A model generated the notes under the pieces. That model saw only the letters and a list, made by a program, of their open reading frames with translations. It was not told the origin of the DNA and did no database searches. Below, in pieces: positions 1 through 64,000 of a stretch of 64,000 nucleotides of DNA. Position 1 is the stretch's first letter; each line of letters starts with the position of its first letter. The stretch covers positions 729,151 through 793,150 of the forward strand of contig JAMPAX010000001.1 of NCBI GenBank assembly GCA_023667015.1, in the 5' to 3' direction. A program made the position numbers and the translations under genes. The stretch is from Muribaculaceae bacterium (lineage in GTDB: Bacteria > Bacteroidota > Bacteroidia > Bacteroidales > Muribaculaceae).

Positions 1-10
1 TCTCGTTGTG

Positions 11-361
11 TCATTTCTTCTTGAGGTATTTGGCTTTGACTATCTCGTAGGATTGCTTCACGAGGTCGAGGATTTCAGAGTCGGAGACATCACCGCCGAA
101 ATTGAGTTGTATCCAATATTTCGCCATCATGTTTCGCTGACGCTCAACGGAGTTGCGCGTCTCATGCAATTCAGCAATCTTCTCCGGAGTGTTCTTGACC
201 ACAGCGTAAGTAAAGTTATCCATATCAACCATGCAGAACATGTGGTCACATACATAGAACACCAGCACCGAGTCAAACCTCGCTGCAAACTTGCCGAAAG
301 GAGTCTTCTCCGTAATCTCCCCAAGCGAAAGGCAATATTCTCTGAACTCCTCAATGTTCAT
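11..361 (-). CDS. MmcQ/YjbR family protein
   Basis: A 116-residue protein starting MNIEEFREYC. The ending KYWIQLNFGGDVSDSEILDL followed by SYEIV matches the MmcQ/YjbR fold, whose members end with a similar tryptophan and SY..V pattern. The family has a CyaY-like fold and is often called DNA-binding, but its biochemical role is not settled. An upstream in-frame ATG at 418 would add 19 basic residues unlike the family, so I chose 361. It is the last gene of a minus-strand cluster and begins 11 bp after the ferredoxin stop. No odd features seen. Confidence 0.8.
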   Translation of the reverse strand: MNIEEFREYCLSLGEITEKTPFGKFAARFDSVLVFYVCDHMFCMVDMDNFTYAVVKNTPEKIAELHETRNSVERQRNMMAKYWIQLNFGGDVSDSEILDLVKQSYEIVKAKYLKKK

Positions 362-372
362 TATAGAACTTT

Positions 373-603
373 TTATGAGATGCTGACGATTGCGCCATTT
401 TCGCATACGCGGACGCATTTCTTACAGCCAATGCAGTTGTCAGCATCCTGCACACGAATATGACGATGCCCAAGAAAATCAATCTTCCCGAACACCTGTT
501 TTGGGCAGGATTCATAACATTTCCAACAAGCCACACAGTTGTGTGCATTGACGGATACAAAAGCCGTCTGACGGCGATGTCGTAGTTTATTGATGATATT
601 CAT
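373..603 (-). CDS. Two-cluster 4Fe-4S ferredoxin
   Basis: A 76-residue protein with two classic 4Fe-4S binding motifs: C23-x2-C26-x2-C29-x3-C33-P and C57-x2-C60-x2-C63-x3-C67. Such small bacterial ferredoxins carry low-potential electrons in the cytoplasm. The spacing between the motifs (22 residues between C33 and C57, with FLGHRHIRV) is larger than in minimal clostridial ferredoxins, so this is closer to 4Fe-4S dicluster domain proteins. Its start overlaps the 3' end of the HD-domain gene by 17 bp in another frame, which suggests translational coupling. The partner redox enzyme is not visible in the window. Confidence 0.85.
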   Translation of the reverse strand: MNIINKLRHRRQTAFVSVNAHNCVACWKCYESCPKQVFGKIDFLGHRHIRVQDADNCIGCKKCVRVCENGAIVSIS

Positions 604-1279
604 ATCTTTCTGTATTTGTTGGGTGACATTGAGGACAAGTGCAGCCGATTAGATGAGGGTTGGTAAGTGTGTCATACAGATAGTCGAACTTCTGACGCAG
701 AAGTGACTCGTTCTTTATTATTTCACGAAGAGCGTTGAGGCGAGCCACATTGGGGCTATTGTCAAACCAGAGCCGGAGGTAGCCGCCTTCGGCATATTTG
801 TTGTGGAGATGGTCGAGGGTGCGTTGCCAATGTCCTTCTTTATCGAGGTGGGGATAGTTGGCGAGTCCATATTGCACCGTGCGGAGAATGATTGTGTCGG
901 GGTCGATAAAGCGGTCTGCTTCAGCGACGATTTTGCCGTAGATGCTTCTCGGCTCATGGTCGGATGATGCCCGGTGGTCTTCACACGCCTGAGCCATAGT
1001 TTCTATCTGCTCCTCGCCGAACCAATCGCGCAGCCACATATCTTCACGGACAATCCTTCCCGACACAAGATGATGCGTCTTGCGATCAGCGGTAAGTCCG
1101 GTATCATGATAAGCTGCTATCGCATAAACCATGTTCATATCCACTTCGAGGTCAGTCGCAATCGCCATGCTCTGCTCAATAACCATATCGACATGATTCC
1201 GCTGATGCGCCGCATCAAAATCGTCATACAGCGACAGTATGTTGGTCTCGATATAGTTTTTCAGTGACTCGTCAACCAT
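587..1279 (-). CDS. HD-domain phosphohydrolase-like protein
   Basis: A 230-residue protein with the HD metal-binding signature: an early His-rich stretch (AHQRNHV), the AAYHDTGL motif near residues 56-63, a later ACEDHRASS and an acidic AEADRFIDPD segment. HD proteins hydrolyse phosphate esters, often of nucleotides; the substrate here cannot be told. The C-terminus carries CTCPQCHP, a possible small metal knuckle. I chose the ATG at 1279 (MVDESLK) over the upstream ATG at 1312 because it forms an 8-bp overlap with the stop of the preceding membrane gene, a common coupling arrangement. The ferredoxin gene overlaps its end. Confidence 0.75.
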   Translation of the reverse strand: MVDESLKNYIETNILSLYDDFDAAHQRNHVDMVIEQSMAIATDLEVDMNMVYAIAAYHDTGLTADRKTHHLVSGRIVREDMWLRDWFGEEQIETMAQACEDHRASSDHEPRSIYGKIVAEADRFIDPDTIILRTVQYGLANYPHLDKEGHWQRTLDHLHNKYAEGGYLRLWFDNSPNVARLNALREIIKNESLLRQKFDYLYDTLTNPHLIGCTCPQCHPTNTERYEYHQ

Positions 1280-1583
1280 TGTCTTTTCTTCTGATATATT
1301 TATCACGTTCATAGTCTCGATTTATTCGATAGACATAAACAACGTAGATAATCACGCCAATCAGCGCAAGGACACCTGCACAACCGCGCAATAATAAATA
1401 CCACCAATCGGAAAGATTATTCATAGTTGCAATCATAATTGCGAACAATACTATATCTGCTATAAAGAATCCGAGGGCCGTATATTTCAAACGTTTATAT
1501 TTTGTGCTTTTATATCTCTGATTCAATTCCTCTCGACGAACAAGAAACTTTTCCATACTGTTTTCTCTTTTCATAATCATCAT
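1272..1583 (-). CDS. Small membrane protein, unknown function
   Basis: A 103-residue protein with a basic N-terminal stretch (RREELNQRYKSTKYKRLKYT), two hydrophobic segments at about residues 35-53 and 62-85, and a highly charged end (RINRDYERDKYIRRKDNG). This suggests two membrane helices with both ends in the cytoplasm. I do not recognise the family. It lies between a truncated RecD2-like gene (8 bp upstream) and the HD gene, whose start overlaps its stop. Three ATGs lie close together at the start (MMIM), so the exact start is uncertain by a few residues. Confidence 0.6.
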   Translation of the reverse strand: MMIMKRENSMEKFLVRREELNQRYKSTKYKRLKYTALGFFIADIVLFAIMIATMNNLSDWWYLLLRGCAGVLALIGVIIYVVYVYRINRDYERDKYIRRKDNG

Positions 1584-1590
1584 ACTTTAT

Positions 1591-2580
1591 TTAGGCGTCG
1601 ATTGGCGCCTGTTGCACCTCGTCATAGACAATGCCGTTGTTCGGTGCAGAGCCATATTGCATTTCCGGCTCGGCGGCAATACTGTTGTCGAATATGTTTT
1701 TCTCGGCAAGAAGGGTTTTCAGTCGGTTGGCAGAGCCATTCTCCGCATAGTAAAACGGTGGCAGATAGACCACATCATTGTCGGCAATAACATCCTTTGC
1801 CTCAATCATCTCGGCGAGAGCCTGACGCACCGGGGCTTCCTCAGCCTCCAACAGTTTGATGGCTTCCTCAACCAACTGTTCCGGCTCGGCATACACATGG
1901 CCGTCCTCCGCAAGTTCGTTGAGTGTGTAGAGTATTCCGCTGCGGCAACGGCGAGGGTCATTCTTCCCATAGCCCATCTTCGATGCTATGCCGTCAGCGG
2001 TCTTGAAACCTATGCCCCAGATGTCATCAGCCAACTGATAAGGATTCTCCTTGACTTTGGCTATGGATTCTTTCTCATACTTCCGGTAGATCTTGGCGGC
2101 AAAGGCAGTGCTTACGCCATGCCCTTGCAGGAACACCATAACCTCCTTGATGTCTTTCTGTTTCTCCCAACTCTCCTTGATACGCTCAACTCGTTTCTTA
2201 CCGAGTTTAGGCACTTCCAATAGTCGGTCAGGCTCATTGTCTATGACATTCAGAGTCTCAGTGCCAAATTTGCTGACAATGGACTTGGCAAACACCGGGC
2301 CTATACCCTTAACCAATCCCGAGCCGAGATACTTCTCAATGCCATAGATTGTGGCCGGCATAACCTCCGTCCATGTCTGTACCACAAACTGCTGACCATA
2401 CCGCGCATCCACTTTCCAGTCCCCATCGCAGAGAAGCACAGAGCCGACAGGCACGTCCAAGAGCGAGCCGGTCAAAGTCACGAGGTTGTCATACCCCTTG
2501 ACCTTAACCTTCATCACCGACCATCCGTTCTCCGGATTCTGGTAAGTGATATGCTCCACAACGCACCGCAGCTTAATCAT
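1591..2580 (-). pseudogene. RecD2-like helicase, N-terminal fragment only
   Basis: A 329-residue product matching the N-terminal half of RecD2-type SF1B helicases: an OB-like start with NPENGWSVMKVKVKGY, helix-hairpin-helix segments (IGPVFAKSIVSKFG, LLEVPKLGKKRVERIKESWE), then the DDIWGIGFKTADGIASKMG region. RecD2 proteins are normally over 700 residues and continue into Walker A and helicase motifs right after a VYDEVQ-type motif. Here the frame ends VYDEVQQAPIDA and stops, so both RecA-like motor domains are missing. It may be a decayed gene or a retained stand-alone N-domain; the frame itself is otherwise clean. It heads the minus-strand accessory cluster. Confidence 0.75.
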
Positions 2581-2757
2581 TGTACGAGTATCTTCTTGTT
2601 CTTCTATTGATTCTTTAAGGAATTTAGCGTTAGTCGCTGGATATTAAGATGCAAAATTAATGAAAATCCGCGAGATTTCAGTCAGATTCTTCGACTCAAA
2701 AGCCTCAACTGTCGGAGTTTTTTTCGTAACTTTTTAAATTAAAACCCTCAATTCCGC
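2581..2757. other. Divergent intergenic region
   Basis: A 177-bp AT-rich spacer between the RecD2-like fragment (minus) and the methyltransferase remnant (plus). It must hold both promoters if either is transcribed, but I found no convincing TTG/TAnnTTTG pair. Confidence 0.4.
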
Positions 2758-3669
2758 ATGGCAAACACGAATCTGCAAGGCGCGAAAAACGCGAAGAATG
2801 ATGAATTTTATACTCAATATTACGATATTGAACGCGAGGTAAACGCTTATCTTGAGTTCAACCCTGACGTATTCCGAGGTAAGACTGTGCTTTTGCCCTG
2901 TGATGATCCGGAATGGAGTAATTTTACGCTCTATTTCGCCCAACACTTTCAGACGCTGAGCTTGAAGAAACTCATATCTACAAGCTATGCTCCTGAAAGC
3001 AAACGTTTCAAAACACCTTATCAACCTTCGCTCTTTGAACATGAAGCTCCGCAGTTCGACCCGGCTAAGACCTCTATCAGGGGTAAGATATTCATGCTTG
3101 ACCATGATATAGACGGTGACGGACGTATTGACTTTCATGACCTACAATGGGAATATCTTGAAGGCGATGGCGATTTCCGTAGTGCCGAAATTCGTAAATA
3201 GCGTGATGAAGCAGACATAATTGTCACAACCCCGCCATTTTCACTATTCAGAGAGTTCCTTGCTTGGATTGTAGAAGCCAATAAGAAATTCATTATCATT
3301 GGGAATATGAATGCAATAACCTATAGAGAGGTATTTCCGCTGATAATGAAAAATAAGATATGGCTTGGTAATGGATTCCATCATGGGAACGCATATTTTC
3401 GGCCTGTGGGAGAAAGAGAATATGCTAATGGTGTAAAAGATGACACCACGGGTCTTGTAAAATTTAGAAATTGTTGTTGGTTTACTAATCTTGACCATGG
3501 CCGACGTCACCAACCACTATCTCTTATGTCCGAAGAAGAAAATATCATGTATTCCAAGCATAAAGAGATTCGGGGTAAGGGGTATCAATATTACGATAAC
3601 TATGATGCAATAGAAGTCCCATTTACTGATGCAATACCATCTGATTACACTTGTATTGTCCTGAAATAG
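2758..3669 (+). pseudogene. EcoRI-type adenine-N6 methyltransferase, broken
   Basis: Read in one frame, this region encodes an EcoRI-methylase-like protein: KNDEFYTQYYDIEREVNAY, the CDDPEWSNFTLYF block, GDGDFRSAEIR, then VTTPPFSLFREF and GNMNAITYREVFP. The family methylates adenine in DNA with S-adenosylmethionine. Three lesions are visible. A TAG stop at 3199-3201 sits after RSAEIRK and the same frame resumes with RDEADIIV. The catalytic (N/D)PPF motif reads TPPF. The end stops at AIPSDYTCIVLK, roughly 90 residues short of family members, inside a long hairpin. No restriction nuclease gene is next to it. I read it as a decayed orphan methyltransferase. Confidence 0.8.
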
Positions 3670-3732
3670 GTTGACTTGGAATTAATCCTTAAATAGGTTT
3701 AATTCCAAGTCAACCTATTTCCGGACAATACA
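3652..3732. repeat. Long inverted repeat at the methyltransferase end
   Basis: Arms 3652-3685 and 3699-3732 are complementary over 34 bp with one mismatch (3662/3722) around a 13-nt loop. The left arm carries the last codons and stop of the methyltransferase remnant. This is longer than an ordinary terminator and sits where the gene is truncated. It may act as a terminator or mark a rearrangement. Confidence 0.85.
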
Positions 3733-3798
3733 CAGTAACCACAATATGTCAAACAGTGACCAATCTGTGACTAAGCGGAGACAAAAGCGGATAAGATT

Positions 3799-3829
3799 AA
3801 AGCCTGTAAATCAATGATTTACAGGCTTT
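3799..3829 (-). terminator. Terminator of tRNA-Ser
   Basis: A 15-bp perfect stem with a 1-nt centre as written, just 3' of tRNA-Ser on the minus strand. The minus strand continues with a weak T-rich tail (CTTTAATCTT). Confidence 0.6.
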
Positions 3830-3844
3830 GCCACCCTTAGGTTG

Positions 3845-3929
3845 CGGAGAGAGAGGGATTCGAACCCCCGGAGGTGTGACCCTCGTCGGTTTTCAAGACC
3901 GATGCAATCGACCACTCTGCCATCTCTCC
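3845..3929 (-). tRNA. tRNA-Ser (anticodon UGA)
   Basis: On the minus strand the acceptor stem GGAGAGA pairs with TCTCTCC, followed by discriminator G. The anticodon loop CTTGAAA gives UGA. There is a long class II variable arm typical of tRNA-Ser, and a T arm GGGGGTTCGAATCCCTC with one G-T pair. CCA is not encoded. The 3' end faces the accessory block at 1-3.7 kb, the side where integrating elements usually insert. Confidence 0.95.
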
Positions 3930-3978
3930 AATATGTATATCATAACTGTTCTCCGAGCAGAGATTTAGTTTGACGATG

Positions 3979-4009
3979 CAAAGGTAATACCTTTTTTCTT
4001 TATTTGCAA
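3979..4009 (-). promoter_or_regulatory. Promoter of tRNA-Ser
   Basis: On the minus strand, TTG (4007-4009) is followed after 20 bp by TACCTTTG (3979-3986), the Bacteroidetes primary sigma pattern TTG-N19-21-TAnnTTTG. Transcription would start about 43 bp before the tRNA. Confidence 0.8.
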
Positions 4010-4018
4010 ATTAATTTA

Positions 4019-4053
4019 CACTCCGATTTCGATTTTTTATCGAAACCGGAGTG
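4019..4053 (-). terminator. Terminator after the exported protein gene
   Basis: Arms of 15 bp (4019-4033 and 4039-4053) with one mismatch and a T-only loop, 18 bp past the stop codon at 4072. The tail is weak, so confidence is moderate. Confidence 0.6.
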
Positions 4054-4071
4054 GCTTATAGGTTTATGAGA

Positions 4072-4977
4072 TTATTTGTTGTAGCGTTTTACTACTTTCC
4101 CATTGGAAAGGACTTCTATTATTAAACCTTTGGCATGGGCGTTTGTGGCAAAACCTGCCGGGGTGAAATAGCGTGAGGAACCTTGAGGAATATCTCCCAC
4201 TGTTGCAACTGAGGATTCGGCCGACCAGTTGAATGTCAGCGTGTCAGTTTCATATTTATCAGTTATTTTCGCTGATGAGGGATAGCCATCGGGGAGTGTA
4301 GCCCACTCTAAGGTAGTAGTGTCTACGGTAGCTTCGAACTCAGTGGTGGAGATTTTTGAGGGAAGATTAGCCGGAACTTCACCGAGAAATCCGGCCAATG
4401 CTACATATTCCATGTCATCGATGTCAATGTCGAAGAATCTTTCTAAGAGGCAGAGATTTCCAACGTTCTCAATGTCAGTATATTTTATTGTAGAGATTTC
4501 TGCCTCTCCGGGATGGTAGTTGTCTGTGTATGTCAAGCCGGTAATGTTGCCGCCATACCATGTCAACCTTGTTTCCTCGATGTCAGTTCCTTGGTGCTGT
4601 TCGAAGGACGTGAGAAATTGGCCGGTGTATCCGAACACGAGGTAGTCATCATCCGGCACTCCGTTTTCTATCGAAGTTGTCTTTACAACATTGCCGTCAT
4701 CGTTGAGAGTCATGTTGTAGATCGTTGTATCGATAGGCTCGCCGGGCTCTTGGTCCACACGCGTAAGGACGAGAATCTTCTCCGCAGTCTTGGAGTAGTC
4801 GAAGGTGAAGGTAGAGTGATCATCAATAATCTCGATAAGGCGGCCGGAGGTATCATACTTGATAGATGTTGTGGAAGAGCCATATGGATATGTTTCCACA
4901 ATCGACTCAAGGGAGCGCGCCCCGGAGGGGAGTGCTGCAAGCAGAGCAACTGCCAAGAGGATGTAATGTTTCTTCAT
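4072..4977 (-). CDS. Exported protein, unknown function
   Basis: A 301-residue protein. It begins MKKHYILLAVALLAALPSGA, a Sec signal peptide with cleavage likely after SGA, so I chose 4977 over an upstream ATG at 5037. The mature part is acidic and rich in Thr, Asp and Tyr, with beta-type repeated phrases (YDTSGRLIEIIDD, YTGQFLTSFEQ, LTWYGGNITGLTYTD) resembling YD/RHS-like or DUF4595-type repeats often found in Bacteroidales exported proteins. The last residues GLIIEVLSNGKVVKRYNK resemble the end of a secretion-tail domain. Single gene with its own terminator. Function unknown. Confidence 0.7.
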   Translation of the reverse strand: MKKHYILLAVALLAALPSGARSLESIVETYPYGSSTTSIKYDTSGRLIEIIDDHSTFTFDYSKTAEKILVLTRVDQEPGEPIDTTIYNMTLNDDGNVVKTTSIENGVPDDDYLVFGYTGQFLTSFEQHQGTDIEETRLTWYGGNITGLTYTDNYHPGEAEISTIKYTDIENVGNLCLLERFFDIDIDDMEYVALAGFLGEVPANLPSKISTTEFEATVDTTTLEWATLPDGYPSSAKITDKYETDTLTFNWSAESSVATVGDIPQGSSRYFTPAGFATNAHAKGLIIEVLSNGKVVKRYNK

Positions 4978-5037
4978 AAATATATTAGTTTTAGATTCAC
5001 TGAGTTGGTAAAATTTTTCTAACAAACTGATTGCCAA

Positions 5038-5286
5038 GATATCAAAACTAAAATCTTAACTTATGATATATTGGATATCAGTATTATACATAAATTGCCA
5101 TACTGTTATAGATAAGATTCAGATTTGTTTAAACTACTTTTCAAAATAACAAAGGGAATTGCAGAAAGTTGCAAATAAATTAAGAAATAATGAATAAATT
5201 TTGTTAAATTTGTAGAGATTGTCGGCTTGAGTGCAAGAAATAGATAGCCGAAAGAAGATATTATCAACTTAAATTAGCTATATTAC
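5038..5286. other. Divergent intergenic region
   Basis: An AT-rich spacer between the exported protein (minus) and nfeD-like (plus) genes. TAAATTTG at 5205-5212 fits the -7 box of the nfeD promoter, but no TTG lies at the right distance upstream, so this is a weak call. Confidence 0.4.
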
Positions 5287-5739
5287 ATGGAAATATGGGC
5301 AATCTGGCTGATAATTGCAGCCGTAATGGTAATAGTTGAGATAATGTTTCAGAGTGTATGGACGCTATGCTTGGCAGTAGGATGCTTGTGCGGTGCGATA
5401 GCAGATGCCTTTGATATGGAATTGGTGTGGCAGATTGTCATAATGGCAGTTTGTTCAGTAGCGGCATTTCCGGCATTGTTGCCCCTGTTCAATAAATGGC
5501 ATCGAAGAAGTCTGCCCCAGCGCGACTTGCGCACGGGCATGGACGCACTGTTAGGGCGTCGCGGAGTGGTAATCGACGAGATCAAGCCGGGTAAACTCGG
5601 ACGTATACGAATCGATGGCGACCGCTGGCAGGCTCGTATGCCGGATATTCAAGAGACGGTAGGCAGAGGTGTCGAGGTTGTTGTCACAGCCTACGACAGT
5701 ATAGTTTTGACCGTATCGCTCGCGTCGGAAAGGGAATAG
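5287..5739 (+). CDS. NfeD-like membrane protein
   Basis: A 150-residue protein. Hydrophobic segments at about residues 5-25, 27-40 and 46-68 are followed by a soluble beta-rich domain from residue 80 (MDALLGRRGVVIDEIKPGKLGRIRIDGDRWQAR). That is the short NfeD architecture: membrane anchor plus a C-terminal OB-fold. NfeD proteins accompany SPFH proteins and are thought to help organise membrane microdomains. The SPFH gene follows 39 bp downstream on the same strand, which supports the call. Confidence 0.85.
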   Translation: MEIWAIWLIIAAVMVIVEIMFQSVWTLCLAVGCLCGAIADAFDMELVWQIVIMAVCSVAAFPALLPLFNKWHRRSLPQRDLRTGMDALLGRRGVVIDEIKPGKLGRIRIDGDRWQARMPDIQETVGRGVEVVVTAYDSIVLTVSLASERE

Positions 5740-5778
5740 GATAGAAATATATATTATAATATTATTAGGTTATTAATT

Positions 5779-6756
5779 ATGGTAAGTATCATATTAGCAG
5801 TAGTTGCCGTAGGGTTGGCGATAGCAATCATTTCGGCGGGAGTGAAAGTCGTGCCACAGTCTGAGACTCGTGTCATAGAGCGTTTGGGTCGTTTCCATGC
5901 AGTGCTTTCTCCAGGTCTTAATTTTATCATTCCGTTTGTAGATCGTCCGAAGACTATCTATACTCGCCGCATCGAGACAAGTGTAGGCGGGCGGTCGATA
6001 GTACGCACTACGGCCACTTCCGTCATCGACCTTCGTGAGCAGGTATATGACTTCCCTTCACAACAGGTTATCACCCGCGATAATGTGACTACGGAAATCA
6101 ATGCGCTGATATATTTTCAGATTACAGACCCCAAGAAGGCTGTCTATGAGATCGACAACCTTCCCAACGCTATAGAGAAGCTTACGCAGACATCACTGAG
6201 AAATGTCATTGGTGAGCTTGAGCTTGATGAGACTCTCTCCTCGCGCGACACCATCAACGCGCGCCTGCAGAATATCCTTGACGATGCCACCAATAAGTGG
6301 GGTGTAAAGGTCAACCGCGTTGAGCTTCAGGATATCACTCCGCCGGAGTCGGTGCGTATAGCTATGGAGAAGCAGATGCAGGCGGAGCGCAACAGGCGTG
6401 CGGAAATTCTTAATGCTGAGGGTGAGAAGCAGTCGTTGATACTTCGTTCTGAGGGTGAAAAGACCTCCAAGATCAATGCAGCGGAGGCCACCAAAGCGGC
6501 CGAAATCCTGCGGGCTGAGGGTGAGGCGAAGGCCATCATCCTCAATGCAGAGGCAGAGGCTGATGCTATTCGCAGGGTAGCGGCTGCAGTAGCTGCGGGA
6601 AGTACAGATCCGGCTACCTACATGCTTGCAATGAAATATATAGAGACCCTGAAGAGTCTAAACTCCGGCCCGAATACCAAGACCGTCTTTCTACCCTATG
6701 AGGCTTCATCGGTGCTCTCCTCTATTGGTTCGATAAAGAATCTGTTCAATCAATAA
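5779..6756 (+). CDS. SPFH/Band 7 (stomatin-like) protein
   Basis: A 325-residue protein with an N-terminal membrane anchor (residues 3-22), the band-7 domain with VKVVPQSETRVIERLGRFHA and LSPGLNFIIPFVDR, then a long Ala/Glu-rich coiled coil (about 205-275) with repeats such as ILRAEGEAKAIILNAEAEAD. This matches the QmcA/stomatin group, which forms membrane-bound oligomeric scaffolds linked to proteolysis and membrane order. It follows the NfeD gene and is followed 3 bp later by a Fur-type gene, so the three are probably one transcript. Confidence 0.9.
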   Translation: MVSIILAVVAVGLAIAIISAGVKVVPQSETRVIERLGRFHAVLSPGLNFIIPFVDRPKTIYTRRIETSVGGRSIVRTTATSVIDLREQVYDFPSQQVITRDNVTTEINALIYFQITDPKKAVYEIDNLPNAIEKLTQTSLRNVIGELELDETLSSRDTINARLQNILDDATNKWGVKVNRVELQDITPPESVRIAMEKQMQAERNRRAEILNAEGEKQSLILRSEGEKTSKINAAEATKAAEILRAEGEAKAIILNAEAEADAIRRVAAAVAAGSTDPATYMLAMKYIETLKSLNSGPNTKTVFLPYEASSVLSSIGSIKNLFNQ

Positions 6757-6759
6757 GAG

Positions 6760-7170
6760 ATGAGTGGTAATGCCGAGGAATTGCTGACCCACAAAGGAGT
6801 GAAGCCTACCAGCAACAGGGTGCTGGTAGTGCGATCTCTGATGGAGGCTGAATCCCCACTGAGTTTATTGGAGCTGGAGGCAAGTATAGGGACAGTAGAC
6901 AAGTCGGGGATTTCGAGAGCCCTGACCCTCTTTGCAGCACATGACATCGTGCATAGTATAGATGACGGATGCGGATCGATACGCTACGAATTGTGCCCGG
7001 CAGAAGATCACTGCACGATAGCCGACCAGCATGTTCATTTTCATTGTGAGAAATGCCATAAGACCTATTGCCTTGACAACGTAGGCATACCGGAGGTGCG
7101 ACTCCCGGAGGGATTCTCCGCACATGCTGTCAACTACGTAGTCAAAGGTGTATGTGTCAATTGCCGTTGA
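6760..7170 (+). CDS. Fur-family metal-responsive regulator
   Basis: A 136-residue protein with an N-terminal winged helix (VKPTSNRVLVVRSL and VDKSGISRALTLFAAHDIVH) and a C-terminal metal site. HVHFHC holds H91, H93, H95 and C96; C96-x2-C99 and C132-x2-C135 form the structural zinc site usual in Fur proteins. Whether it senses iron, zinc or peroxide cannot be told. Co-transcription with an NfeD/SPFH pair is an uncommon setting. The last four codons and stop lie inside a 46-bp perfect palindrome. Confidence 0.85.
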   Translation: MSGNAEELLTHKGVKPTSNRVLVVRSLMEAESPLSLLELEASIGTVDKSGISRALTLFAAHDIVHSIDDGCGSIRYELCPAEDHCTIADQHVHFHCEKCHKTYCLDNVGIPEVRLPEGFSAHAVNYVVKGVCVNCR

Positions 7171-7202
7171 TTACGATAATTATCGTAATCAACGGCAATT
7201 GA
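7157..7202. terminator. 46-bp perfect palindrome spanning the fur-like stop
   Basis: Positions 7157-7202 are self-complementary with no mismatch and no loop. The TGA at 7168-7170 lies inside the left arm. It would form a strong RNA hairpin at the end of the nfeD-SPFH-fur transcript. Confidence 0.85.
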
Positions 7203-7328
7203 TAGTGGGTAGCAAGCAGAAACTTTGAATTTAAATTGAACAGCTACTTATATAAAATGGCCACTTAGACTTCAACCTATAAACGAATAAGTTTATAAAC
7301 CAACAAGTTCTGCCGGGCTGAACTTGTT

Positions 7329-8012
7329 TTAAAGATAACGGCGGCTGATGACGTTCAGACGGTCGTCGAGATTGAATACCTGTGGGGCCCCCGTGGGTAT
7401 TTCTTCTTTAAGAATCTCCTCCGGGGTCATGTGAAGTAGCATCATTGTCAGCGCACGCAGGGAATTGCCGTGGGCGGCAACAAGCACAGTACGATGCAGA
7501 CGAAGAGCCGGGATAATCAATTCCTCCCAGCAAGGACGCACACGTTCTATAGTAGTCTGCAGGGATTCCGTCAGAGGAAGCTCATCGCGACTCAAGTCGG
7601 CATACATCTCCTCGTGTCCCGGGAAGCGAGAGTCGTCAGCAGTAAGAGCAGGAGGAGCCACATCATAGCTGCGACGCCATATGTGTACTTGTTCCTCGCC
7701 ATACTTCTGAGCAGTCTCAGCCTTGTTAAGTCCCTGCAGAGCGCCATAATGTCGCTCATTAAGATGCCAATCCTTGACCACCGGCACCCACTCCCGCCCC
7801 ATAGCCTCAGCAGCAATCTGCAGAGTGTGGATAGCCCGGCGTAGATAGGAGGTGAAATAATACTCAGGGCGTAGCCCTGCCTTGAGGATATTTTCACCCG
7901 CCGTGCGTGCCTGACGGCGACCCTCATCAGTAAGGTCAACATCGGTCCAGCCGGTAAACAAATTCTTGAGATTCCACTCGCTCTGTCCATGTCGGAGCAT
8001 AATAATCTTCAT
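7329..8012 (-). CDS. gpmA: 2,3-bisphosphoglycerate-dependent phosphoglycerate mutase
   Basis: A 227-residue glycolytic enzyme interconverting 3- and 2-phosphoglycerate. It shows the phosphohistidine motif LRHGQSEWN, then FTGWTDVDLTDEGRRQA, the NERHYGALQGLNKAE block and the second catalytic histidine in VLVAAHGNSLRAL. This is about 20 residues shorter than E. coli GpmA, and the C-terminus ends directly after LNVISRRYL. I start at MKIIMLRHG (8012); an ATG three codons earlier (8021) is possible. It is monocistronic and divergent from topA. Confidence 0.92.
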   Translation of the reverse strand: MKIIMLRHGQSEWNLKNLFTGWTDVDLTDEGRRQARTAGENILKAGLRPEYYFTSYLRRAIHTLQIAAEAMGREWVPVVKDWHLNERHYGALQGLNKAETAQKYGEEQVHIWRRSYDVAPPALTADDSRFPGHEEMYADLSRDELPLTESLQTTIERVRPCWEELIIPALRLHRTVLVAAHGNSLRALTMMLLHMTPEEILKEEIPTGAPQVFNLDDRLNVISRRYL

Positions 8013-8133
8013 GTCTTCCATAATATTCGCTTTTAAGAAATAGACTCTAACTCAAAAACGCCATAGGTCGGTGCCGAGTTTTCAGGGAAGTGGAATTTTA
8101 TATAATAAGGTGTGGCAATTCATAAAAAAATAG

Positions 8134-8141
8134 TACCTTTG
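8134..8141 (+). promoter_or_regulatory. Probable topA -7 box
   Basis: TACCTTTG fits the TAnnTTTG -7 element, about 100 bp upstream of topA. Only a weak TGTGG stands at the -33 distance. Confidence 0.5.
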
Positions 8142-8237
8142 CGGGCGAAATTTATCCTTGTTGCAAAAAGCGGATAATAAAATAGAAGTCCATCGTATTG
8201 CAACGACATACATTTGCATAACGTTAGCATACTGCAT

Positions 8238-10676
8238 ATGAAGAATTTGGTAATCGTGGAGTCTCCGGCAAAGGCCAAGACAATAGAGAAATTTCTCGGC
8301 CCTGACTTTAGGGTGATGTCGAGCTACGGACATATCCGCGACCTCAGCAAGAAAGATTTGGGAATCTCCGAGAATGGGGATTCATTCAGCCCGATATACG
8401 AAATTTCAGATGATAAGAAAGAGCTTGTACGCCGACTGAAGGCAGCCGCCAAAGGAGCAGACATAGTCTGGCTTGCATCTGATGAAGACCGGGAAGGGGA
8501 GGCAATAGCCTGGCATCTGTCGGAAGTGCTCAACCTCGACCCCGCACGAACCCGACGCATCGTATTTCATGAGATTACCAAGCCCGCTATCCTCCATGCC
8601 ATAGAGAATCCGCGCAGTGTGGACATAGACCGGGTGAATGCTCAGCAGGCTCGCCGGGTCCTCGACCGCGTAGTAGGCTTTGAGCTCTCGCCGGTGTTGT
8701 GGCGCAAGATAAAGCCTGCCCTCTCAGCCGGGCGTGTGCAGAGTGTAGCCGTAAGGCTCATTTGCGAACGCGAGCGCGAAGTAAAAGAATTTGTAGCCGA
8801 CCCATACTTCCGAGTAGCGGCACAATTCTCAGTGCCCGGAGCCCGGAATCCGGTTAAGGCAGAATACTCACAGCGCCTTGCCGATGAGCCGCAGGCCATG
8901 AAATTATTAGAAGATTGCCGACAGGCCTCCTTCCGTGTGGCTGAAATCTCAGTGAAGCCCATTAAGCGTACACCACTACCACCATTTACCACTTCTACTC
9001 TCCAGCAGGAGGCCTCACGTCGTCTTGGCTTCAGCGTCTCCAAGACCATGATGATTGCCCAGAAACTCTACGAGGATGGACGCATCACCTACATGCGTAC
9101 AGACTCGCTCAATCTCTCCGCACTCGCTCTGCGCGATATCGCCAATACCGTCACTGAAAAATACGGGGATAAATATCTCAAGACCAGGAAATATCATACC
9201 AGCTCGAAGGGAGCGCAGGAAGCGCACGAAGCTATACGTCCTACTTACGCTTCCCACCCAACAATAGAGGGTAGCTCCGATGAAAAGCGACTCTATGAAC
9301 TCATCTGGCGCCGCACAATGGCCTCACAGATGGCAGATGCCGAGCTGGAGAAAACCAATGTGGATATTGCCGTTATTTCCCAAGATACAACTCCCTCTGC
9401 CACTGAGAAATTCCGTGCCGAAGGAGAGGTGGTGAAGTTTGGCGGTTTCCTTGATGTATACCAGGGAGAAGCGCAAAAAGACATTATCCTACCTCGCATG
9501 ACAGTAGGGATGGAACTTACGGCCGATGAGATTACCGCCACAGAACGATTCACCCTTCCTCCGGCTCGCTATACGGAGGCTTCGTTGGTGAAGAAAATGG
9601 AAGAACTCGGAATAGGACGCCCCTCCACGTATGCACCGACAATTTCCACAATAATCGCTCGCGACTATATTCAGCGTGGTGAGCGAGAGGGAGAAAAACG
9701 CGAATATCGCCAACTCAGACTCTACGACTCAGAGATTACAAAAGAAACACTCTCCGAAAACACCGGCTCCGACAAGGGAAAGCTCGTGCCCACAGACGTA
9801 GGTATGATTGTCAACGACTTCCTGACACAATATTTCCCCGATATCCTTGACTACAACTTCACAGCCCGCGTAGAGGAGAAATTCGATGAAATAGCTGAGG
9901 GAAAACTCGGCTGGAAAGATGAGATAACTCAATTTTATGGAGGGTTCCATCCTCAGATTGAGAAAATTAACTCCATGCGTATGGAGCACAAAGTTGGAGA
10001 GCGTCTTTTGGGCACAGATCCAACTTCAGGACGTCCGGTATACGTAAAGATTGGAAGGTTCGGACCGGTAGTGCAGATTGGTGAGGCTACTGACGAAGAG
10101 AAGCCCCAATTCGCATCCCTACTGAGCGACCAGAGTATCACCACCATCACCCTTCCCGAAGCCTTAAAACTCTTTGAACTCCCACGAGAAGTCGGTACTT
10201 ACGAAGGGAAGAAGGTAGTAGCCGCTATCGGAAGATTTGGTCCCTATATAAGATATGACTCAATGTTCGTATCCATCCCCAAAGAGCTTACACCTCAGGG
10301 AATCACGATAGAAGAAGCCATAGAGCTGATAATTGCCAAGAAGAAGAAAATTGCTGAGAGCCATATTAAGGACTTCCCCGAGATGCCCGGACTGCAAGTG
10401 CTCAACGGACGTTTCGGCCCATATCTGGCCTACAAACCGGAAGGGGCGAAGAAAGCCGTCAACTACAAGATTCCAAAGACAGAGGATGCTGCTGCATTGA
10501 CCTATGCACGAGCTTGCGAACTGATGGAAGAACAAAAGAAAGGTGCTTCCAAGACCAAGGCCGCGACCAAGGCCGCGACCAAAACAGTTGCTAAGACGGC
10601 TACCAAGACGGCTGCCAAAGCTACTAAGACTATCAGGACAAAGACCACGACGAAAACCGCCGCAAAGAAGAAATGA
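8238..10676 (+). CDS. topA: DNA topoisomerase I
   Basis: An 812-residue type IA topoisomerase that relaxes negative supercoils. The TOPRIM domain opens with LVIVESPAKAKTIEKFLG and holds DEDREGEAIAWHLS. The active-site tyrosine is Tyr285 in RITYMRTDS. The C-terminal part carries three GRFGP-type repeats (IGRFGPVVQIG, IGRFGPYIRYD, NGRFGPYLAYK) instead of Cys4 zinc ribbons. The last ~40 residues are a Lys/Ala/Thr-rich tail (KTKAATKAATKTVAKTATK) like a histone H1 tail. I chose the start at MKNLVIVES rather than the upstream in-frame ATG at 8214. Its stop overlaps the prfB start as ATGA. Confidence 0.97.
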   Translation: MKNLVIVESPAKAKTIEKFLGPDFRVMSSYGHIRDLSKKDLGISENGDSFSPIYEISDDKKELVRRLKAAAKGADIVWLASDEDREGEAIAWHLSEVLNLDPARTRRIVFHEITKPAILHAIENPRSVDIDRVNAQQARRVLDRVVGFELSPVLWRKIKPALSAGRVQSVAVRLICEREREVKEFVADPYFRVAAQFSVPGARNPVKAEYSQRLADEPQAMKLLEDCRQASFRVAEISVKPIKRTPLPPFTTSTLQQEASRRLGFSVSKTMMIAQKLYEDGRITYMRTDSLNLSALALRDIANTVTEKYGDKYLKTRKYHTSSKGAQEAHEAIRPTYASHPTIEGSSDEKRLYELIWRRTMASQMADAELEKTNVDIAVISQDTTPSATEKFRAEGEVVKFGGFLDVYQGEAQKDIILPRMTVGMELTADEITATERFTLPPARYTEASLVKKMEELGIGRPSTYAPTISTIIARDYIQRGEREGEKREYRQLRLYDSEITKETLSENTGSDKGKLVPTDVGMIVNDFLTQYFPDILDYNFTARVEEKFDEIAEGKLGWKDEITQFYGGFHPQIEKINSMRMEHKVGERLLGTDPTSGRPVYVKIGRFGPVVQIGEATDEEKPQFASLLSDQSITTITLPEALKLFELPREVGTYEGKKVVAAIGRFGPYIRYDSMFVSIPKELTPQGITIEEAIELIIAKKKKIAESHIKDFPEMPGLQVLNGRFGPYLAYKPEGAKKAVNYKIPKTEDAAALTYARACELMEEQKKGASKTKAATKAATKTVAKTATKTAAKATKTIRTKTTTKTAAKKK

Positions 10677-11794
10677 CAACACAGGAACAGTTTAAAGACG
10701 CACGCGATCGCGCCGAAGCATTAGGACGATATCTCGATATAGAGAACAAGAAGATAGAGGTTGAGGAAGAAGAACTCCGCACTCATGTAGCAGACTTCTG
10801 GGAACATCGGGAGGCTGCAGAGGCTCAGATGCGCAAAATCAAGGAACTACATTTCTGGATAGACTCATTCACAGCATTGCAGAAACAAGTAGAGGAGCTT
10901 GAGCTCGCCTTCGACTTTGTAAAAGAAGGACTCGTGACGGAAGATGAAGTAGATGCACAGTATTCGGCATTGATGTCTCAGCTTGAAAAGCTCGAACTTC
11001 GCAATATGCTACGCCGGGAAGAAGATAAGCTTGGAGTAGTGTTGAAAATCAACTCCGGTGCCGGTGGCACTGAAAGTCAGGACTGGGCACAGATGCTCAT
11101 GCGCCTGTATCTTCGCTATGCAGAACGCCATGGCTACAAGACTTCAATAGCGCAGCTGCTTGAGGGCGACGATGCCGGAATCAAATCTGTCACTGTCAAT
11201 ATCGAGGGTGATTATGCTTATGGATTCTTGAAGAGTGAGAATGGAGTGCATCGCCTTGTGCGAGTATCGCCCTACAACGCACAAGGAAAGCGCATGACAT
11301 CGTTTGCCTCAGTTTTTGTAACTCCACTTGTAGACGATACGATAGAGGTAGTGGTACACCCCGCCAACGTATCTTGGGATACGTTCCGATCCGGAGGCGC
11401 CGGTGGTCAGAACGTCAACAAGGTAGAATCCGGCGTTCGGCTGCGATATCAGTATAAAGACCCCTACACGGGTGAAGAGGAAGAGATTCTCATTGAGAAC
11501 ACTGAGACTCGCGACCAGCCCAAGAACAAAGAAAATGCCATGCGCCAACTTCGCAGTATTCTATACGACAAAGAGTTAAAACATCGTATGGAAGAGCAGG
11601 CAAAGGTAGAAGCCGGCAAAAAGAAGATAGAATGGGGCAGTCAGATACGAAGCTACGTGTTTGACGACAGACGAGTCAAAGACCACCGCACAAATTATCA
11701 GACCTCAGACGTCAATGCCGTAATGGATGGCGAAATCGACGAATTCATCAAAGCCTATCTGATGGAATTCGCCGGAACGCAAGAGGGGAATTAG
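10673..11794 (+). CDS. prfB: Peptide chain release factor 2
   Basis: A 373-residue class I release factor for UGA/UAA. It has the GGQ peptidyl-hydrolase motif (Gln246 in RSGGAGGQNVNK) and, at residues 199-201, Ser-Pro-Tyr where RF2 normally has the stop-recognising Ser-Pro-Phe. The reading frame is continuous: the usual in-frame UGA with its +1 frameshift site near codon 25 is absent, and RYLDIENKKIE is read straight through. Its ATG overlaps the topA stop (ATGA), so the two are translationally coupled. A terminator follows at 11819. Confidence 0.95.
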   Translation: MTTQEQFKDARDRAEALGRYLDIENKKIEVEEEELRTHVADFWEHREAAEAQMRKIKELHFWIDSFTALQKQVEELELAFDFVKEGLVTEDEVDAQYSALMSQLEKLELRNMLRREEDKLGVVLKINSGAGGTESQDWAQMLMRLYLRYAERHGYKTSIAQLLEGDDAGIKSVTVNIEGDYAYGFLKSENGVHRLVRVSPYNAQGKRMTSFASVFVTPLVDDTIEVVVHPANVSWDTFRSGGAGGQNVNKVESGVRLRYQYKDPYTGEEEEILIENTETRDQPKNKENAMRQLRSILYDKELKHRMEEQAKVEAGKKKIEWGSQIRSYVFDDRRVKDHRTNYQTSDVNAVMDGEIDEFIKAYLMEFAGTQEGN

Positions 11795-11818
11795 GAAAAT
11801 TGGGAATAGGGAAAAGAA

Positions 11819-11846
11819 ATAGGAAAATCTTTTGGGATCTTCCTAT
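11819..11846 (+). terminator. Terminator after prfB
   Basis: A stem-loop with one mismatch (AATAGGAA paired with TTCCTATC-type bases) followed by eight T residues, 25 bp past the prfB stop. Confidence 0.75.
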
Positions 11847-11873
11847 CTTTTTTTCTAAGTAGATGGTCGATTT

Positions 11874-11898
11874 AAATTTAAATTGAACAGCTGCTTAT
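11874..11898. repeat. Dispersed spacer repeat, copy 2
   Basis: The core TTTAAATTGAACAGCT plus GCTTAT is shared with 7228-7250 and, in part, with 25596-25610 (inverted) and 49799-49825. All are intergenic or near gene ends. Confidence 0.6.
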
Positions 11899-11909
11899 GT
11901 CTTTTCTTT

Positions 11910-13913
11910 TTATTTTCTCTCTTTGATGAGTCCGTGTCGGTAGGCGAAGAGGAGCTCTTTGAGCTCGTCGATTTGGCTCTGTAGCTCGCGCCCCTTATCC
12001 GTGTCGCGAACTCGGATCGGGCTTGCGTTGGTCTCAATAATATATGTTGTAGAGCGGATGTCGCTACCCTTCTTGACGGCATCATCGGCAGAGGTGAAGG
12101 GCTCATGTTGCACAAGCTGGAAGCCCCGGGAATGGTATACCAAGGTGTATCCCGCAATGCCGGTAGTGTTATGGTAAGCGCGAGAGAAACCACCATCAAT
12201 GACCATCAGCTTGCCTCCGGCCTTAATAGGGCTCTCACCTTTACCCACCTTTACGGGTACATGACCATTGATAATATGGCGATGTTCACCCTTCACTCCG
12301 AAATTGTCGAGAATCATATCGCATATATCAGGATTCTCACGAAGATTGTAGTAATGCCCCTTTATCTCAGCACGCGGCTCCTTCTCCTGAAGGAAATATC
12401 TCTCGAAAGTAGCCATCTTACTCTTATCGAAGAGGGGTGAGTCCGGACCACACCAGAGGTAGAAATACATATCAACGGCTGCCCGACGAGCCTTCTCGGA
12501 TGTGTCGGAGTTGAAAGCTGAGCGCATAAGCATGCCAACTTCATGGAGCAATTCGGCACCCTTGAATTTCTTCCTTCCGATTTTCACCTCCTTAAGGGTT
12601 CCATCAGCATTGAGAGGTACAGAGGCATGGAACAAGAGATTGGAATTGTAGACCCCATACATACAGCCGTGGGAGAAGAAGACATTAATGTGCTGCTTGA
12701 GCTTGTCGCTGACTGCGAAGGAATGTACGAGCTTTTCGGTCAGCTCGCGCTCTTCATCGGTGAGCTTCTCAGGACATGCCGGATCGATAGTGGGAAAATT
12801 GCAGTCGAGCATCTTGTAGGACACCCCATCGATTTCTACCGTCCCATTCTCATAGTCAATCTTATTGAGTAGCAATCGGCCATCCATCTTCCATTCCGGG
12901 TGGCGACGTATAAGAGCAGATTCGAGCTTAAACTGGATTACGGCGATAGCCTTCTGCATCTTTGCCGTCAGCATTCGGCTTTTCTGAGAGAGTGTAGACT
13001 CTCCGGGAGCTATCTTGGGTTCGAAGAGGGTGCAGGGGTCATCCTTGTAGGCCTCCATAGCGAAGGTGACCAATGGTACGAGGTTGATGCCGTAGCCATC
13101 CTCGAGGGTAGCCATATTGTCATAACGCAGGCAGATGCGCACAACGTTGGCGATACAACATTCATTGCCTGCAGCTGCTCCCATCCATAGAGCGTCATGG
13201 TTGCCCCACTGAATGTCATAATTCTGATACTGCTGAAGATTGTCGAGAATCAGATGTGCTCCCTGGCCACGATCGTAGATGTCTCCGAGAATATGGAGCT
13301 GATCGATACTCAGACGCTGAATTACTCTGCAGATAGCCTTAATAAACTGATCGGCTTGTCCCGTAGAGATGATTGTCTCAACGATTCGATTGTAATACAT
13401 CTGCTTGCTCTCGCCATTGGGAGTCTCATGCAGAAGCTCCTCAATTATGTATGCAAATTCACGTGGTAGCGACTTGCGAACCTTACTGCGGGTGTATTTT
13501 CGCGATACCTGCTGAAGCACTCGCACCAGCCGATGGAGCGTAATATTGTAGAAATCATCGAGATTTTTCTCCGTAGCCTTAAGATACTCAAGCTTACGGC
13601 CGGGATAATATATGAGGGTACATAGCTGGCGAATCTCCTCCTCGCGCATAGATGTGGAGAAAATCTCGGTCACCTTCCGCTTGATATTGCCGGAGGCATT
13701 CTTAAGAATATGGCTGAAAGCCTCATGCTCTCCATGAATGTCAGCTACGAAATGTTCCGTACCCTTCGGGAGATTCAGAATTGCTTCCAAGTTGATAATT
13801 TCAGTGGCAGCTGCGGAAATGTTGCCAAAGTTCTGGCTGAGCAATTCGAGAACACGACGATCAGACTCAATGTCTTCGCCGGTGTATTGTATTTTGACTT
13901 TAGTATCGGTCAT
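11910..13913 (-). CDS. fbp: Fructose-1,6-bisphosphatase, class III
   Basis: A 667-residue gluconeogenic enzyme converting fructose 1,6-bisphosphate to fructose 6-phosphate. Length and metallophosphatase motifs fit class III FBPase: FVADIHGEHEAFSHIL, LGDIYDRGQGAHLIL, WGNHDALWMGAAAGNE and the later NGHVPVKVGKGESPIKAGGK. This is the Firmicutes/Bacteroidetes type, unrelated to E. coli Fbp. It is monocistronic on the minus strand, sharing a divergent spacer with the SDR gene. No defects seen. Confidence 0.95.
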   Translation of the reverse strand: MTDTKVKIQYTGEDIESDRRVLELLSQNFGNISAAATEIINLEAILNLPKGTEHFVADIHGEHEAFSHILKNASGNIKRKVTEIFSTSMREEEIRQLCTLIYYPGRKLEYLKATEKNLDDFYNITLHRLVRVLQQVSRKYTRSKVRKSLPREFAYIIEELLHETPNGESKQMYYNRIVETIISTGQADQFIKAICRVIQRLSIDQLHILGDIYDRGQGAHLILDNLQQYQNYDIQWGNHDALWMGAAAGNECCIANVVRICLRYDNMATLEDGYGINLVPLVTFAMEAYKDDPCTLFEPKIAPGESTLSQKSRMLTAKMQKAIAVIQFKLESALIRRHPEWKMDGRLLLNKIDYENGTVEIDGVSYKMLDCNFPTIDPACPEKLTDEERELTEKLVHSFAVSDKLKQHINVFFSHGCMYGVYNSNLLFHASVPLNADGTLKEVKIGRKKFKGAELLHEVGMLMRSAFNSDTSEKARRAAVDMYFYLWCGPDSPLFDKSKMATFERYFLQEKEPRAEIKGHYYNLRENPDICDMILDNFGVKGEHRHIINGHVPVKVGKGESPIKAGGKLMVIDGGFSRAYHNTTGIAGYTLVYHSRGFQLVQHEPFTSADDAVKKGSDIRSTTYIIETNASPIRVRDTDKGRELQSQIDELKELLFAYRHGLIKERK

Positions 13914-14044
13914 GATATGACACTGGTATTAGATGGTTATGCAAGGATTGTGAGTCAAAGGTAGATAAAAAAAATAAGACTACAACTATAAGCTGTAAAA
14001 AATTGTTAAATTTACGTTCAACTAATTGATTCAAGAGAAATGTT

Positions 14045-14788
14045 ATGAAGAAGATAATAATAATGGGAGCCTCATCCGGCATTGGGTATGCTGTAGCAGA
14101 GGCATTGGCATCGCGTGGCGTTAGGGTAGGATTGGCAGCGCGCCATACGTCCAGCCTTTTGGAATTGAAGAAGAAATACTCTGAGTATGTAGAGTACGAA
14201 CATATCGACGTTACACATGCAGACGCGCCGGATCGTCTCGAGGATCTTATCGAGACGCTTGGCGGGATGGATATCTACTTCCATGTAGCCGGCATTGGAG
14301 CCGACGAAAAGGATATAGATCCTCGGAGCGAGGCAGAGATAATACAGACAAATGCCGGTGGATTTGCCAGGATGACATCGGCTGCATATCGTTATTTCCG
14401 CGCACATGGCGGGAAGGGTCAGATAGCAGCGGTCACCAGTGTTGCCGGTACCAACGGGCTGGGACGTCTTCCGGCCTACTCAGCCTCAAAGAAATGTGCG
14501 CAGACATATCTGACAGCACTCGAGCAGCTCGCCTACATAGAGGGCGTAAAACTCGACATCACCGATATCCGACCCGGCTGGATACGCACTCCATTGCTCG
14601 AAGAAGGGAAGAAATATCCGATGGAAATGACCATAGAGTATGCACTTCCCTATATATTGCGGGCGATAGTAAAGAAAGATAGAATAGCCTACGTAGACTG
14701 GCGTTGGGAGTTAATAGCCAAAGGATGGAAAAGAATCCCCGACCGCCTCTGGACAAAGATGAATATAGAATTAGGAAACAGGAATTAG
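14045..14788 (+). CDS. Short-chain dehydrogenase/reductase
   Basis: A 247-residue SDR with the nucleotide-binding GASSGIGYAVAEAL at the N-terminus, the conserved VAGIGA region and the catalytic YSASKKC (YxxxK) preceded by VTSVAG. These NAD(P)-dependent enzymes act on diverse alcohols and ketones; the substrate cannot be inferred. The C-terminal part (YALPYILRAIVKKDRIAYVDWRW) resembles short SDRs of Bacteroidetes with no assigned role. Single gene followed by degenerate repeats and a hairpin. Confidence 0.88.
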   Translation: MKKIIIMGASSGIGYAVAEALASRGVRVGLAARHTSSLLELKKKYSEYVEYEHIDVTHADAPDRLEDLIETLGGMDIYFHVAGIGADEKDIDPRSEAEIIQTNAGGFARMTSAAYRYFRAHGGKGQIAAVTSVAGTNGLGRLPAYSASKKCAQTYLTALEQLAYIEGVKLDITDIRPGWIRTPLLEEGKKYPMEMTIEYALPYILRAIVKKDRIAYVDWRWELIAKGWKRIPDRLWTKMNIELGNRN

Positions 14789-14917
14789 GAAATAGGAATT
14801 AGGAGTTGACAAGTTGACATGATATCATGATGTCAGAAATTAATCTCCCTAATCTCCTTAAATTCCCTAATCTCCTTAGACTTCTTAAATTCCTTAGTCT
14901 ACATAAACTAATAAACA
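14789..14917. repeat. Degenerate short-word repeats
   Basis: The spacer is built from imperfect copies of words such as TTAGGAAATAGGAATTAGGA and, on the same strand, CTAATCTCCTTAAATTCC. There is no coding signal. Similar stretches occur near 39150-39240 and 54060-54200. Confidence 0.5.
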
Positions 14918-14958
14918 ATTAAGAATCGGAATTTCCTCAGGAAATTTCGATTCTTAAT
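14918..14958 (+). terminator. Long hairpin between SDR and gyrB
   Basis: 20-bp arms with one G-T pair around a 1-nt centre. It lies 130 bp after the SDR stop and just ahead of the gyrB promoter, so it likely isolates the two transcripts. Confidence 0.65.
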
Positions 14959-14960
14959 AT

Positions 14961-14991
14961 TTGTATAATATGAGAATTTTTCTTACTTTTG
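14961..14991 (+). promoter_or_regulatory. Promoter of gyrB
   Basis: TTG (14961-14963), 20 bp, then TACTTTTG (14984-14991): a consensus Bacteroidetes promoter about 85 bp before the gyrB ATG. Confidence 0.8.
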
Positions 14992-15075
14992 TATGCGAAT
15001 TTCTCCTCAGATGATGAGTGTTTGGCTGATATTTGGCCGGGGACGCTTATCTCTCTTTGAATGAAGCAATAATAT

Positions 15076-17031
15076 ATGGAAAATCAAGATCCTAAGCATT
15101 ATCAAGCCGATAACATTCAGGTGCTCGAAGGCCTTGAGGCCGTAAGAAAGCGTCCTGCGATGTATATCGGCGATATCTCCATTCGCGGCCTCCATCATCT
15201 GGTATATGAGGTTGTGGACAACTCAATAGACGAGGCCCTTGCAGGCTACGCCAATCATATTAAGGTAACTATCCTCGAAGATAACTCCATTCGTGTAGAA
15301 GACAATGGCCGAGGTATCCCCGTAGATATGCATGAGAAGATGCACAAGCCTGCCCTTGAAGTAGTACTGACCGTACTTCATGCCGGCGGTAAGTTTGATA
15401 AGGGGTCCTACAAGGTCTCCGGAGGTCTTCATGGTGTAGGAGTATCTTGTGTCAATGCTCTGTCAGACTATCTTCGTGCGGAAATCCATCGTAACGGTAA
15501 GATATACATGCAAGAGTATTCCGTGGGAAAGCCAACCTGCGAAATGACTACTATCGGAGACACAAATCGTACGGGTACTACAATCCAGTTTCATCCTGAT
15601 GCCTCTATCTTTACGGAGACCGTCTATGACTATGAGACTCTTGCCAACCGTCTGCGCGACCTCGCCTTCTTGAATGCCGGAATTACACTTGAACTCACCG
15701 ACCTCAGAGAGCTCGATGAGCAAGGCAATCCCCGCGCAAGTCGCTTCCATAGCGATGAGGGTCTTAAGGAGTTTGTGAAATATCTCGACCAAGGTAAGGA
15801 ATCGCTCATTCCGGATATAATACATCTGAACACTGAACGTAATGGAGTGCCCGTGGAAGTGGCCATGACCTACAATACCTCCTTTAATGAGAATATATTC
15901 TCTTACGTAAATAATATCAATACGATAGAGGGAGGTACGCATCTTACGGGCTTTCGTCGCGGTCTCACTACGACGCTGAAGAAGTATGCCGACGACAATA
16001 ATCTTCTCTCAAAACTCAAAATAGAGCTTAGCAAAGAAGACTTCCGCGATGGACTTACGGCTGTAATCTCAGTGAAAGTGGCTGAACCTCAGTTTGAAGG
16101 TCAAACGAAGACAAAGCTGGGTAATAATGAAGTAATGGGTTCCGTAATGTCTGCAGTAGGCGATGCCCTCAAAATATATCTTGAAGAACACCCCAAGGAG
16201 GCAAAGCTTATCGTAGACAAGGTAGCTACAGCAGCCCAGGCGCGCCATGCAGCTTACACTGCTCGCATGAGAGTGCAGAATAAGACTCCCTTCTCCGGAG
16301 CCGGGCTCCCCGGAAAACTTGCCGACTGCAAGAGTCGCGATGCCGCCCGTTGTGAACTCTTCCTGGTCGAGGGTGACTCCGCCGGCGGTTCCGCCAAGCA
16401 AGGACGTAATCCCAATTTCCAGGCAATCCTTCCTCTGCGAGGTAAGATTCTGAACGTAGAGAAGGCCATGGAGCATAAGATCTTGGAATCGGATACAATA
16501 GTTCAGATATTTAAATCCTTAGGTGTCACTATTGGCACGGAGGAAGATTCCAAGGAAGTCAATATCTCCAAGTTGCGCTATCATAAGATTGTCATAATGA
16601 CCGATGCCGACGTTGACGGTGCCCACATTGCGACTCTGCTGATGACCTTCTTCTTCCGTCGCATACGTCCGATTATCGAAAATGGATATCTCTACATAGC
16701 CACCCCCCCGCTATATAAGTGTGCCACTAAAGGGAAGCAGAAGATTCAGGAATATGCCTGGACCGAACAGCAGGTGCAACGCTTCATAGACACTCATTGC
16801 GGTGGAGATCGCAACCGCATGGTTATCCAGCGCTATAAAGGTCTTGGAGAGATGAATGCAGAGCAGCTTTGGGAGACCACTATGGATCCGGAAAACAGAA
16901 TGTTGAAGCAGGTGACGCTGACCAACGCTGCCGAGGCCGACCATACCTTCTCCCTGCTGATGGGAGAAGAGGTAGCCCCGCGCCGAGAATTTATTGAAAC
17001 TCATGCAACTTACGCCAATATTGACGCATAA
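15076..17031 (+). CDS. gyrB: DNA gyrase subunit B
   Basis: A 651-residue ATPase subunit of gyrase, which introduces negative supercoils. The GHKL ATP site shows EVVDNSIDEALAG, EDNGRGIPVDMHEK and GGLHGVGVSCVNALS. The TOPRIM domain shows LVEGDSAGGSAKQGR, DADVDGAHIATLL and IQRYKGLGEMNAEQLW. Length and lack of the large E. coli-type insertion match Bacteroidetes GyrB. gyrA is not adjacent. It has its own promoter and a hairpin after the stop. Confidence 0.97.
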   Translation: MENQDPKHYQADNIQVLEGLEAVRKRPAMYIGDISIRGLHHLVYEVVDNSIDEALAGYANHIKVTILEDNSIRVEDNGRGIPVDMHEKMHKPALEVVLTVLHAGGKFDKGSYKVSGGLHGVGVSCVNALSDYLRAEIHRNGKIYMQEYSVGKPTCEMTTIGDTNRTGTTIQFHPDASIFTETVYDYETLANRLRDLAFLNAGITLELTDLRELDEQGNPRASRFHSDEGLKEFVKYLDQGKESLIPDIIHLNTERNGVPVEVAMTYNTSFNENIFSYVNNINTIEGGTHLTGFRRGLTTTLKKYADDNNLLSKLKIELSKEDFRDGLTAVISVKVAEPQFEGQTKTKLGNNEVMGSVMSAVGDALKIYLEEHPKEAKLIVDKVATAAQARHAAYTARMRVQNKTPFSGAGLPGKLADCKSRDAARCELFLVEGDSAGGSAKQGRNPNFQAILPLRGKILNVEKAMEHKILESDTIVQIFKSLGVTIGTEEDSKEVNISKLRYHKIVIMTDADVDGAHIATLLMTFFFRRIRPIIENGYLYIATPPLYKCATKGKQKIQEYAWTEQQVQRFIDTHCGGDRNRMVIQRYKGLGEMNAEQLWETTMDPENRMLKQVTLTNAAEADHTFSLLMGEEVAPRREFIETHATYANIDA

Positions 17032-17043
17032 AACAAAAACAAA

Positions 17044-17070
17044 TGCCGGAGGACAGTAATGTCCCCGGCA
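17044..17070 (+). terminator. Terminator after gyrB
   Basis: A stem-loop (TGCCGG-AGGACA pairing with TGTCC-CCGGCA, GTAA loop) starting 13 bp after the gyrB stop. Confidence 0.65.
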
Positions 17071-17101
17071 GATTTCATAATTTCTAACTAATATTTAACA
17101 A

Positions 17102-17446
17102 ATGAAAAAACTACTTATCGCATCTGCAGCATGCATCTTCATGCTTGCTTCCTGCAACACTGTGACTTCCACACGCACAGCAACAACAGTGAAAGTTCCT
17201 ACAGTCGTATCCTCTGTGAACGTCGCTGACCTCGAAGTTGGTCCCCGTGTAACTTTCACCTACAACACTCAGAAGAACGAGCGCATGGGCAGAACAGCAG
17301 AATGTGCTGCCGTAGCAGCCATGCTTGAAGCAAACGGTAACGCTGACGTACTGGTAGCTCCCGAGTACAAATATGACAACGACAGAAAAGTCATCATAGT
17401 GACCGGTCGTCCCGCAAAATACAAAAACTTCCGCGGTGCCAACTAA
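17102..17446 (+). CDS. Small lipoprotein, paralogue of the next gene
   Basis: A 114-residue protein with a lipoprotein signal, MKKLLIASAACIFMLASC, the lipidated cysteine being Cys18. It is predicted to be membrane-anchored. The end GNADVLVAPEYKYDNDRKVIIVTGRPAKYKNFR closely matches the end of the next gene. The family is unknown to me; TVKVPTVVSSVNVADLEVG aligns with a similar segment in the paralogue. The fold is probably a small alpha/beta domain. Spacing of 22 bp to the next gene suggests one transcript. Confidence 0.75.
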   Translation: MKKLLIASAACIFMLASCNTVTSTRTATTVKVPTVVSSVNVADLEVGPRVTFTYNTQKNERMGRTAECAAVAAMLEANGNADVLVAPEYKYDNDRKVIIVTGRPAKYKNFRGAN

Positions 17447-17468
17447 TCAGGCTTGACAGGGGAGTATC

Positions 17469-17912
17469 ATGATTGGCAAATTTTTCCTTAGCGCGGCTTT
17501 TGTTTTGACAGCAGCTATGACTCCGGCATATGCCGAAGCCGGCAGTCCTACTGAGCCGGACAATATGGTGAAGGTGGAGACAACAATCACTGCGGTTACT
17601 GTAGCTGAACTCGATATCAGTGACAAGCGTGTATCAAAGTCCACATCATGGACTCTGAAAGCAGTGTCCCCTACATCTCTTGAGCAGCGAAAGGCCAATC
17701 TTATTGTTGAATTATGCAGAGAGGTCGAGGCCGACGTATTGGTAGACCCCCAGTTTACCTTCTCCAAGAGGATTTTTGGTGGAGGAAAACTGACCGTATC
17801 GGGTTATCCGGCACGCTACAAGAATTTTAGGACAATGTCACCACAGGAGGTGGAAGCCTTCATCACGACACCCGAATATCAGACCGGGAAAGTCGTATTC
17901 ATCAATAAATAG
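17469..17912 (+). CDS. Periplasmic protein, paralogue of the preceding lipoprotein
   Basis: A 147-residue protein with an ordinary Sec signal (MIGKFFLSAAFVLTAAMTPAYA) and no lipobox. The part EADVLVDPQFTF, then GKLTVSGYPARYKNFR, matches the preceding lipoprotein (ADVLVAPEYKY, GRPAKYKNFR), so the two arose by duplication. It has about 35 extra residues at the C-terminus (TMSPQEVEAFITTPEYQTGKV). Function unknown. One copy lipid-anchored and one soluble suggests divided localisation. A good terminator follows. Confidence 0.72.
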   Translation: MIGKFFLSAAFVLTAAMTPAYAEAGSPTEPDNMVKVETTITAVTVAELDISDKRVSKSTSWTLKAVSPTSLEQRKANLIVELCREVEADVLVDPQFTFSKRIFGGGKLTVSGYPARYKNFRTMSPQEVEAFITTPEYQTGKVVFINK

Positions 17913-17932
17913 TCCCCAACACAGAAAAAAGG

Positions 17933-17960
17933 AAGAGGAAGGTCGAAAGACTTTCCTCTT
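17933..17960 (+). terminator. Terminator after the exported pair
   Basis: A 12-bp stem with one G-T pair, GAAA tetraloop, then a T-rich tail. Starts 20 bp after the stop. Confidence 0.8.
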
Positions 17961-17965
17961 TTTAT

Positions 17966-17996
17966 TTGTCAAATTGGAAAAAAGGTATTAACTTTG
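17966..17996 (+). promoter_or_regulatory. Promoter of tRNA-Leu
   Basis: TTG (17966-17968), 20 bp, TAACTTTG (17989-17996), 10 bp before the tRNA. Consensus spacing. Confidence 0.82.
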
Positions 17997-18006
17997 TAGG
18001 CAGAAA

Positions 18007-18088
18007 GCCCCGATGGCGGAATCGGTAGACGCGCTGGTCTCAAACACCAGTGGAGCAATCCGTGCCGGTTCGACCCCGGCTCGGGGTA
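18007..18088 (+). tRNA. tRNA-Leu (anticodon CAA)
   Basis: Acceptor GCCCCGA pairs with TCGGGGT (terminal G-T), discriminator A at 18088, no encoded CCA. The anticodon stem CTGGT/ACCAG encloses CTCAAAC, giving CAA. The class II variable arm fits tRNA-Leu. A terminator hairpin follows at once. Confidence 0.95.
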
Positions 18089-18089
18089 C

Positions 18090-18122
18090 AAGAGAGGGAA
18101 GTAGAAGCTGCTTCCCTCTCTT
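18090..18122 (+). terminator. Terminator of tRNA-Leu
   Basis: Perfect 12-bp arms (18090-18101, 18111-18122) with a short T tail, directly after the tRNA. Confidence 0.8.
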
Positions 18123-18305
18123 TGTTAGTCATCCGGATGCCCGGTTTTTCATTCCTCGTGAGTTTGCAACCCAATGCAGGAAGGATAAGAAATGGTGGGA
18201 AGACTGTGTAACGGATATAATGCTGCTCTTAGCTTATTCGGATACTTTTGCATTTAGCAACGCTAATTTTTTGTTTTAACGCTAAATGTTCGATTGTATC
18301 CTTTT

Positions 18306-20426
18306 ATGAATAAGCTTATTAAATTTGTCCTACCGGATTCTTCACCAGAGGCTGTATGCTGCGATGGGCAGGTTCCCGAAGCGGAGCAATGGCTACTCCC
18401 CCCTGCGGATTCTACCGACCCTTCTAACCCTTCTTCCGGAAGTGCTGATGATTCTTACTTAGTGCCTGCGTTGGGAGAATTTGTAGGTAAGTTCCCAACA
18501 AATGCCAAGATCCTCGGTACCCACAGACATGTTGGCACCGACGATTTCAATGTCATTTTCACCCTTCCTTCAGGCCTTTATTTTCTGAAATTTAATGCAA
18601 AATCAAAGAATTTCTCTGTCGCCGTAGAGATACCGCTCGCCTCTGCTGTCTCCCCGGACAGACTTGTCATTGCCGATTCTTGCGACCGATGGATTGTCTT
18701 CATTCACAGAGAGGAAAACTCCGTAGGAGACCTCCCCGCCGGTGAGGTGCTATATTCAGTGTGGAAGCCTGATGATTCCCTTCCCGGAGGAGGTCGCTAT
18801 AGCATCCCCGCCGGCCTGCCGGAATCTTCTTATGTAGATTATTCTTTCGCGGATACTACTCTTGAGGGATATGTTGGGGTTGCCGGAAATTATCCGACAA
18901 TAGAAATATCAGTAGATTGTCCTTCCTCTATAGCGACATCTGTGCATGATTGGCTCATCGGAGCAGGCTCTATTGGTGAAGAATTCTACTCCTCTGCTTT
19001 TGAGAAAGTGCGCAGTGACATTAATGCCGCTCTGTGTGAAGAATGGCAACTTTATGTATCCTCCTGTCAAGGGTCTGACAAACACTTATTTCCGTTTAAT
19101 GTACATGCCGCCTGGGAGGTTGAAGCTCGCGGCTGTAGTCGCAAGTTTATCCTTTCGCCCTCTGCATCGCGGCTTTTGCTGGAGGATTTTTCTTCGGTAG
19201 ATATTAGGATTGATGATTTTTCAATAGCGAATGGTAATTTGCTCTTAAAGGTGCTCTTTTCAAGAAAGCCTCAACAATTGATAATAAAGACATCTTCGGT
19301 AGTATTACCCGATTATCTCAACGGTGAATTTGGGTATGTCGCAAATCAGAAATTAATCATCGACAAGTATATCGATATCTTTACAGATGATAGCGGGGAG
19401 CTATCCATCGGACCCCTTCACAGTGTCTCCACAGGGAGTGAGCGCGGAAGAGGATGGACCCTCCAGCCGAATCTCCATAAAATTTTGCAATTAAAAAGTC
19501 AGGAGGTTCCGGCACATATAAAGGAGAATTTCCAAGCTGCAGGTGGGATTAATTACAATTCCAGAATGATTCTCTATAATAGTGAGGAAATTAGGGTTTC
19601 GGAAGAGAAATTCCCACCACTGATGCAAAGTTCTTCAAGTTTTGAGGGTCAGGAATTAATTAGTATAGTTGCCTCAATGCGGGCTCTATCATCAGGACAA
19701 TTCGGTGAATTCCCACTCTATGCCTTTTGTCGAGATGGAATAAGAGCACTGACCGCCACAGAGGAGGGTGGCTTTCGTTCGGTTCAGCTTATCAGCCGTG
19801 ATCTCTTGTTGAAAGACACTCATCCGGTGTCTACTGCTAATAGTGTAGTATTCTCTACGCTTCGTGGGGTGGTGGAACTCAATGGGTCACGGACAGAAGT
19901 CATACTCGCCCCTGAAAGCCATAGAGATCTACCTCTTGTCAGAGCATGGCATTATCCTACGGAGAGCATAATTGCAGACTATGGTCAGAGTGCGATTTCA
20001 CTTTCAGAGGATGGAAAAAAGAATCTACCTCTTACTATTCCCCGAGGAACAGAGTATTTTGGGGAATGGCCATTACTTTTTGCAATGATTGGGAGTAGTG
20101 TATTCCAAGTGTTGCTATCGGAATATGTTGAAGAAGAGATTACTGCACGAAGTGGGGAAATTCTTCCAACATTGACAACACGGCCTTTCAAGTTCGGGTC
20201 TGCGATGAAGACGAAGGTACTGCGCTACCTGTCGCTGACACCGGATGGCAAGGTTGGGGGATGGATAATAGAGGGAAGCAATGACCTGCACAGATGGCAC
20301 ATCTTGGGATGCAACGAAGCGGGTCGTCCCATCGGGCCGATGCGCGGAAGTGGCTGGCGCTTCTTCCGCCTCATAATGCGAGATGTAAAGACCCTTCCCG
20401 GCGGGGTATTCGTAGTCTATTACTAA
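18306..20426 (+). CDS. Large orphan protein, possibly phage-derived
   Basis: A 706-residue protein without a signal peptide or membrane segment. I start at ATG 18306 (MNKLIKFVLP). Two stretches recall structural proteins of Bacteroidales prophages that I know only by pattern: GEFPLYAFCRDGIRAL followed by VQLISRDLLLKDTHPVST and VVFSTLRGVVELNGSR, a beta-propeller-like phrase; and a C-terminal WIIEGSNDLHRWHILG with RGSGWRFFRLIM. It is single, downstream of tRNA-Leu (a common integration site), with no phage neighbours. TACTTTTG at 18243-18250 may be its -7 box. Function is not assigned; a remnant of an integrated phage is my inference. Confidence 0.6.
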   Translation: MNKLIKFVLPDSSPEAVCCDGQVPEAEQWLLPPADSTDPSNPSSGSADDSYLVPALGEFVGKFPTNAKILGTHRHVGTDDFNVIFTLPSGLYFLKFNAKSKNFSVAVEIPLASAVSPDRLVIADSCDRWIVFIHREENSVGDLPAGEVLYSVWKPDDSLPGGGRYSIPAGLPESSYVDYSFADTTLEGYVGVAGNYPTIEISVDCPSSIATSVHDWLIGAGSIGEEFYSSAFEKVRSDINAALCEEWQLYVSSCQGSDKHLFPFNVHAAWEVEARGCSRKFILSPSASRLLLEDFSSVDIRIDDFSIANGNLLLKVLFSRKPQQLIIKTSSVVLPDYLNGEFGYVANQKLIIDKYIDIFTDDSGELSIGPLHSVSTGSERGRGWTLQPNLHKILQLKSQEVPAHIKENFQAAGGINYNSRMILYNSEEIRVSEEKFPPLMQSSSSFEGQELISIVASMRALSSGQFGEFPLYAFCRDGIRALTATEEGGFRSVQLISRDLLLKDTHPVSTANSVVFSTLRGVVELNGSRTEVILAPESHRDLPLVRAWHYPTESIIADYGQSAISLSEDGKKNLPLTIPRGTEYFGEWPLLFAMIGSSVFQVLLSEYVEEEITARSGEILPTLTTRPFKFGSAMKTKVLRYLSLTPDGKVGGWIIEGSNDLHRWHILGCNEAGRPIGPMRGSGWRFFRLIMRDVKTLPGGVFVVYY

Positions 20427-20466
20427 GAGTTAGTTTCCTAGATGCCGAAAATCATCAGCCATCAAC

Positions 20467-20500
20467 AATCAAAACACAAACGCAGGTTTGTGTTTTGATT
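20467..20500 (+). terminator. Terminator overlapping the murF-alr promoter
   Basis: Perfect 15-bp arms (20467-20481 and 20486-20500), loop GCAG, then TTCT. The right arm contains the -33 TTG of the next promoter. Confidence 0.8.
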
Positions 20501-20524
20501 TTCTAAGACTATGCACTAATTTTG
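20495..20524 (+). promoter_or_regulatory. Promoter of murF-alr
   Basis: TTG (20495-20497), 19 bp, TAATTTTG (20517-20524), about 20 bp before the ATG at 20545. Confidence 0.78.
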
Positions 20525-20544
20525 TAGTCTTAATTAAATCAGAT

Positions 20545-23037
20545 ATGACGTTAACTACTCTTCAAATCGCTGAAATATTGGGTGTCCCCATTACGGGTTG
20601 CGGCTCCCTGCGAATAGTAGAGTACCTCCTCACTGACTCAAGGTCTCTGAGTGTGCCCGATTCAACAGTTTTTTTCGCTATACCCACGGCAACGGCCAAT
20701 GGTGCTGACTATATCCCGGAGCTATACTCAAAGGGCGTCAGAATGTTTGTGGCATCCGAATTGCCGATGCACTATAAAGAATGGGAGGATGCAACTTTCT
20801 TCATCGTTGATGATGTAGTGGCTTCCCTCCAGAAGATCGCTGCATATCATCCCGATTTTCATGGTACAATAGTGGGGATTACAGGCTCGCGAGGAAAAAC
20901 TACGCTCAAGGAATGGCTCTTCCAGCTTCTTGAACCTCTCACAAATGTAGTGCGCTCTCCGCGAAGCTATAATTCAAAAATTGGGGTCCCCCTCTCTCTC
21001 TGGCAGATACAACCGGACACAGATATGGCCATTATCGAAGCCGGGATCTCCCGACAAGGAGAGATGGCTTCTTTAGCCAAATGTATCTCACCGGACATTA
21101 CCATTATAACCAACGTGGGGGAAACCCATGCTGAGGGCTTCCCGTCGATGCAGGAAAAAGCTAAGGAAAAAGCCCGGCTTGCAGCCGCCTCCTCAGTCAA
21201 AACGGTTATCTTCCCGGCCGACCAGCCTCTTGTGGCAAATGCCGTAGCGGAAATAGCCGGGGATAAACGCCTTATAGGATGGTCTGTGGCTAATCCCGAG
21301 GCGTCTCTGTTTATCCATCTCAACACTCCGAATGCGACAACAACAGTCGCAAATTATGTATATAGAAAGGAAGGTGGAGAAGTCTTGAAAGGTACTATTT
21401 ATGTGCCTTCGAATCTTGATTACGACTTGGAAAATTCCTTCAACGCTTTGTCGTTGATGCTTGAAGTGGGAATATCTCCTGAGATAATAGCAGAACGTTT
21501 TGCTAATCTTCATAAGATAGGTACTCGTTTGAATGTCAGCGAGGGCGTCAACTCATGTTCTCTGATTTTCGACAGCTATACTTCGGACTTCTCGTCGCTG
21601 CCTCCGGCTCTTGATTTCATGCGCCGACGCGCAATGCCGGGGAGGAAGCGGACGATGATTCTCAGCGAGCTCCATCATGAGTCTTCATCGTCGGAGGAGA
21701 TATATGCCAAGCTCGTACCTCTCCTGTCGCAATATGGTATCACACGATTCATAGGAGTCGGTCCGCGTCTGTCGCGCCATGCGGAACTTTTCCCTGAAAA
21801 TTCTCAGTTTTTTGAGTCTACGAAGGACTTGCTGAAAAATATGTCGACGTCTGATTTCTCCGATGAGATTATTCTCTTGAAGGGATCCCCGGAGTCAGAT
21901 TTCTCAAAGATTCTTCAGATGCTCGAGGCTAGAACACATGAGACGGTGTTGGAAGTCAATCTCGATTCCGTTGTCAAAAACTACAATTATTTTCGCTCGA
22001 ATGTTCCTTTTGGTACACGTATGATTGCAATGGTGAAAGCATCAGGCTATGGTGCCGGAAGCTATGAGATTGCCAGAACTCTCCAGGACTGCGGTGCGGC
22101 GTATCTTGCCGTGGCAGTACTTGATGAGGGTATTGATCTTCGTCGCCAAGGGATTACTATGCCGATAATGGTGATGAATCCGAAGGTGGTCAATTATAAG
22201 GCGATGTTTGCTTGGAGCTTAGAGCCGGAAGTCTATTCAATGGATATGCTAAATGATATGATTCGTGAGGCAGCCAAGGCCGATGTGCATGACTATCCGG
22301 TACATATCAAGCTCGACACGGGAATGCACCGTATGGGCTTTATCGAGGAGGAGCTTCCGGCACTGATGGATGTGATCTCATCTCAGAATAGGGTGCGGGT
22401 GTGCTCTGTTTTCTCCCATCTTGCAACTGCGGATTGCCCCGATATGGACGACTATACCTTCTTGCAGCTCTCTCGATTCAAGAAATATTCCGACTATATT
22501 ATATCACGGAGTCAAACCCCGGTACTTCGCCATATCCTCAACTCAGCCGGTATCCTTCGTTTCCCGGAGCATCATTACGATATGGTGCGTCTTGGCATAG
22601 GCCTTTATGGAGTCAATACTCTTCCACCGGAAATGGAACGCCCCTTAGCAACTGTCAGCACTCTGCGCACAGTAATCATAGCAATCCGCGAATATAAAGC
22701 CGGAGAGACTATCGGCTACGGGCGCCGCGGTGTGCTGGAGCGAGATTCGCGAGTAGCTACTATCCCTATAGGATATGCCGACGGGATGAATCGCCATTTT
22801 GGGCGCGGTGCAATAAAGGTGAAGGTCAACGGCGTTGACGCCCCTACTGTCGGCAATATCTGTATGGATGCTTGTATGATTGACGTTACCGGCATTGACT
22901 GCAAGGAGGGTGATCCGGTAGAAATCTTCGGCCCTCATGCCGACGTCCACCGACTCGCGGAATTGTTAGACACAATCCCATATGAGATTCTGACCTCCGT
23001 CTCGCCTCGCGTCAAGAGGGTCTATTATCGTGAGTAA
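20545..23037 (+). CDS. Fused MurF ligase and alanine racemase
   Basis: An 830-residue bifunctional cell-wall enzyme typical of Bacteroidetes. Residues ~1-470 are UDP-MurNAc-tripeptide:D-Ala-D-Ala ligase with the ATP loop GITGSRGKTTLKEWLF, SPRSYNSKIGVPLSLW and a Mur C-terminal domain. The rest is PLP-dependent alanine racemase, opening LEVNLDSVVKNYNYFRS, with the PLP lysine in MVKASGYGAG and a later VRLGIGLYGV. The fusion joins the making of D-alanine to its ligation step. I start at MTLTTLQIAEIL; upstream codons of the open frame run through the terminator. The 3' end overlaps ispG tail to tail by 26 bp. Confidence 0.95.
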   Translation: MTLTTLQIAEILGVPITGCGSLRIVEYLLTDSRSLSVPDSTVFFAIPTATANGADYIPELYSKGVRMFVASELPMHYKEWEDATFFIVDDVVASLQKIAAYHPDFHGTIVGITGSRGKTTLKEWLFQLLEPLTNVVRSPRSYNSKIGVPLSLWQIQPDTDMAIIEAGISRQGEMASLAKCISPDITIITNVGETHAEGFPSMQEKAKEKARLAAASSVKTVIFPADQPLVANAVAEIAGDKRLIGWSVANPEASLFIHLNTPNATTTVANYVYRKEGGEVLKGTIYVPSNLDYDLENSFNALSLMLEVGISPEIIAERFANLHKIGTRLNVSEGVNSCSLIFDSYTSDFSSLPPALDFMRRRAMPGRKRTMILSELHHESSSSEEIYAKLVPLLSQYGITRFIGVGPRLSRHAELFPENSQFFESTKDLLKNMSTSDFSDEIILLKGSPESDFSKILQMLEARTHETVLEVNLDSVVKNYNYFRSNVPFGTRMIAMVKASGYGAGSYEIARTLQDCGAAYLAVAVLDEGIDLRRQGITMPIMVMNPKVVNYKAMFAWSLEPEVYSMDMLNDMIREAAKADVHDYPVHIKLDTGMHRMGFIEEELPALMDVISSQNRVRVCSVFSHLATADCPDMDDYTFLQLSRFKKYSDYIISRSQTPVLRHILNSAGILRFPEHHYDMVRLGIGLYGVNTLPPEMERPLATVSTLRTVIIAIREYKAGETIGYGRRGVLERDSRVATIPIGYADGMNRHFGRGAIKVKVNGVDAPTVGNICMDACMIDVTGIDCKEGDPVEIFGPHADVHRLAELLDTIPYEILTSVSPRVKRVYYRE

Positions 23038-24658
23038 TCAGCTCTAACAATGCCGGAAGAGCCTCCTCTGTGGGGATGTTCTTAATCATTAGAGTCTTAC
23101 CCTTATAGAGGCTAACTCTGCCCGGTCCGGCTCCTACATAGCCGTAGTCGGCATCGGCCATCTCTCCGGGTCCATTGACGATACATCCCATCACTCCTAT
23201 CTTCAGCCCCTTGAGATGCGATGTTGCTTCCTTCACTTCCTTCAGTGTTTTCTGCAAGTCGAAGAGGGTGCGTCCACAACTCGGACAGGAGATATATTCA
23301 GTGCGGCTGATGCGGAGTCTGACGGCTTGAAGCAGTCCCAATGAGATACTCTGAGTCTTCTCTGCCGAAAGTCCGGGTGTGTCGAGCCAGATACCATTGG
23401 CATAGCCATTGAGCAATAGCACCCCAAAGTCTACTCCGGCTTTTATCTCTATATCGTCAGCATCGTTGCCGTCATAGTTTAGACGTACTATAATCGGATT
23501 CTTGCCTCCTGCTGCTACATAGCGCTCTGTCCATGAGGCTATCTCTGCAGGGGCGTTGACATGCTTTGAGGTCAAGATAATAGGTTTCTTATCTTCAAAA
23601 TTAATAGGCTCAGATGAGGCATCGATATAATGCACTTCATTGGCAGTAAGATTATCGGCAGAGATATCTGTGCCCACTACCATCGGCAGTCTGTCGCTGC
23701 TGACTTCCCAGCTTTCCGGGAAGGGGAGGGCTTGGTCTCGTATGGGATATTGAGCCTTAAATTCCGGCTCAACTATCGGCGCGTGGCCTTCGCGTGAGAC
23801 TATGTAGTCGCGGAGTTGGCGAGCCACCGGTATTTCATTCTCCGGATCTTCACTGAGGGACACGCGTATCGTATCCCCCAGTCCGTCAAGGAGGAGCGTG
23901 CCAATACCTACGGAGCTTTTTACCCTTCCGTCTTCGCCATCCCCGGCTTCGGTGACCCCGAGATGCAACGGATACGTCATCCCCTCTTTCTGCATAGATT
24001 CTGCCAAGAGTCGGACTGTTTGTACCATAACCACTACGTTTGAGGCCTTGATGGAAATGACGATGTCGTGGAAATCAACTTCGCGACTTATACGCAGATA
24101 TTCCATGACACTCTCTACCATCCCCTCCGGTGTGTCGCCATAGCGGCTCATTATGCGATCGGATAGAGAGCCATGGTTCACCCCCAGCCTCACGGCTGTA
24201 GAGTGCTTGCGACAAATATCCAAAAAAGGTATAAAAGCTCCGCGAATTCTTTCTATCTCCTCTTGGTATTGCTCATCGGTATATTCCAGGTGTTTAAATA
24301 CTCTACCGGGGTCTGCAAAATTGCCGGGATTGATTCTTACCTTCCGGCAAGTTTCGGCAGCTCTCAAGGCGGCTTTTGGATTGAAGTGCACGTCGGCAAC
24401 GAGCGGCACATGGCAGCCCAACTCTCGCAGACGCTTGCCGATGGCTTCCATATTGCTCGCTTCGCGTTCCCCTTGGGTAGTAAGTCTGACTATTTCTCCT
24501 CCGGCGTTGGCTATACGCAGTGCTTGCTGAGAACTCTGCTCCGTGTCTAGCGTAGAGGTGTTGGTCATAGATTGAAGCCGAATCGGATTGTTGCCCCCGA
24601 TTCCGATATTGCCGACTCTTACGGCATGTGTCGGCCGCCTGTTGTAATTGAATTCCAT
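23012..24658 (-). CDS. ispG: 4-hydroxy-3-methylbut-2-enyl diphosphate synthase
   Basis: A 548-residue Fe-S enzyme of the MEP isoprenoid pathway. The TIM-barrel starts RPTHAVRVGNIGIGGNNPIRLQ-like (first residues split by the signature SMTNTSTLDTE). The cluster-binding region has CPSCGRTLFDLQ and GVMGCIVNGPGEMADADYG. Compared with the ~370-residue E. coli form it has the large middle insertion known from Bacteroidetes and plants, here on the short side. It converges on murF-alr with a 26-bp overlap, so transcripts from both sides would be antisense at their ends. Confidence 0.95.
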   Translation of the reverse strand: MEFNYNRRPTHAVRVGNIGIGGNNPIRLQSMTNTSTLDTEQSSQQALRIANAGGEIVRLTTQGEREASNMEAIGKRLRELGCHVPLVADVHFNPKAALRAAETCRKVRINPGNFADPGRVFKHLEYTDEQYQEEIERIRGAFIPFLDICRKHSTAVRLGVNHGSLSDRIMSRYGDTPEGMVESVMEYLRISREVDFHDIVISIKASNVVVMVQTVRLLAESMQKEGMTYPLHLGVTEAGDGEDGRVKSSVGIGTLLLDGLGDTIRVSLSEDPENEIPVARQLRDYIVSREGHAPIVEPEFKAQYPIRDQALPFPESWEVSSDRLPMVVGTDISADNLTANEVHYIDASSEPINFEDKKPIILTSKHVNAPAEIASWTERYVAAGGKNPIIVRLNYDGNDADDIEIKAGVDFGVLLLNGYANGIWLDTPGLSAEKTQSISLGLLQAVRLRISRTEYISCPSCGRTLFDLQKTLKEVKEATSHLKGLKIGVMGCIVNGPGEMADADYGYVGAGPGRVSLYKGKTLMIKNIPTEEALPALLELITHDNRPS

Positions 24659-24681
24659 TTTATGAGAAGGGGTCTTGTGTC

Positions 24682-24710
24682 TGACGCACGAGACGTGCGT
24701 CCCTACGTTC
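24682..24710. repeat. REP-like palindrome, family A copy 1
   Basis: GACGCACG and CGTGCGTC form a small hairpin. The flanking CCCTACGTTCTGATTA matches the flank of the copy at 63441-63527. Lies in the gap between two minus-strand genes. Confidence 0.65.
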
Positions 24711-24716
24711 TGATTA

Positions 24717-25538
24717 TTAGCCGATATAATTCATTAGAAGGAAGACGCTCAGAAAGCCTGTTGTGTAGCCGGCAAGTACCTGCATCAGAGTATGCCTGCC
24801 GAGCCATATACGCGCTGAGCCGAGGAGACCGCTGACTACTATGGCAGTAGTGAGCCACATCCCTAAGTTGACATCGGGTGCTAAATGGTCTTTGATTTCA
24901 ATAAGCATTGCCACAACTCCGGCTACCGCCGCTGCGTGGGCCGATATTTTCCATCGAAAATTGATTGACATATTGACTACGGCTGCAAGAGCTGCTCCGC
25001 AGTAGAACATCGTGACCCATATGGGGGCACCTTTGTAATGGAAGAAGTAGGCAGTTCCGGCATAGCTGACTATCATTATTAGATAGGGGATAAACCTCTC
25101 TTGCCTCCCGTTCAGCCCGATATCCTGAATCATTTTCATGGACTTGAGAAGCAGTACGAGTCCCATGGGAAGGAGTGCTGTAAATCCGAATACGATAAGT
25201 GTAAACATGACCTTTGTAGAGTGGCTCACACTGTAGAGGCTACTGAGATTAAACAGTATCATAGTGGCATAGACGCTGACAAGCATTGGTACCAATACCC
25301 ACGACAGAATATTGGCCAGCCTACTGATAGCCTTCTCTTCCGGAGTATTATACTCCTCTACCTCTTCAACAGACGATGGCGCCCTTAAAGACTTTCCATT
25401 AGCCGGGTCTTCTGCAGAGTTCTCCGATGAACCCTCGTTTGTGATAGTAGTGGAAGTATTTTTTTCCACAATGTCATCTTCAGGGGCGTCATTATGACCC
25501 GGGGTGTAGGGATAGTAGTCGCTTGTGTCAATCTTCAT
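24717..25538 (-). CDS. PAP2-superfamily-like membrane protein
   Basis: A 273-residue protein. Residues 1-70 are soluble, acidic and Ser/Thr/Pro-rich; the rest holds about six hydrophobic segments. The end carries a PAP2-like signature: KISAHAAAVAGVV in place of the PSGH motif and SARIWLGRHTLMQVLAG in place of SR-x5-H-x3-D, with Gln where the catalytic Asp is usual. Family members dephosphorylate lipid phosphates, but activity here is doubtful. Its start overlaps the stop of the RluA gene by 4 bp (ATGA), so they are coupled. A variant lipid phosphatase or a carrier-lipid protein is possible. Confidence 0.65.
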   Translation of the reverse strand: MKIDTSDYYPYTPGHNDAPEDDIVEKNTSTTITNEGSSENSAEDPANGKSLRAPSSVEEVEEYNTPEEKAISRLANILSWVLVPMLVSVYATMILFNLSSLYSVSHSTKVMFTLIVFGFTALLPMGLVLLLKSMKMIQDIGLNGRQERFIPYLIMIVSYAGTAYFFHYKGAPIWVTMFYCGAALAAVVNMSINFRWKISAHAAAVAGVVAMLIEIKDHLAPDVNLGMWLTTAIVVSGLLGSARIWLGRHTLMQVLAGYTTGFLSVFLLMNYIG

Positions 25539-26488
25539 TTTTTGTTATTTTTTGAGAGGAGCCCTTTATGAGACTTGTTCTGAGACTTGCTTTTTAATAA
25601 GCAGCTGAACCGTGACGGCACCGGCAGGGAAAATTGCATCAATCGTTTCGTAATGGGATGGGCAAAGTTCAGAGTGCGTGCATGCAGAGCCAGACGCCGT
25701 ATGGGGCTGGCTGAGGCTCCATACTTTCGATCGCCAACTATAGGATGTCCCATATCTTTAGCATGGACACGTATCTGGTTCTTTCTCCCCGTGTCGAGTT
25801 CAAATTCTACCAATGAGTAGCCACTGCCGCGACTGAGTACGAAATAGCGGGTAGTAGCCGTCTTTCCCCGCAGAGGATCCGGAGATGAATAGACCTCAAA
25901 TTGAGATGTCTCTGAGAGATTACTGCGCACTATGCCGTTGGTCTCTCTCATAATACCTTCGCATACGGCTACATAGCGACGGTCGAGCACCATATTATTC
26001 CAGTTATGCTGCATAGCGGTCTGGGCTTCCATACTCTTGGCAAACATCATCAGCCCGGAGGTAGCACGGTCGAGCCTGTGGACCACGAATATCTTGTTGG
26101 CCGGATTCTGACTCTTTACGTATTCCTTGAGAATGTCGTAAGCAGTCTCCTCCTTCTTGGCAGAGCCGGTGCCCACCGATAGCAGTCCATAACCCTTGTT
26201 GACTACGATGATATCGTCATCTTCGTAAACAATATCCAGACGTGGATGGCGAAATTCTGTGAATGGACGCGTACGGTTGAACTCAACCGTATCGCCCGGT
26301 GCTACACTGTAGTCAAACTGCGTTGTCCGAACGCCGGCAACGCGAAAATGGCCATGTTTAAGCCAAGCCTTTATATCTGTACGGTTGGACTGCGGCAGGT
26401 GCTCTCTGATGAATTCCATCAGTGGTCGGCTCTCAGAGGCAGAGTTAATCCAGCCCGTGATTTTGTCTTCTTTAAAATGTCGATTCAT
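25535..26488 (-). CDS. RluA-family pseudouridine synthase
   Basis: A 317-residue RNA modifying enzyme converting uridine to pseudouridine in rRNA or tRNA. It has an N-terminal S4-like RNA-binding domain (LPQSNRTDIKAWLKHGHFRVAG) and the catalytic motif VHRLDRATSGLMMFAKS with the active Asp in HRLDR, then GRKNQIRVHAKDMGHPIVGD. The target site cannot be told among RluA/C/D types. It ends with a basic Ser/Lys/Asn-rich tail. The next gene starts within its stop codon. Confidence 0.92.
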   Translation of the reverse strand: MNRHFKEDKITGWINSASESRPLMEFIREHLPQSNRTDIKAWLKHGHFRVAGVRTTQFDYSVAPGDTVEFNRTRPFTEFRHPRLDIVYEDDDIIVVNKGYGLLSVGTGSAKKEETAYDILKEYVKSQNPANKIFVVHRLDRATSGLMMFAKSMEAQTAMQHNWNNMVLDRRYVAVCEGIMRETNGIVRSNLSETSQFEVYSSPDPLRGKTATTRYFVLSRGSGYSLVEFELDTGRKNQIRVHAKDMGHPIVGDRKYGASASPIRRLALHARTLNFAHPITKRLMQFSLPVPSRFSCLLKSKSQNKSHKGLLSKNNKK

Positions 26489-26834
26489 TTCTCATTTGCG
26501 GCATAGAGCCGGTATATTCCTGCAAAAATAACAAAAATCTCCCATATCTTTCTCTATACCCCTATATTTTGTCATGGAAAAATTAATAGAGTTCAGGTCT
26601 AAGTCTCCTTTCCAACTCATCTTTTTAACAACCCTATGCCGGTCAACTTTCGGATACAAACGTTTGCAACAACCGAATTCGTTAAAAATTGCTAATCCAA
26701 TTATGGAAAAAAGGAAAATGCGGAAAAAAGGAAAATTGTGAGTTTTGTCTCTTTCCGGAGTCGCCGTCTTCTCCCTATTTAAAGGGGTTGGCGAAGGAAA
26801 ATGATTTTTTTTTAATTTTTTAAGGATTAGACTC
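26489..26834. other. AT-rich intergenic region, no gene seen
   Basis: About 350 bp before the small RNA unit. It includes a near-duplicate phrase GGAAAAAAGGAAAAT around 26705-26740 and long T runs near 26800. It probably holds the promoter of the RluA-PAP2 pair (minus strand), but I cannot place it. Confidence 0.4.
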
Positions 26835-26865
26835 TTGACAAGCCCTCTTTATTTTATTAATTTTG
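26835..26865 (+). promoter_or_regulatory. Promoter of small RNA unit 1
   Basis: TTGACA (TTG at 26835-26837), 20 bp, TAATTTTG (26858-26865). Consensus elements and spacing. Confidence 0.82.
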
Positions 26866-26871
26866 CACCGT

Positions 26872-26942
26872 GTTTTTCATAGTATTTAAATTAAGATTAA
26901 GGTTTAGCCAGGAGCTTTGGGAAAAGAGTCTGGCTTTTTTCT
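26872..26942 (+). ncRNA. Candidate small RNA, copy 1
   Basis: From the inferred start (~26872) the transcript begins TGTTTTTCATAGTATT and ends in a clear intrinsic terminator: AGCCAG (26906-26911) pairs with CTGGCT (26930-26935), an inner CTTT/AAAG stem, then six T residues and C. Its length would be about 70 nt. The first ~35 nt match a second unit at 53902-53968 on the other strand, while the terminator stems differ. It could also be a leader attenuator for the DUF2851 gene 90 bp downstream, but the second copy has no gene after it. It may belong to a known Bacteroidales RNA family; I cannot confirm which. Confidence 0.65.
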
Positions 26943-27032
26943 TGGTTTTTGGGGATAAATGTGGACATTTTTACCAAATTTTTTTAACCTGAGATTCCAT
27001 ACCGTTCTGCGTTTTTATGTATCTTTGTGCGC

Positions 27033-28310
27033 ATGGAATTGCTATACCATTATCTGTGGAAGTATCGTCTCTGTGGCGACTCTATTAAACTCTGCGATGG
27101 CTCTGAGGCTTTCGTTGTCTCTCCCGGTGTGCATAATGATACCTCCGGTCCCGATTTCTATGCTTGCCGTATTCGCTTCCACGACTCCGATTGGGTGGGT
27201 AATGCCGAGGTGCATGTGAAGGCCTCTGATTGGTTTCGCCATGGCCACCAGTCTGACCCCGCCTACGATAATGTAATTATCCACGTAGTGGCCGTTGATG
27301 ACCGTAGAATTGTCCGCGATGATGGTTCTGAAATACCTCAGACTGTACTCGTGCCTCCTCCGGGTCTTTATGCCACATATGAGCTCCTTTCTCGACGTAT
27401 TGACGATATTAAATGTCGCGGCCTTATCTCCGCTCTCTCTCCTATATATGTCTCCGACTGGCTCGAATCTTTGGCTATGGAGCGTCTGCACGTTAAGGCT
27501 CAGAGAATCCTCGACCTCTTTGCCCATACTTTTGGGGATTGGGCGCAGTCTATGTTCATTATCCTATGCCGTTCTTTGGGCTTTGGCTATAATGCCCTCC
27601 CTTTTGAACTCCTCGCTAAGAGCCTTCCTCTAAAATATATAGGTCGGCATGCCGACAATCTCTTGCAAATTGAGGCTCTTCTCTTGGGACAGGCCGGGTT
27701 CTTAAGGGCGGCTCCGGATGCGTATGATGATTACTACCGCCTTCTTGCCGACGAGTATAATTTTTTGTCCAGAAAATATTCACTGACTCCGATACGTGAG
27801 GGTCTGTGGAAGACGTCGCGTCCGGCGAATTCTCCCATTCGTCGTATTGCTGTGCTTGCCGGTGCGCTTTATAGAGGTCTTTCTCTGACCGACAAGCTCC
27901 TTGAGGCACGTGGAGATATTGATCAGCTTAGGCAGATTTTCTCATGGAAGGCAGGAAAATATTGGGGTGAGTATATCTCTTTCGCACACCCGGGAAGAAT
28001 GCCCGTAAACCTTTCTCCCGGTAGTGTTGATACTCTCCTTATTAACGTGGTTGCTCCTTTTTATATGGCATATGGTGCTCAAACGGGTGAGCCACAATGG
28101 GGTGAAAGAGCTGTCTCGCTCCTTATGGATCTGCCGGCTGAGACAAATTCTCGCGTTCGTTGCTGGCACACTTGTGGTATCAAGGCCAAAGATGCCCTGC
28201 AGTCCCAGGCTTTAATTCAACTACGCACTGAATATTGCGACTCTCAGCACTGTCTCGACTGTCGCTTCGCCTATTATATGTTGAAATCCAACATTTCAAG
28301 TCCTACTTGA
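27033..28310 (+). CDS. DUF2851 family protein
   Basis: A 425-residue protein of a family largely confined to Bacteroidetes, with no known function. It starts MELLYHYLWKYRL and contains the family's GPDFYACRIRFHDSDWVGNAEVH block. The C-terminus has a cysteine cluster, CWHTCGIKAKDA and EYCDSQHCLDCRFAY, which may bind metal. I chose ATG 27033 over the GTG at 27027. TATCTTTG at 27020-27027 fits a -7 box only 5 bp before the ATG and has no -33 partner. The stop codon lies inside a 43-bp hairpin. Confidence 0.85.
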   Translation: MELLYHYLWKYRLCGDSIKLCDGSEAFVVSPGVHNDTSGPDFYACRIRFHDSDWVGNAEVHVKASDWFRHGHQSDPAYDNVIIHVVAVDDRRIVRDDGSEIPQTVLVPPPGLYATYELLSRRIDDIKCRGLISALSPIYVSDWLESLAMERLHVKAQRILDLFAHTFGDWAQSMFIILCRSLGFGYNALPFELLAKSLPLKYIGRHADNLLQIEALLLGQAGFLRAAPDAYDDYYRLLADEYNFLSRKYSLTPIREGLWKTSRPANSPIRRIAVLAGALYRGLSLTDKLLEARGDIDQLRQIFSWKAGKYWGEYISFAHPGRMPVNLSPGSVDTLLINVVAPFYMAYGAQTGEPQWGERAVSLLMDLPAETNSRVRCWHTCGIKAKDALQSQALIQLRTEYCDSQHCLDCRFAYYMLKSNISSPT

Positions 28311-28324
28311 AATGTTGGATTTCA
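28282..28324 (+). terminator. Hairpin containing the DUF2851 stop codon
   Basis: Perfect 20-bp arms around a 3-nt loop (CCT). The left arm encodes the last residues and the TGA at 28308-28310 lies in the right arm. Confidence 0.8.
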
Positions 28325-28385
28325 GCGTATAATTTACAATTTTATAGTCGCTGTGGGTCTGCAACCTACAGTAGGTAAGCGCAAA

Positions 28386-28412
28386 TCCTCGTGGGATGTA
28401 AATCCACGAGGA
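28386..28412. repeat. REP-like palindrome, family D
   Basis: TCCTCGTGG and CCACGAGGA arms 9 bp apart, in the 132-bp gap between the convergent DUF2851 and cysS genes, near a second small palindrome (ACCTACAGTAGGT). Confidence 0.55.
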
Positions 28413-28442
28413 CTACGTAAACATAGAAATGTTAGCCCTTTC

Positions 28443-29918
28443 TCAAAGGCTCCACTCTACACCATTCTTGGTGTCTTTGACGTTGAAGCCTATCTCTTTG
28501 AGCTTGTCGCGGATGAGGTCGGAGGTTGTCCAATCTTTGGCGGCCTTAGCCTGGTTGCGCACTTCCAACAGCAAATCTACGGCCTGTTCGTAGGCTTTGG
28601 TATCTCCTGCACTCTCGGCATCGCTCCCGGTGCGGATTCCCAAAATCTCAATTAAGAATGTCTCAAAAACTTCTTTGAGATACTCAATCTGCTTGCCATC
28701 GAGCTTGATGAGTCCATCACTGGCTTGATTGACATATCGTGCAGCGTCAAATAGCTGTGCAATAACTATCGGAGTATTCAGGTCGTCGTCCATGGCTTCG
28801 TAGCATTTCGCCATTAAGTCGGGAAGTTCCGTATCGTTACTCTCCGCAGCTTTCAGACTTTGTAGTCTTCGATAGCTGTCAAGAATCTTCTTCAATCCTT
28901 TTTCGGCATCCTGAAGGGCCTCGTTGGAGAAGTCTACAGTGCTTCCATAATGAGCCTGGAGAATGAAGAAGCGGATGACCATCGGGGAATAGGCTTGGCT
29001 CAGTATTTCGTTATTGCCGGTGAAGAATTCTTCGAGAGTCACAAAGTTCCCAAGACTCTTCCCCATCTTGGTACCCTTGATGGTGATCATGTTGTTGTGC
29101 ATCCAATATCTCACAGCTTCATGACCTTGTGCGGCAACACTCTGTGCTATCTCACACTCATGGTGCGGGAATTTCAAGTCCATACCTCCGCCGTGAATGT
29201 CAAAAGTCTCACCGAGATATTTTGTGCCCATCGTGGAGCACTCAAGGTGCCATCCCGGGAAGCCCTCGCTCCATGGCGATGGCCAGTGCATGATATGCTC
29301 CGGCGAGGCTTTCTTCCAGAGAGCAAAGTCTATCGGATTGCGTTTCTCATCCTGCCCGTCGAGTACACGAGTGGTGTTGAGAAGATCTTCGATATTGCGC
29401 CCGGAGAGTTTACCATAGTGATGATCCCGATTATATTTCTCCACATCGAAGTATACCGATCCCTGACTCTCGTAGGCGTAGCCGGCATCTAATATTTTCT
29501 TGATGTATTCTATCTGTTCGATGATATGTCCGGAGGCGTGAGGCTCAATGCTGGGAGGAAGTACGTTGAGTGCCTCCATGTCATGATGGTATCGGTTCAG
29601 ATAATATTGTACCACCTCCATCGGCTCCAGCTGTTCGAGTCGTGCCTTCTTGGCAATCTTATCCTCACCGGAGTCAGCATCGTGCTCAAGGTGGCCTACA
29701 TCGGTGATGTTGCGGACGTAACGCACCTTATACCCCAAGTGGCGGAGATAGCGGAAGAGGACGTCGAAGGTGATAGCCGGGCGCGCATGACCCAAATGGG
29801 CATCGCCATACACCGTCGGGCCGCAGACGTACATCCCCACATGTCCCTCATGAAGGGGCTTGAAGAGCTCTTTCTGACGACTCAGTGAGTTGTATATGCA
29901 GAGATTGTTGTCTTTCAT
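28443..29918 (-). CDS. cysS: Cysteine-tRNA ligase
   Basis: A 491-residue class I aminoacyl-tRNA synthetase charging tRNA-Cys. The HIGH motif reads HLGH in [16 protein letters not shown], and the KMSKS motif reads [14 protein letters not shown]. The zinc site is visible as Cys in [17 protein letters not shown] and HHECEIAQS. Length is usual. It follows the DUF3467 gene with stop and start sharing one base (TGATG), so the two are translationally coupled. Confidence 0.96.
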
Positions 29919-30217
29919 CAGTTGTTGCCAATGACACCTCCCTTGGGAGTGCGTTGTTTGATTTCGCCAAACTGAGCCTCGTATTTCTTGATGTTGTCGG
30001 TCAGAGCAAACATCAGCTGTTTTGCGTTTTCGGGGCTCATGATTACGCGGCTTACCACCGGAGCCTGGGGCATTCCCGGAGCTGCGAAGATGAAATCAAT
30101 CAGGAACTCATTGGGACCATGGCCGATCATTGCAAGGTTGGAGAATTTGCCGTCGGCTACTTCCGGACGAAGCTGTATCTGAATCTGATTCTGGTTGGGA
30201 TTCTGTTCGTTTGCCAT
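29918..30217 (-). CDS. DUF3467 family protein
   Basis: A 99-residue cytoplasmic protein starting [20 protein letters not shown]. The core [41 protein letters not shown] matches DUF3467, a small family of unknown function common in Bacteroidetes. I chose the ATG at 30217 rather than the ATG at 30226 because family members begin near this point. It directly precedes cysS with a TGATG junction. An imperfect promoter (TTG, 19 bp, TAACTTCG) lies upstream on the minus strand. Confidence 0.85.
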
Positions 30218-30343
30218 AATATTCAATATTTATTAATATATTCTGTTTGCGAAGTTAACAAAAATTTCTCAATTCCCAATAAAGCGTTCCGCAATTGTAT
30301 GTAGAATGTTTGTGGCTGTTTTTAATCTAATATGGAATATTGA

Positions 30344-30380
30344 AACGGGACACGGAAACTTCAAGCTTCCGCGTCCCGTT
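30344..30380 (-). terminator. Terminator after the B12-regulated gene
   Basis: Arms AACGGGACACGGAA and TTCCGCGTCCCGTT, one mismatch that becomes a G-U pair in the minus-strand RNA. Lies 31 bp past the stop. Confidence 0.75.
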
Positions 30381-30411
30381 GTCAGGAAATTATAAAAACG
30401 AAACTGAAATC

Positions 30412-33400
30412 TTATTTGATTACGATTTTCTGTGACTTGCCGTTGCTGCCGCGTACTACGTAGACGCCTGCTGCCAGGTTCAGTCCTTCGATGTCATTGA
30501 TGCTGTCAGTCTCAGCAACGCGCACACCACCTACAGTGTATACTGTGTAGACAACGTGTGACACTGCGAAATTGGCATCTACACCTACAGAGTTGTCTAC
30601 AAGCACGTTGACCTGCTTGGAGATTACTCGGCCGTTGGACTCTGCATTCACGGTAAAGGTGTGGTTGCCTTCATGCTTGGGAGTGACGGTCAGTGTCTTG
30701 CCATTGAGTACTACTTCTACTGCATCGCCGGCGCGTGTCATATCTTCCTCGGAAATCCATAAGTTGATGTTGCAGTCGTGGTTGTCACGGTCGGTAACGT
30801 TGAGTTCGATTGTCTTGCCCTCATCAGCAGGGTTGAAGGCTATGTCGGTGTCGAGTTCAAACTCTACATCATAGCGGTCGGTGCGTACCGGCATTGCGGG
30901 GAACCACCAGTAGCTCGGCAGCTTAACAATCTTCTTAGTATCACCTGTCTTTGCGTCTACAAATACATACCAGTTGTCGAGAGCTGCACTACCGAAACCG
31001 GGGGTTATGGCATACATATATGTCTCTGTCAGGTCATCGTATCCGCAGGATCCGTATGCTTTGACCATCTTATAGCCCTCTATCATCTTTGTGCTGTGGG
31101 TATAGACGGGAGTCAGAGTTGAGGGGTCTGCCACTTCATCGAGATCCCAGCGATAGAAGGTGCCGTTGCCCCATATGAGGGTATTCTTGCTGACTGCTGA
31201 CTTGATGGTCACAGGACGCCATTGGCCGGGGGTGCAGGTAATGGACCCGGGGATGCTGTAAGTCTTAACTTCTTCAAGAGTCTCAGGATTGATCTCTGTC
31301 AGGCTATTCTTATTGGCGAGCCATACACGTCCGTCGGCGCTGACTACTACACCCTGAATATCCTTGCTTTCGAAGGTTTTGACATATTTGTCGTTGGTAG
31401 TATCAATGACACCAAGACCGATGCTGCAGTTGGTATAGAAGACGTACTTGCCGCTCTTTACCATATCGCCAATCTGACCGAAGCGGTCGGCTGATGTTCC
31501 TTCGATGTCGGATTCTGCTACTGTGAGGTCATCGAGATTCAGTACGCGTACGCCGGCTGTTGTGCCGATATAAGCCTTGGAGGGGGAGACACCCACTACG
31601 GAGCGACCGTCACCGCCAATCTCGTCGATAGCGCCAATATGCTTGAATGTTTTGGCATCGGCTACGACTACGCGACCACCGGAACGTACCGGACGAGTGT
31701 CACCGCCGTCCCAGGCCTGCTTAGACATTACAATCAGCTTGTCGGCCCATACTGTAGCTGAGCAGGATGTGGCACCAAAGGCCATATTGTTGTTCTGGTT
31801 GCCATAAGCACGGTAGTAGATATTGCCGGCATCGTCGATGAAGTTCAGCGAACCGGAAGTGTGAGTAAACCATTCCTCGTTGAGCCAAATCATACCTTCG
31901 GAGAAATCACCCTCAGGACGATTTTCGGGGTCTACGCCCTTCACTTTGATATAGTATGTGGCGTTGACTGTTCCGTCAATGCTGGATACTGTCATCTTGG
32001 TAGTACCTTCTGAGTGAGCTACCAGGGATTTGACATTCATGTAGATTGAAGCAATAGATTCATCTTCAAAGGATACTGTGAAGCCGGTAAAATCGGCATT
32101 TTCAGGATAATATACAGGGGTGATAATCTGTACGCCCATATTGTCGAGTTCGATTGTACTTCCTTCTTCGATCCCCTGAAGAGCTATGCTGGTGATTGGA
32201 TGTGCTATTACGGTAGAAACCTTGGTATAGTAGCCATCTTCGGGATAAACCTTGATATATTGATTATTCTTTTTAAAATAAAGGTAGGGACGAAGGATAA
32301 CTTCGGAGGGGGTTGATACGGTTATCTTGTTGAGCATATTGCCATTCTTCGCATTTGCAACATAGCCGCTGTAGTCATAGATGGTTTTCTTTGTCTCGGG
32401 GTCGAGTACCTCAGTACAGATGCCGGAGCTGTAGAAATACTGAGCATCATCGAGCACATTGGCAATCATCGGGAATTCTACTGATTTGCCGTTTTCAGTG
32501 TTGAGCACGATTTCAGGCGCCATCCATACACCCTGCTGATCAGCGGGACGGAGGAGGAATTCTTCGCCGATTTCGGCTGTGCCATATACGAAGTTGATCT
32601 TGTCGCCGGAAGTTACTTCTGTGTCATAGTCAGCTTCTTCGCCATTGACGAGTATCTTCCAGCTTGCTTCGCTGTTGTTGACAGCCCAGTGGTCATACTC
32701 GCTGGCACTCTTAACCTGGGTATAGTCTATGTCATCGATAGTATCGAAGATGTTCCAGGCTCCGAGATAGCGATGGGAACCTAAAGCATCGGAGTATTCT
32801 TTGTCGCCAACTACTACTTTTGCGGAGTTGTCCCCATTGGTATCGAAGCCGAAACCTACCTTACCTCCACCCTTGGAAGAATAGATTGAGTAGTAACGCT
32901 TGTCGTTTGTAAGCAGAGTCGTGATGACGTCGCTGACCTTATCTCCATTCTTGGCATATACGCCGGAGGCGAGGTTGTCGAGAGCTACTTTGTCGCCCCA
33001 GGTGAAGGTCACCCCGATGATGTTCATGCCGTCGCCGACATTGCTAAGATACTTGCTTTCATCCTTGGTGCGAAGCTCCATAAGGTTCGCAAATTGTCCC
33101 CAGAAGGAGTCTTTTTGCCAAGCCTCAAGAGATCCTGCGGGTACGAAAATCTGCCCTTTGTAGCCGGGAGTTGACCAACGATCATATTCATAAGCAACGG
33201 GTGTTGTGCTCGCAAAATAGAAGTCTCCTGACATTGATCCGAATACTCCTGTTGCAATTGAGGTTGCAGATGCCGGAATATGTACTTCCTTGAGTGGGCT
33301 GTCTTTCATAGCCGGGATGAAGGCTACACCTTCTTCGAACACGACTTTATTAAGACTTGTACATTTTTCGAAAACATTGGTGTATTGGCCTTCCTCAAAT

Positions 33401-34248
33401 GCAACACTACCGGGAATGGTGATTTCCTTGATGGCTTTACATTCTGAGAAACAGCTGTTCCCAATGTATTTCAAGTTCTCGGGAAGAGTAATTTCCGTCA
33501 GATTGAGGCATCCTTTGAATGCACTGCTTTCTATACGTTCAAGCCCTTCCGGAAGCTCAATAGTTGAGATGCGCGTATAGCGGAATGCATCCCCTCCGAT
33601 TGTCTTTAATGTAGACGGCAACTTGATAACCTTTGCTCCGGAAATCTTATTGCTGTTGTAGCTGTTGTGGAATGATTGTGGAATCTCGGTTACCTTTGCT
33701 CTGATATCCAGAGTCTCAAGCCCACGACAGGAGTCAAAGGCTCCTCTGCCGAGTGTGAGACACCCTTCCGGAACAATAGCTTCTTTGAGTACGTAGCAGT
33801 TGCCGAAGGCATATTCTCCAAGCTGCTCCAATCCTGCCGGCAGATCAGCTTTGGTCATTACCACATTTGCATAGAAAGCACGGTTGCCGATGACTTTCAG
33901 AGTGGAAGGAAGATTGACTGTGGTAACACCTCCGCATGAATAAATGCCTTGATACTTAATCTCTTGAATACCTTCCTGAAGGGTAATTGTTGTAGCTTGC
34001 TCAGCATCTGCGAGACCATTCTGGCCAATAGCTACCACAGAGTAGGTTGTGCCGTCATGTTCAACTATGGAGGGTACCGTGATTTCGGTCATAGTGTACT
34101 TGCCCGAAGCCGGTTTGGAAACCTCTACAGTCTTGGCTCCGGCATCGAGGATTGTGTAGTACAAGTCCCCGTACTGGAAGTCAACTGCCCAAAGCCCTCC
34201 CCATAGGGATAGCCCTAAGGCTGTTGCAAACATTCTGTTTAGTTTCAT
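30412..34248 (-). CDS. B12-riboswitch-controlled giant surface protein: LRR, BtuG-like propeller, sorting-tail-like end
   Basis: A 1278-residue exported protein. Signal peptide 1-21 (no lipobox). Residues ~50-395 are BspA-type leucine-rich repeats (LPSTLKVIGNRAFYAN, LPEGLERIESSAFKGC). Residues ~405-560 form a domain starting VTFTWGDKVALDNLASGVY with EYDHWAVNNSEASWKILVNG, like domains of surface proteins in cobalamin loci (DUF4430-like). An Ig-like stretch follows (~690-770). Residues ~785-1120 form a beta-propeller opening MIWLNEEWFTHTSGSLNFID and closing YWWFPAMPVR, very like DUF5074/BtuG proteins that bind B12 at the cell surface. The end (~1228-1278) resembles a type IX secretion tail. Role in B12 capture is inferred from this plus the upstream riboswitch. 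No TonB receptor is adjacent. Confidence 0.8.
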   Translation of the reverse strand: MKLNRMFATALGLSLWGGLWAVDFQYGDLYYTILDAGAKTVEVSKPASGKYTMTEITVPSIVEHDGTTYSVVAIGQNGLADAEQATTITLQEGIQEIKYQGIYSCGGVTTVNLPSTLKVIGNRAFYANVVMTKADLPAGLEQLGEYAFGNCYVLKEAIVPEGCLTLGRGAFDSCRGLETLDIRAKVTEIPQSFHNSYNSNKISGAKVIKLPSTLKTIGGDAFRYTRISTIELPEGLERIESSAFKGCLNLTEITLPENLKYIGNSCFSECKAIKEITIPGSVAFEEGQYTNVFEKCTSLNKVVFEEGVAFIPAMKDSPLKEVHIPASATSIATGVFGSMSGDFYFASTTPVAYEYDRWSTPGYKGQIFVPAGSLEAWQKDSFWGQFANLMELRTKDESKYLSNVGDGMNIIGVTFTWGDKVALDNLASGVYAKNGDKVSDVITTLLTNDKRYYSIYSSKGGGKVGFGFDTNGDNSAKVVVGDKEYSDALGSHRYLGAWNIFDTIDDIDYTQVKSASEYDHWAVNNSEASWKILVNGEEADYDTEVTSGDKINFVYGTAEIGEEFLLRPADQQGVWMAPEIVLNTENGKSVEFPMIANVLDDAQYFYSSGICTEVLDPETKKTIYDYSGYVANAKNGNMLNKITVSTPSEVILRPYLYFKKNNQYIKVYPEDGYYTKVSTVIAHPITSIALQGIEEGSTIELDNMGVQIITPVYYPENADFTGFTVSFEDESIASIYMNVKSLVAHSEGTTKMTVSSIDGTVNATYYIKVKGVDPENRPEGDFSEGMIWLNEEWFTHTSGSLNFIDDAGNIYYRAYGNQNNNMAFGATSCSATVWADKLIVMSKQAWDGGDTRPVRSGGRVVVADAKTFKHIGAIDEIGGDGRSVVGVSPSKAYIGTTAGVRVLNLDDLTVAESDIEGTSADRFGQIGDMVKSGKYVFYTNCSIGLGVIDTTNDKYVKTFESKDIQGVVVSADGRVWLANKNSLTEINPETLEEVKTYSIPGSITCTPGQWRPVTIKSAVSKNTLIWGNGTFYRWDLDEVADPSTLTPVYTHSTKMIEGYKMVKAYGSCGYDDLTETYMYAITPGFGSAALDNWYVFVDAKTGDTKKIVKLPSYWWFPAMPVRTDRYDVEFELDTDIAFNPADEGKTIELNVTDRDNHDCNINLWISEEDMTRAGDAVEVVLNGKTLTVTPKHEGNHTFTVNAESNGRVISKQVNVLVDNSVGVDANFAVSHVVYTVYTVGGVRVAETDSINDIEGLNLAAGVYVVRGSNGKSQKIVIK

Positions 34249-34305
34249 GATGTTAACTTGTTTTGAGATAGATTAAAATTAAGAGTTTGTTACATACAAG
34301 AAAAG

Positions 34306-34338
34306 CCCGCTTGCGTTTCTCTCAGAAACACAAGCGGG
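34306..34338 (-). terminator. Leader terminator of the B12 riboswitch
   Basis: 15-bp arms (34306-34320, 34324-34338) with one G-U pair and a GAG loop in the RNA, followed on the minus strand by CTTTTCTT. It lies between the aptamer and the ATG at 34248, so it fits an expression platform that stops transcription. Confidence 0.75.
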
Positions 34339-34439
34339 AACAGAATATTCGGAACGTTGTAGGTGCTGACTTCTTCTAAGAGGGAGGCATCGCAATCGCG
34401 CAACGCGTTCTTCTCAAAAGTTGTATCATGCATAGTATC

Positions 34440-34672
34440 CGTTGCCCATAATCCCGTAGGCGCTGTCTGAGATAAGCGTTAATGGCAGGTCTTCTGACTT
34501 ATCCTCCTCCGATTCGGCCTTCTCAGAGCTTTTCTGCTCCAATGACTTGATGAATCGAATTATTGTAGCCAACGAATTGCGCTACACGGAATTACAGCAG
34601 CGGGTACTGTTCCGGATTCTCACCGGATTCCCTTTTGATGAAACCGCTAATAGACATCTATATGTCCCGGTC
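34440..34672 (-). promoter_or_regulatory. Cobalamin riboswitch
   Basis: Read on the minus strand, the region contains the conserved cobalamin aptamer strings in order: AAAGGGAATCCGGTGAGAA, GGAACAGTACCCGCTGCTGT, AAGTCATTGG, GAGAAGGCCGA and the B12 box AAGTCAGAAGACCTGCC. It sits in the 5' leader of the giant surface protein gene. Binding of adenosyl- or related cobalamin would be expected to lower expression. The terminator at 34306 is the likely output. Confidence 0.93.
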
Positions 34673-34688
34673 TCAACCATTACGGCCG

Positions 34689-34718
34689 CAAAATTATAAA
34701 TTTTTTCTTTTACTACAA
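34689..34718 (-). promoter_or_regulatory. Promoter of the riboswitch transcript
   Basis: On the minus strand TTG (34716-34718), 19 bp, TAATTTTG (34689-34696). The transcript would begin near 34682, giving a leader of about 430 nt. Confidence 0.78.
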
Positions 34719-34755
34719 AATTTTTTTACTATCAACTATCAACTATCACTCATCA

Positions 34756-35427
34756 CTACTCAGCATTGCCGAGAAGTGATTCTATCCTTCCGTCTACCAT
34801 TCGTATTATCCTGTCGGCTATGCTCGTCAGTGCTGTGTCGTGGGTGACTATCAGGAATGATTGTCCCCTCTCCTTACACATCCTCGAGATTATTCCCAAT
34901 ATCTCATCACGATTCTGCGAGTCAAGACTTCCCGTGGGTTCATCAGCGAGCACCAGTTTCGGATCGTTGACTAACGCGCGGGCTATTGCCGTGCGTTGCT
35001 TCTCTCCTCCGGAGAGTTCCCCGGGTTTGTGGTCCATCCTGTCGCCGAGTCCTAAGTTCTCTAGTAGCTCTGCGGCTTTGCGATATGCTTCTTTCCGACT
35101 CTTTCCGGCTATCAATGCCGGCAGGGCTACATTCTCGCGAGCTGTAAATTCCGGCAATAGCTCGTGAAACTGGAAGATAAATCCTAAATTCTGACTGCGG
35201 AAGGTGTCGAGTTTCTTTCCCTTCAGGCCTCTGAGGTCTATACCATCGTAGATGATGGTGCCGCTGTCGGCGGTGTCCAGTGTGCCGGCTATATGTAGAA
35301 GCGTACTCTTGCCAGCCCCGGAGGGACCCAATATGGCTACTATCTCAGAGTCTCCTACCTGCATGTCTATCCCCTTAAGTACATGCAAATTGCCGTAGCT
35401 CTTCTCTATATTTCGAAGTTCTAACAT
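34756..35427 (-). CDS. ABC transporter ATPase, LolD/MacB type
   Basis: A 223-residue ATP-binding subunit with Walker A GPSGAGKSTLLH, signature LSGGEKQRTAIARAL and Walker B LVLADEPTGSLDSQ. It belongs to the LolD/FtsE/MacB class that works with FtsX-like permeases, for example in lipoprotein release. No permease gene is adjacent. It starts 10 bp after the copper ATPase stop, so the two may share a transcript. It could partner the FtsX encoded 14 kb away, but LolD function is more usual for this sequence type. Confidence 0.88.
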   Translation of the reverse strand: MLELRNIEKSYGNLHVLKGIDMQVGDSEIVAILGPSGAGKSTLLHIAGTLDTADSGTIIYDGIDLRGLKGKKLDTFRSQNLGFIFQFHELLPEFTARENVALPALIAGKSRKEAYRKAAELLENLGLGDRMDHKPGELSGGEKQRTAIARALVNDPKLVLADEPTGSLDSQNRDEILGIISRMCKERGQSFLIVTHDTALTSIADRIIRMVDGRIESLLGNAE

Positions 35428-35437
35428 GTTGGTTGTT

Positions 35438-37654
35438 CTATAGTTTTTTATTTCGCAGTTGCAAGATTGAGTTGCCTACCACGCATACTGAGCTCATAGC
35501 CATTGCGGCTGAGGCTATCATCGGGTCGAGGAGCCATCCGAAGGCCGGGTAGAAGACACCGGCTGCTAAGGGTATGCCGATGACGTTGTAGATAAATGCC
35601 CAGAAGAGATTTTCGCGAATCACCCTTACGGTTTTCGTAGACAGTGCGATGGCTTCCGGGATGTTGCGCAGTCTACCTCCGGTCAGTGTGACCATCGCTG
35701 TCTCAATGGCTATGTCGCTACCGGTGCCCATAGCTATGGATACGTCGGCACTCGCCAATGCTGAGGCATCGTTGATGCCGTCGCCTGCCATTGCTACTGT
35801 CTTACCGGTCTGTTGCAGTCGTTTTATTGCTCTCTGCTTTTCATTCGGCATCACTTCTGCCTCAATATGGCTAATACCTACCTGCTCTGCGATGTGCTCG
35901 GCGGTCTTCAGTCTGTCGCCGGTCAGTAATACTACATCTATTCCATGTTTGCGCAAATGCTCTATAGTCTGCTTGGCATCGTCGCGGAGTCTATCGATAA
36001 TTTTGAAGAGATACAGGAGCTTATCTGCTTTCCCGGCTGCTACTATCCCGGCTCCTTTTTCTTCCCAATTCGTTATTTCTTTCGCTGTGGCTTCGTCGAT
36101 GGATAATCCCTCTGAGGCTGCCATTCGCAATGATCCTGCCCAATACCCTGTCGGTGATTTTACTCCTAAGCCGGGCAGATTCTCAAACTCTCCCTCGGCT
36201 GTGCTGTTCTTCCCCTTTTCTATATAGTCGCGGATAGCTCCGGAGAGGGGATGTTCGCTCTTCGCTTCGAGGGCGGCAATGGTTTGCATGTCTTCTTCTG
36301 TCGCGCCGTTGTATTCTTTGTGCTTTTCTACCATCGGTCGCCCTTCAGTCAGTGTGCCGGTCTTGTCGATTGCTAAGATTTCTATCTGCGACATCCTTTC
36401 GAGGGCCTCTGCATCTTTTATGAGTATACCCTTCGTAGCACCAAGTCCTACTCCCATCATGACGGCTGTCGGCGTGGCCAGTCCTAAGGCACATGGGCAT
36501 GCGATGACCAGTACTGACACTGAGGTCAAAAATGCTGTTGTCAAGTCTCCTCCTATGGTTGCCCAGAGCACGAAGGTTAGTAACGCTATGCCGATTACAG
36601 TGGGTACGAATATAGAAGCTACTTTGTCTACGAGTCTCTCCACCGGAGCTTTCGTCCCTTGCGCTTTTCTGACACTGTCGATAATATGAGCCAGTTCGGT
36701 GGACGCTCCTACATTGTCGGCTTTTACGGTGATAGAGCCGGATACATTAAAGGTTCCGGCCTTTACTATGCATCCACTATCTTTCTCTACCCCTATGGGT
36801 TCCCCGGTCAGCATACTCTCGTCGACTACGCTGTGTCCTCCCTCTACGGTGCCATCTACGGGTATTCGCTCTCCGGGGCGTATTACAATCTTGCATCCGG
36901 GAGTAATCTCTTCTATTGCCACCGTCTTCAGCGCTCCATCGGTTTCTTTGAGCAGTGCTTCTGTAGGTTGAAGCCCTATGAGTATTCGCAGCGCTTTCCC
37001 CGTAGAGCGACGTGCTCGCATCTCCAACGTCTTGCCGGTAAGCACAAAGGCGATAATCATGGCCGCCCCTTCGTAGTAGAGGTTGGCTTCATGTCCGCTG
37101 TCGGTGAGATATTCCGGAAAAATAGTGTTGAAGAGTGAGAAGAGGAAGCTGGTGGTGGTGGAGATGGCTACGAGGGTGTCCATTGTGGGATGGCAATCCT
37201 TTAGACTGCGAAACCCCTTGATGTAGAATTGCCTGCCACATACAGCCATCACAATCAAGGCTATGGCAGCTTCTATCCATGCTTGTCCCGGTAGGTGCCA
37301 ATGGATCATGCATATGACACACAGCGGAATTGTTAGTATCCAGGCTATGATGAGGCGTGTTTTCATCCCGCGATACTGCCGAGCCTCAGATTCGTCGTGC
37401 ATCTCTGCTGCTTTCTTCGCATCGGTCTCTGTTATCATCTTGTAGCCGACGGCATCTATTGCTTCTGCCATCGTCTCCGGGGAGGTTGTCGCGGCGTCCC
37501 AGACCACTCTCACCGATGAGGACGCGAAGTTAACGTCAGCCTCTTTAACGCCCGGAAGCTCCCGCAGTGTGCTCTCTACTCTGCCGGCACAAACTGCGCA
37601 CATCATACCTTCAACTGAGAATATCCCTTCCTCTATGTTCTTCGTTATACCCAT
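35438..37654 (-). CDS. copA: Copper-exporting P1B-type ATPase
   Basis: A 738-residue heavy-metal pump. A single N-terminal HMA domain holds [17 protein letters not shown] (CxxC). The membrane CPC motif is in [19 protein letters not shown], which marks Cu+ pumps. The phosphorylation site is DKTGTLTEG, the nucleotide domain has HP in SEHPLSGAI, and the hinge is [16 protein letters not shown]. It exports copper from the cytoplasm. No CopZ or CsoR gene is visible nearby. A LolD-type ATPase gene follows 10 bp downstream. Confidence 0.93.
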
Positions 37655-37687
37655 AAACTAATAAACTAATAAACGTATAAACCATCC

Positions 37688-39106
37688 TCACTCAGGATTC
37701 GCAGAAGCCTGAGTGAGGATTCTCCAAGCCGAAGGGTAGAGGTTGTTGGCGCGATTGCCGATATTCTTTACGAATCCCAGCTCTTCTCCGGCATACCCTA
37801 CGCAGACTATACCGCGAGCGATTCCCTCAGGTAGTGTCAAAGGTTCTTTGCGAAGATATCGCAGGGCTTCGTCGCGTCCTAATTCTACGTATGGATGACT
37901 TTCCTTTAGGTAGACTGTACTGTGGGCAAGCTCTGCCGTCGGGATATAATCTCTCCCTTTGAGGTCGGCAGCATATATTCCCGGATTAATGTTGCTAATC
38001 TTTTCCTTTAATAGGTTGTATGTCTCTAATGTCTCCGGACTCAACGCCTGAACCCCTTCTTTCTCTGACATAAGGGTGTATGTCGCCGGTAGCCATTTTG
38101 CTACTGTCTGTGCCTCCTTTGGCAGCTTCGTCTCGTTCCCTTTCTTTCCTCGTTTCTTGGGTGATATAATGAGTTTTTGCCCTTCTGTCGTCGACCTTTC
38201 TTTGCGGAAGGCACATATATAAAGGCCTTCTCCCCGTGATATATGAGGCATGAATCTCACTCCCTCCGGTATTCCCAATTCGGTACTGATGGCCTTGTTC
38301 TCCGACAGTATCCCTTCGAGATGAAGATCAATTGGCTTCAGACTGTATTCCTCTCTTAGCCATATGGAGTTTTCTTCATCCTCTTGCGGGTTGAATGTAC
38401 ATGTGGAGTAGAGAAGAATTCCTCCCGGACGCAGTGCACATACTGCGTTGCTGAGTATCTCTCGTTGCAATGTGGCGCATTCTGCGATGAGTCGTTCGCT
38501 CCACCACGTGCGAGCATCGTCATCTTTGCGCATCATCCCTTCGCCGGAGCAGGGGGCGTCTACGATGACAATGTCAAACATCTCCCCAACTCCTCGATAT
38601 TCTGCAGTGTCTACACCGGTGACTATCACATGAGGATAGCCCCACTTGGCTAAGTTCTCTTTGAGGATGCTCCTCCTCTTGCCTACTATTTCGTTGGCTA
38701 CGACTACGCTTCCCTCCGGCAGCGCGTCGATGACGGCTGTAGTTTTCCCTCCCGGCGCGGCACACATGTCGAGTACCCGCATTTTTCGGTTTCCAATTTC
38801 TTCTGTGATTTTCGCTATTGCCTGGCCGTGAATCATCGATGACGCTTCCTGCACGTAGTAGGCTCCGGCATGAAGTAGCGGGTCGAGCGTAAAATTCGGT
38901 CGCTCGGGAAGATACCTCCCGCAAGTATTCCATCCTACTACTTCACAGTCGGCAAACAGGCCCGGATGGTTCTTGCGGCTATTGAGTCTGACAGCTGTCG
39001 GAGCCTCGTCTTGAAGTGCTGTTATCAGCTCTTCCATCCTCGGTCCCGGCAATTGCCCTACCATCTCTTTGAATTTTTCGGGAATTTCTACCCTTTGTAC
39101 TCTCAT
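37688..39106 (-). CDS. RsmB/RsmF-type rRNA cytosine-C5 methyltransferase
   Basis: A 472-residue S-adenosylmethionine-dependent RNA methyltransferase of the NOL1/NOP2/Sun family. It shows LDMCAAPGGKTTAVIDAL (SAM site), DAPCSGEGMMRKD (motif IV cysteine) and YSTCTFNPQEDEE (catalytic cysteine). The C-terminal third has a PUA-like/RsmF-type region (LSPETLETYNLLKEK, HPYVELGRDEALRYLRKEPL). The start is MRVQRVEIPEKF at 39106; six upstream codons of the open frame look non-coding. It most resembles RsmF. Divergent from the next gene. Confidence 0.9.
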   Translation of the reverse strand: MRVQRVEIPEKFKEMVGQLPGPRMEELITALQDEAPTAVRLNSRKNHPGLFADCEVVGWNTCGRYLPERPNFTLDPLLHAGAYYVQEASSMIHGQAIAKITEEIGNRKMRVLDMCAAPGGKTTAVIDALPEGSVVVANEIVGKRRSILKENLAKWGYPHVIVTGVDTAEYRGVGEMFDIVIVDAPCSGEGMMRKDDDARTWWSERLIAECATLQREILSNAVCALRPGGILLYSTCTFNPQEDEENSIWLREEYSLKPIDLHLEGILSENKAISTELGIPEGVRFMPHISRGEGLYICAFRKERSTTEGQKLIISPKKRGKKGNETKLPKEAQTVAKWLPATYTLMSEKEGVQALSPETLETYNLLKEKISNINPGIYAADLKGRDYIPTAELAHSTVYLKESHPYVELGRDEALRYLRKEPLTLPEGIARGIVCVGYAGEELGFVKNIGNRANNLYPSAWRILTQASANPE

Positions 39107-39124
39107 GCTACAAAAATAACACAT

Positions 39125-39266
39125 TTTTTTATTACTTTTGTTATGAATTTCTCTTATCCGAGTCTGAATTCCTCATTCTCTCTAACCTCTAACTCTTCAT
39201 TATCTCTGACCTCTAACTCCTAACCTCCAAACTTTTTGCAAGTTGGAAGCTTGCAAAACTTATATT
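39125..39266. repeat. Divergent spacer with degenerate repeats
   Basis: Contains imperfect repeats of CTCTAACCTCTAACTC-like words (39170-39235) and a small palindrome around TTGCAAGTTGGAAGCTTGCAA. TACTTTTG at 39133-39140 could be a -7 box for the plus-strand genes. Confidence 0.5.
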
Positions 39267-40001
39267 ATGCTACAAAACGCTCTGTATCTCATACCTGTCC
39301 CTATTAGCGATGCTCCTGTCGGCCAGTCTATCCCTGAGGTGAATCTGGAGGTGGTGCGCTCTCTGCGTTTCTTTATTGTGGAAAATGTCAGAACTGCCCG
39401 CCGTTTTTTGCGTCGTATGATTCCTGATTTTGATATCGATGGCTCTGTCTTCTTCGAGCTGAACGGACATACTGATATTAAGGAGATTCCGGGTTTCCTC
39501 GATCCCCTTCGTCAGGGTAATCCAATGGGTGTTATGAGCGAAGCGGGATGTCCCGCTGTGGCCGATCCCGGAGCGCTGCCGGTGAGCATTGCTCAGCGAG
39601 AGGGATTCCGCGTTGTTCCTCTGGTGGGTCCGTCGAGTATTCTGTTGGCTCTGATGGCTTCCGGCTTTAATGGTCAAGGCTTCTCTTTCAATGGCTACCT
39701 CCCCATCGGAGACGGGCCGAGAACACGCCGCGTTCGCGAACTTGAGGCTCTTTCTGAAAAGGCTGATATGACCCAGATTTTTATTGAAACTCCCTATCGC
39801 AATAATAAGCTTGTAGCTTTCCTCGCTAAAACTCTTCGCCCGCATACCCTGCTGTGTGTGGCCTGCGATCTTACGGATCCCCTCCGGGAGTCGGTCATTA
39901 CTCTTCCGGCAAAGGCTTGGCGCACCCGCCAATATGACTACGACAAGCGTCCGGCAATTTTTCTGATTTATACACCTCCAACCACCTATCCGGCAAAATG
40001 A
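39267..40001 (+). CDS. RsmI-like tetrapyrrole-fold methyltransferase
   Basis: A 244-residue SAM-dependent methyltransferase of the RsmI/YraL group, which 2'-O-methylates 16S rRNA C1402. It shows LYLIPVPISD at the start, MSEAGCPAVADPGA, LVGPSSILLALMASGF and FIETPYRNNKL. It lacks the C-terminal extension of E. coli RsmI, as short Bacteroidetes paralogues do, so another target is possible. I start at MLQNALYLIPV. Its stop overlaps the next start as ATGA. Confidence 0.85.
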   Translation: MLQNALYLIPVPISDAPVGQSIPEVNLEVVRSLRFFIVENVRTARRFLRRMIPDFDIDGSVFFELNGHTDIKEIPGFLDPLRQGNPMGVMSEAGCPAVADPGALPVSIAQREGFRVVPLVGPSSILLALMASGFNGQGFSFNGYLPIGDGPRTRRVRELEALSEKADMTQIFIETPYRNNKLVAFLAKTLRPHTLLCVACDLTDPLRESVITLPAKAWRTRQYDYDKRPAIFLIYTPPTTYPAK

Positions 40002-41080
40002 AAAGAAAACCAATAGATTTCGATTCCCAGTCCGAGCTCCAACTCTCTATCCCCTTCGAAGAATTCAAATCCTCCGAGTCCCGCTCCGATAAATCCAAAT
40101 CCGAGTCTGATCTTTCTAAATCCATATCAGAATTTGTTCTTCCTAAATCTAAATCTGAGTCGGACTCGGATCTTGATTGTGGTTTGAACGGCGTGAGAAC
40201 TCCCCGTCAAAGCAATATCTCCCCCTCCCCCCCGGATCGCCGGCTCTTCTATCTTTCTTTAGCCTCCGGCTCCAGTGGCAATTCTTGCTATGTGGGTACA
40301 GCCACCGGCGGGGTAATTATCGATGCCGGTATCCGTGCCGATGAAATCGAACTCAAACTTCGCTCAAATGGCATTGATATGAGGAGCGTACGTGGTCTTC
40401 TTCTTACCCATGACCATACGGATCATATAAAGTATGCGTATCAGCTTCTAAGAAATAATCGCCATATCAAGCTCTTCTGTACTCCCCGCGTGCTGAATGG
40501 CATTCTTCGCCGACATTCAATATCCAAGAGAATTAAGGAGTATCATGTACCTATCTTTAAGGAGATTCCTTTTAAGATTGGCGATTTCAGTATCACGGCC
40601 TTCGATGTCCCACATGATGCCTCAGATTCGATGGGATTTTCTATTGAGTTTGATTCCCGGAATTTTGTGCTCGCAACAGACCTTGGAGCTGTCACCGATC
40701 GTGCCCGCTATTACATGGAGCGCGCTAATTATCTTGTTATTGAGTCTAATTATGACTTGGAAATGCTGCTTAAGGGCTCTTATCCTGAGTATCTGAAGGC
40801 GCGTATTCGTACCCCCAACGGTCATCTCGATAATGTAGATACCGCGGAGTTCCTGCAGAGCATTGTCAATCCCGGGCTGAAATATATCTTTCTATGCCAT
40901 CTTTCGCGGGAAAATAATATTCCAACGCTCGCCCTCAAGACTGTCTCTGAGGCTCTCCGACGTGCCGGAGTGTCGATAGGTGATTGCTCAGGCTCTCTTT
41001 CTACCCGCGAAGCTGACGTCCAACTCATGGCTCTCCCCCGAGAAAGGACATCCCCTCTCTTCGTCTTCCGACCTTTCTAA
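39998..41080 (+). CDS. MBL-fold hydrolase (YycJ/WalJ-like) with low-complexity N-terminus
   Basis: A 360-residue protein. Residues ~84-330 are a metallo-beta-lactamase domain: FYLSLASGSSGNSCYVG, the metal motif LTHDHTDHIKY, FDVPHDASDSMGF and LCHLSRENN. It resembles YycJ/WalJ exonuclease-like proteins, which normally begin at this SLASGSSGN motif. The first ~80 residues are a Ser/Lys/Asp/Glu-rich tract (KSSESRSDKSKSESDLSKS) encoded by imperfect DNA repeats. The ATGA overlap with the upstream gene supports the long start. A GTG start near residue 66 is an alternative. Confidence 0.85.
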   Translation: MKRKPIDFDSQSELQLSIPFEEFKSSESRSDKSKSESDLSKSISEFVLPKSKSESDSDLDCGLNGVRTPRQSNISPSPPDRRLFYLSLASGSSGNSCYVGTATGGVIIDAGIRADEIELKLRSNGIDMRSVRGLLLTHDHTDHIKYAYQLLRNNRHIKLFCTPRVLNGILRRHSISKRIKEYHVPIFKEIPFKIGDFSITAFDVPHDASDSMGFSIEFDSRNFVLATDLGAVTDRARYYMERANYLVIESNYDLEMLLKGSYPEYLKARIRTPNGHLDNVDTAEFLQSIVNPGLKYIFLCHLSRENNIPTLALKTVSEALRRAGVSIGDCSGSLSTREADVQLMALPRERTSPLFVFRPF

Positions 41081-41089
41081 CCATCAACC

Positions 41090-41150
41090 ACGACAGTGTC
41101 TGTCAGAATTAGGCTGACTTCGTCAGCCTAATTCTGACAGACACTGTCGT
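41090..41150. terminator. Bidirectional hairpin containing the xseB stop
   Basis: Perfect 29-bp arms (41090-41118, 41122-41150) with a TTC loop between two convergent genes. The xseB stop (41123-41125) and last codons lie in the right arm. Confidence 0.85.
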
Positions 41151-41323
41151 ACCTCCTCGTCGGTTTTCGTCAGCCGCTCTTTGCAGTGCTTCAGAAGTCC
41201 TAATGCTCTGGTGGTCATTGCCGACAGTGTGTCAATGTTGCAATCGGGACTTTGCATCTTCTGCAATATCCCTTCCAACTCTGACAATGACTCGCTATAA
41301 GTCAATTCTGCTATCTCTTTCAT
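41123..41323 (-). CDS. xseB: Exodeoxyribonuclease VII small subunit
   Basis: A 66-residue helical-hairpin protein: LTYSESLSELEGILQKMQSP then IDTLSAMTTRALGLLKHCKE, the typical two-helix XseB pattern. It joins XseA to form exonuclease VII, which degrades single-stranded DNA. xseA ends 6 bp upstream on the same strand. The last ~8 codons and stop are part of a 61-bp hairpin shared with the convergent MBL gene. Confidence 0.92.
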   Translation of the reverse strand: MKEIAELTYSESLSELEGILQKMQSPDCNIDTLSAMTTRALGLLKHCKERLTKTDEEVRQCLSELG

Positions 41324-41329
41324 ATTCGT

Positions 41330-42676
41330 TTAATATTTTGTTTCTACTACACTCACTACCTTACCTGATGACAACCTTGTCTCAAGCCTTACTCCCGGTC
41401 TCAATTGTTCTGCATCGGAGACGGCATGTCCATCTACCATCGTGATGGAGTATCCCCGTTTAAGGGTGTTGGCCGGACTTAGTACTTGAGTCATCCTTTC
41501 TAAGTTCTCAAGTTTGTCGCGCTGGCGAGAAATGGCACTCTGTGCTGCCACGGATATTAGTCTCAGGTTGCTCTCAAGGCGTGCTGAGGCCTGCGCTGTG
41601 AGTTTTCCTACACTCATTGGTATCGACTCTCCAAGATGTCTGAGTCGCAGATTCTCTCGCTCCAGCTTCCCTTGTGCTATGCTTGCCAACATAGTCTGCA
41701 TCTGAGCATTTATCCGTTTCTCTCCCTCAATTCTCTCAGTAGCTAACCGAGCTATTTGCTGCATGGCTCCGGCGGCTCTCTGCCAGGACGCATTGAGTTG
41801 CTCTATCAGGAAGGAGGCTACGGCTGTTGGTGTCTTACACCGCACGTTGGCGATGTAGTCGAGCACACAGTTGTCGCGTTCGTGGCCGATGCCTACTACT
41901 ACGGGCAATGCAAATGTGGCTACATCCCGTGCAAGTTCATAGTCATCAAAGCCATTCATGTCGGTAGTAGCGCCTCCTCCGCGGATTATGACTACGCAGT
42001 CAAACATATCGATGACCATCTCTATGCGTTCCAAGGCTGCTCTGACGCTTGCGGCTGTCTGCTCTCCCTGCATAATAGCCGGGAAGAGAGCTGTGTAGAA
42101 TTGAAACCCTGAGGGGTTGGAATATAGCTGGTCGATGAAGTCACCATATCCGGCGGCTGTGGATGAGGAGATTATCGCTATTCTTTGGGCTGCTACGGGA
42201 AGGCTCAGCTGTTTGTTACGCTCAAGGATTCCCTCTCGTTTTAGCCTCTCTAAGATTTCGCGGCGAATACGTTCGTAGTCGCCAAGGGTGTAGCCGGGGT
42301 CGATGTCATCGATGGTGGCAGCAAGTCCGTAGAGGGGATGATGGCCCGCTGTACAGCGTACCATCACTTTGAGTCCGGTGGCGATATCTCTGCCGGTGGC
42401 TTCGATGAATTTGCGACGTATGCGATCAAGGTTTGAACGCCATATCATCGCTCGCATTTTTGCTACGGTGCGTCCGGCGTCATCTTTCTCTATCAGCTCC
42501 ATGTAGCAGTGGCCTCCGTTGAGGCGGAGATCCATCAGCTCTGCCGTTACCCACGCTCCTCGTAAGTCGGGGCGCGTGGCTATTGCCCGGCCAATAAGTA
42601 GCGAGTATTGTTGGAGGGTGAGACGTCGCTGAGTGTCTTCGGCAAATAATCCTCCATCAGTGGGGTAGTTGTTCAC
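41330..42676 (-). CDS. xseA: Exodeoxyribonuclease VII large subunit
   Basis: A 448-residue catalytic subunit. An N-terminal OB-fold (LRGAWVTAELMDLRLNGGHCY) is followed by the nuclease core with IAIISSSTAAGYGDFIDQL, VVIIRGGGATTDMNGFDDYE and VVVGIGHERDNCVLDYIA, then a helical region and the end LKRGYSITMVDGHAV. It acts with XseB on single-stranded DNA in repair. Its start overlaps the stop of the DUF4831 gene by 4 bp, so this is an operon with DUF4831 and nnr. Confidence 0.95.
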   Translation of the reverse strand: MNNYPTDGGLFAEDTQRRLTLQQYSLLIGRAIATRPDLRGAWVTAELMDLRLNGGHCYMELIEKDDAGRTVAKMRAMIWRSNLDRIRRKFIEATGRDIATGLKVMVRCTAGHHPLYGLAATIDDIDPGYTLGDYERIRREILERLKREGILERNKQLSLPVAAQRIAIISSSTAAGYGDFIDQLYSNPSGFQFYTALFPAIMQGEQTAASVRAALERIEMVIDMFDCVVIIRGGGATTDMNGFDDYELARDVATFALPVVVGIGHERDNCVLDYIANVRCKTPTAVASFLIEQLNASWQRAAGAMQQIARLATERIEGEKRINAQMQTMLASIAQGKLERENLRLRHLGESIPMSVGKLTAQASARLESNLRLISVAAQSAISRQRDKLENLERMTQVLSPANTLKRGYSITMVDGHAVSDAEQLRPGVRLETRLSSGKVVSVVETKY

Positions 42677-43773
42677 TCTTCTTCCGGTTTTACAACGCCT
42701 ATCTCTACGATTCCTCCGGTGACATCGCTGAAGATGACATAGCTGGGTTCTTTCTTGGATGTGAACAGTTGTGGCGACAGTCCGAATACTGCCCCATATT
42801 GTGCCATTTCAAAATCTCCGCTGTAAATCTCTACTCCTTTGTAGGTCATGGAGATTTCTGCAGCTCCGGGGATGACATAGGCTACTCCGTCTCTCGGATA
42901 TTTTTTCTCCTCGCCGGCTGCATCTTTGGGTAGTTCTCCCGTGCGGATGATTTTTGTCTTGATATATACCGGATCTCCGGAGTAGTCATCGGCTCCTACA
43001 AATCCTGCAAAGTCGCTGAGGCGGAAGAGGGTTTTGCGCCCCTCTTCGTCGGGCATGAAGGTGTAGATGCGACTCTCTTCGCTCTCATAGCTGAAACCGG
43101 TGAAGGCTTGGGTGAGTGCCTCTTCTTGCTTACGCAGGGAGTTGAGCATCAGCTCGAGTTGTTGCCCATCGGTGGGCATGTTGTCGGCGGTGCCGCGAGT
43201 AAGTGCGATATATGAGTCGCGAACTTCCATCAGCGACGCGGCGAGCATCTCTGCTTGTTTGGCTTTCGATTGGGATGCGAGGAAGTCTTCGCTGACGTAT
43301 TGCAGATATTCTTTCCCTGTGGGCCGTTTTTCCGGCTCAGATCCATCTTCGAGTGTTTCGGGACGAGGAGTGAGCGTTGGTTTGGCATTGATGCTCAGCA
43401 ACATCCCGTCTTCTCCCACACCAATAAATGTTGTAGCTCCAGGCTTCAACTGCATAAGATAGCGACTCTCAGGGTCGGCAATGCCATAGGGGGTGACCTT
43501 TACCCGAGTGATAGTCCAAGCTTCGGAGTTTTCGCTGATGGCCATGTCAGTGCCGAGGTATTTTTTTGCATATTGGTAGAAGTCGCCTCCTACTCGTGTC
43601 TGCTTGCGGGCAGTCACCTGTATCTGCAACGCCGTCTGTGGCAGGTTGTAGACGAGGCCATATTCGTTGTGTTTCTCAGCTGTCAGTATTTTTGTTTGCT
43701 GGGAAGCTGCCGGTATCGGTCCCGCAATGACTGTCGTCAGCAGCAGAGCCTTGATATAACTATGTAGTTTCAT
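42673..43773 (-). CDS. DUF4831 family exported protein
   Basis: A 366-residue protein with a Sec signal (MKLHSYIKALLLTTVIAGPIPAAS). The pattern EYGLVYNLPQTALQIQVTARKQTRVGGDFYQYAKKYLG is characteristic of DUF4831, a Bacteroidales family without known function, probably envelope-located. Its ends overlap both neighbours by 4 bp (nnr upstream, xseA downstream), so the three genes are tightly coupled, although no functional link between DNA repair and this family is known to me. Confidence 0.85.
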   Translation of the reverse strand: MKLHSYIKALLLTTVIAGPIPAASQQTKILTAEKHNEYGLVYNLPQTALQIQVTARKQTRVGGDFYQYAKKYLGTDMAISENSEAWTITRVKVTPYGIADPESRYLMQLKPGATTFIGVGEDGMLLSINAKPTLTPRPETLEDGSEPEKRPTGKEYLQYVSEDFLASQSKAKQAEMLAASLMEVRDSYIALTRGTADNMPTDGQQLELMLNSLRKQEEALTQAFTGFSYESEESRIYTFMPDEEGRKTLFRLSDFAGFVGADDYSGDPVYIKTKIIRTGELPKDAAGEEKKYPRDGVAYVIPGAAEISMTYKGVEIYSGDFEMAQYGAVFGLSPQLFTSKKEPSYVIFSDVTGGIVEIGVVKPEEE

Positions 43774-45287
43774 GACTTTATGGTTTTTTGAATGGCCTGA
43801 CCTACTCTGTCGGCAATGTCACCGGCGGTCATGCCGTATTCTCCCAATTCTTCAGCTGCGAGGTCTCCGGCGAGGCCGTGGATGTATACGCCGACAGTTG
43901 CTGCATGTTCCGGACGATATCCCTGAGCCATAAAGGCGGCTATAATGCCTGTCAGAACATCTCCGGCTCCGGCTGTGGCCATTCCCGGATTTCCCGTGGA
44001 GTTGAAATATACTCTGCCCGTGGGTCTCACCGTGGCTGTATAGTGTCCTTTCAATACTATGATTATGTTATAGTATTTCGACATCTCCATAGCCTTGCGC
44101 AGTCTGGCTTCTCCGTTTTTCTGCTCGCCGAAGAGTCGGTCGAATTCTCCGGCATGGGGAGTGATGACTGTGTTTTGAGGAAGTAGTGATAGCAGTGAAG
44201 GACGTTTGGAGATGCAGTTCAGAGCATCGGCATCGAGTAGCAGCGGACTTTTTACGTTCTTAAGCAATGCCTCTAAGGCATCTACTGTGGCATCCCGAGT
44301 GCCAATGCCGGGACCGGCGGCCACCACCTGATGGTCGTGGTAGACTTTCATATCGGTGATGTAGTTCTCATTGCGGTCGGGTTCGAACATAGCTTCGGGC
44401 ACTGCTGTCTGCAGTACGTTCAGTCCCCGACTGGCGCTGTGGACTGTGGCCAATCCGGCTCCGGATTTCATCGTGGCCCGTGCGCACATGACGGCGGCAC
44501 CATACATTCCGGTACTTCCTGCAAAGAGCAATGCCGAGCCGTAGTCGCGCTTGCCGGAGAATTTCAGTCGTGGACGCAGTAGCGGACGTATGCTGCGCGC
44601 GTCTACATAGATGAAATCACTTTTCATCTCGCGGAGCTTGTCAGCGTCGAGCATGATGTCGAGGAGCTTCCATTCTCCCAATAGAGGAGCGTTCTCCTCG
44701 AAGAAGAAGCTACGTCGCGGTAGCTGGAATGCTAATGTCAAGTCCGCATGGATTACGTCGCGATATTTCAGCTCCGGGTTCCATTCTCCGAAAAGTCCCG
44801 AAGGGATATCAATGGAGATGACATAGGCTCCGCTATCGTTGATAAACGAAGCGAGCGATTGAAAGCCTCCCTGCAGGCCGCGCTTTAGGCCCGATCCAAA
44901 AAGTCCATCGATGACAACATCGCTCTTGCTCAGATAGGGGGGCTCGAAGCGATGGGTTACTTCTGAGAAGTCTATTCCGTCGATAGTTATTAGTTTTTGG
45001 CGCTCTAGTTCGCAGTCGTGGCTCAGCTGTTTGTTGATGTTGAAAAGGAAAATCTCCACGCGGGAGAATCCTCTCTCTATGAGCATACGCGCTGTTGCCA
45101 GAGCGTCACCGCCATTATTGCCCGGACCGGCTACAACGACTATTCGCTGATTGGGCAAGAAGCGGGATATTATTTCGCAAGCTACGGCATTTGCTGCGCG
45201 TTCCATCAGCTCAAGGGAGTCCATCCCTTGTGCTTCGCACGTAGCATCGTCAAGCTCGTGTAATTGTTCAGACGTCAGTATTTTCAT
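43770..45287 (-). CDS. nnr: Bifunctional NAD(P)H-hydrate epimerase/dehydratase
   Basis: A 505-residue metabolite-repair enzyme that restores damaged NAD(P)H. The N-terminal epimerase domain holds VVAGPGNNGGDALATARML. The C-terminal ADP/ATP-dependent dehydratase domain holds VITPHAGEFDRLFGE and GNPGMATAGAGDVLTGIIAAF. Length is normal for the fused form. I start at MKILTSEQLHELD (45287), four codons inside the open frame. Overlaps DUF4831 by 4 bp. Confidence 0.95.
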   Translation of the reverse strand: MKILTSEQLHELDDATCEAQGMDSLELMERAANAVACEIISRFLPNQRIVVVAGPGNNGGDALATARMLIERGFSRVEIFLFNINKQLSHDCELERQKLITIDGIDFSEVTHRFEPPYLSKSDVVIDGLFGSGLKRGLQGGFQSLASFINDSGAYVISIDIPSGLFGEWNPELKYRDVIHADLTLAFQLPRRSFFFEENAPLLGEWKLLDIMLDADKLREMKSDFIYVDARSIRPLLRPRLKFSGKRDYGSALLFAGSTGMYGAAVMCARATMKSGAGLATVHSASRGLNVLQTAVPEAMFEPDRNENYITDMKVYHDHQVVAAGPGIGTRDATVDALEALLKNVKSPLLLDADALNCISKRPSLLSLLPQNTVITPHAGEFDRLFGEQKNGEARLRKAMEMSKYYNIIIVLKGHYTATVRPTGRVYFNSTGNPGMATAGAGDVLTGIIAAFMAQGYRPEHAATVGVYIHGLAGDLAAEELGEYGMTAGDIADRVGQAIQKTIKS

Positions 45288-45337
45288 ATCTATCCGCAAA
45301 TATAATGAAATTCCCTAATTCCTCCAAATCCAAAGGA

Positions 45338-45360
45338 TGGCGGGCTTCCGGCTCGCAATC
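45338..45360. repeat. REP-like word, family B copy 1
   Basis: GGCTTCCGGCTCGCAA, shared with 52613-52638 and, with one change, 55671-55694; all three lie just outside coding genes. Confidence 0.6.
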
Positions 45361-45364
45361 TCCC

Positions 45365-46135
45365 TCATCCCCTTGACACCTCTATTGGTACGACAGATAC
45401 AATGTCGTGGCTAAGACACCATTCATCGGTGTCTTCAGCGTCCGGCTCGGTATTCACGAATTTCCCCGTCAGTAAGTAGAATTTCTTACCACTCGGATCG
45501 GTATACTCAGCATATTCATCGCTCCAATGTCCTCCGCAACTCCGGACTGTCCGTATTCCCTGAAGTTTGCCTTTTGTGGCCGGTATGTTGACGTTCAGGC
45601 AAATACCCTCCGGCAGGCCTTCGCGAATCACTCGCCCGACAATCTCTTGAATATATTTCTTACACTGGCTGAAGTCGGCATCCATAGCATGGCTCGTTAG
45701 TGAAAATCCTATGGAGGGGACACCTAAAATAGCTCCCTCCATGGCAGCTCCCATCGTGCCGGAATAGAGTACGTTGACCGCCGAGTTCGATCCGTGGTTG
45801 ATGCCGCTGGCTACCAAGCCGGGTTTCTTCTCCTTGAACAGTGTGTGTATTGCTAATTTTATGCAGTCTACGGGTGTGCCGTTGACACGATACCATTCTG
45901 CATCCTCATCGCTCCATTCTTCTATATTGATCAGTCTCAACACTCCGTTGACTGTGATGGCCATAGATTGTCCCGAACGTGGTCCGTCGGGACATACGGC
46001 TACTACCTTTCCATAGGGCTTCAACCAGTCTACAAGACGGTGTACCCCCGGTGCCTGATACCCATCATCGTTGCTGACTAATATTACGGGTCGGTTCGCT
46101 TGACTCTTGTCTTGATTTTCAATTATCTCTTTCAT
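45365..46135 (-). CDS. surE: 5'/3'-nucleotidase SurE
   Basis: A 256-residue metal-dependent phosphatase acting on nucleoside monophosphates. It shows VSNDDGYQAPGVHRL with the paired Asp metal ligands, then PDGPRSGQSMAIT, VNGTPVDCIKLAI, and SGINHGSNSAVNVLYSGTMG. Length is usual. It begins within the last 4 bp of the upstream glycosyltransferase gene, implying coupling. No anomalies seen. Confidence 0.95.
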   Translation of the reverse strand: MKEIIENQDKSQANRPVILVSNDDGYQAPGVHRLVDWLKPYGKVVAVCPDGPRSGQSMAITVNGVLRLINIEEWSDEDAEWYRVNGTPVDCIKLAIHTLFKEKKPGLVASGINHGSNSAVNVLYSGTMGAAMEGAILGVPSIGFSLTSHAMDADFSQCKKYIQEIVGRVIREGLPEGICLNVNIPATKGKLQGIRTVRSCGGHWSDEYAEYTDPSGKKFYLLTGKFVNTEPDAEDTDEWCLSHDIVSVVPIEVSRG

Positions 46136-47127
46136 TTCTTCTGGCGCTTTAAGTAATAGTCTATGACAATCTTGCGGTTTGCCCCCGGGAGTGTCGACAG
46201 TTTGTCTTCGGCGGGCAGATTAGTATAGTTTTTACGCATCTTCCGGAAGTCGCGGTGAGCATCCCAGATTGCTTTGGCATCGCCGAATTCTCCCTTTGCG
46301 AGATACATCACCAGGGCGAGTGTATCGGCAAGCCTTCTTAAGAATAACACTTTTCTACCCTTTTGTTTCGGTAGGTTCTTGTGGAGAAGTAGCAGATTGT
46401 TGCGAAAATTCAGATATACTTTGCGCGAGTTTCCTTGGGGAAGGGTGCCTCCCCCGAGATGAAATACGTGGCTCTCACTCGTGGCGCATACCCGATATCC
46501 GGCGGCTATCATTCTGCAACACAGGTCGATTTCTTCCATGTGGGCGAAGAAATCGCGATCCAGCCCACCGAGTTTCTCGTAGGTTGCGGTGTTGACAGCC
46601 ATGCAGGCTCCTGAGGCCCAGGCTACGTCTACAAGTCCATCGTCATACTGTCCGTTGTCTTCTTCTATGCTGTCAAAAAGTCGCCCGCGACAATAGGGAT
46701 AGCCGTATCTGTCGAGCAGCCCTCCCGCGGCTCCGGCATATTCGAATTTTCCGCGCTCTTTCAGTGCCCGAATTTTCGGCTGGATGGCTCCTATGCTGCT
46801 GTCTCTCTCAAGCGCTCGTAATAGGGGCTCCCACCATCCTTCGGTCACTTCTACATCGGAGTTGAGCAGTACGGTATAGGGATAACCTCCCGCGCGTAGT
46901 GCTTTGTTATATCCCTCGGCGAAGCCGTAGTTTTCGGGAAAGGGTATGACCCGCACTTCGGGATGGTTCTCTGCAAGCCATTCTATCGACCCGTCGGTGC
47001 TGCCATTGTCGGCTACTACCAGTTCTGCCTCCCCTCGCGTATATTTAGATGCTATCGGTACGTAGCGTTTCATTAGCTCCAGTCCGTTCCAATTAAGAAT
47101 GATGACCCCAAGTCTCTTTTCGCTCAT
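46132..47127 (-). CDS. Glycosyltransferase family 2
   Basis: A 331-residue GT-A fold enzyme. VIILNWNGLELMKRYVP and VVADNGSTDGSIEWLAE form the nucleotide-sugar site, and LLNSDVEVTEGWW holds the DxD-like metal motif. The later SGACMAVNTATYEKLGGLDRD and HMEEIDLCCRM are typical of rhamnosyl-type GT2 enzymes. No strong membrane segment is visible, so it is probably cytoplasmic or peripheral. It lies 4 bp after mtaB. Substrate unknown; likely cell-envelope polysaccharide. Confidence 0.9.
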   Translation of the reverse strand: MSEKRLGVIILNWNGLELMKRYVPIASKYTRGEAELVVADNGSTDGSIEWLAENHPEVRVIPFPENYGFAEGYNKALRAGGYPYTVLLNSDVEVTEGWWEPLLRALERDSSIGAIQPKIRALKERGKFEYAGAAGGLLDRYGYPYCRGRLFDSIEEDNGQYDDGLVDVAWASGACMAVNTATYEKLGGLDRDFFAHMEEIDLCCRMIAAGYRVCATSESHVFHLGGGTLPQGNSRKVYLNFRNNLLLLHKNLPKQKGRKVLFLRRLADTLALVMYLAKGEFGDAKAIWDAHRDFRKMRKNYTNLPAEDKLSTLPGANRKIVIDYYLKRQKK

Positions 47128-47131
47128 ATCT

Positions 47132-48475
47132 CTAAACTCTAAACTCTAAACTATCAACGATAATAGTCTCGTTCATCTCTTCGCTGATGCTTTCCAGCCG
47201 TACGATGTTTGTCTTGTTCAATAACTCGGGTCGCTCCGGGCCGCTTACTCGCAGGTAGTTGTCGGTAAGTCCGGTCATTGTGCCGCTACCGCTGATGGTA
47301 TGTTCCCAGAGCACCGGTCGCTCTGTCCCGAGCATCCTCTGCATGAAGCCTCGCAGTTTTGCTGCCGATACTTCTTGCAATTCTGCCGCCCGCTGATGTT
47401 TCTCTTCTTGGCTGACAGTGCCGTCCAGGCTCAGTGCTAATGTGCCGGGACGCTCAGAGTAGGGGAATATATGTAGCCTGCTGATGGCTAACGATTCGAT
47501 GAATTCTTTGGATTTTGCAAATTCTTCGGGTGTCTCACCTCTCGCTCCGGTGATGACGTCTACGCCGATGAAGGCGTCGGGAAGATTCTCGCGGATGGTG
47601 CCCACCCGTTCGGCGAAGAGTGTGGTGTCATACCGACGTCTCATTATCTTCAAGACGGCATCGCTCCCCGATTGCAATGGTATATGGAAGTGGGGCATAA
47701 AGGCTCGCGACTCTCGCGCTGTCCATTCGATAATCTCCGGTGTCAGCAGGTTGGGTTCAATTGAGGATATCCTGTAGCGCTCTATCCCTTCGATTTCGTC
47801 GAGTCGCTTTAGCAGTTCTAAGAATTCTTCACCCGTGTCCAGGCCGAAGCATCCGATGTTGACTCCCGTCAGTACTATCTCTTTGCCTCCCTCGGCGGCT
47901 ACGAGCTTTGCCTGTTCCCTTAGCGCTTCGATGCTTCCTGAACGACTGCGACCCCGCGCGTAGGGTATCGTACAATAGCTGCAGTAGTAGTCACAACCGT
48001 CTTGCACTTTCAGAAAGTAGCGTGTCCTGTCGCCGCGTTCGCATGAGGGGGTGAACTCCAGAATATCTTTCGTCGGTGTCAACTCTACAATCTGTCGGCG
48101 CTCGCGGAGCCATCGCTCAAGGTATTCGGCAATACGTAGCTTCTCGGCTGATCCGGCTACGATCCCTACACCCTCCAGACTCTCTACTTCCCGGGGCTTG
48201 AGCTGTGCGTAGCATCCGGTGACTACTATCAGCGCTTCGGGATAGGTGCGGTGGAGTCGGCGTATCAGTGACCTGCCTTTTTTGTCGGCGGTCTCTGTGA
48301 CGGAGCATGTGTTGACCACACATATGTCGGGAACTTCACCGCGGTGTGCGCGTTCGATACCCATCTGAGCCATAATCTTACCTACTGTCGAGGTCTCGGC
48401 AAAGTTGAGTTTGCACCCTAAGGTGTAGTATGAAGCTGTTAGCCGCCGTCCGGCTTTTTCTTCTGTTCTTTCCAT
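47132..48475 (-). CDS. mtaB: tRNA t6A37 methylthiotransferase
   Basis: A 447-residue radical-SAM enzyme that adds a methylthio group to t6A37 in tRNA. The N-terminal UPF0004 domain has YTLGCKLNFAETST, VVNTCSVTETADKKG and VTGCYAQ, whose cysteines bind one Fe-S cluster. The radical-SAM motif is QDGCDYYCSYCTIPYARG. A C-terminal TRAM-like part ends the protein. The shorter KLNFAE form distinguishes MtaB from MiaB and RimO. First gene of the run with GT2 and surE. Confidence 0.94.
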   Translation of the reverse strand: MERTEEKAGRRLTASYYTLGCKLNFAETSTVGKIMAQMGIERAHRGEVPDICVVNTCSVTETADKKGRSLIRRLHRTYPEALIVVTGCYAQLKPREVESLEGVGIVAGSAEKLRIAEYLERWLRERRQIVELTPTKDILEFTPSCERGDRTRYFLKVQDGCDYYCSYCTIPYARGRSRSGSIEALREQAKLVAAEGGKEIVLTGVNIGCFGLDTGEEFLELLKRLDEIEGIERYRISSIEPNLLTPEIIEWTARESRAFMPHFHIPLQSGSDAVLKIMRRRYDTTLFAERVGTIRENLPDAFIGVDVITGARGETPEEFAKSKEFIESLAISRLHIFPYSERPGTLALSLDGTVSQEEKHQRAAELQEVSAAKLRGFMQRMLGTERPVLWEHTISGSGTMTGLTDNYLRVSGPERPELLNKTNIVRLESISEEMNETIIVDSLEFRV

Positions 48476-48542
48476 CAGAATGCAAAATTACAAAAAATCC
48501 GTCGCCAATTATATCGGTTTTGTCAAAAAAGTCGGCAAAAAC

Positions 48543-48574
48543 TTGACAAACCTATATTAAATGTGTTATCTTTG
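48543..48574 (+). promoter_or_regulatory. Promoter of the ftsX cluster
   Basis: TTGACA (TTG at 48543-48545), 21 bp, TATCTTTG (48567-48574), about 40 bp before the ftsX ATG. Confidence 0.8.
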
Positions 48575-48615
48575 CGTTTTGTAAGAAATCGGATACGATT
48601 GAAAAGTTCGATAGA

Positions 48616-49497
48616 ATGAAAAGTTCCAACAAGGAGGTTAAGATATCTTTCTGGGCTGCTCACGCTACTACTGTGGTGAGCGTCACCCTCGTACTCATAC
48701 TCATTGGCATTATTGCCCTTATCTCTTCTGGAGCTGCCGGAGAGACTCGTCGGCTGCGCGAGCAGATTGAAATCAGCGCAATCATGGCTGATTCTGTCTC
48801 TAATAAGCAGGCGGCTTATGTCCTGACAGAAATCAAGAGCCTTCCGGCTGTCAAGGAATGTTCTCTCATCACCAAGGAGCAGGCCTTAGCCGACTGGAAG
48901 TCGCAGACGGGTGAGGATCTGGAGGCCCTTTTTGGAGTCAATATCTTCTCTCCGGAGGTGTCGTTTACTCTGAAGGCTGATTTTACCGATCCTGCTCAGC
49001 TTAAGGTAGTTGAAGATCAGGTGGCGGCTATTCCCGGTGTGGAGGAGGTGGCTGCCCCGGATTCTACAATGGTGCAGACTATGAATGCCAATATTTCTCT
49101 GCTGACTCTGATTCTTGGCATCATTGCCATAGTGATGATTGTCATCTCCTGTGTTCTGATTAATAATACTGTTCATCTCGCCGTATATTCCCGCAGGTTT
49201 ACAATCCATACTATGCAACTCGTGGGCGCTACCAATGGGTTTATCTGCCGTCCGTTTATTCTGTCGAATATGCTTGCAGGTCTTATCGCCGGCGTTGTGG
49301 CTTCGGGGTGTGTGGCCATAGTTATTGCTACTGCTCCTTCCTATGGGTTCCGGCTCTTGGCTTCTTATGTTCCCTGGGATATGTATGCGCTGATTGCCAC
49401 CGGTCTGATTGTCATCGGTGCCGGTATCTGCTCAATGGCTGCTGCTGCCGCTACTGCTAAGTACCTTCGCAAGGACTATGGCGAGCTGTTTAAGTAA
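48616..49497 (+). CDS. ftsX: Cell division protein FtsX-like permease
   Basis: A 293-residue inner-membrane protein with one N-terminal helix (~20-40), an extracytoplasmic domain (~45-155) containing VKECSLITKEQALADWKSQTGE, and three more helices toward the C-terminus. It fits FtsX, which with FtsE controls cell-wall hydrolases at division. ftsE is not adjacent. It starts a plus-strand run with DUF3098, uppP, truB and queA, a gene order I recall as common in Bacteroidetes. Confidence 0.9.
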   Translation: MKSSNKEVKISFWAAHATTVVSVTLVLILIGIIALISSGAAGETRRLREQIEISAIMADSVSNKQAAYVLTEIKSLPAVKECSLITKEQALADWKSQTGEDLEALFGVNIFSPEVSFTLKADFTDPAQLKVVEDQVAAIPGVEEVAAPDSTMVQTMNANISLLTLILGIIAIVMIVISCVLINNTVHLAVYSRRFTIHTMQLVGATNGFICRPFILSNMLAGLIAGVVASGCVAIVIATAPSYGFRLLASYVPWDMYALIATGLIVIGAGICSMAAAAATAKYLRKDYGELFK

Positions 49498-49524
49498 TTT
49501 TTGTTTTTTTCTCCACATTTGATT

Positions 49525-49794
49525 ATGAATGAAAAAGATAATATCATAAAAATGGACGATGAGAAGCGTCCTTTCCAGAAGATTAACTTTATTCTTATGA
49601 GCTTTTGCATAGCTCTGATTGTTATTGGCTTTGTACTTATGTGTGGCTCGGGAAGCTCTGTGGAACGTGGCTTTAATCCTGATATTTTCTCTTTCCGCAG
49701 GATTGTTCTGGGGCCGGCAATGGCGTTTATTGGTTTTCTGGCTATGGCTTTTGCTATCCTTTGGCAACCTAAGAAGAAGGATTCGTTGAAGTAG
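49525..49794 (+). CDS. DUF3098 family membrane protein
   Basis: An 89-residue protein with two hydrophobic segments (about 22-41 and 58-79) separated by GSGSSVERGFNPDIFSFRR, the pattern of DUF3098. Function is unknown; the family regularly lies between ftsX and uppP. I use the ATG at 49525; upstream codons of the open frame are T-rich spacer. The C-terminus is short and basic (WQPKKKDSLK). Confidence 0.85.
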   Translation: MNEKDNIIKMDDEKRPFQKINFILMSFCIALIVIGFVLMCGSGSSVERGFNPDIFSFRRIVLGPAMAFIGFLAMAFAILWQPKKKDSLK

Positions 49795-49798
49795 TAAG

Positions 49799-49825
49799 TA
49801 GTTTAAATCGAACGGCTACTTAAAG
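49799..49825. repeat. Dispersed spacer repeat, divergent copy
   Basis: GTTTAAATCGAACGGCTACTT resembles the copies at 7228 and 11874 (TTTAAATTGAACAGCT), here just before uppP. Confidence 0.45.
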
Positions 49826-49844
49826 TTTCTAAGAAGTACTATTT

Positions 49845-50669
49845 ATGGAATGGCTTGACGCTTTTATTCTCGGTCTTGTACAGGGTCTCGCAGAGTACCT
49901 CCCGATTTCTTCCAGTGGTCACCTTGAGATTTTTCGCGAAATTCTCGGTATTGACCTCCCCTCGGATGATGTGCTGCAGTTTGATCTGATTCTTCATGCG
50001 GCTACCGTTTGCTCTACTATCGTGGTGCTCTGGCCGATGTTTTTTAAGCTCTGCAAGAGTTTCTTCACTTTCAAGTGTGACAATGATTTCTACTATGTAT
50101 GCAAAATCCTGCTGAGCTGCATACCCGTGGGTGTTGTGGGGCTCTGCTTCAAGGATGTTGTGAAGTCGTTCTTCGGAGGCTCGTTGCTGACAGTGGGTAT
50201 CTGTCTGTGTGTGACCGCTCTTCTGCTAGCCTTCGCTCAGTATAGTGAGCGCCTCTTCTCCGGCCGTCTTAAGTCTGCTTCGTCGGGCAGGGATATCTCC
50301 TGGAGCGATGCATTTATTATCGGTTGCGCGCAGGCTGTGGCCGTTCTCCCCGGTCTTAGCCGTTCGGGTACTACTATTGCGACGGGTATTATCCTCGGTG
50401 ATAAGCGACAGAAGGTGGCCGCTTTCTCGTTCCTAATGGTTATTATACCTATTCTGGGTGAGGCTCTTTTGGATATTAAAGATATCCTCGGCGGTGAGGC
50501 TGCCGGTACGGCTGTGGATGCATCGGCTCTCCTTATCGGTTTTATCACCAGCTTCGTGGTAGGCTGTGCCGCCTGCAAGTGGATGATAAGCATTGTCAAT
50601 AGAGGAAAACTCATCTGGTTTGCTCTCTATTGTGTCGTAATGGGCATTATCTGCATTCTATGGCCCTAA
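49845..50669 (+). CDS. uppP: Undecaprenyl-diphosphatase
   Basis: A 274-residue integral membrane enzyme that dephosphorylates undecaprenyl diphosphate, recycling the lipid carrier for peptidoglycan. It shows the two signature motifs QGLAEYLPISSSGHLE near the N-terminus and LPGLSRSGTTIATGI in the second half, with about eight hydrophobic segments. It is in the ftsX-DUF3098-uppP-truB-queA run, linking division and wall synthesis. Confidence 0.95.
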   Translation: MEWLDAFILGLVQGLAEYLPISSSGHLEIFREILGIDLPSDDVLQFDLILHAATVCSTIVVLWPMFFKLCKSFFTFKCDNDFYYVCKILLSCIPVGVVGLCFKDVVKSFFGGSLLTVGICLCVTALLLAFAQYSERLFSGRLKSASSGRDISWSDAFIIGCAQAVAVLPGLSRSGTTIATGIILGDKRQKVAAFSFLMVIIPILGEALLDIKDILGGEAAGTAVDASALLIGFITSFVVGCAACKWMISIVNRGKLIWFALYCVVMGIICILWP

Positions 50670-50755
50670 CGTTGATTGTAATTAGTTATAAGTTAACTGC
50701 TTCATAACTCACGACTATTACCTGATTCATAACTGATACTTAATACCTGAATTTC

Positions 50756-51520
50756 GTGGATTTTATTTCCGGAGAAATTTTCAAGATAGATAAGCCTCTC
50801 GGCTGGACTTCTTTCGATGCGGTGAAGAGAATTCGTGGCGCTATCCAGCGTCGCTTGAATCTCCGTAAGTTTAAAGTCGGCCATGCCGGTACGCTCGACC
50901 CTCTTGCTACGGGTGTGCTGATTATTTGCACCGGCCGTGCTACTCGCAATATCGATGCGCTGCAGGCCGGTGAGAAGGAATATGTCGCTACCCTTAAACT
51001 CGGTGCTACTACACCCAGCTTTGATCTCGAAACCCAAATCGACGAAACTTATCCCCGGGAGCATATTACTACCGAGCTTGTTGCTGAGGTTCTTCCGAGC
51101 TTCACAGGCTCTGTTCTCCAGGTGCCTCCCATCTTTTCTGCTGTTAAGGTGGATGGTAAGCGTGCTTATAAGTACGCTCGTAAAGGTAAGGAGGTGGAGC
51201 TTAAACCTAAGCAACTCCAGATCCCTGAACTCGAAATGCTCTCTCTGAAGGGGGATGAGCTGACTCTTAGAATTGTTTGTAGCAAGGGTACTTATATCCG
51301 TGCCCTTGCCCGCGATATCGGACGGGCTCTTGGTTCCGGTGCCCACCTCGTTGCTCTTCGGCGCACTCGCGTTGGAGATGTCAACGCCTCTGACTGTCTC
51401 TCTGTCCCTGAGGCTGTAAAACTAATTGAGGACTGTGTCCTCTCTTTTCCTGAAGATTACCGCCTTCCGCAGCCTATTCCCGCTGTTGTCCCGGATTCTG
51501 CAGACGGCGCTCTTGTCTAA
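50756..51520 (+). CDS. truB: tRNA pseudouridine-55 synthase
   Basis: A 254-residue enzyme that makes pseudouridine 55 in the T loop of tRNAs. It shows [18 protein letters not shown] and the catalytic-Asp motif [16 protein letters not shown], then [17 protein letters not shown] and [14 protein letters not shown]. The start is a GTG at 50756 (GTGGATTTTATT); no better ATG precedes the conserved region. The next gene, queA, starts 17 bp downstream. Confidence 0.95.
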
Positions 51521-51537
51521 TTCATTATCTGTATCTT

Positions 51538-52590
51538 ATGAAACTCTCACAGTTTAGATTTAAACTCCCTGAAGAGCTGATAGCTCAATATCCTGCTGAA
51601 AATCGCGACGAGTGTCGCATGATGGTCGTGGATGCCCGCGATGGATCTATTTCCCACGCTGTCTTTAAAGATATTATCAATTATTTCGATGAAGATGATG
51701 TCATGATCTTCAACGATACTAAGGTTTTCCCCGCTCGCCTGTATGGTAATAAGGAGAAGACCGGTGCTTGCATTGAGGTCTTTCTCCTTCGTGAGCTTAA
51801 TGCCGACAATAAGTTCTGGGATGTCCTCGTTGAGCCTGCCCGCAAAATCCGTATCGGCAATAAGCTTTATTTCGGTGAGGATGATTCTATGGTAGCTGAG
51901 GTCATCGACAATACTACTTCTCGCGGTCGTACCTTGCGTTTTCTTTATGAGGGATCCCATGAGGAGTTTAAGGATGCTTTGTATGCTATGGGTCATACAC
52001 CCCTTCCGGAGTATATCCGTCGTGATTCAGAACCTGAAGATGCTGAGAGATATCAGACTATTTATGCCGCCAAGGAGGGTGCCGTGATGGCTCCCGCCGC
52101 CGGTATGCATTTCTCCCGTGAGTTGCTCAAACGCCTCGAAATTAAGGGGGTGCAAAAGGGCTTCTTGACTCTGCATTCGGGTCGCGGTAATTTCCGTATG
52201 ATTGACGTGGAGGATCTCACCAAGCATCGTATGGACTCTGAAGAGATGACGCTCGATGATGACCTCGTAGAGCTCGTCAACAATGCCCACGATAATGGAA
52301 AGCGGATTTGTGCCGTCGGCACCTCTACCATGCGTGCTCTCGCTTCTGCTGTATGTATGAACGGCCATCTGATGTCGTATCAGGGATGGACCAACAGGTT
52401 TATATTCCCCCCCTATGAGTTCACCGTCTGCAATGCAATGGTTTCAAACTTCCATATGCCATATTCAACGATGCTGATGATGGTGGCTGCTTTTGGAGGC
52501 TACGACCTGGTAATGAAAGCATATCAAGAGGCCATCAAGGAGGGCTATAAATTCGGAGCTTTCGGCGATGCTATGCTAATCCTTCGCTAA
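51538..52590 (+). CDS. queA: S-adenosylmethionine:tRNA ribosyltransferase-isomerase
   Basis: A 350-residue enzyme of queuosine biosynthesis that transfers ribose from SAM to preQ1 in tRNA. It shows [47 protein letters not shown] and [20 protein letters not shown]. Length is usual. It forms a tRNA-modification pair with truB in the conserved run. Confidence 0.95.
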
Positions 52591-52612
52591 CAAAGGAGGG
52601 CGGGTAATTCAA

Positions 52613-52638
52613 GGATAGTGAGCTTCCGGCTCGCAAAT
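52613..52638. repeat. REP-like word, family B copy 2
   Basis: GAGCTTCCGGCTCGCAA, in the gap between queA and the GT4 gene. Confidence 0.6.
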
Positions 52639-52684
52639 ACCACAGGCTTCTCGCTTATGACTTTTTTAGAAACTTAAAAATATC

Positions 52685-53857
52685 TTGAAAGTAGCTTTTA
52701 TCCTCCGATGGTTCCCCTTCTTTGGAGGTACAGAAAAAATCACCGTCTCTCTGGCCAATGAATTGGTCGGTAGAGACGTTTCTGTCTTTATTGTTGCTAA
52801 AGGGGATAAGAAGTTGCCGTCACCTTTTACGCTTGATTCACGCGTTCAGCTCGCTGTGTTCGACGAGAAAATTTCTCCTAATAATGTCGTGGAATTTGTC
52901 AATTCTAACGATATCGATACGGTGGTTATTCAATGTCCTTTTGTGGAGGTGGAGATGATAGCTCCGGCGCTTAGAGCAGAGACCTCTGCTCGTGTCATCA
53001 CTGTCCTACACAATGATCCTCAGAGTGCCCTCTCTGTAGACCGTCCGATGCGATCTAACTCTACACTTGTATCCTTTCGCATCAAGAAATTGGCGTGGCC
53101 TATTTATAAGGTGTGGGCCAAACGCCGTTTGTATCGTGTCGTTCGGAATTTCGTTTATTCTTCCCACAATTTTGTCCTTCTCTCTGAGTCTTACATCCCT
53201 GAGTTGGCCAAACTTCTAAATCTTCCTAAGTCTATTTCTGATAATTTAATATCTATACCTAATTTCTTACCGGATGCTTCTTTCCCCGACGTTCACGACG
53301 GCTCTTCTCGCAATAGGGAGATTATATACGTTGGCCGCATAACGCGCCACCAGAAGAGGGTGTTTCGGCTTATCCCGATCTGGAAGAGATTTTATGAATT
53401 ACATCCTGACTGGAAGTTCACCATCATTGGTGATGGTATTGACTTGGATGAGTGGCGCCGACAGGCGGAAGCGCAGGGATTGAAGAATGTGGAGACTGCC
53501 GGCTTTCATAAGGATGTAAGACCATTCTTGCGCCGCGCTGCAATAACTTTGCAAGTGAGCGATAACGAGGGGTTCCCGATGTCTACGGTTGAAGCGATGG
53601 CTCAGGGATGTGTGCCTGTCTCATACGATTCTTTTCTCGCTTTGCAGGATATGGTTGAAGATGGAGTAGAGGGTTTTAATATTCCCGTAAAATCCCTCTC
53701 TGAGGAGGAGGCAATTGAGAAGACAGTAGATTGTCTGCACACCTTAGCCTCAAATCCGGAATTGCTGAAAAAAATGTCGAAAGCCTCCGCATGGAAGGCA
53801 AGAAAATACTCAGCCTCTAACTTTATCCCCCGGTGGCTGGAGCTTCTAAGTCGTTAA
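52685..53857 (+). CDS. Glycosyltransferase family 4
   Basis: A 390-residue GT-B fold enzyme. The N-terminal motif FPFFGGTEKITVSLANEL and the C-terminal donor site IIYVGRITRHQKRVFRLIP, WKFTIIGDGIDLDEW, and VSDNEGFPMSTVEAMAQGCVPV (ExxxxxxxE-type loop) place it in GT4. The start is TTG at 52685 (MKVAFILRW), close to the conserved beginning. It probably adds a sugar to an envelope glycan; the substrate is unknown. It is not in a visible polysaccharide locus. Confidence 0.9.
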   Translation: MKVAFILRWFPFFGGTEKITVSLANELVGRDVSVFIVAKGDKKLPSPFTLDSRVQLAVFDEKISPNNVVEFVNSNDIDTVVIQCPFVEVEMIAPALRAETSARVITVLHNDPQSALSVDRPMRSNSTLVSFRIKKLAWPIYKVWAKRRLYRVVRNFVYSSHNFVLLSESYIPELAKLLNLPKSISDNLISIPNFLPDASFPDVHDGSSRNREIIYVGRITRHQKRVFRLIPIWKRFYELHPDWKFTIIGDGIDLDEWRRQAEAQGLKNVETAGFHKDVRPFLRRAAITLQVSDNEGFPMSTVEAMAQGCVPVSYDSFLALQDMVEDGVEGFNIPVKSLSEEEAIEKTVDCLHTLASNPELLKKMSKASAWKARKYSASNFIPRWLELLSR

Positions 53858-53901
53858 AGCGGATTTCTGCACACATTGATTCAGGCCTTTATATATGCCG
53901 A

Positions 53902-53968
53902 AAAATAAAAAGATTAATTGTCTCCCGACAATTAATCCTCTAACCTTAAATCTAATACCATGAAAAAC
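53902..53968 (-). ncRNA. Candidate small RNA, copy 2
   Basis: On the minus strand the transcript would begin about 53968 with GTGTTTTTCATGGTATT, then AGATTTAAGGTTAG, and end in a perfect 11-bp stem (53912-53922 with 53927-53937) followed by CTTTTTATTTTTC-like T-rich sequence (53901-53911). Length about 65 nt. The 5' half matches unit 1 at 26872-26942; the stem does not. The next gene downstream is convergent, so it is not the leader of a gene, which favours an independent small RNA. Confidence 0.7.
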
Positions 53969-53973
53969 ACCTG

Positions 53974-54004
53974 CAAAGTTAATATCTCAAATTAACATTT
54001 GCAA
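53974..54004 (-). promoter_or_regulatory. Promoter of small RNA unit 2
   Basis: On the minus strand TTG (54002-54004), 20 bp, TAACTTTG (53974-53981). Confidence 0.82.
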
Positions 54005-54223
54005 ATTTTACAAGTTAAAATTTCTTTTTTTTCTACAATTTTCCGAAATTCCCATCTAAGAAGCAATCTATGCGACTTAGAAGCCTGAGAAGCTCCAAGA
54101 GTCTGAAAAGCTTAAGGCAAATTCGCACTTCTATTTCTTTACACTCCCTAAGTTCCCTAAGCTCATTAAGTTCCTTAAGATCCTTAAGATCCTGGAATGT
54201 CATCTTTCAGACCTTGCTTCTAA
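54005..54223. repeat. Intergenic region with degenerate short repeats
   Basis: About 220 bp without a gene. From 54055 on it is made of imperfect words such as CTTAGAAGCCTGAGAAGC and CCCTAAGTTCCCTAAG, with a period near 10-11 bp, like the tracts at 14800 and 39170. Confidence 0.5.
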
Positions 54224-54256
54224 AAAAAAGGATTCAGCCAAGCTGAATCCTTTTTT
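54224..54256 (-). terminator. Terminator of rubrerythrin
   Basis: GGATTCAGC/GCTGAATCC stem flanked by A and T runs on both sides, starting 1 bp after the rubrerythrin stop. Works on both strands. Confidence 0.85.
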
Positions 54257-54257
54257 C

Positions 54258-54851
54258 TTAGTAGTTGTCTTCCATCCGCTGGAAGTGTTGCATTGGATGT
54301 GCACATGCCGGACATTTGGCGGGCGGTTCTACTCCTTCGTAGATGTAGCCGCATACAAGGCATTGCCATTTGATGGGCTTCCCATCTTCACTCTTCCAGA
54401 CGGTGCCGTTCTCAATTCGGTCTATGAGCTTGTTAAAACGAGCCTCGTGGTGCGATTCTACGCTTGCTATTGCCCGGAACCTGCCGGCTATCTCTGTGAA
54501 GCCTTCTTCTTCAGCGATCTTTGCCGCTTTCTGATAGGCGTCTACTCCCTCTACTTGCTCTTCATGTGCGGCTATCTTGAGGTTGTCTACGGTCTTGCCG
54601 ATGACGCCAAGGTCTACCTCTACCGCTCCGGGGGTGATGGCGTTTTCCTGAAGGTATTTCAGAAAGATCTTTGCATGACGCAGTTCGTTGGCGGCTGTCT
54701 CTGCCAAAATATTGGCATACTGATAGAACCCTTCTTTCTGGGCTGCCTGTGAGTAGAATGTGTAGCGTGTCACAGCTGTGGACTCTGCTACGTATGATGC
54801 GGCCAGAATCTTTTCTGTCTGTGTGCCTTTTAGTGTTTTTGTGTCTGCCAT
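54258..54851 (-). CDS. Rubrerythrin
   Basis: A 197-residue non-haem iron protein for peroxide removal in anaerobes. The ferritin-like domain has ESTAVTRYTFYSQAA, ETAANELRHAKIF, AHEEQVEGVDAYQKAA and VESHHEARF, supplying the di-iron Glu and His ligands. The C-terminal rubredoxin-like domain has CLVCGYIYEG and CPACAHPM (two CxxC). Length fits classic two-domain rubrerythrin. Divergent from recO, with a strong terminator. Confidence 0.95.
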   Translation of the reverse strand: MADTKTLKGTQTEKILAASYVAESTAVTRYTFYSQAAQKEGFYQYANILAETAANELRHAKIFLKYLQENAITPGAVEVDLGVIGKTVDNLKIAAHEEQVEGVDAYQKAAKIAEEEGFTEIAGRFRAIASVESHHEARFNKLIDRIENGTVWKSEDGKPIKWQCLVCGYIYEGVEPPAKCPACAHPMQHFQRMEDNY

Positions 54852-54926
54852 AGTTGTAAGGTATTTGGAATCTGTTTAACTTTGTTGCTACTTTCCTAAC
54901 AACACCCACTTAGAGTTGGTTCAATC

Positions 54927-55649
54927 ATGCAGGAAAAAATTTCCGGTTTCGTTATCGATATCGTCCGACATAATGATAGACACAATGTTGTGACTCTCTT
55001 CTCTCGATCTCGAGGACGAGTGGCGTTTCTTTCGCCGGTGGGGAAGGGGAGCCGCGGTGCCGGACGTGCTGCAAGAATTGCTCCGCTGGCATGGCTCGAT
55101 GCGGAGGTGAATTTTCGCCCGGGGCGTGATCTGCAGATCCTTTCCGGGGTTTCTCTCCATCGCGTGTGGCATCGTCTCTATTTCGATCCTTTGCGCACTC
55201 CTCTGGTTATTTTTATTTCAGATTTTCTAAATCGTTTGCTGAGGGTCTCGGCTCCCGATGAGTTTACTTTCGATTATATTGCTTCGTTTCTCTCGTTTCT
55301 CGACAGTACTCTTCACTCTACGGCTAATCTTCATCTCTCTTTGCTTTTGGGTTTGCTCGAGTTTATGGGTATTTCTCCTCTTTTGCAGAATTTAAAGCCG
55401 GGTCAATGGCTCGATATGAGAGCCGGCCTACCCTCAGACGTTCGACCTTCTCATCCTGACTATCTTTCCCCTTCTGACGTAGTCCGCCTACCGGATCTTA
55501 TGCGAATGCAACCGATAAATGCACATCTCTTTCGCCTGACGTCCGACCAAAGGGTTTATATCCTCAACAATCTCTTAAAATATTACCAAATCCATCTTCC
55601 GGGCATTCTCCCAATAAAATCCCTCCCAATCCTACAATCCCTATTTTAG
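54927..55649 (+). CDS. recO: DNA repair protein RecO
   Basis: A 240-residue protein that helps load RecA on single-stranded DNA. The N-terminal OB-fold runs KISGFVIDIVRHNDRHNVVTLFSRSRGRVAFL then GKGSRGAGRAARIAPL, matching Bacteroidetes RecO. The helical C-terminal domain follows (FLNRLLRVSAPDEFTFDYIAS). The zinc-binding cysteines of some bacterial RecO proteins are absent, as usual in this lineage. Single gene. Confidence 0.9.
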   Translation: MQEKISGFVIDIVRHNDRHNVVTLFSRSRGRVAFLSPVGKGSRGAGRAARIAPLAWLDAEVNFRPGRDLQILSGVSLHRVWHRLYFDPLRTPLVIFISDFLNRLLRVSAPDEFTFDYIASFLSFLDSTLHSTANLHLSLLLGLLEFMGISPLLQNLKPGQWLDMRAGLPSDVRPSHPDYLSPSDVVRLPDLMRMQPINAHLFRLTSDQRVYILNNLLKYYQIHLPGILPIKSLPILQSLF

Positions 55650-55670
55650 TAAAAAAGTAAGCAGTTTAAG

Positions 55671-55694
55671 GACGGCGAGCTTCCGGCTTGCATC
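55671..55694. repeat. REP-like word, family B copy 3
   Basis: GGCGAGCTTCCGGCTTGCA, between the convergent recO and lipoprotein genes. An A/T-flanked hairpin (AAGACCAAGC ... GCTTGGCCTT, about 55720-55745) beside it is the likely terminator. Confidence 0.55.
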
Positions 55695-55744
55695 AACCCC
55701 TCACCCCCAATAAAAAAAGACCAAGCTAATGCTTGGCCTTTTTT

Positions 55745-56320
55745 TTATTGTTGATTTCCGCTGATGACGATACTCAATACCGGACTTTGTCCTCCGGCTG
55801 TCGTGTCTTCTACTCGCGTCTCGAAGTGGATCGTCCCTTTGCCGAAGTCGTAAATCTTCACGTTGGTGGGCACCTCTTTGCCTAAGTCTTTGTATATCCT
55901 CGCTGTTATCAGCGCTTCGTCGGTTAGCTCCAAACTCTGCGTCAAATATGCACACAACTCTTCGGCAAGCAAGTCTCCGGGGCGGGTGTTGCGCAGGCTC
56001 ACTGATTGCGGACCGGCCAGTCGTACCTCCCATACTCCGGGTGCTCCCTCGGTGTCGGTATATAGCGGCTTGCCGCTACCGTCGGTCAGTATCCCCTCGT
56101 ATGTGTAAGATGCTGAGTCGAGCTCTTCTTCCATATTTATGGCATCGACGATACTCCTTACGGTCATAGCTATGTCATTGTCGGCATGCTTGGGCTCTTC
56201 AATAGCTTCTACAGTGTCTTTGACCACTGTGTCGCTGTCGATGCCGTTCTTTTCGCTATGACACCCCGTGAGGGTTACGGCAATTCCTATTGCAGATATA
56301 CAGAGTGTTTTAATTCGCAT
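55745..56320 (-). CDS. Lipoprotein, unknown function
   Basis: A 191-residue protein with a lipobox (IAVTLTGCHSEKNG) after a short signal, so it is predicted to be lipid-anchored. The mature part is acidic. It contains SASYTYEGILTDGSGKPLYTDTEGAPGVWEVRLAGP and a domain ending IYDFGKGTIHFETRVEDTT. I do not recognise the family. I start at MRIKTLCISAIG (56320), because the 17 preceding codons lie in a GC-rich hairpin. Single gene. Confidence 0.7.
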   Translation of the reverse strand: MRIKTLCISAIGIAVTLTGCHSEKNGIDSDTVVKDTVEAIEEPKHADNDIAMTVRSIVDAINMEEELDSASYTYEGILTDGSGKPLYTDTEGAPGVWEVRLAGPQSVSLRNTRPGDLLAEELCAYLTQSLELTDEALITARIYKDLGKEVPTNVKIYDFGKGTIHFETRVEDTTAGGQSPVLSIVISGNQQ

Positions 56321-56339
56321 AAAATGCTGTTTTGATGCC

Positions 56340-56360
56340 GGGGCGCGATTGGTCGCGCCC
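56340..56360. repeat. Small GC-rich palindrome
   Basis: GGGCGCGA and TCGCGCCC with a 4-nt loop, in the 60-bp gap between the POT transporter and lipoprotein genes. Similar in style to the other REP-like elements. Confidence 0.55.
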
Positions 56361-56383
56361 ACATCAACCATAAACCATCAACC

Positions 56384-56413
56384 TAACAAATTCGGACATG
56401 TCCGAATTTGTTA
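56384..56413. terminator. 30-bp perfect palindrome ending at the POT stop
   Basis: Positions 56384-56413 are fully self-complementary. The stop codon of the transporter (56411-56413 on the minus strand) forms the edge of one arm. Confidence 0.8.
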
Positions 56414-58084
56414 TTTAGTTACGCGTTCAAGCCATTTCAGCATTCCGAACATTACGCCCATCGATGCTAAGCAGAAGAAGGCAAATACGGCCCAGCATTC
56501 CCACTGATAGGGGAAGTTGTTGAGCATCGTTACGCCCAATGCGATAAACAGGTTGCCGATAGCGGTAGCTGTAAGCCAAAGTCCCTGGCAGATACCCTGC
56601 AGATGTTGAGGTGCAATCTTCGATACGAAGGAGAGACCCAGCGGGGAGATGAACAGCTCTGCGGTGGTCAGGAAGAAGTAGGTCACTATCAATACCCAAG
56701 GTCCTACACGCAGTGAGGATTTTACTGCCTCAGAGAGTCCCTTGAATTCTTCTCCTGAAGGGTAGTTGTTTGTCAACGAGATGGCTGTCAGGAATAGATA
56801 TGCACAAGCGGTGATAAACATACCTATGGCAATCTTCTTCGGTGTGGATACTTCTTTGCCGTTCTTTACGAGGGCGTTGAAGATTAGCATGATAATCGGT
56901 GTCAGGATAATTACGAAGAAGGGATTGATACATTGCCAGATTTCGGGAGCAATGGAGGCGGTGTCTACGAAGTCGCGTGCAAAGATGGAGAGTGACTGTC
57001 CGTTCTGATGGAAGGAGAACCAGAAGAATACGGCTACGCCGAGTACTGCATAGAGAGCATACATGCGTTGACGTATCTCTTTAGCGTCGGCCTGTACTTC
57101 TGCCTTGGTCTCTTTAGCGTTGTTCTCTTTCTTCACAGGGTTGGGAAGTTGCTTCTTGGTGCCGATGAAGACGAAGAGTGAGAGGAGCATGGCTACTACA
57201 GAGGCGATGAAGGAGTAGTGTACGCCGGTGTTGAAGATCTCAAGATAGTTGGTGCAGAAGGCGGCCATGTCGGTCACATGATTGCCGGCAAGCTGAGTGG
57301 CATCTGCGAGCTTCTGGAGGTTGTCCATCGATGCGCCGGTAAGGCCGTGGTTCTGGATATATTCGTGGCAGAGTCGCGGAAGGTCGGAGTTGTAGGCCAG
57401 TCCATTGGTCTTCAGGTATGCTTCGCGAAGCAGAGGTGCAATGAAGGGGGCGATAACACCGCCGATGTTTATGAATACGTAAAAAATCTGGAAGCCGGAG
57501 TCACGACGTGATTTTGCCAGTGCTAAGGCTTCGGGTCCTTTCTTGGCGGCATCGGCTTCGAAGTTGTCATACATCTGTCCTACGATTGCCTGTAGGTTGC
57601 CTTTGAATAGTCCATTGCCGGAGGCGATGAGCAGAAGGGCAAAGCATGTCAGGATAAGTACCCAGGTGGCTACATTCCCGGCATCGCCGCCGAAGACGGG
57701 AACGGCGAGTATGGCATATCCTCCGGCCATCACCAACAGTCCGGCCATGATGGTGCCTTTATAGTTCTGCAGTTTGTCGGCAATGACACCTCCCGGCAAG
57801 CTTAACACATAAATCAGGAAGTAGAAGACTGCATAAATCCAGCCGGCGGCATCATCGGAGATGCCGAACTTGGAGCAAAGGAACAGCAACAGTACCGCAT
57901 TCATGATGTAGTAGCCGAAGCGTTCACCCATGTTGGAGAGGGCTGCTGCTATAAGCCCCTTGGGATGGTGCTTATGGGCCGCTACTGCGTAATAGATGAT
58001 GAACGGCGATACTACAATGAGTACGCACACCAGCATGAGCACCATGCGGTTGTTCATCCATTGGTCTTGAAGAAATTGTATCAT
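56411..58084 (-). CDS. POT-family proton-coupled peptide transporter
   Basis: A 557-residue inner-membrane transporter with about 14 hydrophobic segments. The N-terminal GERFGYYIMNAVLLLFL holds the ExxERFxYY-type proton-coupling motif (here NMGERFGYY), and GGVIADKLQNYKGTIM fits the MFS A-loop. POT proteins import di- and tripeptides. A charged cytoplasmic loop (NPVKKENNAKETKAEVQADAKE-type) lies in the middle. No peptidase is adjacent. Its stop codon is part of a perfect palindrome. Confidence 0.93.
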   Translation of the reverse strand: MIQFLQDQWMNNRMVLMLVCVLIVVSPFIIYYAVAAHKHHPKGLIAAALSNMGERFGYYIMNAVLLLFLCSKFGISDDAAGWIYAVFYFLIYVLSLPGGVIADKLQNYKGTIMAGLLVMAGGYAILAVPVFGGDAGNVATWVLILTCFALLLIASGNGLFKGNLQAIVGQMYDNFEADAAKKGPEALALAKSRRDSGFQIFYVFINIGGVIAPFIAPLLREAYLKTNGLAYNSDLPRLCHEYIQNHGLTGASMDNLQKLADATQLAGNHVTDMAAFCTNYLEIFNTGVHYSFIASVVAMLLSLFVFIGTKKQLPNPVKKENNAKETKAEVQADAKEIRQRMYALYAVLGVAVFFWFSFHQNGQSLSIFARDFVDTASIAPEIWQCINPFFVIILTPIIMLIFNALVKNGKEVSTPKKIAIGMFITACAYLFLTAISLTNNYPSGEEFKGLSEAVKSSLRVGPWVLIVTYFFLTTAELFISPLGLSFVSKIAPQHLQGICQGLWLTATAIGNLFIALGVTMLNNFPYQWECWAVFAFFCLASMGVMFGMLKWLERVTK

Positions 58085-58130
58085 AGATTTTAAGGTTTGA
58101 TGTTTCTCATTTTATTCGAGGTAAACCCCG

Positions 58131-58160
58131 TACGTGGGGACGCACGGTCCGTGTGTCCTC
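58131..58160. repeat. REP-like palindrome, family A copy 2
   Basis: GGGGACGCACGGTCCGTGTG resembles the copies at 24682 and 63441. Lies between the transporter start and the SufE stop. Confidence 0.6.
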
Positions 58161-58167
58161 AAATTAT

Positions 58168-58599
58168 TTATTTTCCTGCTTCCGAAATGGCTTGGAATGC
58201 TATTGCATAATTTTTCATTTGTTTCACCATAGCCAACAGGCCGTTGCTACGTGTGGGGCTCAAATGGTCGCTAAGTCCAATCTTGGCAATGAAATATAGC
58301 TGCGCATCCAGTATCTCTCGCGGCGTATGGTCGGAAAGCACTCTGAGAAGCAGACTGACGATACCCTTGACTATCAGTGCATCGGAATCGGCTTCGAAAT
58401 GAATCTTCCCATCTTCAAGGTTGGCTGTGATCCATACGCGGCTCTGACAACCCTCGATGAGATTTTCCGGTGTCTTGGCACTTTCAGGTAATGGCGGGAG
58501 TGCCTGTCCCAGTTCTATTATATAAGCATATCGGTCCATCCAGTCTGTAAGGTCCGCAAACTCATCGATAATTTCGTCTTGTATCTGATCTATACTCAT
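58168..58599 (-). CDS. SufE-like sulfur acceptor protein
   Basis: A 143-residue protein of the SufE fold. It has LPPLPESAKTPENLIEGC followed by QSRVWITANL with the sulfur-accepting Cys, then ADSDALIVKGIVSLLLRVL. SufE takes sulfur from the SufS cysteine desulfurase for Fe-S cluster assembly. No suf genes are adjacent. Single gene between repeat elements. Confidence 0.92.
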   Translation of the reverse strand: MSIDQIQDEIIDEFADLTDWMDRYAYIIELGQALPPLPESAKTPENLIEGCQSRVWITANLEDGKIHFEADSDALIVKGIVSLLLRVLSDHTPREILDAQLYFIAKIGLSDHLSPTRSNGLLAMVKQMKNYAIAFQAISEAGK

Positions 58600-58660
58600 G
58601 GGTAAGTAATGATAAAGATTTTGACAAAATTAACACTTTTTTATTAATCTCCAAAAAATA

Positions 58661-58740
58661 GTTGGAAGGGCGATTTGCAATCGCCCCATACTTGCATAGG
58701 CATCCCGCCTGTAAGGGGCGATTGCAATCGACCTTCCAAC
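58661..58740. repeat. Large inverted repeat, family C
   Basis: GTTGGAAGGGCGATTTGCAA at one end and its near complement ending ACCTTCCAAC at the other form ~26-bp arms around a central spacer. A single arm recurs inside the reading frame at 63785-63811. Confidence 0.65.
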
Positions 58741-58743
58741 AAA

Positions 58744-58769
58744 AAAAAGGCGCCCGGTGGCGCCTTTTT
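58744..58769 (-). terminator. Terminator of the 1149-residue secreted protein gene
   Basis: GGCGCC stems with a CGGT loop, flanked by A and T runs, 26 bp past the stop. Functional on both strands. Confidence 0.85.
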
Positions 58770-58794
58770 ATTTGGGGTTAATTTCTTTGGGGAA

Positions 58795-61700
58795 TTATTT
58801 TACGAGTACTTTCTTGCCGTTGATGATGTAGAGACCCGGAGCAAGTGTCTTCAGTGTCTCAGCCTCAACGTTCTGGAATACGCGGATACCTGTAAGAGTG
58901 TAAACAGTGTAGAGAGCCTCGGCCTCAACGCCGTCAACACCGGTTTCCTCACCTTTGACTACTAAATTGATGGATGTCTTCGGCAGGTTGACGCGAGTGG
59001 ACTTGCCATCTACATCATCTGTCCAGTATACAAGACCACTGGAAAGTTCCAGTCTGTAGTTGCCGGGGTAAAGTGCGGTTATACCGTTCTGATATGGAGT
59101 CTTCAGTGTATAAGTCTTGCTATTATTGTCAACCTTTTTGGATGAGTATGTATTAACCAAAACTTCTGTACGGGTGTCGTCATTATAGTATAGCTTGACG
59201 CTACCGCTGATATTCCAGCTTTTGGGAGTATCTTCAAAGGTGATGGTGAATGACTCAAGATCTTTTGCTGTAACGTTGTTTGTGTCGAAAGAGAACTTGG
59301 GTTCGCGACCGGTGTTCTGCGGTGCGGACATCTTCAGGTCGTTAATCTTCACCTCTTCGTTGGCCCATTCCTTACCATTGTATACGAGGTTGTAGGAGCT
59401 TGCGGGTACTTCGAGAATAACAGCTGTATACTCGCTTGCGGGCTGCTTGGTAATCGGAGTGACAGGTGTCAGAATTACCTTGTTACCGTCGGAGGTGATG
59501 TTAAGCTTGCCTGCCTCGGTGGGGTTGGTGGATCCGAACCACAGTGTTGCCTGTGCACCTTCGTTTACAACAACGTTCTCGCAACCTTCATAAGTGAGGG
59601 TAACGGTGGGGAAGGGGTTGTAGGATCCGGCAGCGGGAGTGTAAGTATACTTCTGTACAGGTGCGTTGGCATCAATACCGCCGGTTACTGTGAAGTTGTA
59701 TTTGTATGTGCCGGGAGTATTATCAAGATTCTCGAACTCTTTCCATGTAGCGTATGTATCATCTGTCAGCTGCGTACGGAAGAAGTTCCATGGCATTTCG
59801 AGTACATAGTCGCCATTTCTCTTGATAGGTTCGAGTCCGCCATTGCGGAGGTCAAAGTAGATGTATCCGTTGCGGTAGTATGGGAGAGATCCGGCAGGTG
59901 TTGTGCCGTCAATAAGGGCGGTGCCTTCAGCGTTAATCTTCGGTGAGTTCAGCGGGAAGGTAGCTACCTGTTCCTTGTTCTTGCCGTCTACACGGTAAAG
60001 AACTGCGGAAGCGTCAGCACCCTGAATTGCGATTGCGGAAACAGCACCTAATCCGTCGTCGTCGTTCTTTGCTTCGCGGAAGGTTGTCTCGTTGAGGACG
60101 GTCTTGCTGTCGTATGGTAGGAGCTTGATGATTGAAAGTGCCTTGTCGAACACAACTGAGGCATTGTCACCGCTGGGGTCGGAAAGGCTAACCTTGGCTG
60201 TCGGGGTGAATGTACCGATACCGATAGTGTAGTTGAAGTTAGCTGCACCGAGCTTGGTGTCGCCGTCCATGAAGAAGTCTGCAGGTACTTTTACAGTGTA
60301 GAGACCATCTTCGTCGCGCATGTCGGAGCCGAAACGCAGTGTCACTGTGCCACCACCGCCGAAGCCTGCGGAGCCTTCTGATACTTCTGCAAATGCTTCA
60401 TCCTTATATGTAGCTGTTGCGGGTATTTCCATGAGAATCTTACCACCCTTCACAAGCTGAATCTTACCGGTGCAAGCGCGGTTAATCTTCAGAGCTTCAG
60501 TTGTGGTGTAAATTACTTCGTTCATGCCAAAGTCGGTCTGGGAAAGAATCATAGGTGCGTTCTCCTGCGGGAAGCTGCCGGTTACGTAGGTGCGGAAGGT
60601 GTCGCCCTCTACGAGCTTGGAGTTGATGGAGAAGTTGAAGGAGATTTCTCCCATTGTGGTGCCGTCTACCTTGAAGCTGTCTTTGCCGAAGACTACCTTA
60701 TAGGTGCCGTCTGCAAGAGCTGGAAGGTCAGGGTCAGCCTGGAAGGCGAAGGTGAAGGTGTTGTTGTTGGAGCTCCGGAGCACGAAGTTCTTGGAAATAT
60801 CTACCTTCGACTCTGTAGTTACAGTAACTGAAGCTGTGCTGAGAAGTTCTGTTGTCTGAGCGTTCGGGAAGCTGATGCTCATGTTGGTGAAGCTCTTTAC
60901 GGTCTCGTTGTTGGCCGGGAAGAGTACATAGTCTGTAGGTGATGTGTTCCCCTCAATGATAAGTGTAAGGTTCAGAGCGGGACTGTCTTTCACAGTGCCG
61001 TTAGCCATGGTCAGCTTGAACAGACCGGCCTTGAAGCTGTATACGTATGTTCCGGCTTCAGTCACGGGTGTAGGATAGTTGAAGGTCAGATGATTCTGTT
61101 TTGTATCCCATGTGCAGCGGGGCATGTTCTTGGTCGCGATTACTACGTTGTCCTTTGTAGCCGTAAACCAAGTATCATCCATCTCGTCGTTGAGATCCCA
61201 ACTTATGATGTTGCCGAAATCAAGAGCAAAGGAGCTGATCTCTTTTACTTTCGACCCGGTTGACGGGGTGAAGGTGAATGTCGGTTCAATCTCGGGAATC
61301 ACCAGTGTGCCTACTATCGCCGGGTTTGGAATCACAGTGCCGTTAGCAAGAGTGATGTCGAGGAATCCCTCGGGAATTCTGAAGGTGTATGTGCCGGGAG
61401 TTGCCAGCATGTTGCCTTGGCGGAAGCTGAACTGGAAGAACTGGTTTCTTCCGGTGCATGTCGGGTTGAGAATGATGTCTACACCGGGTGTGGAGCATGT
61501 AACGCTGCCTGCCCAATCATCGGTGGTCTCAACCTTGTTGCTGAATTTGACTTTGCTGTCTTCGGGGAATTCAACAATCCAGGAGGTAATATCATCAACT
61601 ACTGTTCCATTGGCGGGATCAAGTGTCCATTTCAGCAGGTCGTTTCCTGTCTGTCCAACTTTCTTGTAGATGGCTACAGGTTGGTTGGAGTCCTCAAGGA

Positions 61701-62244
61701 ACTGGAATTCAAACTGATTAATCTTGAACAGACCCAGAAGGTCGTGCTTGTCGCGTGAAGGGTCATTGATGTCAACGTCACCCTCAGCGAAGATGCTTGC
61801 TACAGCGGATTGGGAATCTCCGCGAGCCGCAGCCTGTGATGCTGTCAAGAATTTGATGGTCAGAGGTGTTGGATCGGAAGTGAGAGTCAGCGAACGACGT
61901 CCTACTTCTCCCGGTGCAAGATAGCCTGTCTGTGTGCCGTTGATCTGCTTGAAGGCGTAGGTATCCTTGCCTTTTACCTGTCCGGCATATTGAATTGTGA
62001 AAATCGCAGCGCCTTCAGGTGTACCCTCGATGGTGTTCCTGTCGGCGTAGGAGGCTTCTACTCCGTAGCGGGAGATTGCGCCGTCGCCACTGGTGGACAT
62101 CACCCATTTCAGATGGGGTGCGCCAATGACGTATTCTACGCCTTCTCTCAACTCTGAAGCTGAAGTGACCTTCTGCCACTGGGCGTTGGCGGTCATTGTG
62201 CCGAGCCCTACTACTGTGGCAAGTGCCAGTAATGTTTTCTTCAT
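58795..62244 (-). CDS. Giant secreted protein with Ig-like modules and sorting-tail-like end
   Basis: A 1149-residue protein with a Sec signal (MKKTLLALATVVGLGTMTANA). Residues ~22-190 form a beta-rich unit opening WQKVTSASELREGVEYVIGA. After this come several Ig-like beta-sandwich modules with repeated phrases (GTYTFRIPEGFLDITLANGT, GTYVYSFKAGLFKLTMANGT, DGTYKVVFGKDSFKVDGT), each about 100-130 residues. The last ~50 residues (ALYTVYTLTGIRVFQN, LAPGLYIINGKKVLVK) match the C-terminus of the B12-regulated surface protein and resemble type IX secretion tails. No catalytic motif seen; adhesive or structural surface role is a guess. Confidence 0.75.
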   Translation of the reverse strand: MKKTLLALATVVGLGTMTANAQWQKVTSASELREGVEYVIGAPHLKWVMSTSGDGAISRYGVEASYADRNTIEGTPEGAAIFTIQYAGQVKGKDTYAFKQINGTQTGYLAPGEVGRRSLTLTSDPTPLTIKFLTASQAAARGDSQSAVASIFAEGDVDINDPSRDKHDLLGLFKINQFEFQFLEDSNQPVAIYKKVGQTGNDLLKWTLDPANGTVVDDITSWIVEFPEDSKVKFSNKVETTDDWAGSVTCSTPGVDIILNPTCTGRNQFFQFSFRQGNMLATPGTYTFRIPEGFLDITLANGTVIPNPAIVGTLVIPEIEPTFTFTPSTGSKVKEISSFALDFGNIISWDLNDEMDDTWFTATKDNVVIATKNMPRCTWDTKQNHLTFNYPTPVTEAGTYVYSFKAGLFKLTMANGTVKDSPALNLTLIIEGNTSPTDYVLFPANNETVKSFTNMSISFPNAQTTELLSTASVTVTTESKVDISKNFVLRSSNNNTFTFAFQADPDLPALADGTYKVVFGKDSFKVDGTTMGEISFNFSINSKLVEGDTFRTYVTGSFPQENAPMILSQTDFGMNEVIYTTTEALKINRACTGKIQLVKGGKILMEIPATATYKDEAFAEVSEGSAGFGGGGTVTLRFGSDMRDEDGLYTVKVPADFFMDGDTKLGAANFNYTIGIGTFTPTAKVSLSDPSGDNASVVFDKALSIIKLLPYDSKTVLNETTFREAKNDDDGLGAVSAIAIQGADASAVLYRVDGKNKEQVATFPLNSPKINAEGTALIDGTTPAGSLPYYRNGYIYFDLRNGGLEPIKRNGDYVLEMPWNFFRTQLTDDTYATWKEFENLDNTPGTYKYNFTVTGGIDANAPVQKYTYTPAAGSYNPFPTVTLTYEGCENVVVNEGAQATLWFGSTNPTEAGKLNITSDGNKVILTPVTPITKQPASEYTAVILEVPASSYNLVYNGKEWANEEVKINDLKMSAPQNTGREPKFSFDTNNVTAKDLESFTITFEDTPKSWNISGSVKLYYNDDTRTEVLVNTYSSKKVDNNSKTYTLKTPYQNGITALYPGNYRLELSSGLVYWTDDVDGKSTRVNLPKTSINLVVKGEETGVDGVEAEALYTVYTLTGIRVFQNVEAETLKTLAPGLYIINGKKVLVK

Positions 62245-62305
62245 AAGAAAAGATGTTGGTTAATATGAATGTTTATTTGTGAAAGTATTCGTGCTTTCTT
62301 GCCAA

Positions 62306-62334
62306 CAAAGATAGACAATTTTTTTAATCAACAA
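62306..62334 (-). promoter_or_regulatory. Promoter of the 1149-residue secreted protein gene
   Basis: On the minus strand TTG (62332-62334), 18 bp, TATCTTTG (62306-62313), about 60 bp before the start codon. Confidence 0.65.
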
Positions 62335-62565
62335 AAACTTTTGTCCAATATTTTTGATTATTGTTTCCTTTTCGTCTTCACTCTCTCAGAATTTATTTCT
62401 TTGGCTTTTCGCTTTTGCCTTTCTCCTTATTCTGAATTTATTTTCTTTTTTAGTTATTTTACTCAAATATTTTAATTTTTAAAGAATTTTACTGACTGAT
62501 ATTATTTTTCTTCATTATTTTTTGCTACTTTTGCATATCCCCTTTAACTTATAATATCACGTAAA
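62335..62565. other. T-rich divergent spacer
   Basis: About 230 bp, extremely T-rich on the plus strand, no gene seen. TACTTTTG at 62526-62533 fits the -7 box of the GYF_2 gene, but a -33 TTG is lacking. Confidence 0.45.
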
Positions 62566-63363
62566 TTGGAAAATAAGTATTTTATCGCCGTTAATGGCCA
62601 ACAGCAGGGACCTTTCTCTGAGGCTCAGCTCTCTTCTCAAAATATCTCTCCCGAAACTTTAGTATGGTATCTGGGGCTCGCTACATGGACCCCGGCTTCC
62701 CAACTACCCGAACTCGCTCATCTGTTTGTCCAGACTCAGCCTGCCTATCAACAGCCTGCCCAGCCCGCGTACCAACACCCCGCTCAGCCCGCGTACCAAC
62801 AGCCCGCTCAGCCCGCGTACCAACAGCCCGCTCAGCCCGCTTATCAGTATTTTATCGCCATCAATGGGCAGCAACTTGGTCCCATTGACCCCTCCCTTTT
62901 CTCTCAATATGGTGTGACTGCCGATACAATGGTTTGGCGCGAGGGTATGGCTTCCTGGCAACCGGCCCATATCCTTCCGGAGCTTGCTCCTTATATTAAT
63001 ATTAATGCTCAACCTGTTCAATCTTATGGCCAGCAACCTTCTCAGCCCTATGGTCAGCCGGGCTACGGCCAACAACCCGGGGGTGTTCCCGCTCAGCAGC
63101 ACACCAACTGGCTCCCCTGGGCTATCACCGCTACTATCCTCGGCTTCTTATGCGGCTGCTTGGGTATGATTTGTGGTATCGTTGGTTGGGTTTATGCCTC
63201 CAAAGCTAATGAGTATTATGCCGCCGGCCAGACTGTCCTCGGCGATGACAAGAATACTTCTGCCAAAACCTGGACCATCATCGCCTTAGTCCTCGTAGGC
63301 ATAGGTGCCATCTGCAGCTTCTTCTACATGGGTGCCGTAATGGCCGCTCTGGAATCCCTTTAG
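62566..63363 (+). CDS. Two GYF_2 domains plus DUF4190-like membrane part
   Basis: A 265-residue protein. Two GYF_2 (DUF4339) domains, YFIAVNGQQQGPFSEAQL with LVWYLGLATWTPASQLPEL and YFIAINGQQLGPIDPSLF with MVWREGMASWQPAHILPEL, are separated by a PAYQQPAQ repeat tract (~residues 59-93). A Gln/Pro/Gly-rich stretch follows, then two membrane helices in a DUF4190-like region (WLPWAITATILGFLCGCLGM, TIIALVLVGIGAICSFFYMG). GYF_2 domains are thought to bind proline-rich peptides. The start is TTG at 62566. Another GYF_2 gene follows. Confidence 0.82.
   Translation: MENKYFIAVNGQQQGPFSEAQLSSQNISPETLVWYLGLATWTPASQLPELAHLFVQTQPAYQQPAQPAYQHPAQPAYQQPAQPAYQQPAQPAYQYFIAINGQQLGPIDPSLFSQYGVTADTMVWREGMASWQPAHILPELAPYININAQPVQSYGQQPSQPYGQPGYGQQPGGVPAQQHTNWLPWAITATILGFLCGCLGMICGIVGWVYASKANEYYAAGQTVLGDDKNTSAKTWTIIALVLVGIGAICSFFYMGAVMAALESL
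62740..62847 (+). repeat. 24-bp coding tandem repeat
   Basis: About four and a half copies of a 24-bp unit (CCCGCGTACCAACAGCCCGC plus TCAG) encoding PAYQQPAQ, with the inner copies nearly identical and one CAG-to-CAC change. Likely to vary in copy number. Confidence 0.85.
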
Positions 63364-63616
63364 AACAGTCTTCCAAAGCCCACAATACCCCACAAGGTCC
63401 CTCCCCAAGAGGATGTTTCATAAATCGTATTATCAATAGAACGTAGGGACGCACGGCTCGTGCGCCTGCTTATAGTCAATATGTTATAATTGGATGCACG
63501 AGCCGTGGCGTCCCTATGTCCTGATTAATGATACAGCCCCTTGTGGAGCGGATCCCAAAACCCTCAAAATACCCAATATTCCCAAATTCTATCTCCTGGT
63601 TCCTAATTTAAATAAG
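63364..63616. other. Spacer with REP family A inverted pair
   Basis: Between the two GYF_2 genes. Besides the repeat at 63441-63527 I see no gene. Confidence 0.5.
63441..63527. repeat. REP-like inverted pair, family A copy 3
   Basis: ACGTAGGGACGCACGGCTCG on the left and its near complement (GCACGAGCCGTGGCGTCCCT) on the right, about 40 bp apart: two facing copies of the element seen once at 24682 and 58131. Confidence 0.7.
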
Positions 63617-64000
63617 GTGAAATTCTTCGTAATGTCCGAGCAGGGGCAATCCGGCCCCTATGACCTCAGCCAACTGACTGAAATTGGCCTGAGACCCTCT
63701 TCGTATGTCTGGACAAAAGGTATGGCCGACTGGCTACGTGCCGACGAAGTCCCCGAAATCTGCTATCTCTTCCGCCAACATTTGGTTGGAGGGGCAATTT
63801 GCAATAGCCCCGTGGAGAAGGACACAATCCTCAACCCGAAATCAGATGATGGTGCGATAAATAATCTCCCTCAGGATGAGGATGCCCGACGCTTTGTCCG
63901 CTCTTTTACGGCTGACGATGACCCTCCTGAGAATATAGACCTCAATACCCCTCCTCTGAATCTTCTTCCCATTGCAATCCTAACTGCTATTCTGTGTTTC
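63617..64000 (+). CDS. GYF_2-domain protein, cut by window end
   Basis: An open frame of 128 codons running off the window. From a GTG at 63617 (or ATG at 63632) it reads FFVMSEQGQSGPYDLSQL and SSYVWTKGMADWLRADEVPE, a GYF_2 (DUF4339) domain like the two in the preceding gene. A Ser/Asp-rich linker follows and the final visible residues (LLPIAILTAILCF) start a membrane helix. Codons 57-65 (LVGGAICNSP) are built from a repeat related to the inverted repeat at 58661-58740. Probably a paralogue of the preceding protein. Confidence 0.75.
   Translation, partial: MKFFVMSEQGQSGPYDLSQLTEIGLRPSSYVWTKGMADWLRADEVPEICYLFRQHLVGGAICNSPVEKDTILNPKSDDGAINNLPQDEDARRFVRSFTADDDPPENIDLNTPPLNLLPIAILTAILCF

Follow-up and report, generated by a model that had tools for sequence, protein, structure and literature searches.

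The unit described here, a cobalamin riboswitch followed by a single gene for a 1278-aa exported protein, probably encodes an outer-surface corrinoid-capture protein that was relocated from a btu operon and would feed BtuB/BtuG complexes encoded elsewhere in the genome. The unit lies in a 64,000-nucleotide stretch of Muribaculaceae DNA (the window). It is not a new type of regulon but most likely an enlarged version of a known kind of Btu capture protein that has become detached.

The riboswitch leader and its gene

The aptamer was assigned with cmscan, which aligned the Rfam cobalamin model RF00174 over its full length (positions 1-189 of 189) to 34467-34696 on the reverse strand at 98.8 bits (E=1.8e-23), about 67 bits above the gathering cut-off of 31.5 bits. 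This was the sole cobalamin riboswitch found with Rfam in the window. The B12 box within it is AAGTCAGAAGACCTGCC, and the L5 loop reads ACCCG (34605-34601). Just 3' of the aptamer is a P13-like hairpin, GCCTACGGGATTATGGGC (34444-34461, reverse strand), whose loop CGGG is able to pair with CCCG of L5 (34604-34601) and is proposed as a candidate kissing-loop. The same motif was observed 3' of the btuB riboswitches in most of the related genomes examined and was supported by the alignment with the btuB leader of the closest relative (genome G158). An intrinsic terminator with a 15-bp stem and the T-rich tail CTTTTCTT is located between the aptamer and the start codon (34306-34338, reverse strand), and a related stem occupies the matching position in the G158 leader. 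The terminator scan gave 2 terminator-like sites in the region vs 0.5 in shuffled sequences, and the folding of the leader had a z score of -3.3. At the level of sequence, both parts of an expression platform are present, namely the L5-L13 partners (CCCG/CGGG) and the 15-bp terminator.

The promoter is of the Bacteroides type, for which the consensus has the form TTTG-19 nt-TAATTTTG. It was read from the sequence at 34689-34719 (reverse strand) as TTTG (34719-34716), a 19-nt spacer, and TAATTTTG (34696-34689), and is overlapped by the first few positions of the aptamer model. A scan for E. coli-type promoters gave no match, as expected in Bacteroidota. The gene itself is a single unbroken open reading frame at 30412-34248 (reverse strand), and the N-terminus of its product resembles a signal peptide. 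An inverted repeat 3' of the gene (30343-30380, reverse strand), seen by eye and outside the criteria of the terminator scan, is the likely transcript end. The same-strand neighbors are a LolD-like ABC ATPase gene upstream and cysS downstream, and genes for a P-ATPase of the copper type and for an rRNA methyltransferase also lie upstream. A Pfam search of the larger reading frames of the window gave no btuB, btuCDF, or corrinoid enzyme gene. The original prediction of a promoter, cobalamin aptamer, leader terminator, and one large gene, with no B12 transport gene or corrinoid enzyme nearby, was thus borne out.

By analogy to published work on B12 riboswitches in Bacteroides, control of the OFF type is proposed. 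At low intracellular cobalamin, transcription would read past the leader terminator, allowing synthesis of the 1278-aa protein, while plentiful cobalamin would be bound by the aptamer and transcription would stop at the terminator.

Domain make-up and the kinship of the propeller

Four regions were distinguished in the protein, all encoded on the reverse strand. A leucine-rich repeat (LRR) region of the BspA type spans residues ~49-372 (33133-34104; Pfam LRR_5, E=8e-49). It is followed by a middle region at residues 400-780 (31909-33051), which is conserved in the alignment with operon-borne relatives (33-57% identity) and for which neither a Pfam match nor a PDB relative was found by sequence. 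Residues 784-1121 (30886-31899) form a DUF5074 beta-propeller of the BtuK type, matched by Pfam at 271.8 bits (E=1.1e-80) where the curated cut-off is 27.2 bits; this propeller had gone unrecognized in the original prediction. The last region, at residues ~1230-1278 (30415-30561), resembles the type A C-terminal sorting tail of the type IX secretion system (T9SS), with a TIGR04183 score of 19.2 bits (E=9e-4) that is below the cut-off of 23 bits. The same model matched the C-terminus in 7 of 10 proteins tested, every one of them below cut-off. The genome also encodes SprA (a 2493-aa frame) and two C25 peptidases of the PorU type, which shows that T9SS machinery is present. Surface export by type IX secretion is likely on the sequence data. 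No lipobox cysteine of the kind expected for the lipoproteins BtuK and BtuG was found near the N-terminus, which leaves the surface placement of the protein unsure.

When the DUF5074-domain profile was compared to the PDB, the best match was 9s6c (E=1.9e-18), and the BtuG structures followed at ~5e-8. An AlphaFold model built from four sequences was weak (pLDDT 53). Its 15 best Foldseek matches were all BtuG structures, which counts only as agreement since the model alignment contained a BtuG sequence. A search of 198 genomes of the order gave no close match to 9s6c; the one close match in a genome was from Bacteroides faecis (79% identity), where the gene is the first of a locus with the order riboswitch, DUF5074 lipoprotein, paralogue, 282-aa protein, second riboswitch, BtuB, BtuGH, and DUF4465 protein. 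Operon 1 of B. thetaiotaomicron has the order BtuK1, BtuK2, BtuH1, internal riboswitch, BtuB1, BtuGH, and BtuJ1 (PMC12751083). Since the two gene orders are equal, 9s6c was taken to be BtuK1 or its orthologue.

By SPR, BtuK1 is a tight binder of cobalamin (Kd ~0.09 nM), and BtuK2 does not bind it (PMC12751083). The B. faecis orthologue of BtuK1 matched DUF5074 at 291 bits, and that of BtuK2 gave no match at E=0.01. Out of 53 conserved positions defined from 65 family members, 49 are kept in the window protein, 27-28 in BtuK1, and 19 in BtuK2. The NE-W-H and G-TS motifs are common to the window protein and BtuK1 and are lost in the BtuK2 orthologue. This pattern of retention favors cobalamin binding by the window protein, short of proof. 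Against it count the identity of the propeller to BtuK1 of only ~26% and the case of BtuK2, which shows that a related propeller can be non-binding. The propeller is of the BtuK type, but the whole protein was not classed as a BtuK because the lipoprotein signal is absent.

Operon linkage in relatives and proposed origin of the detached unit

The survey covered 79 genomes of the family, with 57 strong DUF5074 genes. Forty-five of these genes followed a cobalamin riboswitch on the same strand at a distance of no more than 14 kb, where ~0.5% would be expected, and most of the 12 exceptions were on contigs that end nearby. A common operon order was BtuB, BtuG, PKD_3 protein, 328-aa type, large DUF5074 protein, and short DUF5074 protein, and the window gene corresponds to the large DUF5074 protein of this riboswitch-btuB-btuG operon. 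Stand-alone riboswitch-DUF5074 units were also found at L046, L068, L069, L074, L122, and L124. The terms "separate module" and "one-gene regulon" used in the original prediction are misleading in that the gene is an ordinary operon member in relatives and has become detached here, and the genome carries genes for BtuB, BtuG, BtuF, BtuC, and BtuD at other loci. The proposed role in B12 capture is well supported at the sequence level by the BtuK-type propeller and by the riboswitch linkage conserved in the family.

The closest relative was the large DUF5074 protein of G158 (L114:7092-9965; 957 aa, 62% identity), which is encoded inside a btu operon. It lacks exactly the LRR region, with AKTVEV joined directly to GSLEAWQ, and retains the propeller at 70% identity. 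The G031 protein (L044:131-3979; 42% identity over the alignment) has the LRR region, and its gene lies beside a short DUF5074 gene at a contig end. Both share the middle region, propeller, and tail with the window protein, whose gene is alone and has its own riboswitch. At the site corresponding to that of the window, no gene was found between the LolD-like gene and cysS in G158, G120, or G174.

As an alternative, the protein could serve as an LRR adhesin or in host contact, with low B12 as a cue of place in the gut and with a propeller that has lost B12 binding and acts as a scaffold. Some BspA-like LRR proteins are adhesins, the LRR_5 match is strong, and BtuK2 sets the example of a non-binding relative of BtuK1. 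This explanation was nevertheless considered unlikely, as the G158 protein dispenses with the LRR region alone, the relatives are located in btuB operons, and the two motifs lost in the BtuK2 orthologue are kept in the window protein. The LRR region leaves room for some part in the adhesion that had been suggested, but since it is missing from the closest relative, it does not belong to the conserved core.

Three cobalamin riboswitches were found in the genome, that of the window included, and the other two precede btuB. On contig C24 (L007), the riboswitch is followed by genes for BtuB, BtuG, a PKD_3 protein, a 328-aa exported protein, a short DUF5074 protein, and a 334-aa protein. On contig C18 (L008), it is followed by genes for BtuB, a 367-aa protein at the BtuG position, BtuF, BtuC, and BtuD; the BtuF fold was confirmed by Pfam, and BtuC and BtuD were read from the sequence. 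These are the btuB genes nearest to the window gene and do not adjoin it, so the protein does not share the gene neighborhood of BtuG. The C24 operon is without a large DUF5074 gene, its 328-aa and short DUF5074 genes overlapping by one base, and the window gene is therefore the only large copy in the genome. Assignment of the 328-aa protein as DUF4465/BtuJ was ruled out, as it gave no Pfam match whereas DUF4465 was matched by the B. faecis protein that occupies the BtuJ position. No solved relative of its family was found by sequence, and a relationship of this family to the middle region was unsupported (hhalign probability 1%). Two large proteins with a strong B12-binding domain, which from their sizes are probably MetH and methylmalonyl-CoA mutase, are also encoded in the genome and point to a need for the cofactor.

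With regard to origin, the window propeller grouped with that of G158 (support 100/97), and the window aptamer was closer to the G158 btuB leader (83% identity) than to the aptamer on C24 of the same genome (75%). Copying of the leader from the C24 riboswitch was disfavored on this basis. The short DUF5074 protein of C24 grouped with other genomes and not with G158, and the BtuB and BtuG trees were too poorly resolved to add to the history of that operon. On the simplest reading of these sequence relationships, the leader and gene would have moved jointly from a G158-type btu operon into the LolD-cysS site, with a different history for the C24 operon. In the tree, the window protein grouped with operon members, apart from the other orphans. 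The idea that all orphan riboswitch-DUF5074 units share one origin was rejected, since the tree forces at least three changes; the other orphans fell elsewhere where tested, indicating that detachment occurred more than once.

Proposed function and comparison with known systems

The protein is proposed to cross the inner membrane by means of its signal peptide and then probably to be carried to the surface by type IX secretion. There, the BtuK-type propeller would bind B12 or other corrinoids outside the cell, with the LRR and middle regions acting as spacer or attachment parts and the LRR region being accessory. The captured corrinoid would be handed to the BtuB/BtuG complexes from the two other riboswitch loci.

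The protein might instead bind another ligand while remaining under B12 control, with a precursor of B12, a corrinoid analogue, a carrier protein of B12, and haem as candidates. BtuG2 removes B12 from intrinsic factor (PMC6143338) and binds several corrinoids (PMC10404256), and the LRR and middle regions are without a known ligand. Against this, BtuK1, the closest functional relative, binds cyanocobalamin itself, and a ligand of another kind was judged improbable. It is scarcely credible that the unit is a remnant left by the decay or displacement of a btu operon and now serves little or no function. The leader and the propeller of the orphan do follow G158, and the history of the C24 operon appears to be a different one. 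Against this reading, the frame of 1278 aa is unbroken, the promoter, aptamer, and terminator are all complete, and no other large copy exists in the genome.

Beyond the capture protein proposed here, there may be a class of large non-lipidated corrinoid-capture proteins, probably secreted by the type IX system, in which a BtuK-type propeller is combined with LRR or other modules and which can leave btu operons with their own riboswitch and act at a distance from BtuB, either on the outermost surface or after release. The existence of such a class is rather doubtful; if real, it could allow B12 to be taken from carrier proteins or neighboring cells. No riboswitch-controlled LRR or T9SS B12 protein was found in the literature searched. 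Competition for B12 in the gut is known mainly from the Bacteroides lipoproteins BtuG, BtuH, BtuJ, and BtuK. The present case ties the uncharacterized Pfam family DUF5074 to BtuK, and another large gut lineage has giant non-lipidated versions with a T9SS-like tail, able to leave the btu operon with their own riboswitch.

Among known systems, BtuK1 (B. thetaiotaomicron BT_1486) is likewise an exported DUF5074 propeller protein under cobalamin riboswitch control. It differs in that it is a lipoprotein of small size (462 aa in B. faecis), has a PKD-like domain at its N-terminus, and is encoded within a btuB operon, whereas the window protein has 1278 aa, is non-lipidated, includes the LRR and middle regions as well as a T9SS-like tail, and is encoded by a stand-alone gene. 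BtuG (B. thetaiotaomicron BtuG2; PDB 3dsm and the 8bmy group) has a related propeller (profile E ~5e-8) and a surface role in B12 capture like that proposed here, but it is a lipoprotein bound to BtuB, and its gene adjoins btuB; neither holds for the window protein. The BspA-type LRR surface proteins share the N-terminal LRR_5 repeats, which in the window protein are joined to a BtuK-type propeller and placed under the control of a B12 riboswitch.

Middle region, other reading frames, and FopS

The conserved middle region of the window protein (380 residues; 31909-33051, minus strand) received no assignment from Pfam or PDB, and its stretch W-I-VNGEEADYD-SGD-I-F-YG looks like a beta-grasp. For two other large window ORFs, of 1149 aa (58795-62244, minus strand) and 710 aa (18294-20426, plus strand), the Pfam search returned nothing at E=1e-8. 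An sRNA of the FopS family (RF04319) was located at 53904-53970 on the minus strand (67.8 bits); at locus L123, a large DUF5074 gene that stands as an orphan is preceded by another FopS (9508-9579).

The 328-aa exported protein

Most btu operons of the bacterial family encode a protein of the 328-aa exported type, whose 328-aa member lies at 9859-10845 (minus strand) of L007, one of the window genome's two riboswitch-btuB loci. This protein family is rich in tryptophan and tyrosine and was without a match in Pfam and PDB. In several genomes, it is the N-terminal fusion partner of the large DUF5074 protein.

Architecture of the large DUF5074 homologues

The operon-encoded large DUF5074 proteins of four loci (L039, L041, L045, and L060) reach 1556-2099 aa and combine 328-type, LRR, and DUF5074 parts in a single chain. 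In the homologue from the closest relative, G158 (L114:7092-9965, minus strand), exactly the LRR region of the window protein is absent, the removal being in-frame and joining the AKTVEV end to the GSLEAWQ end.
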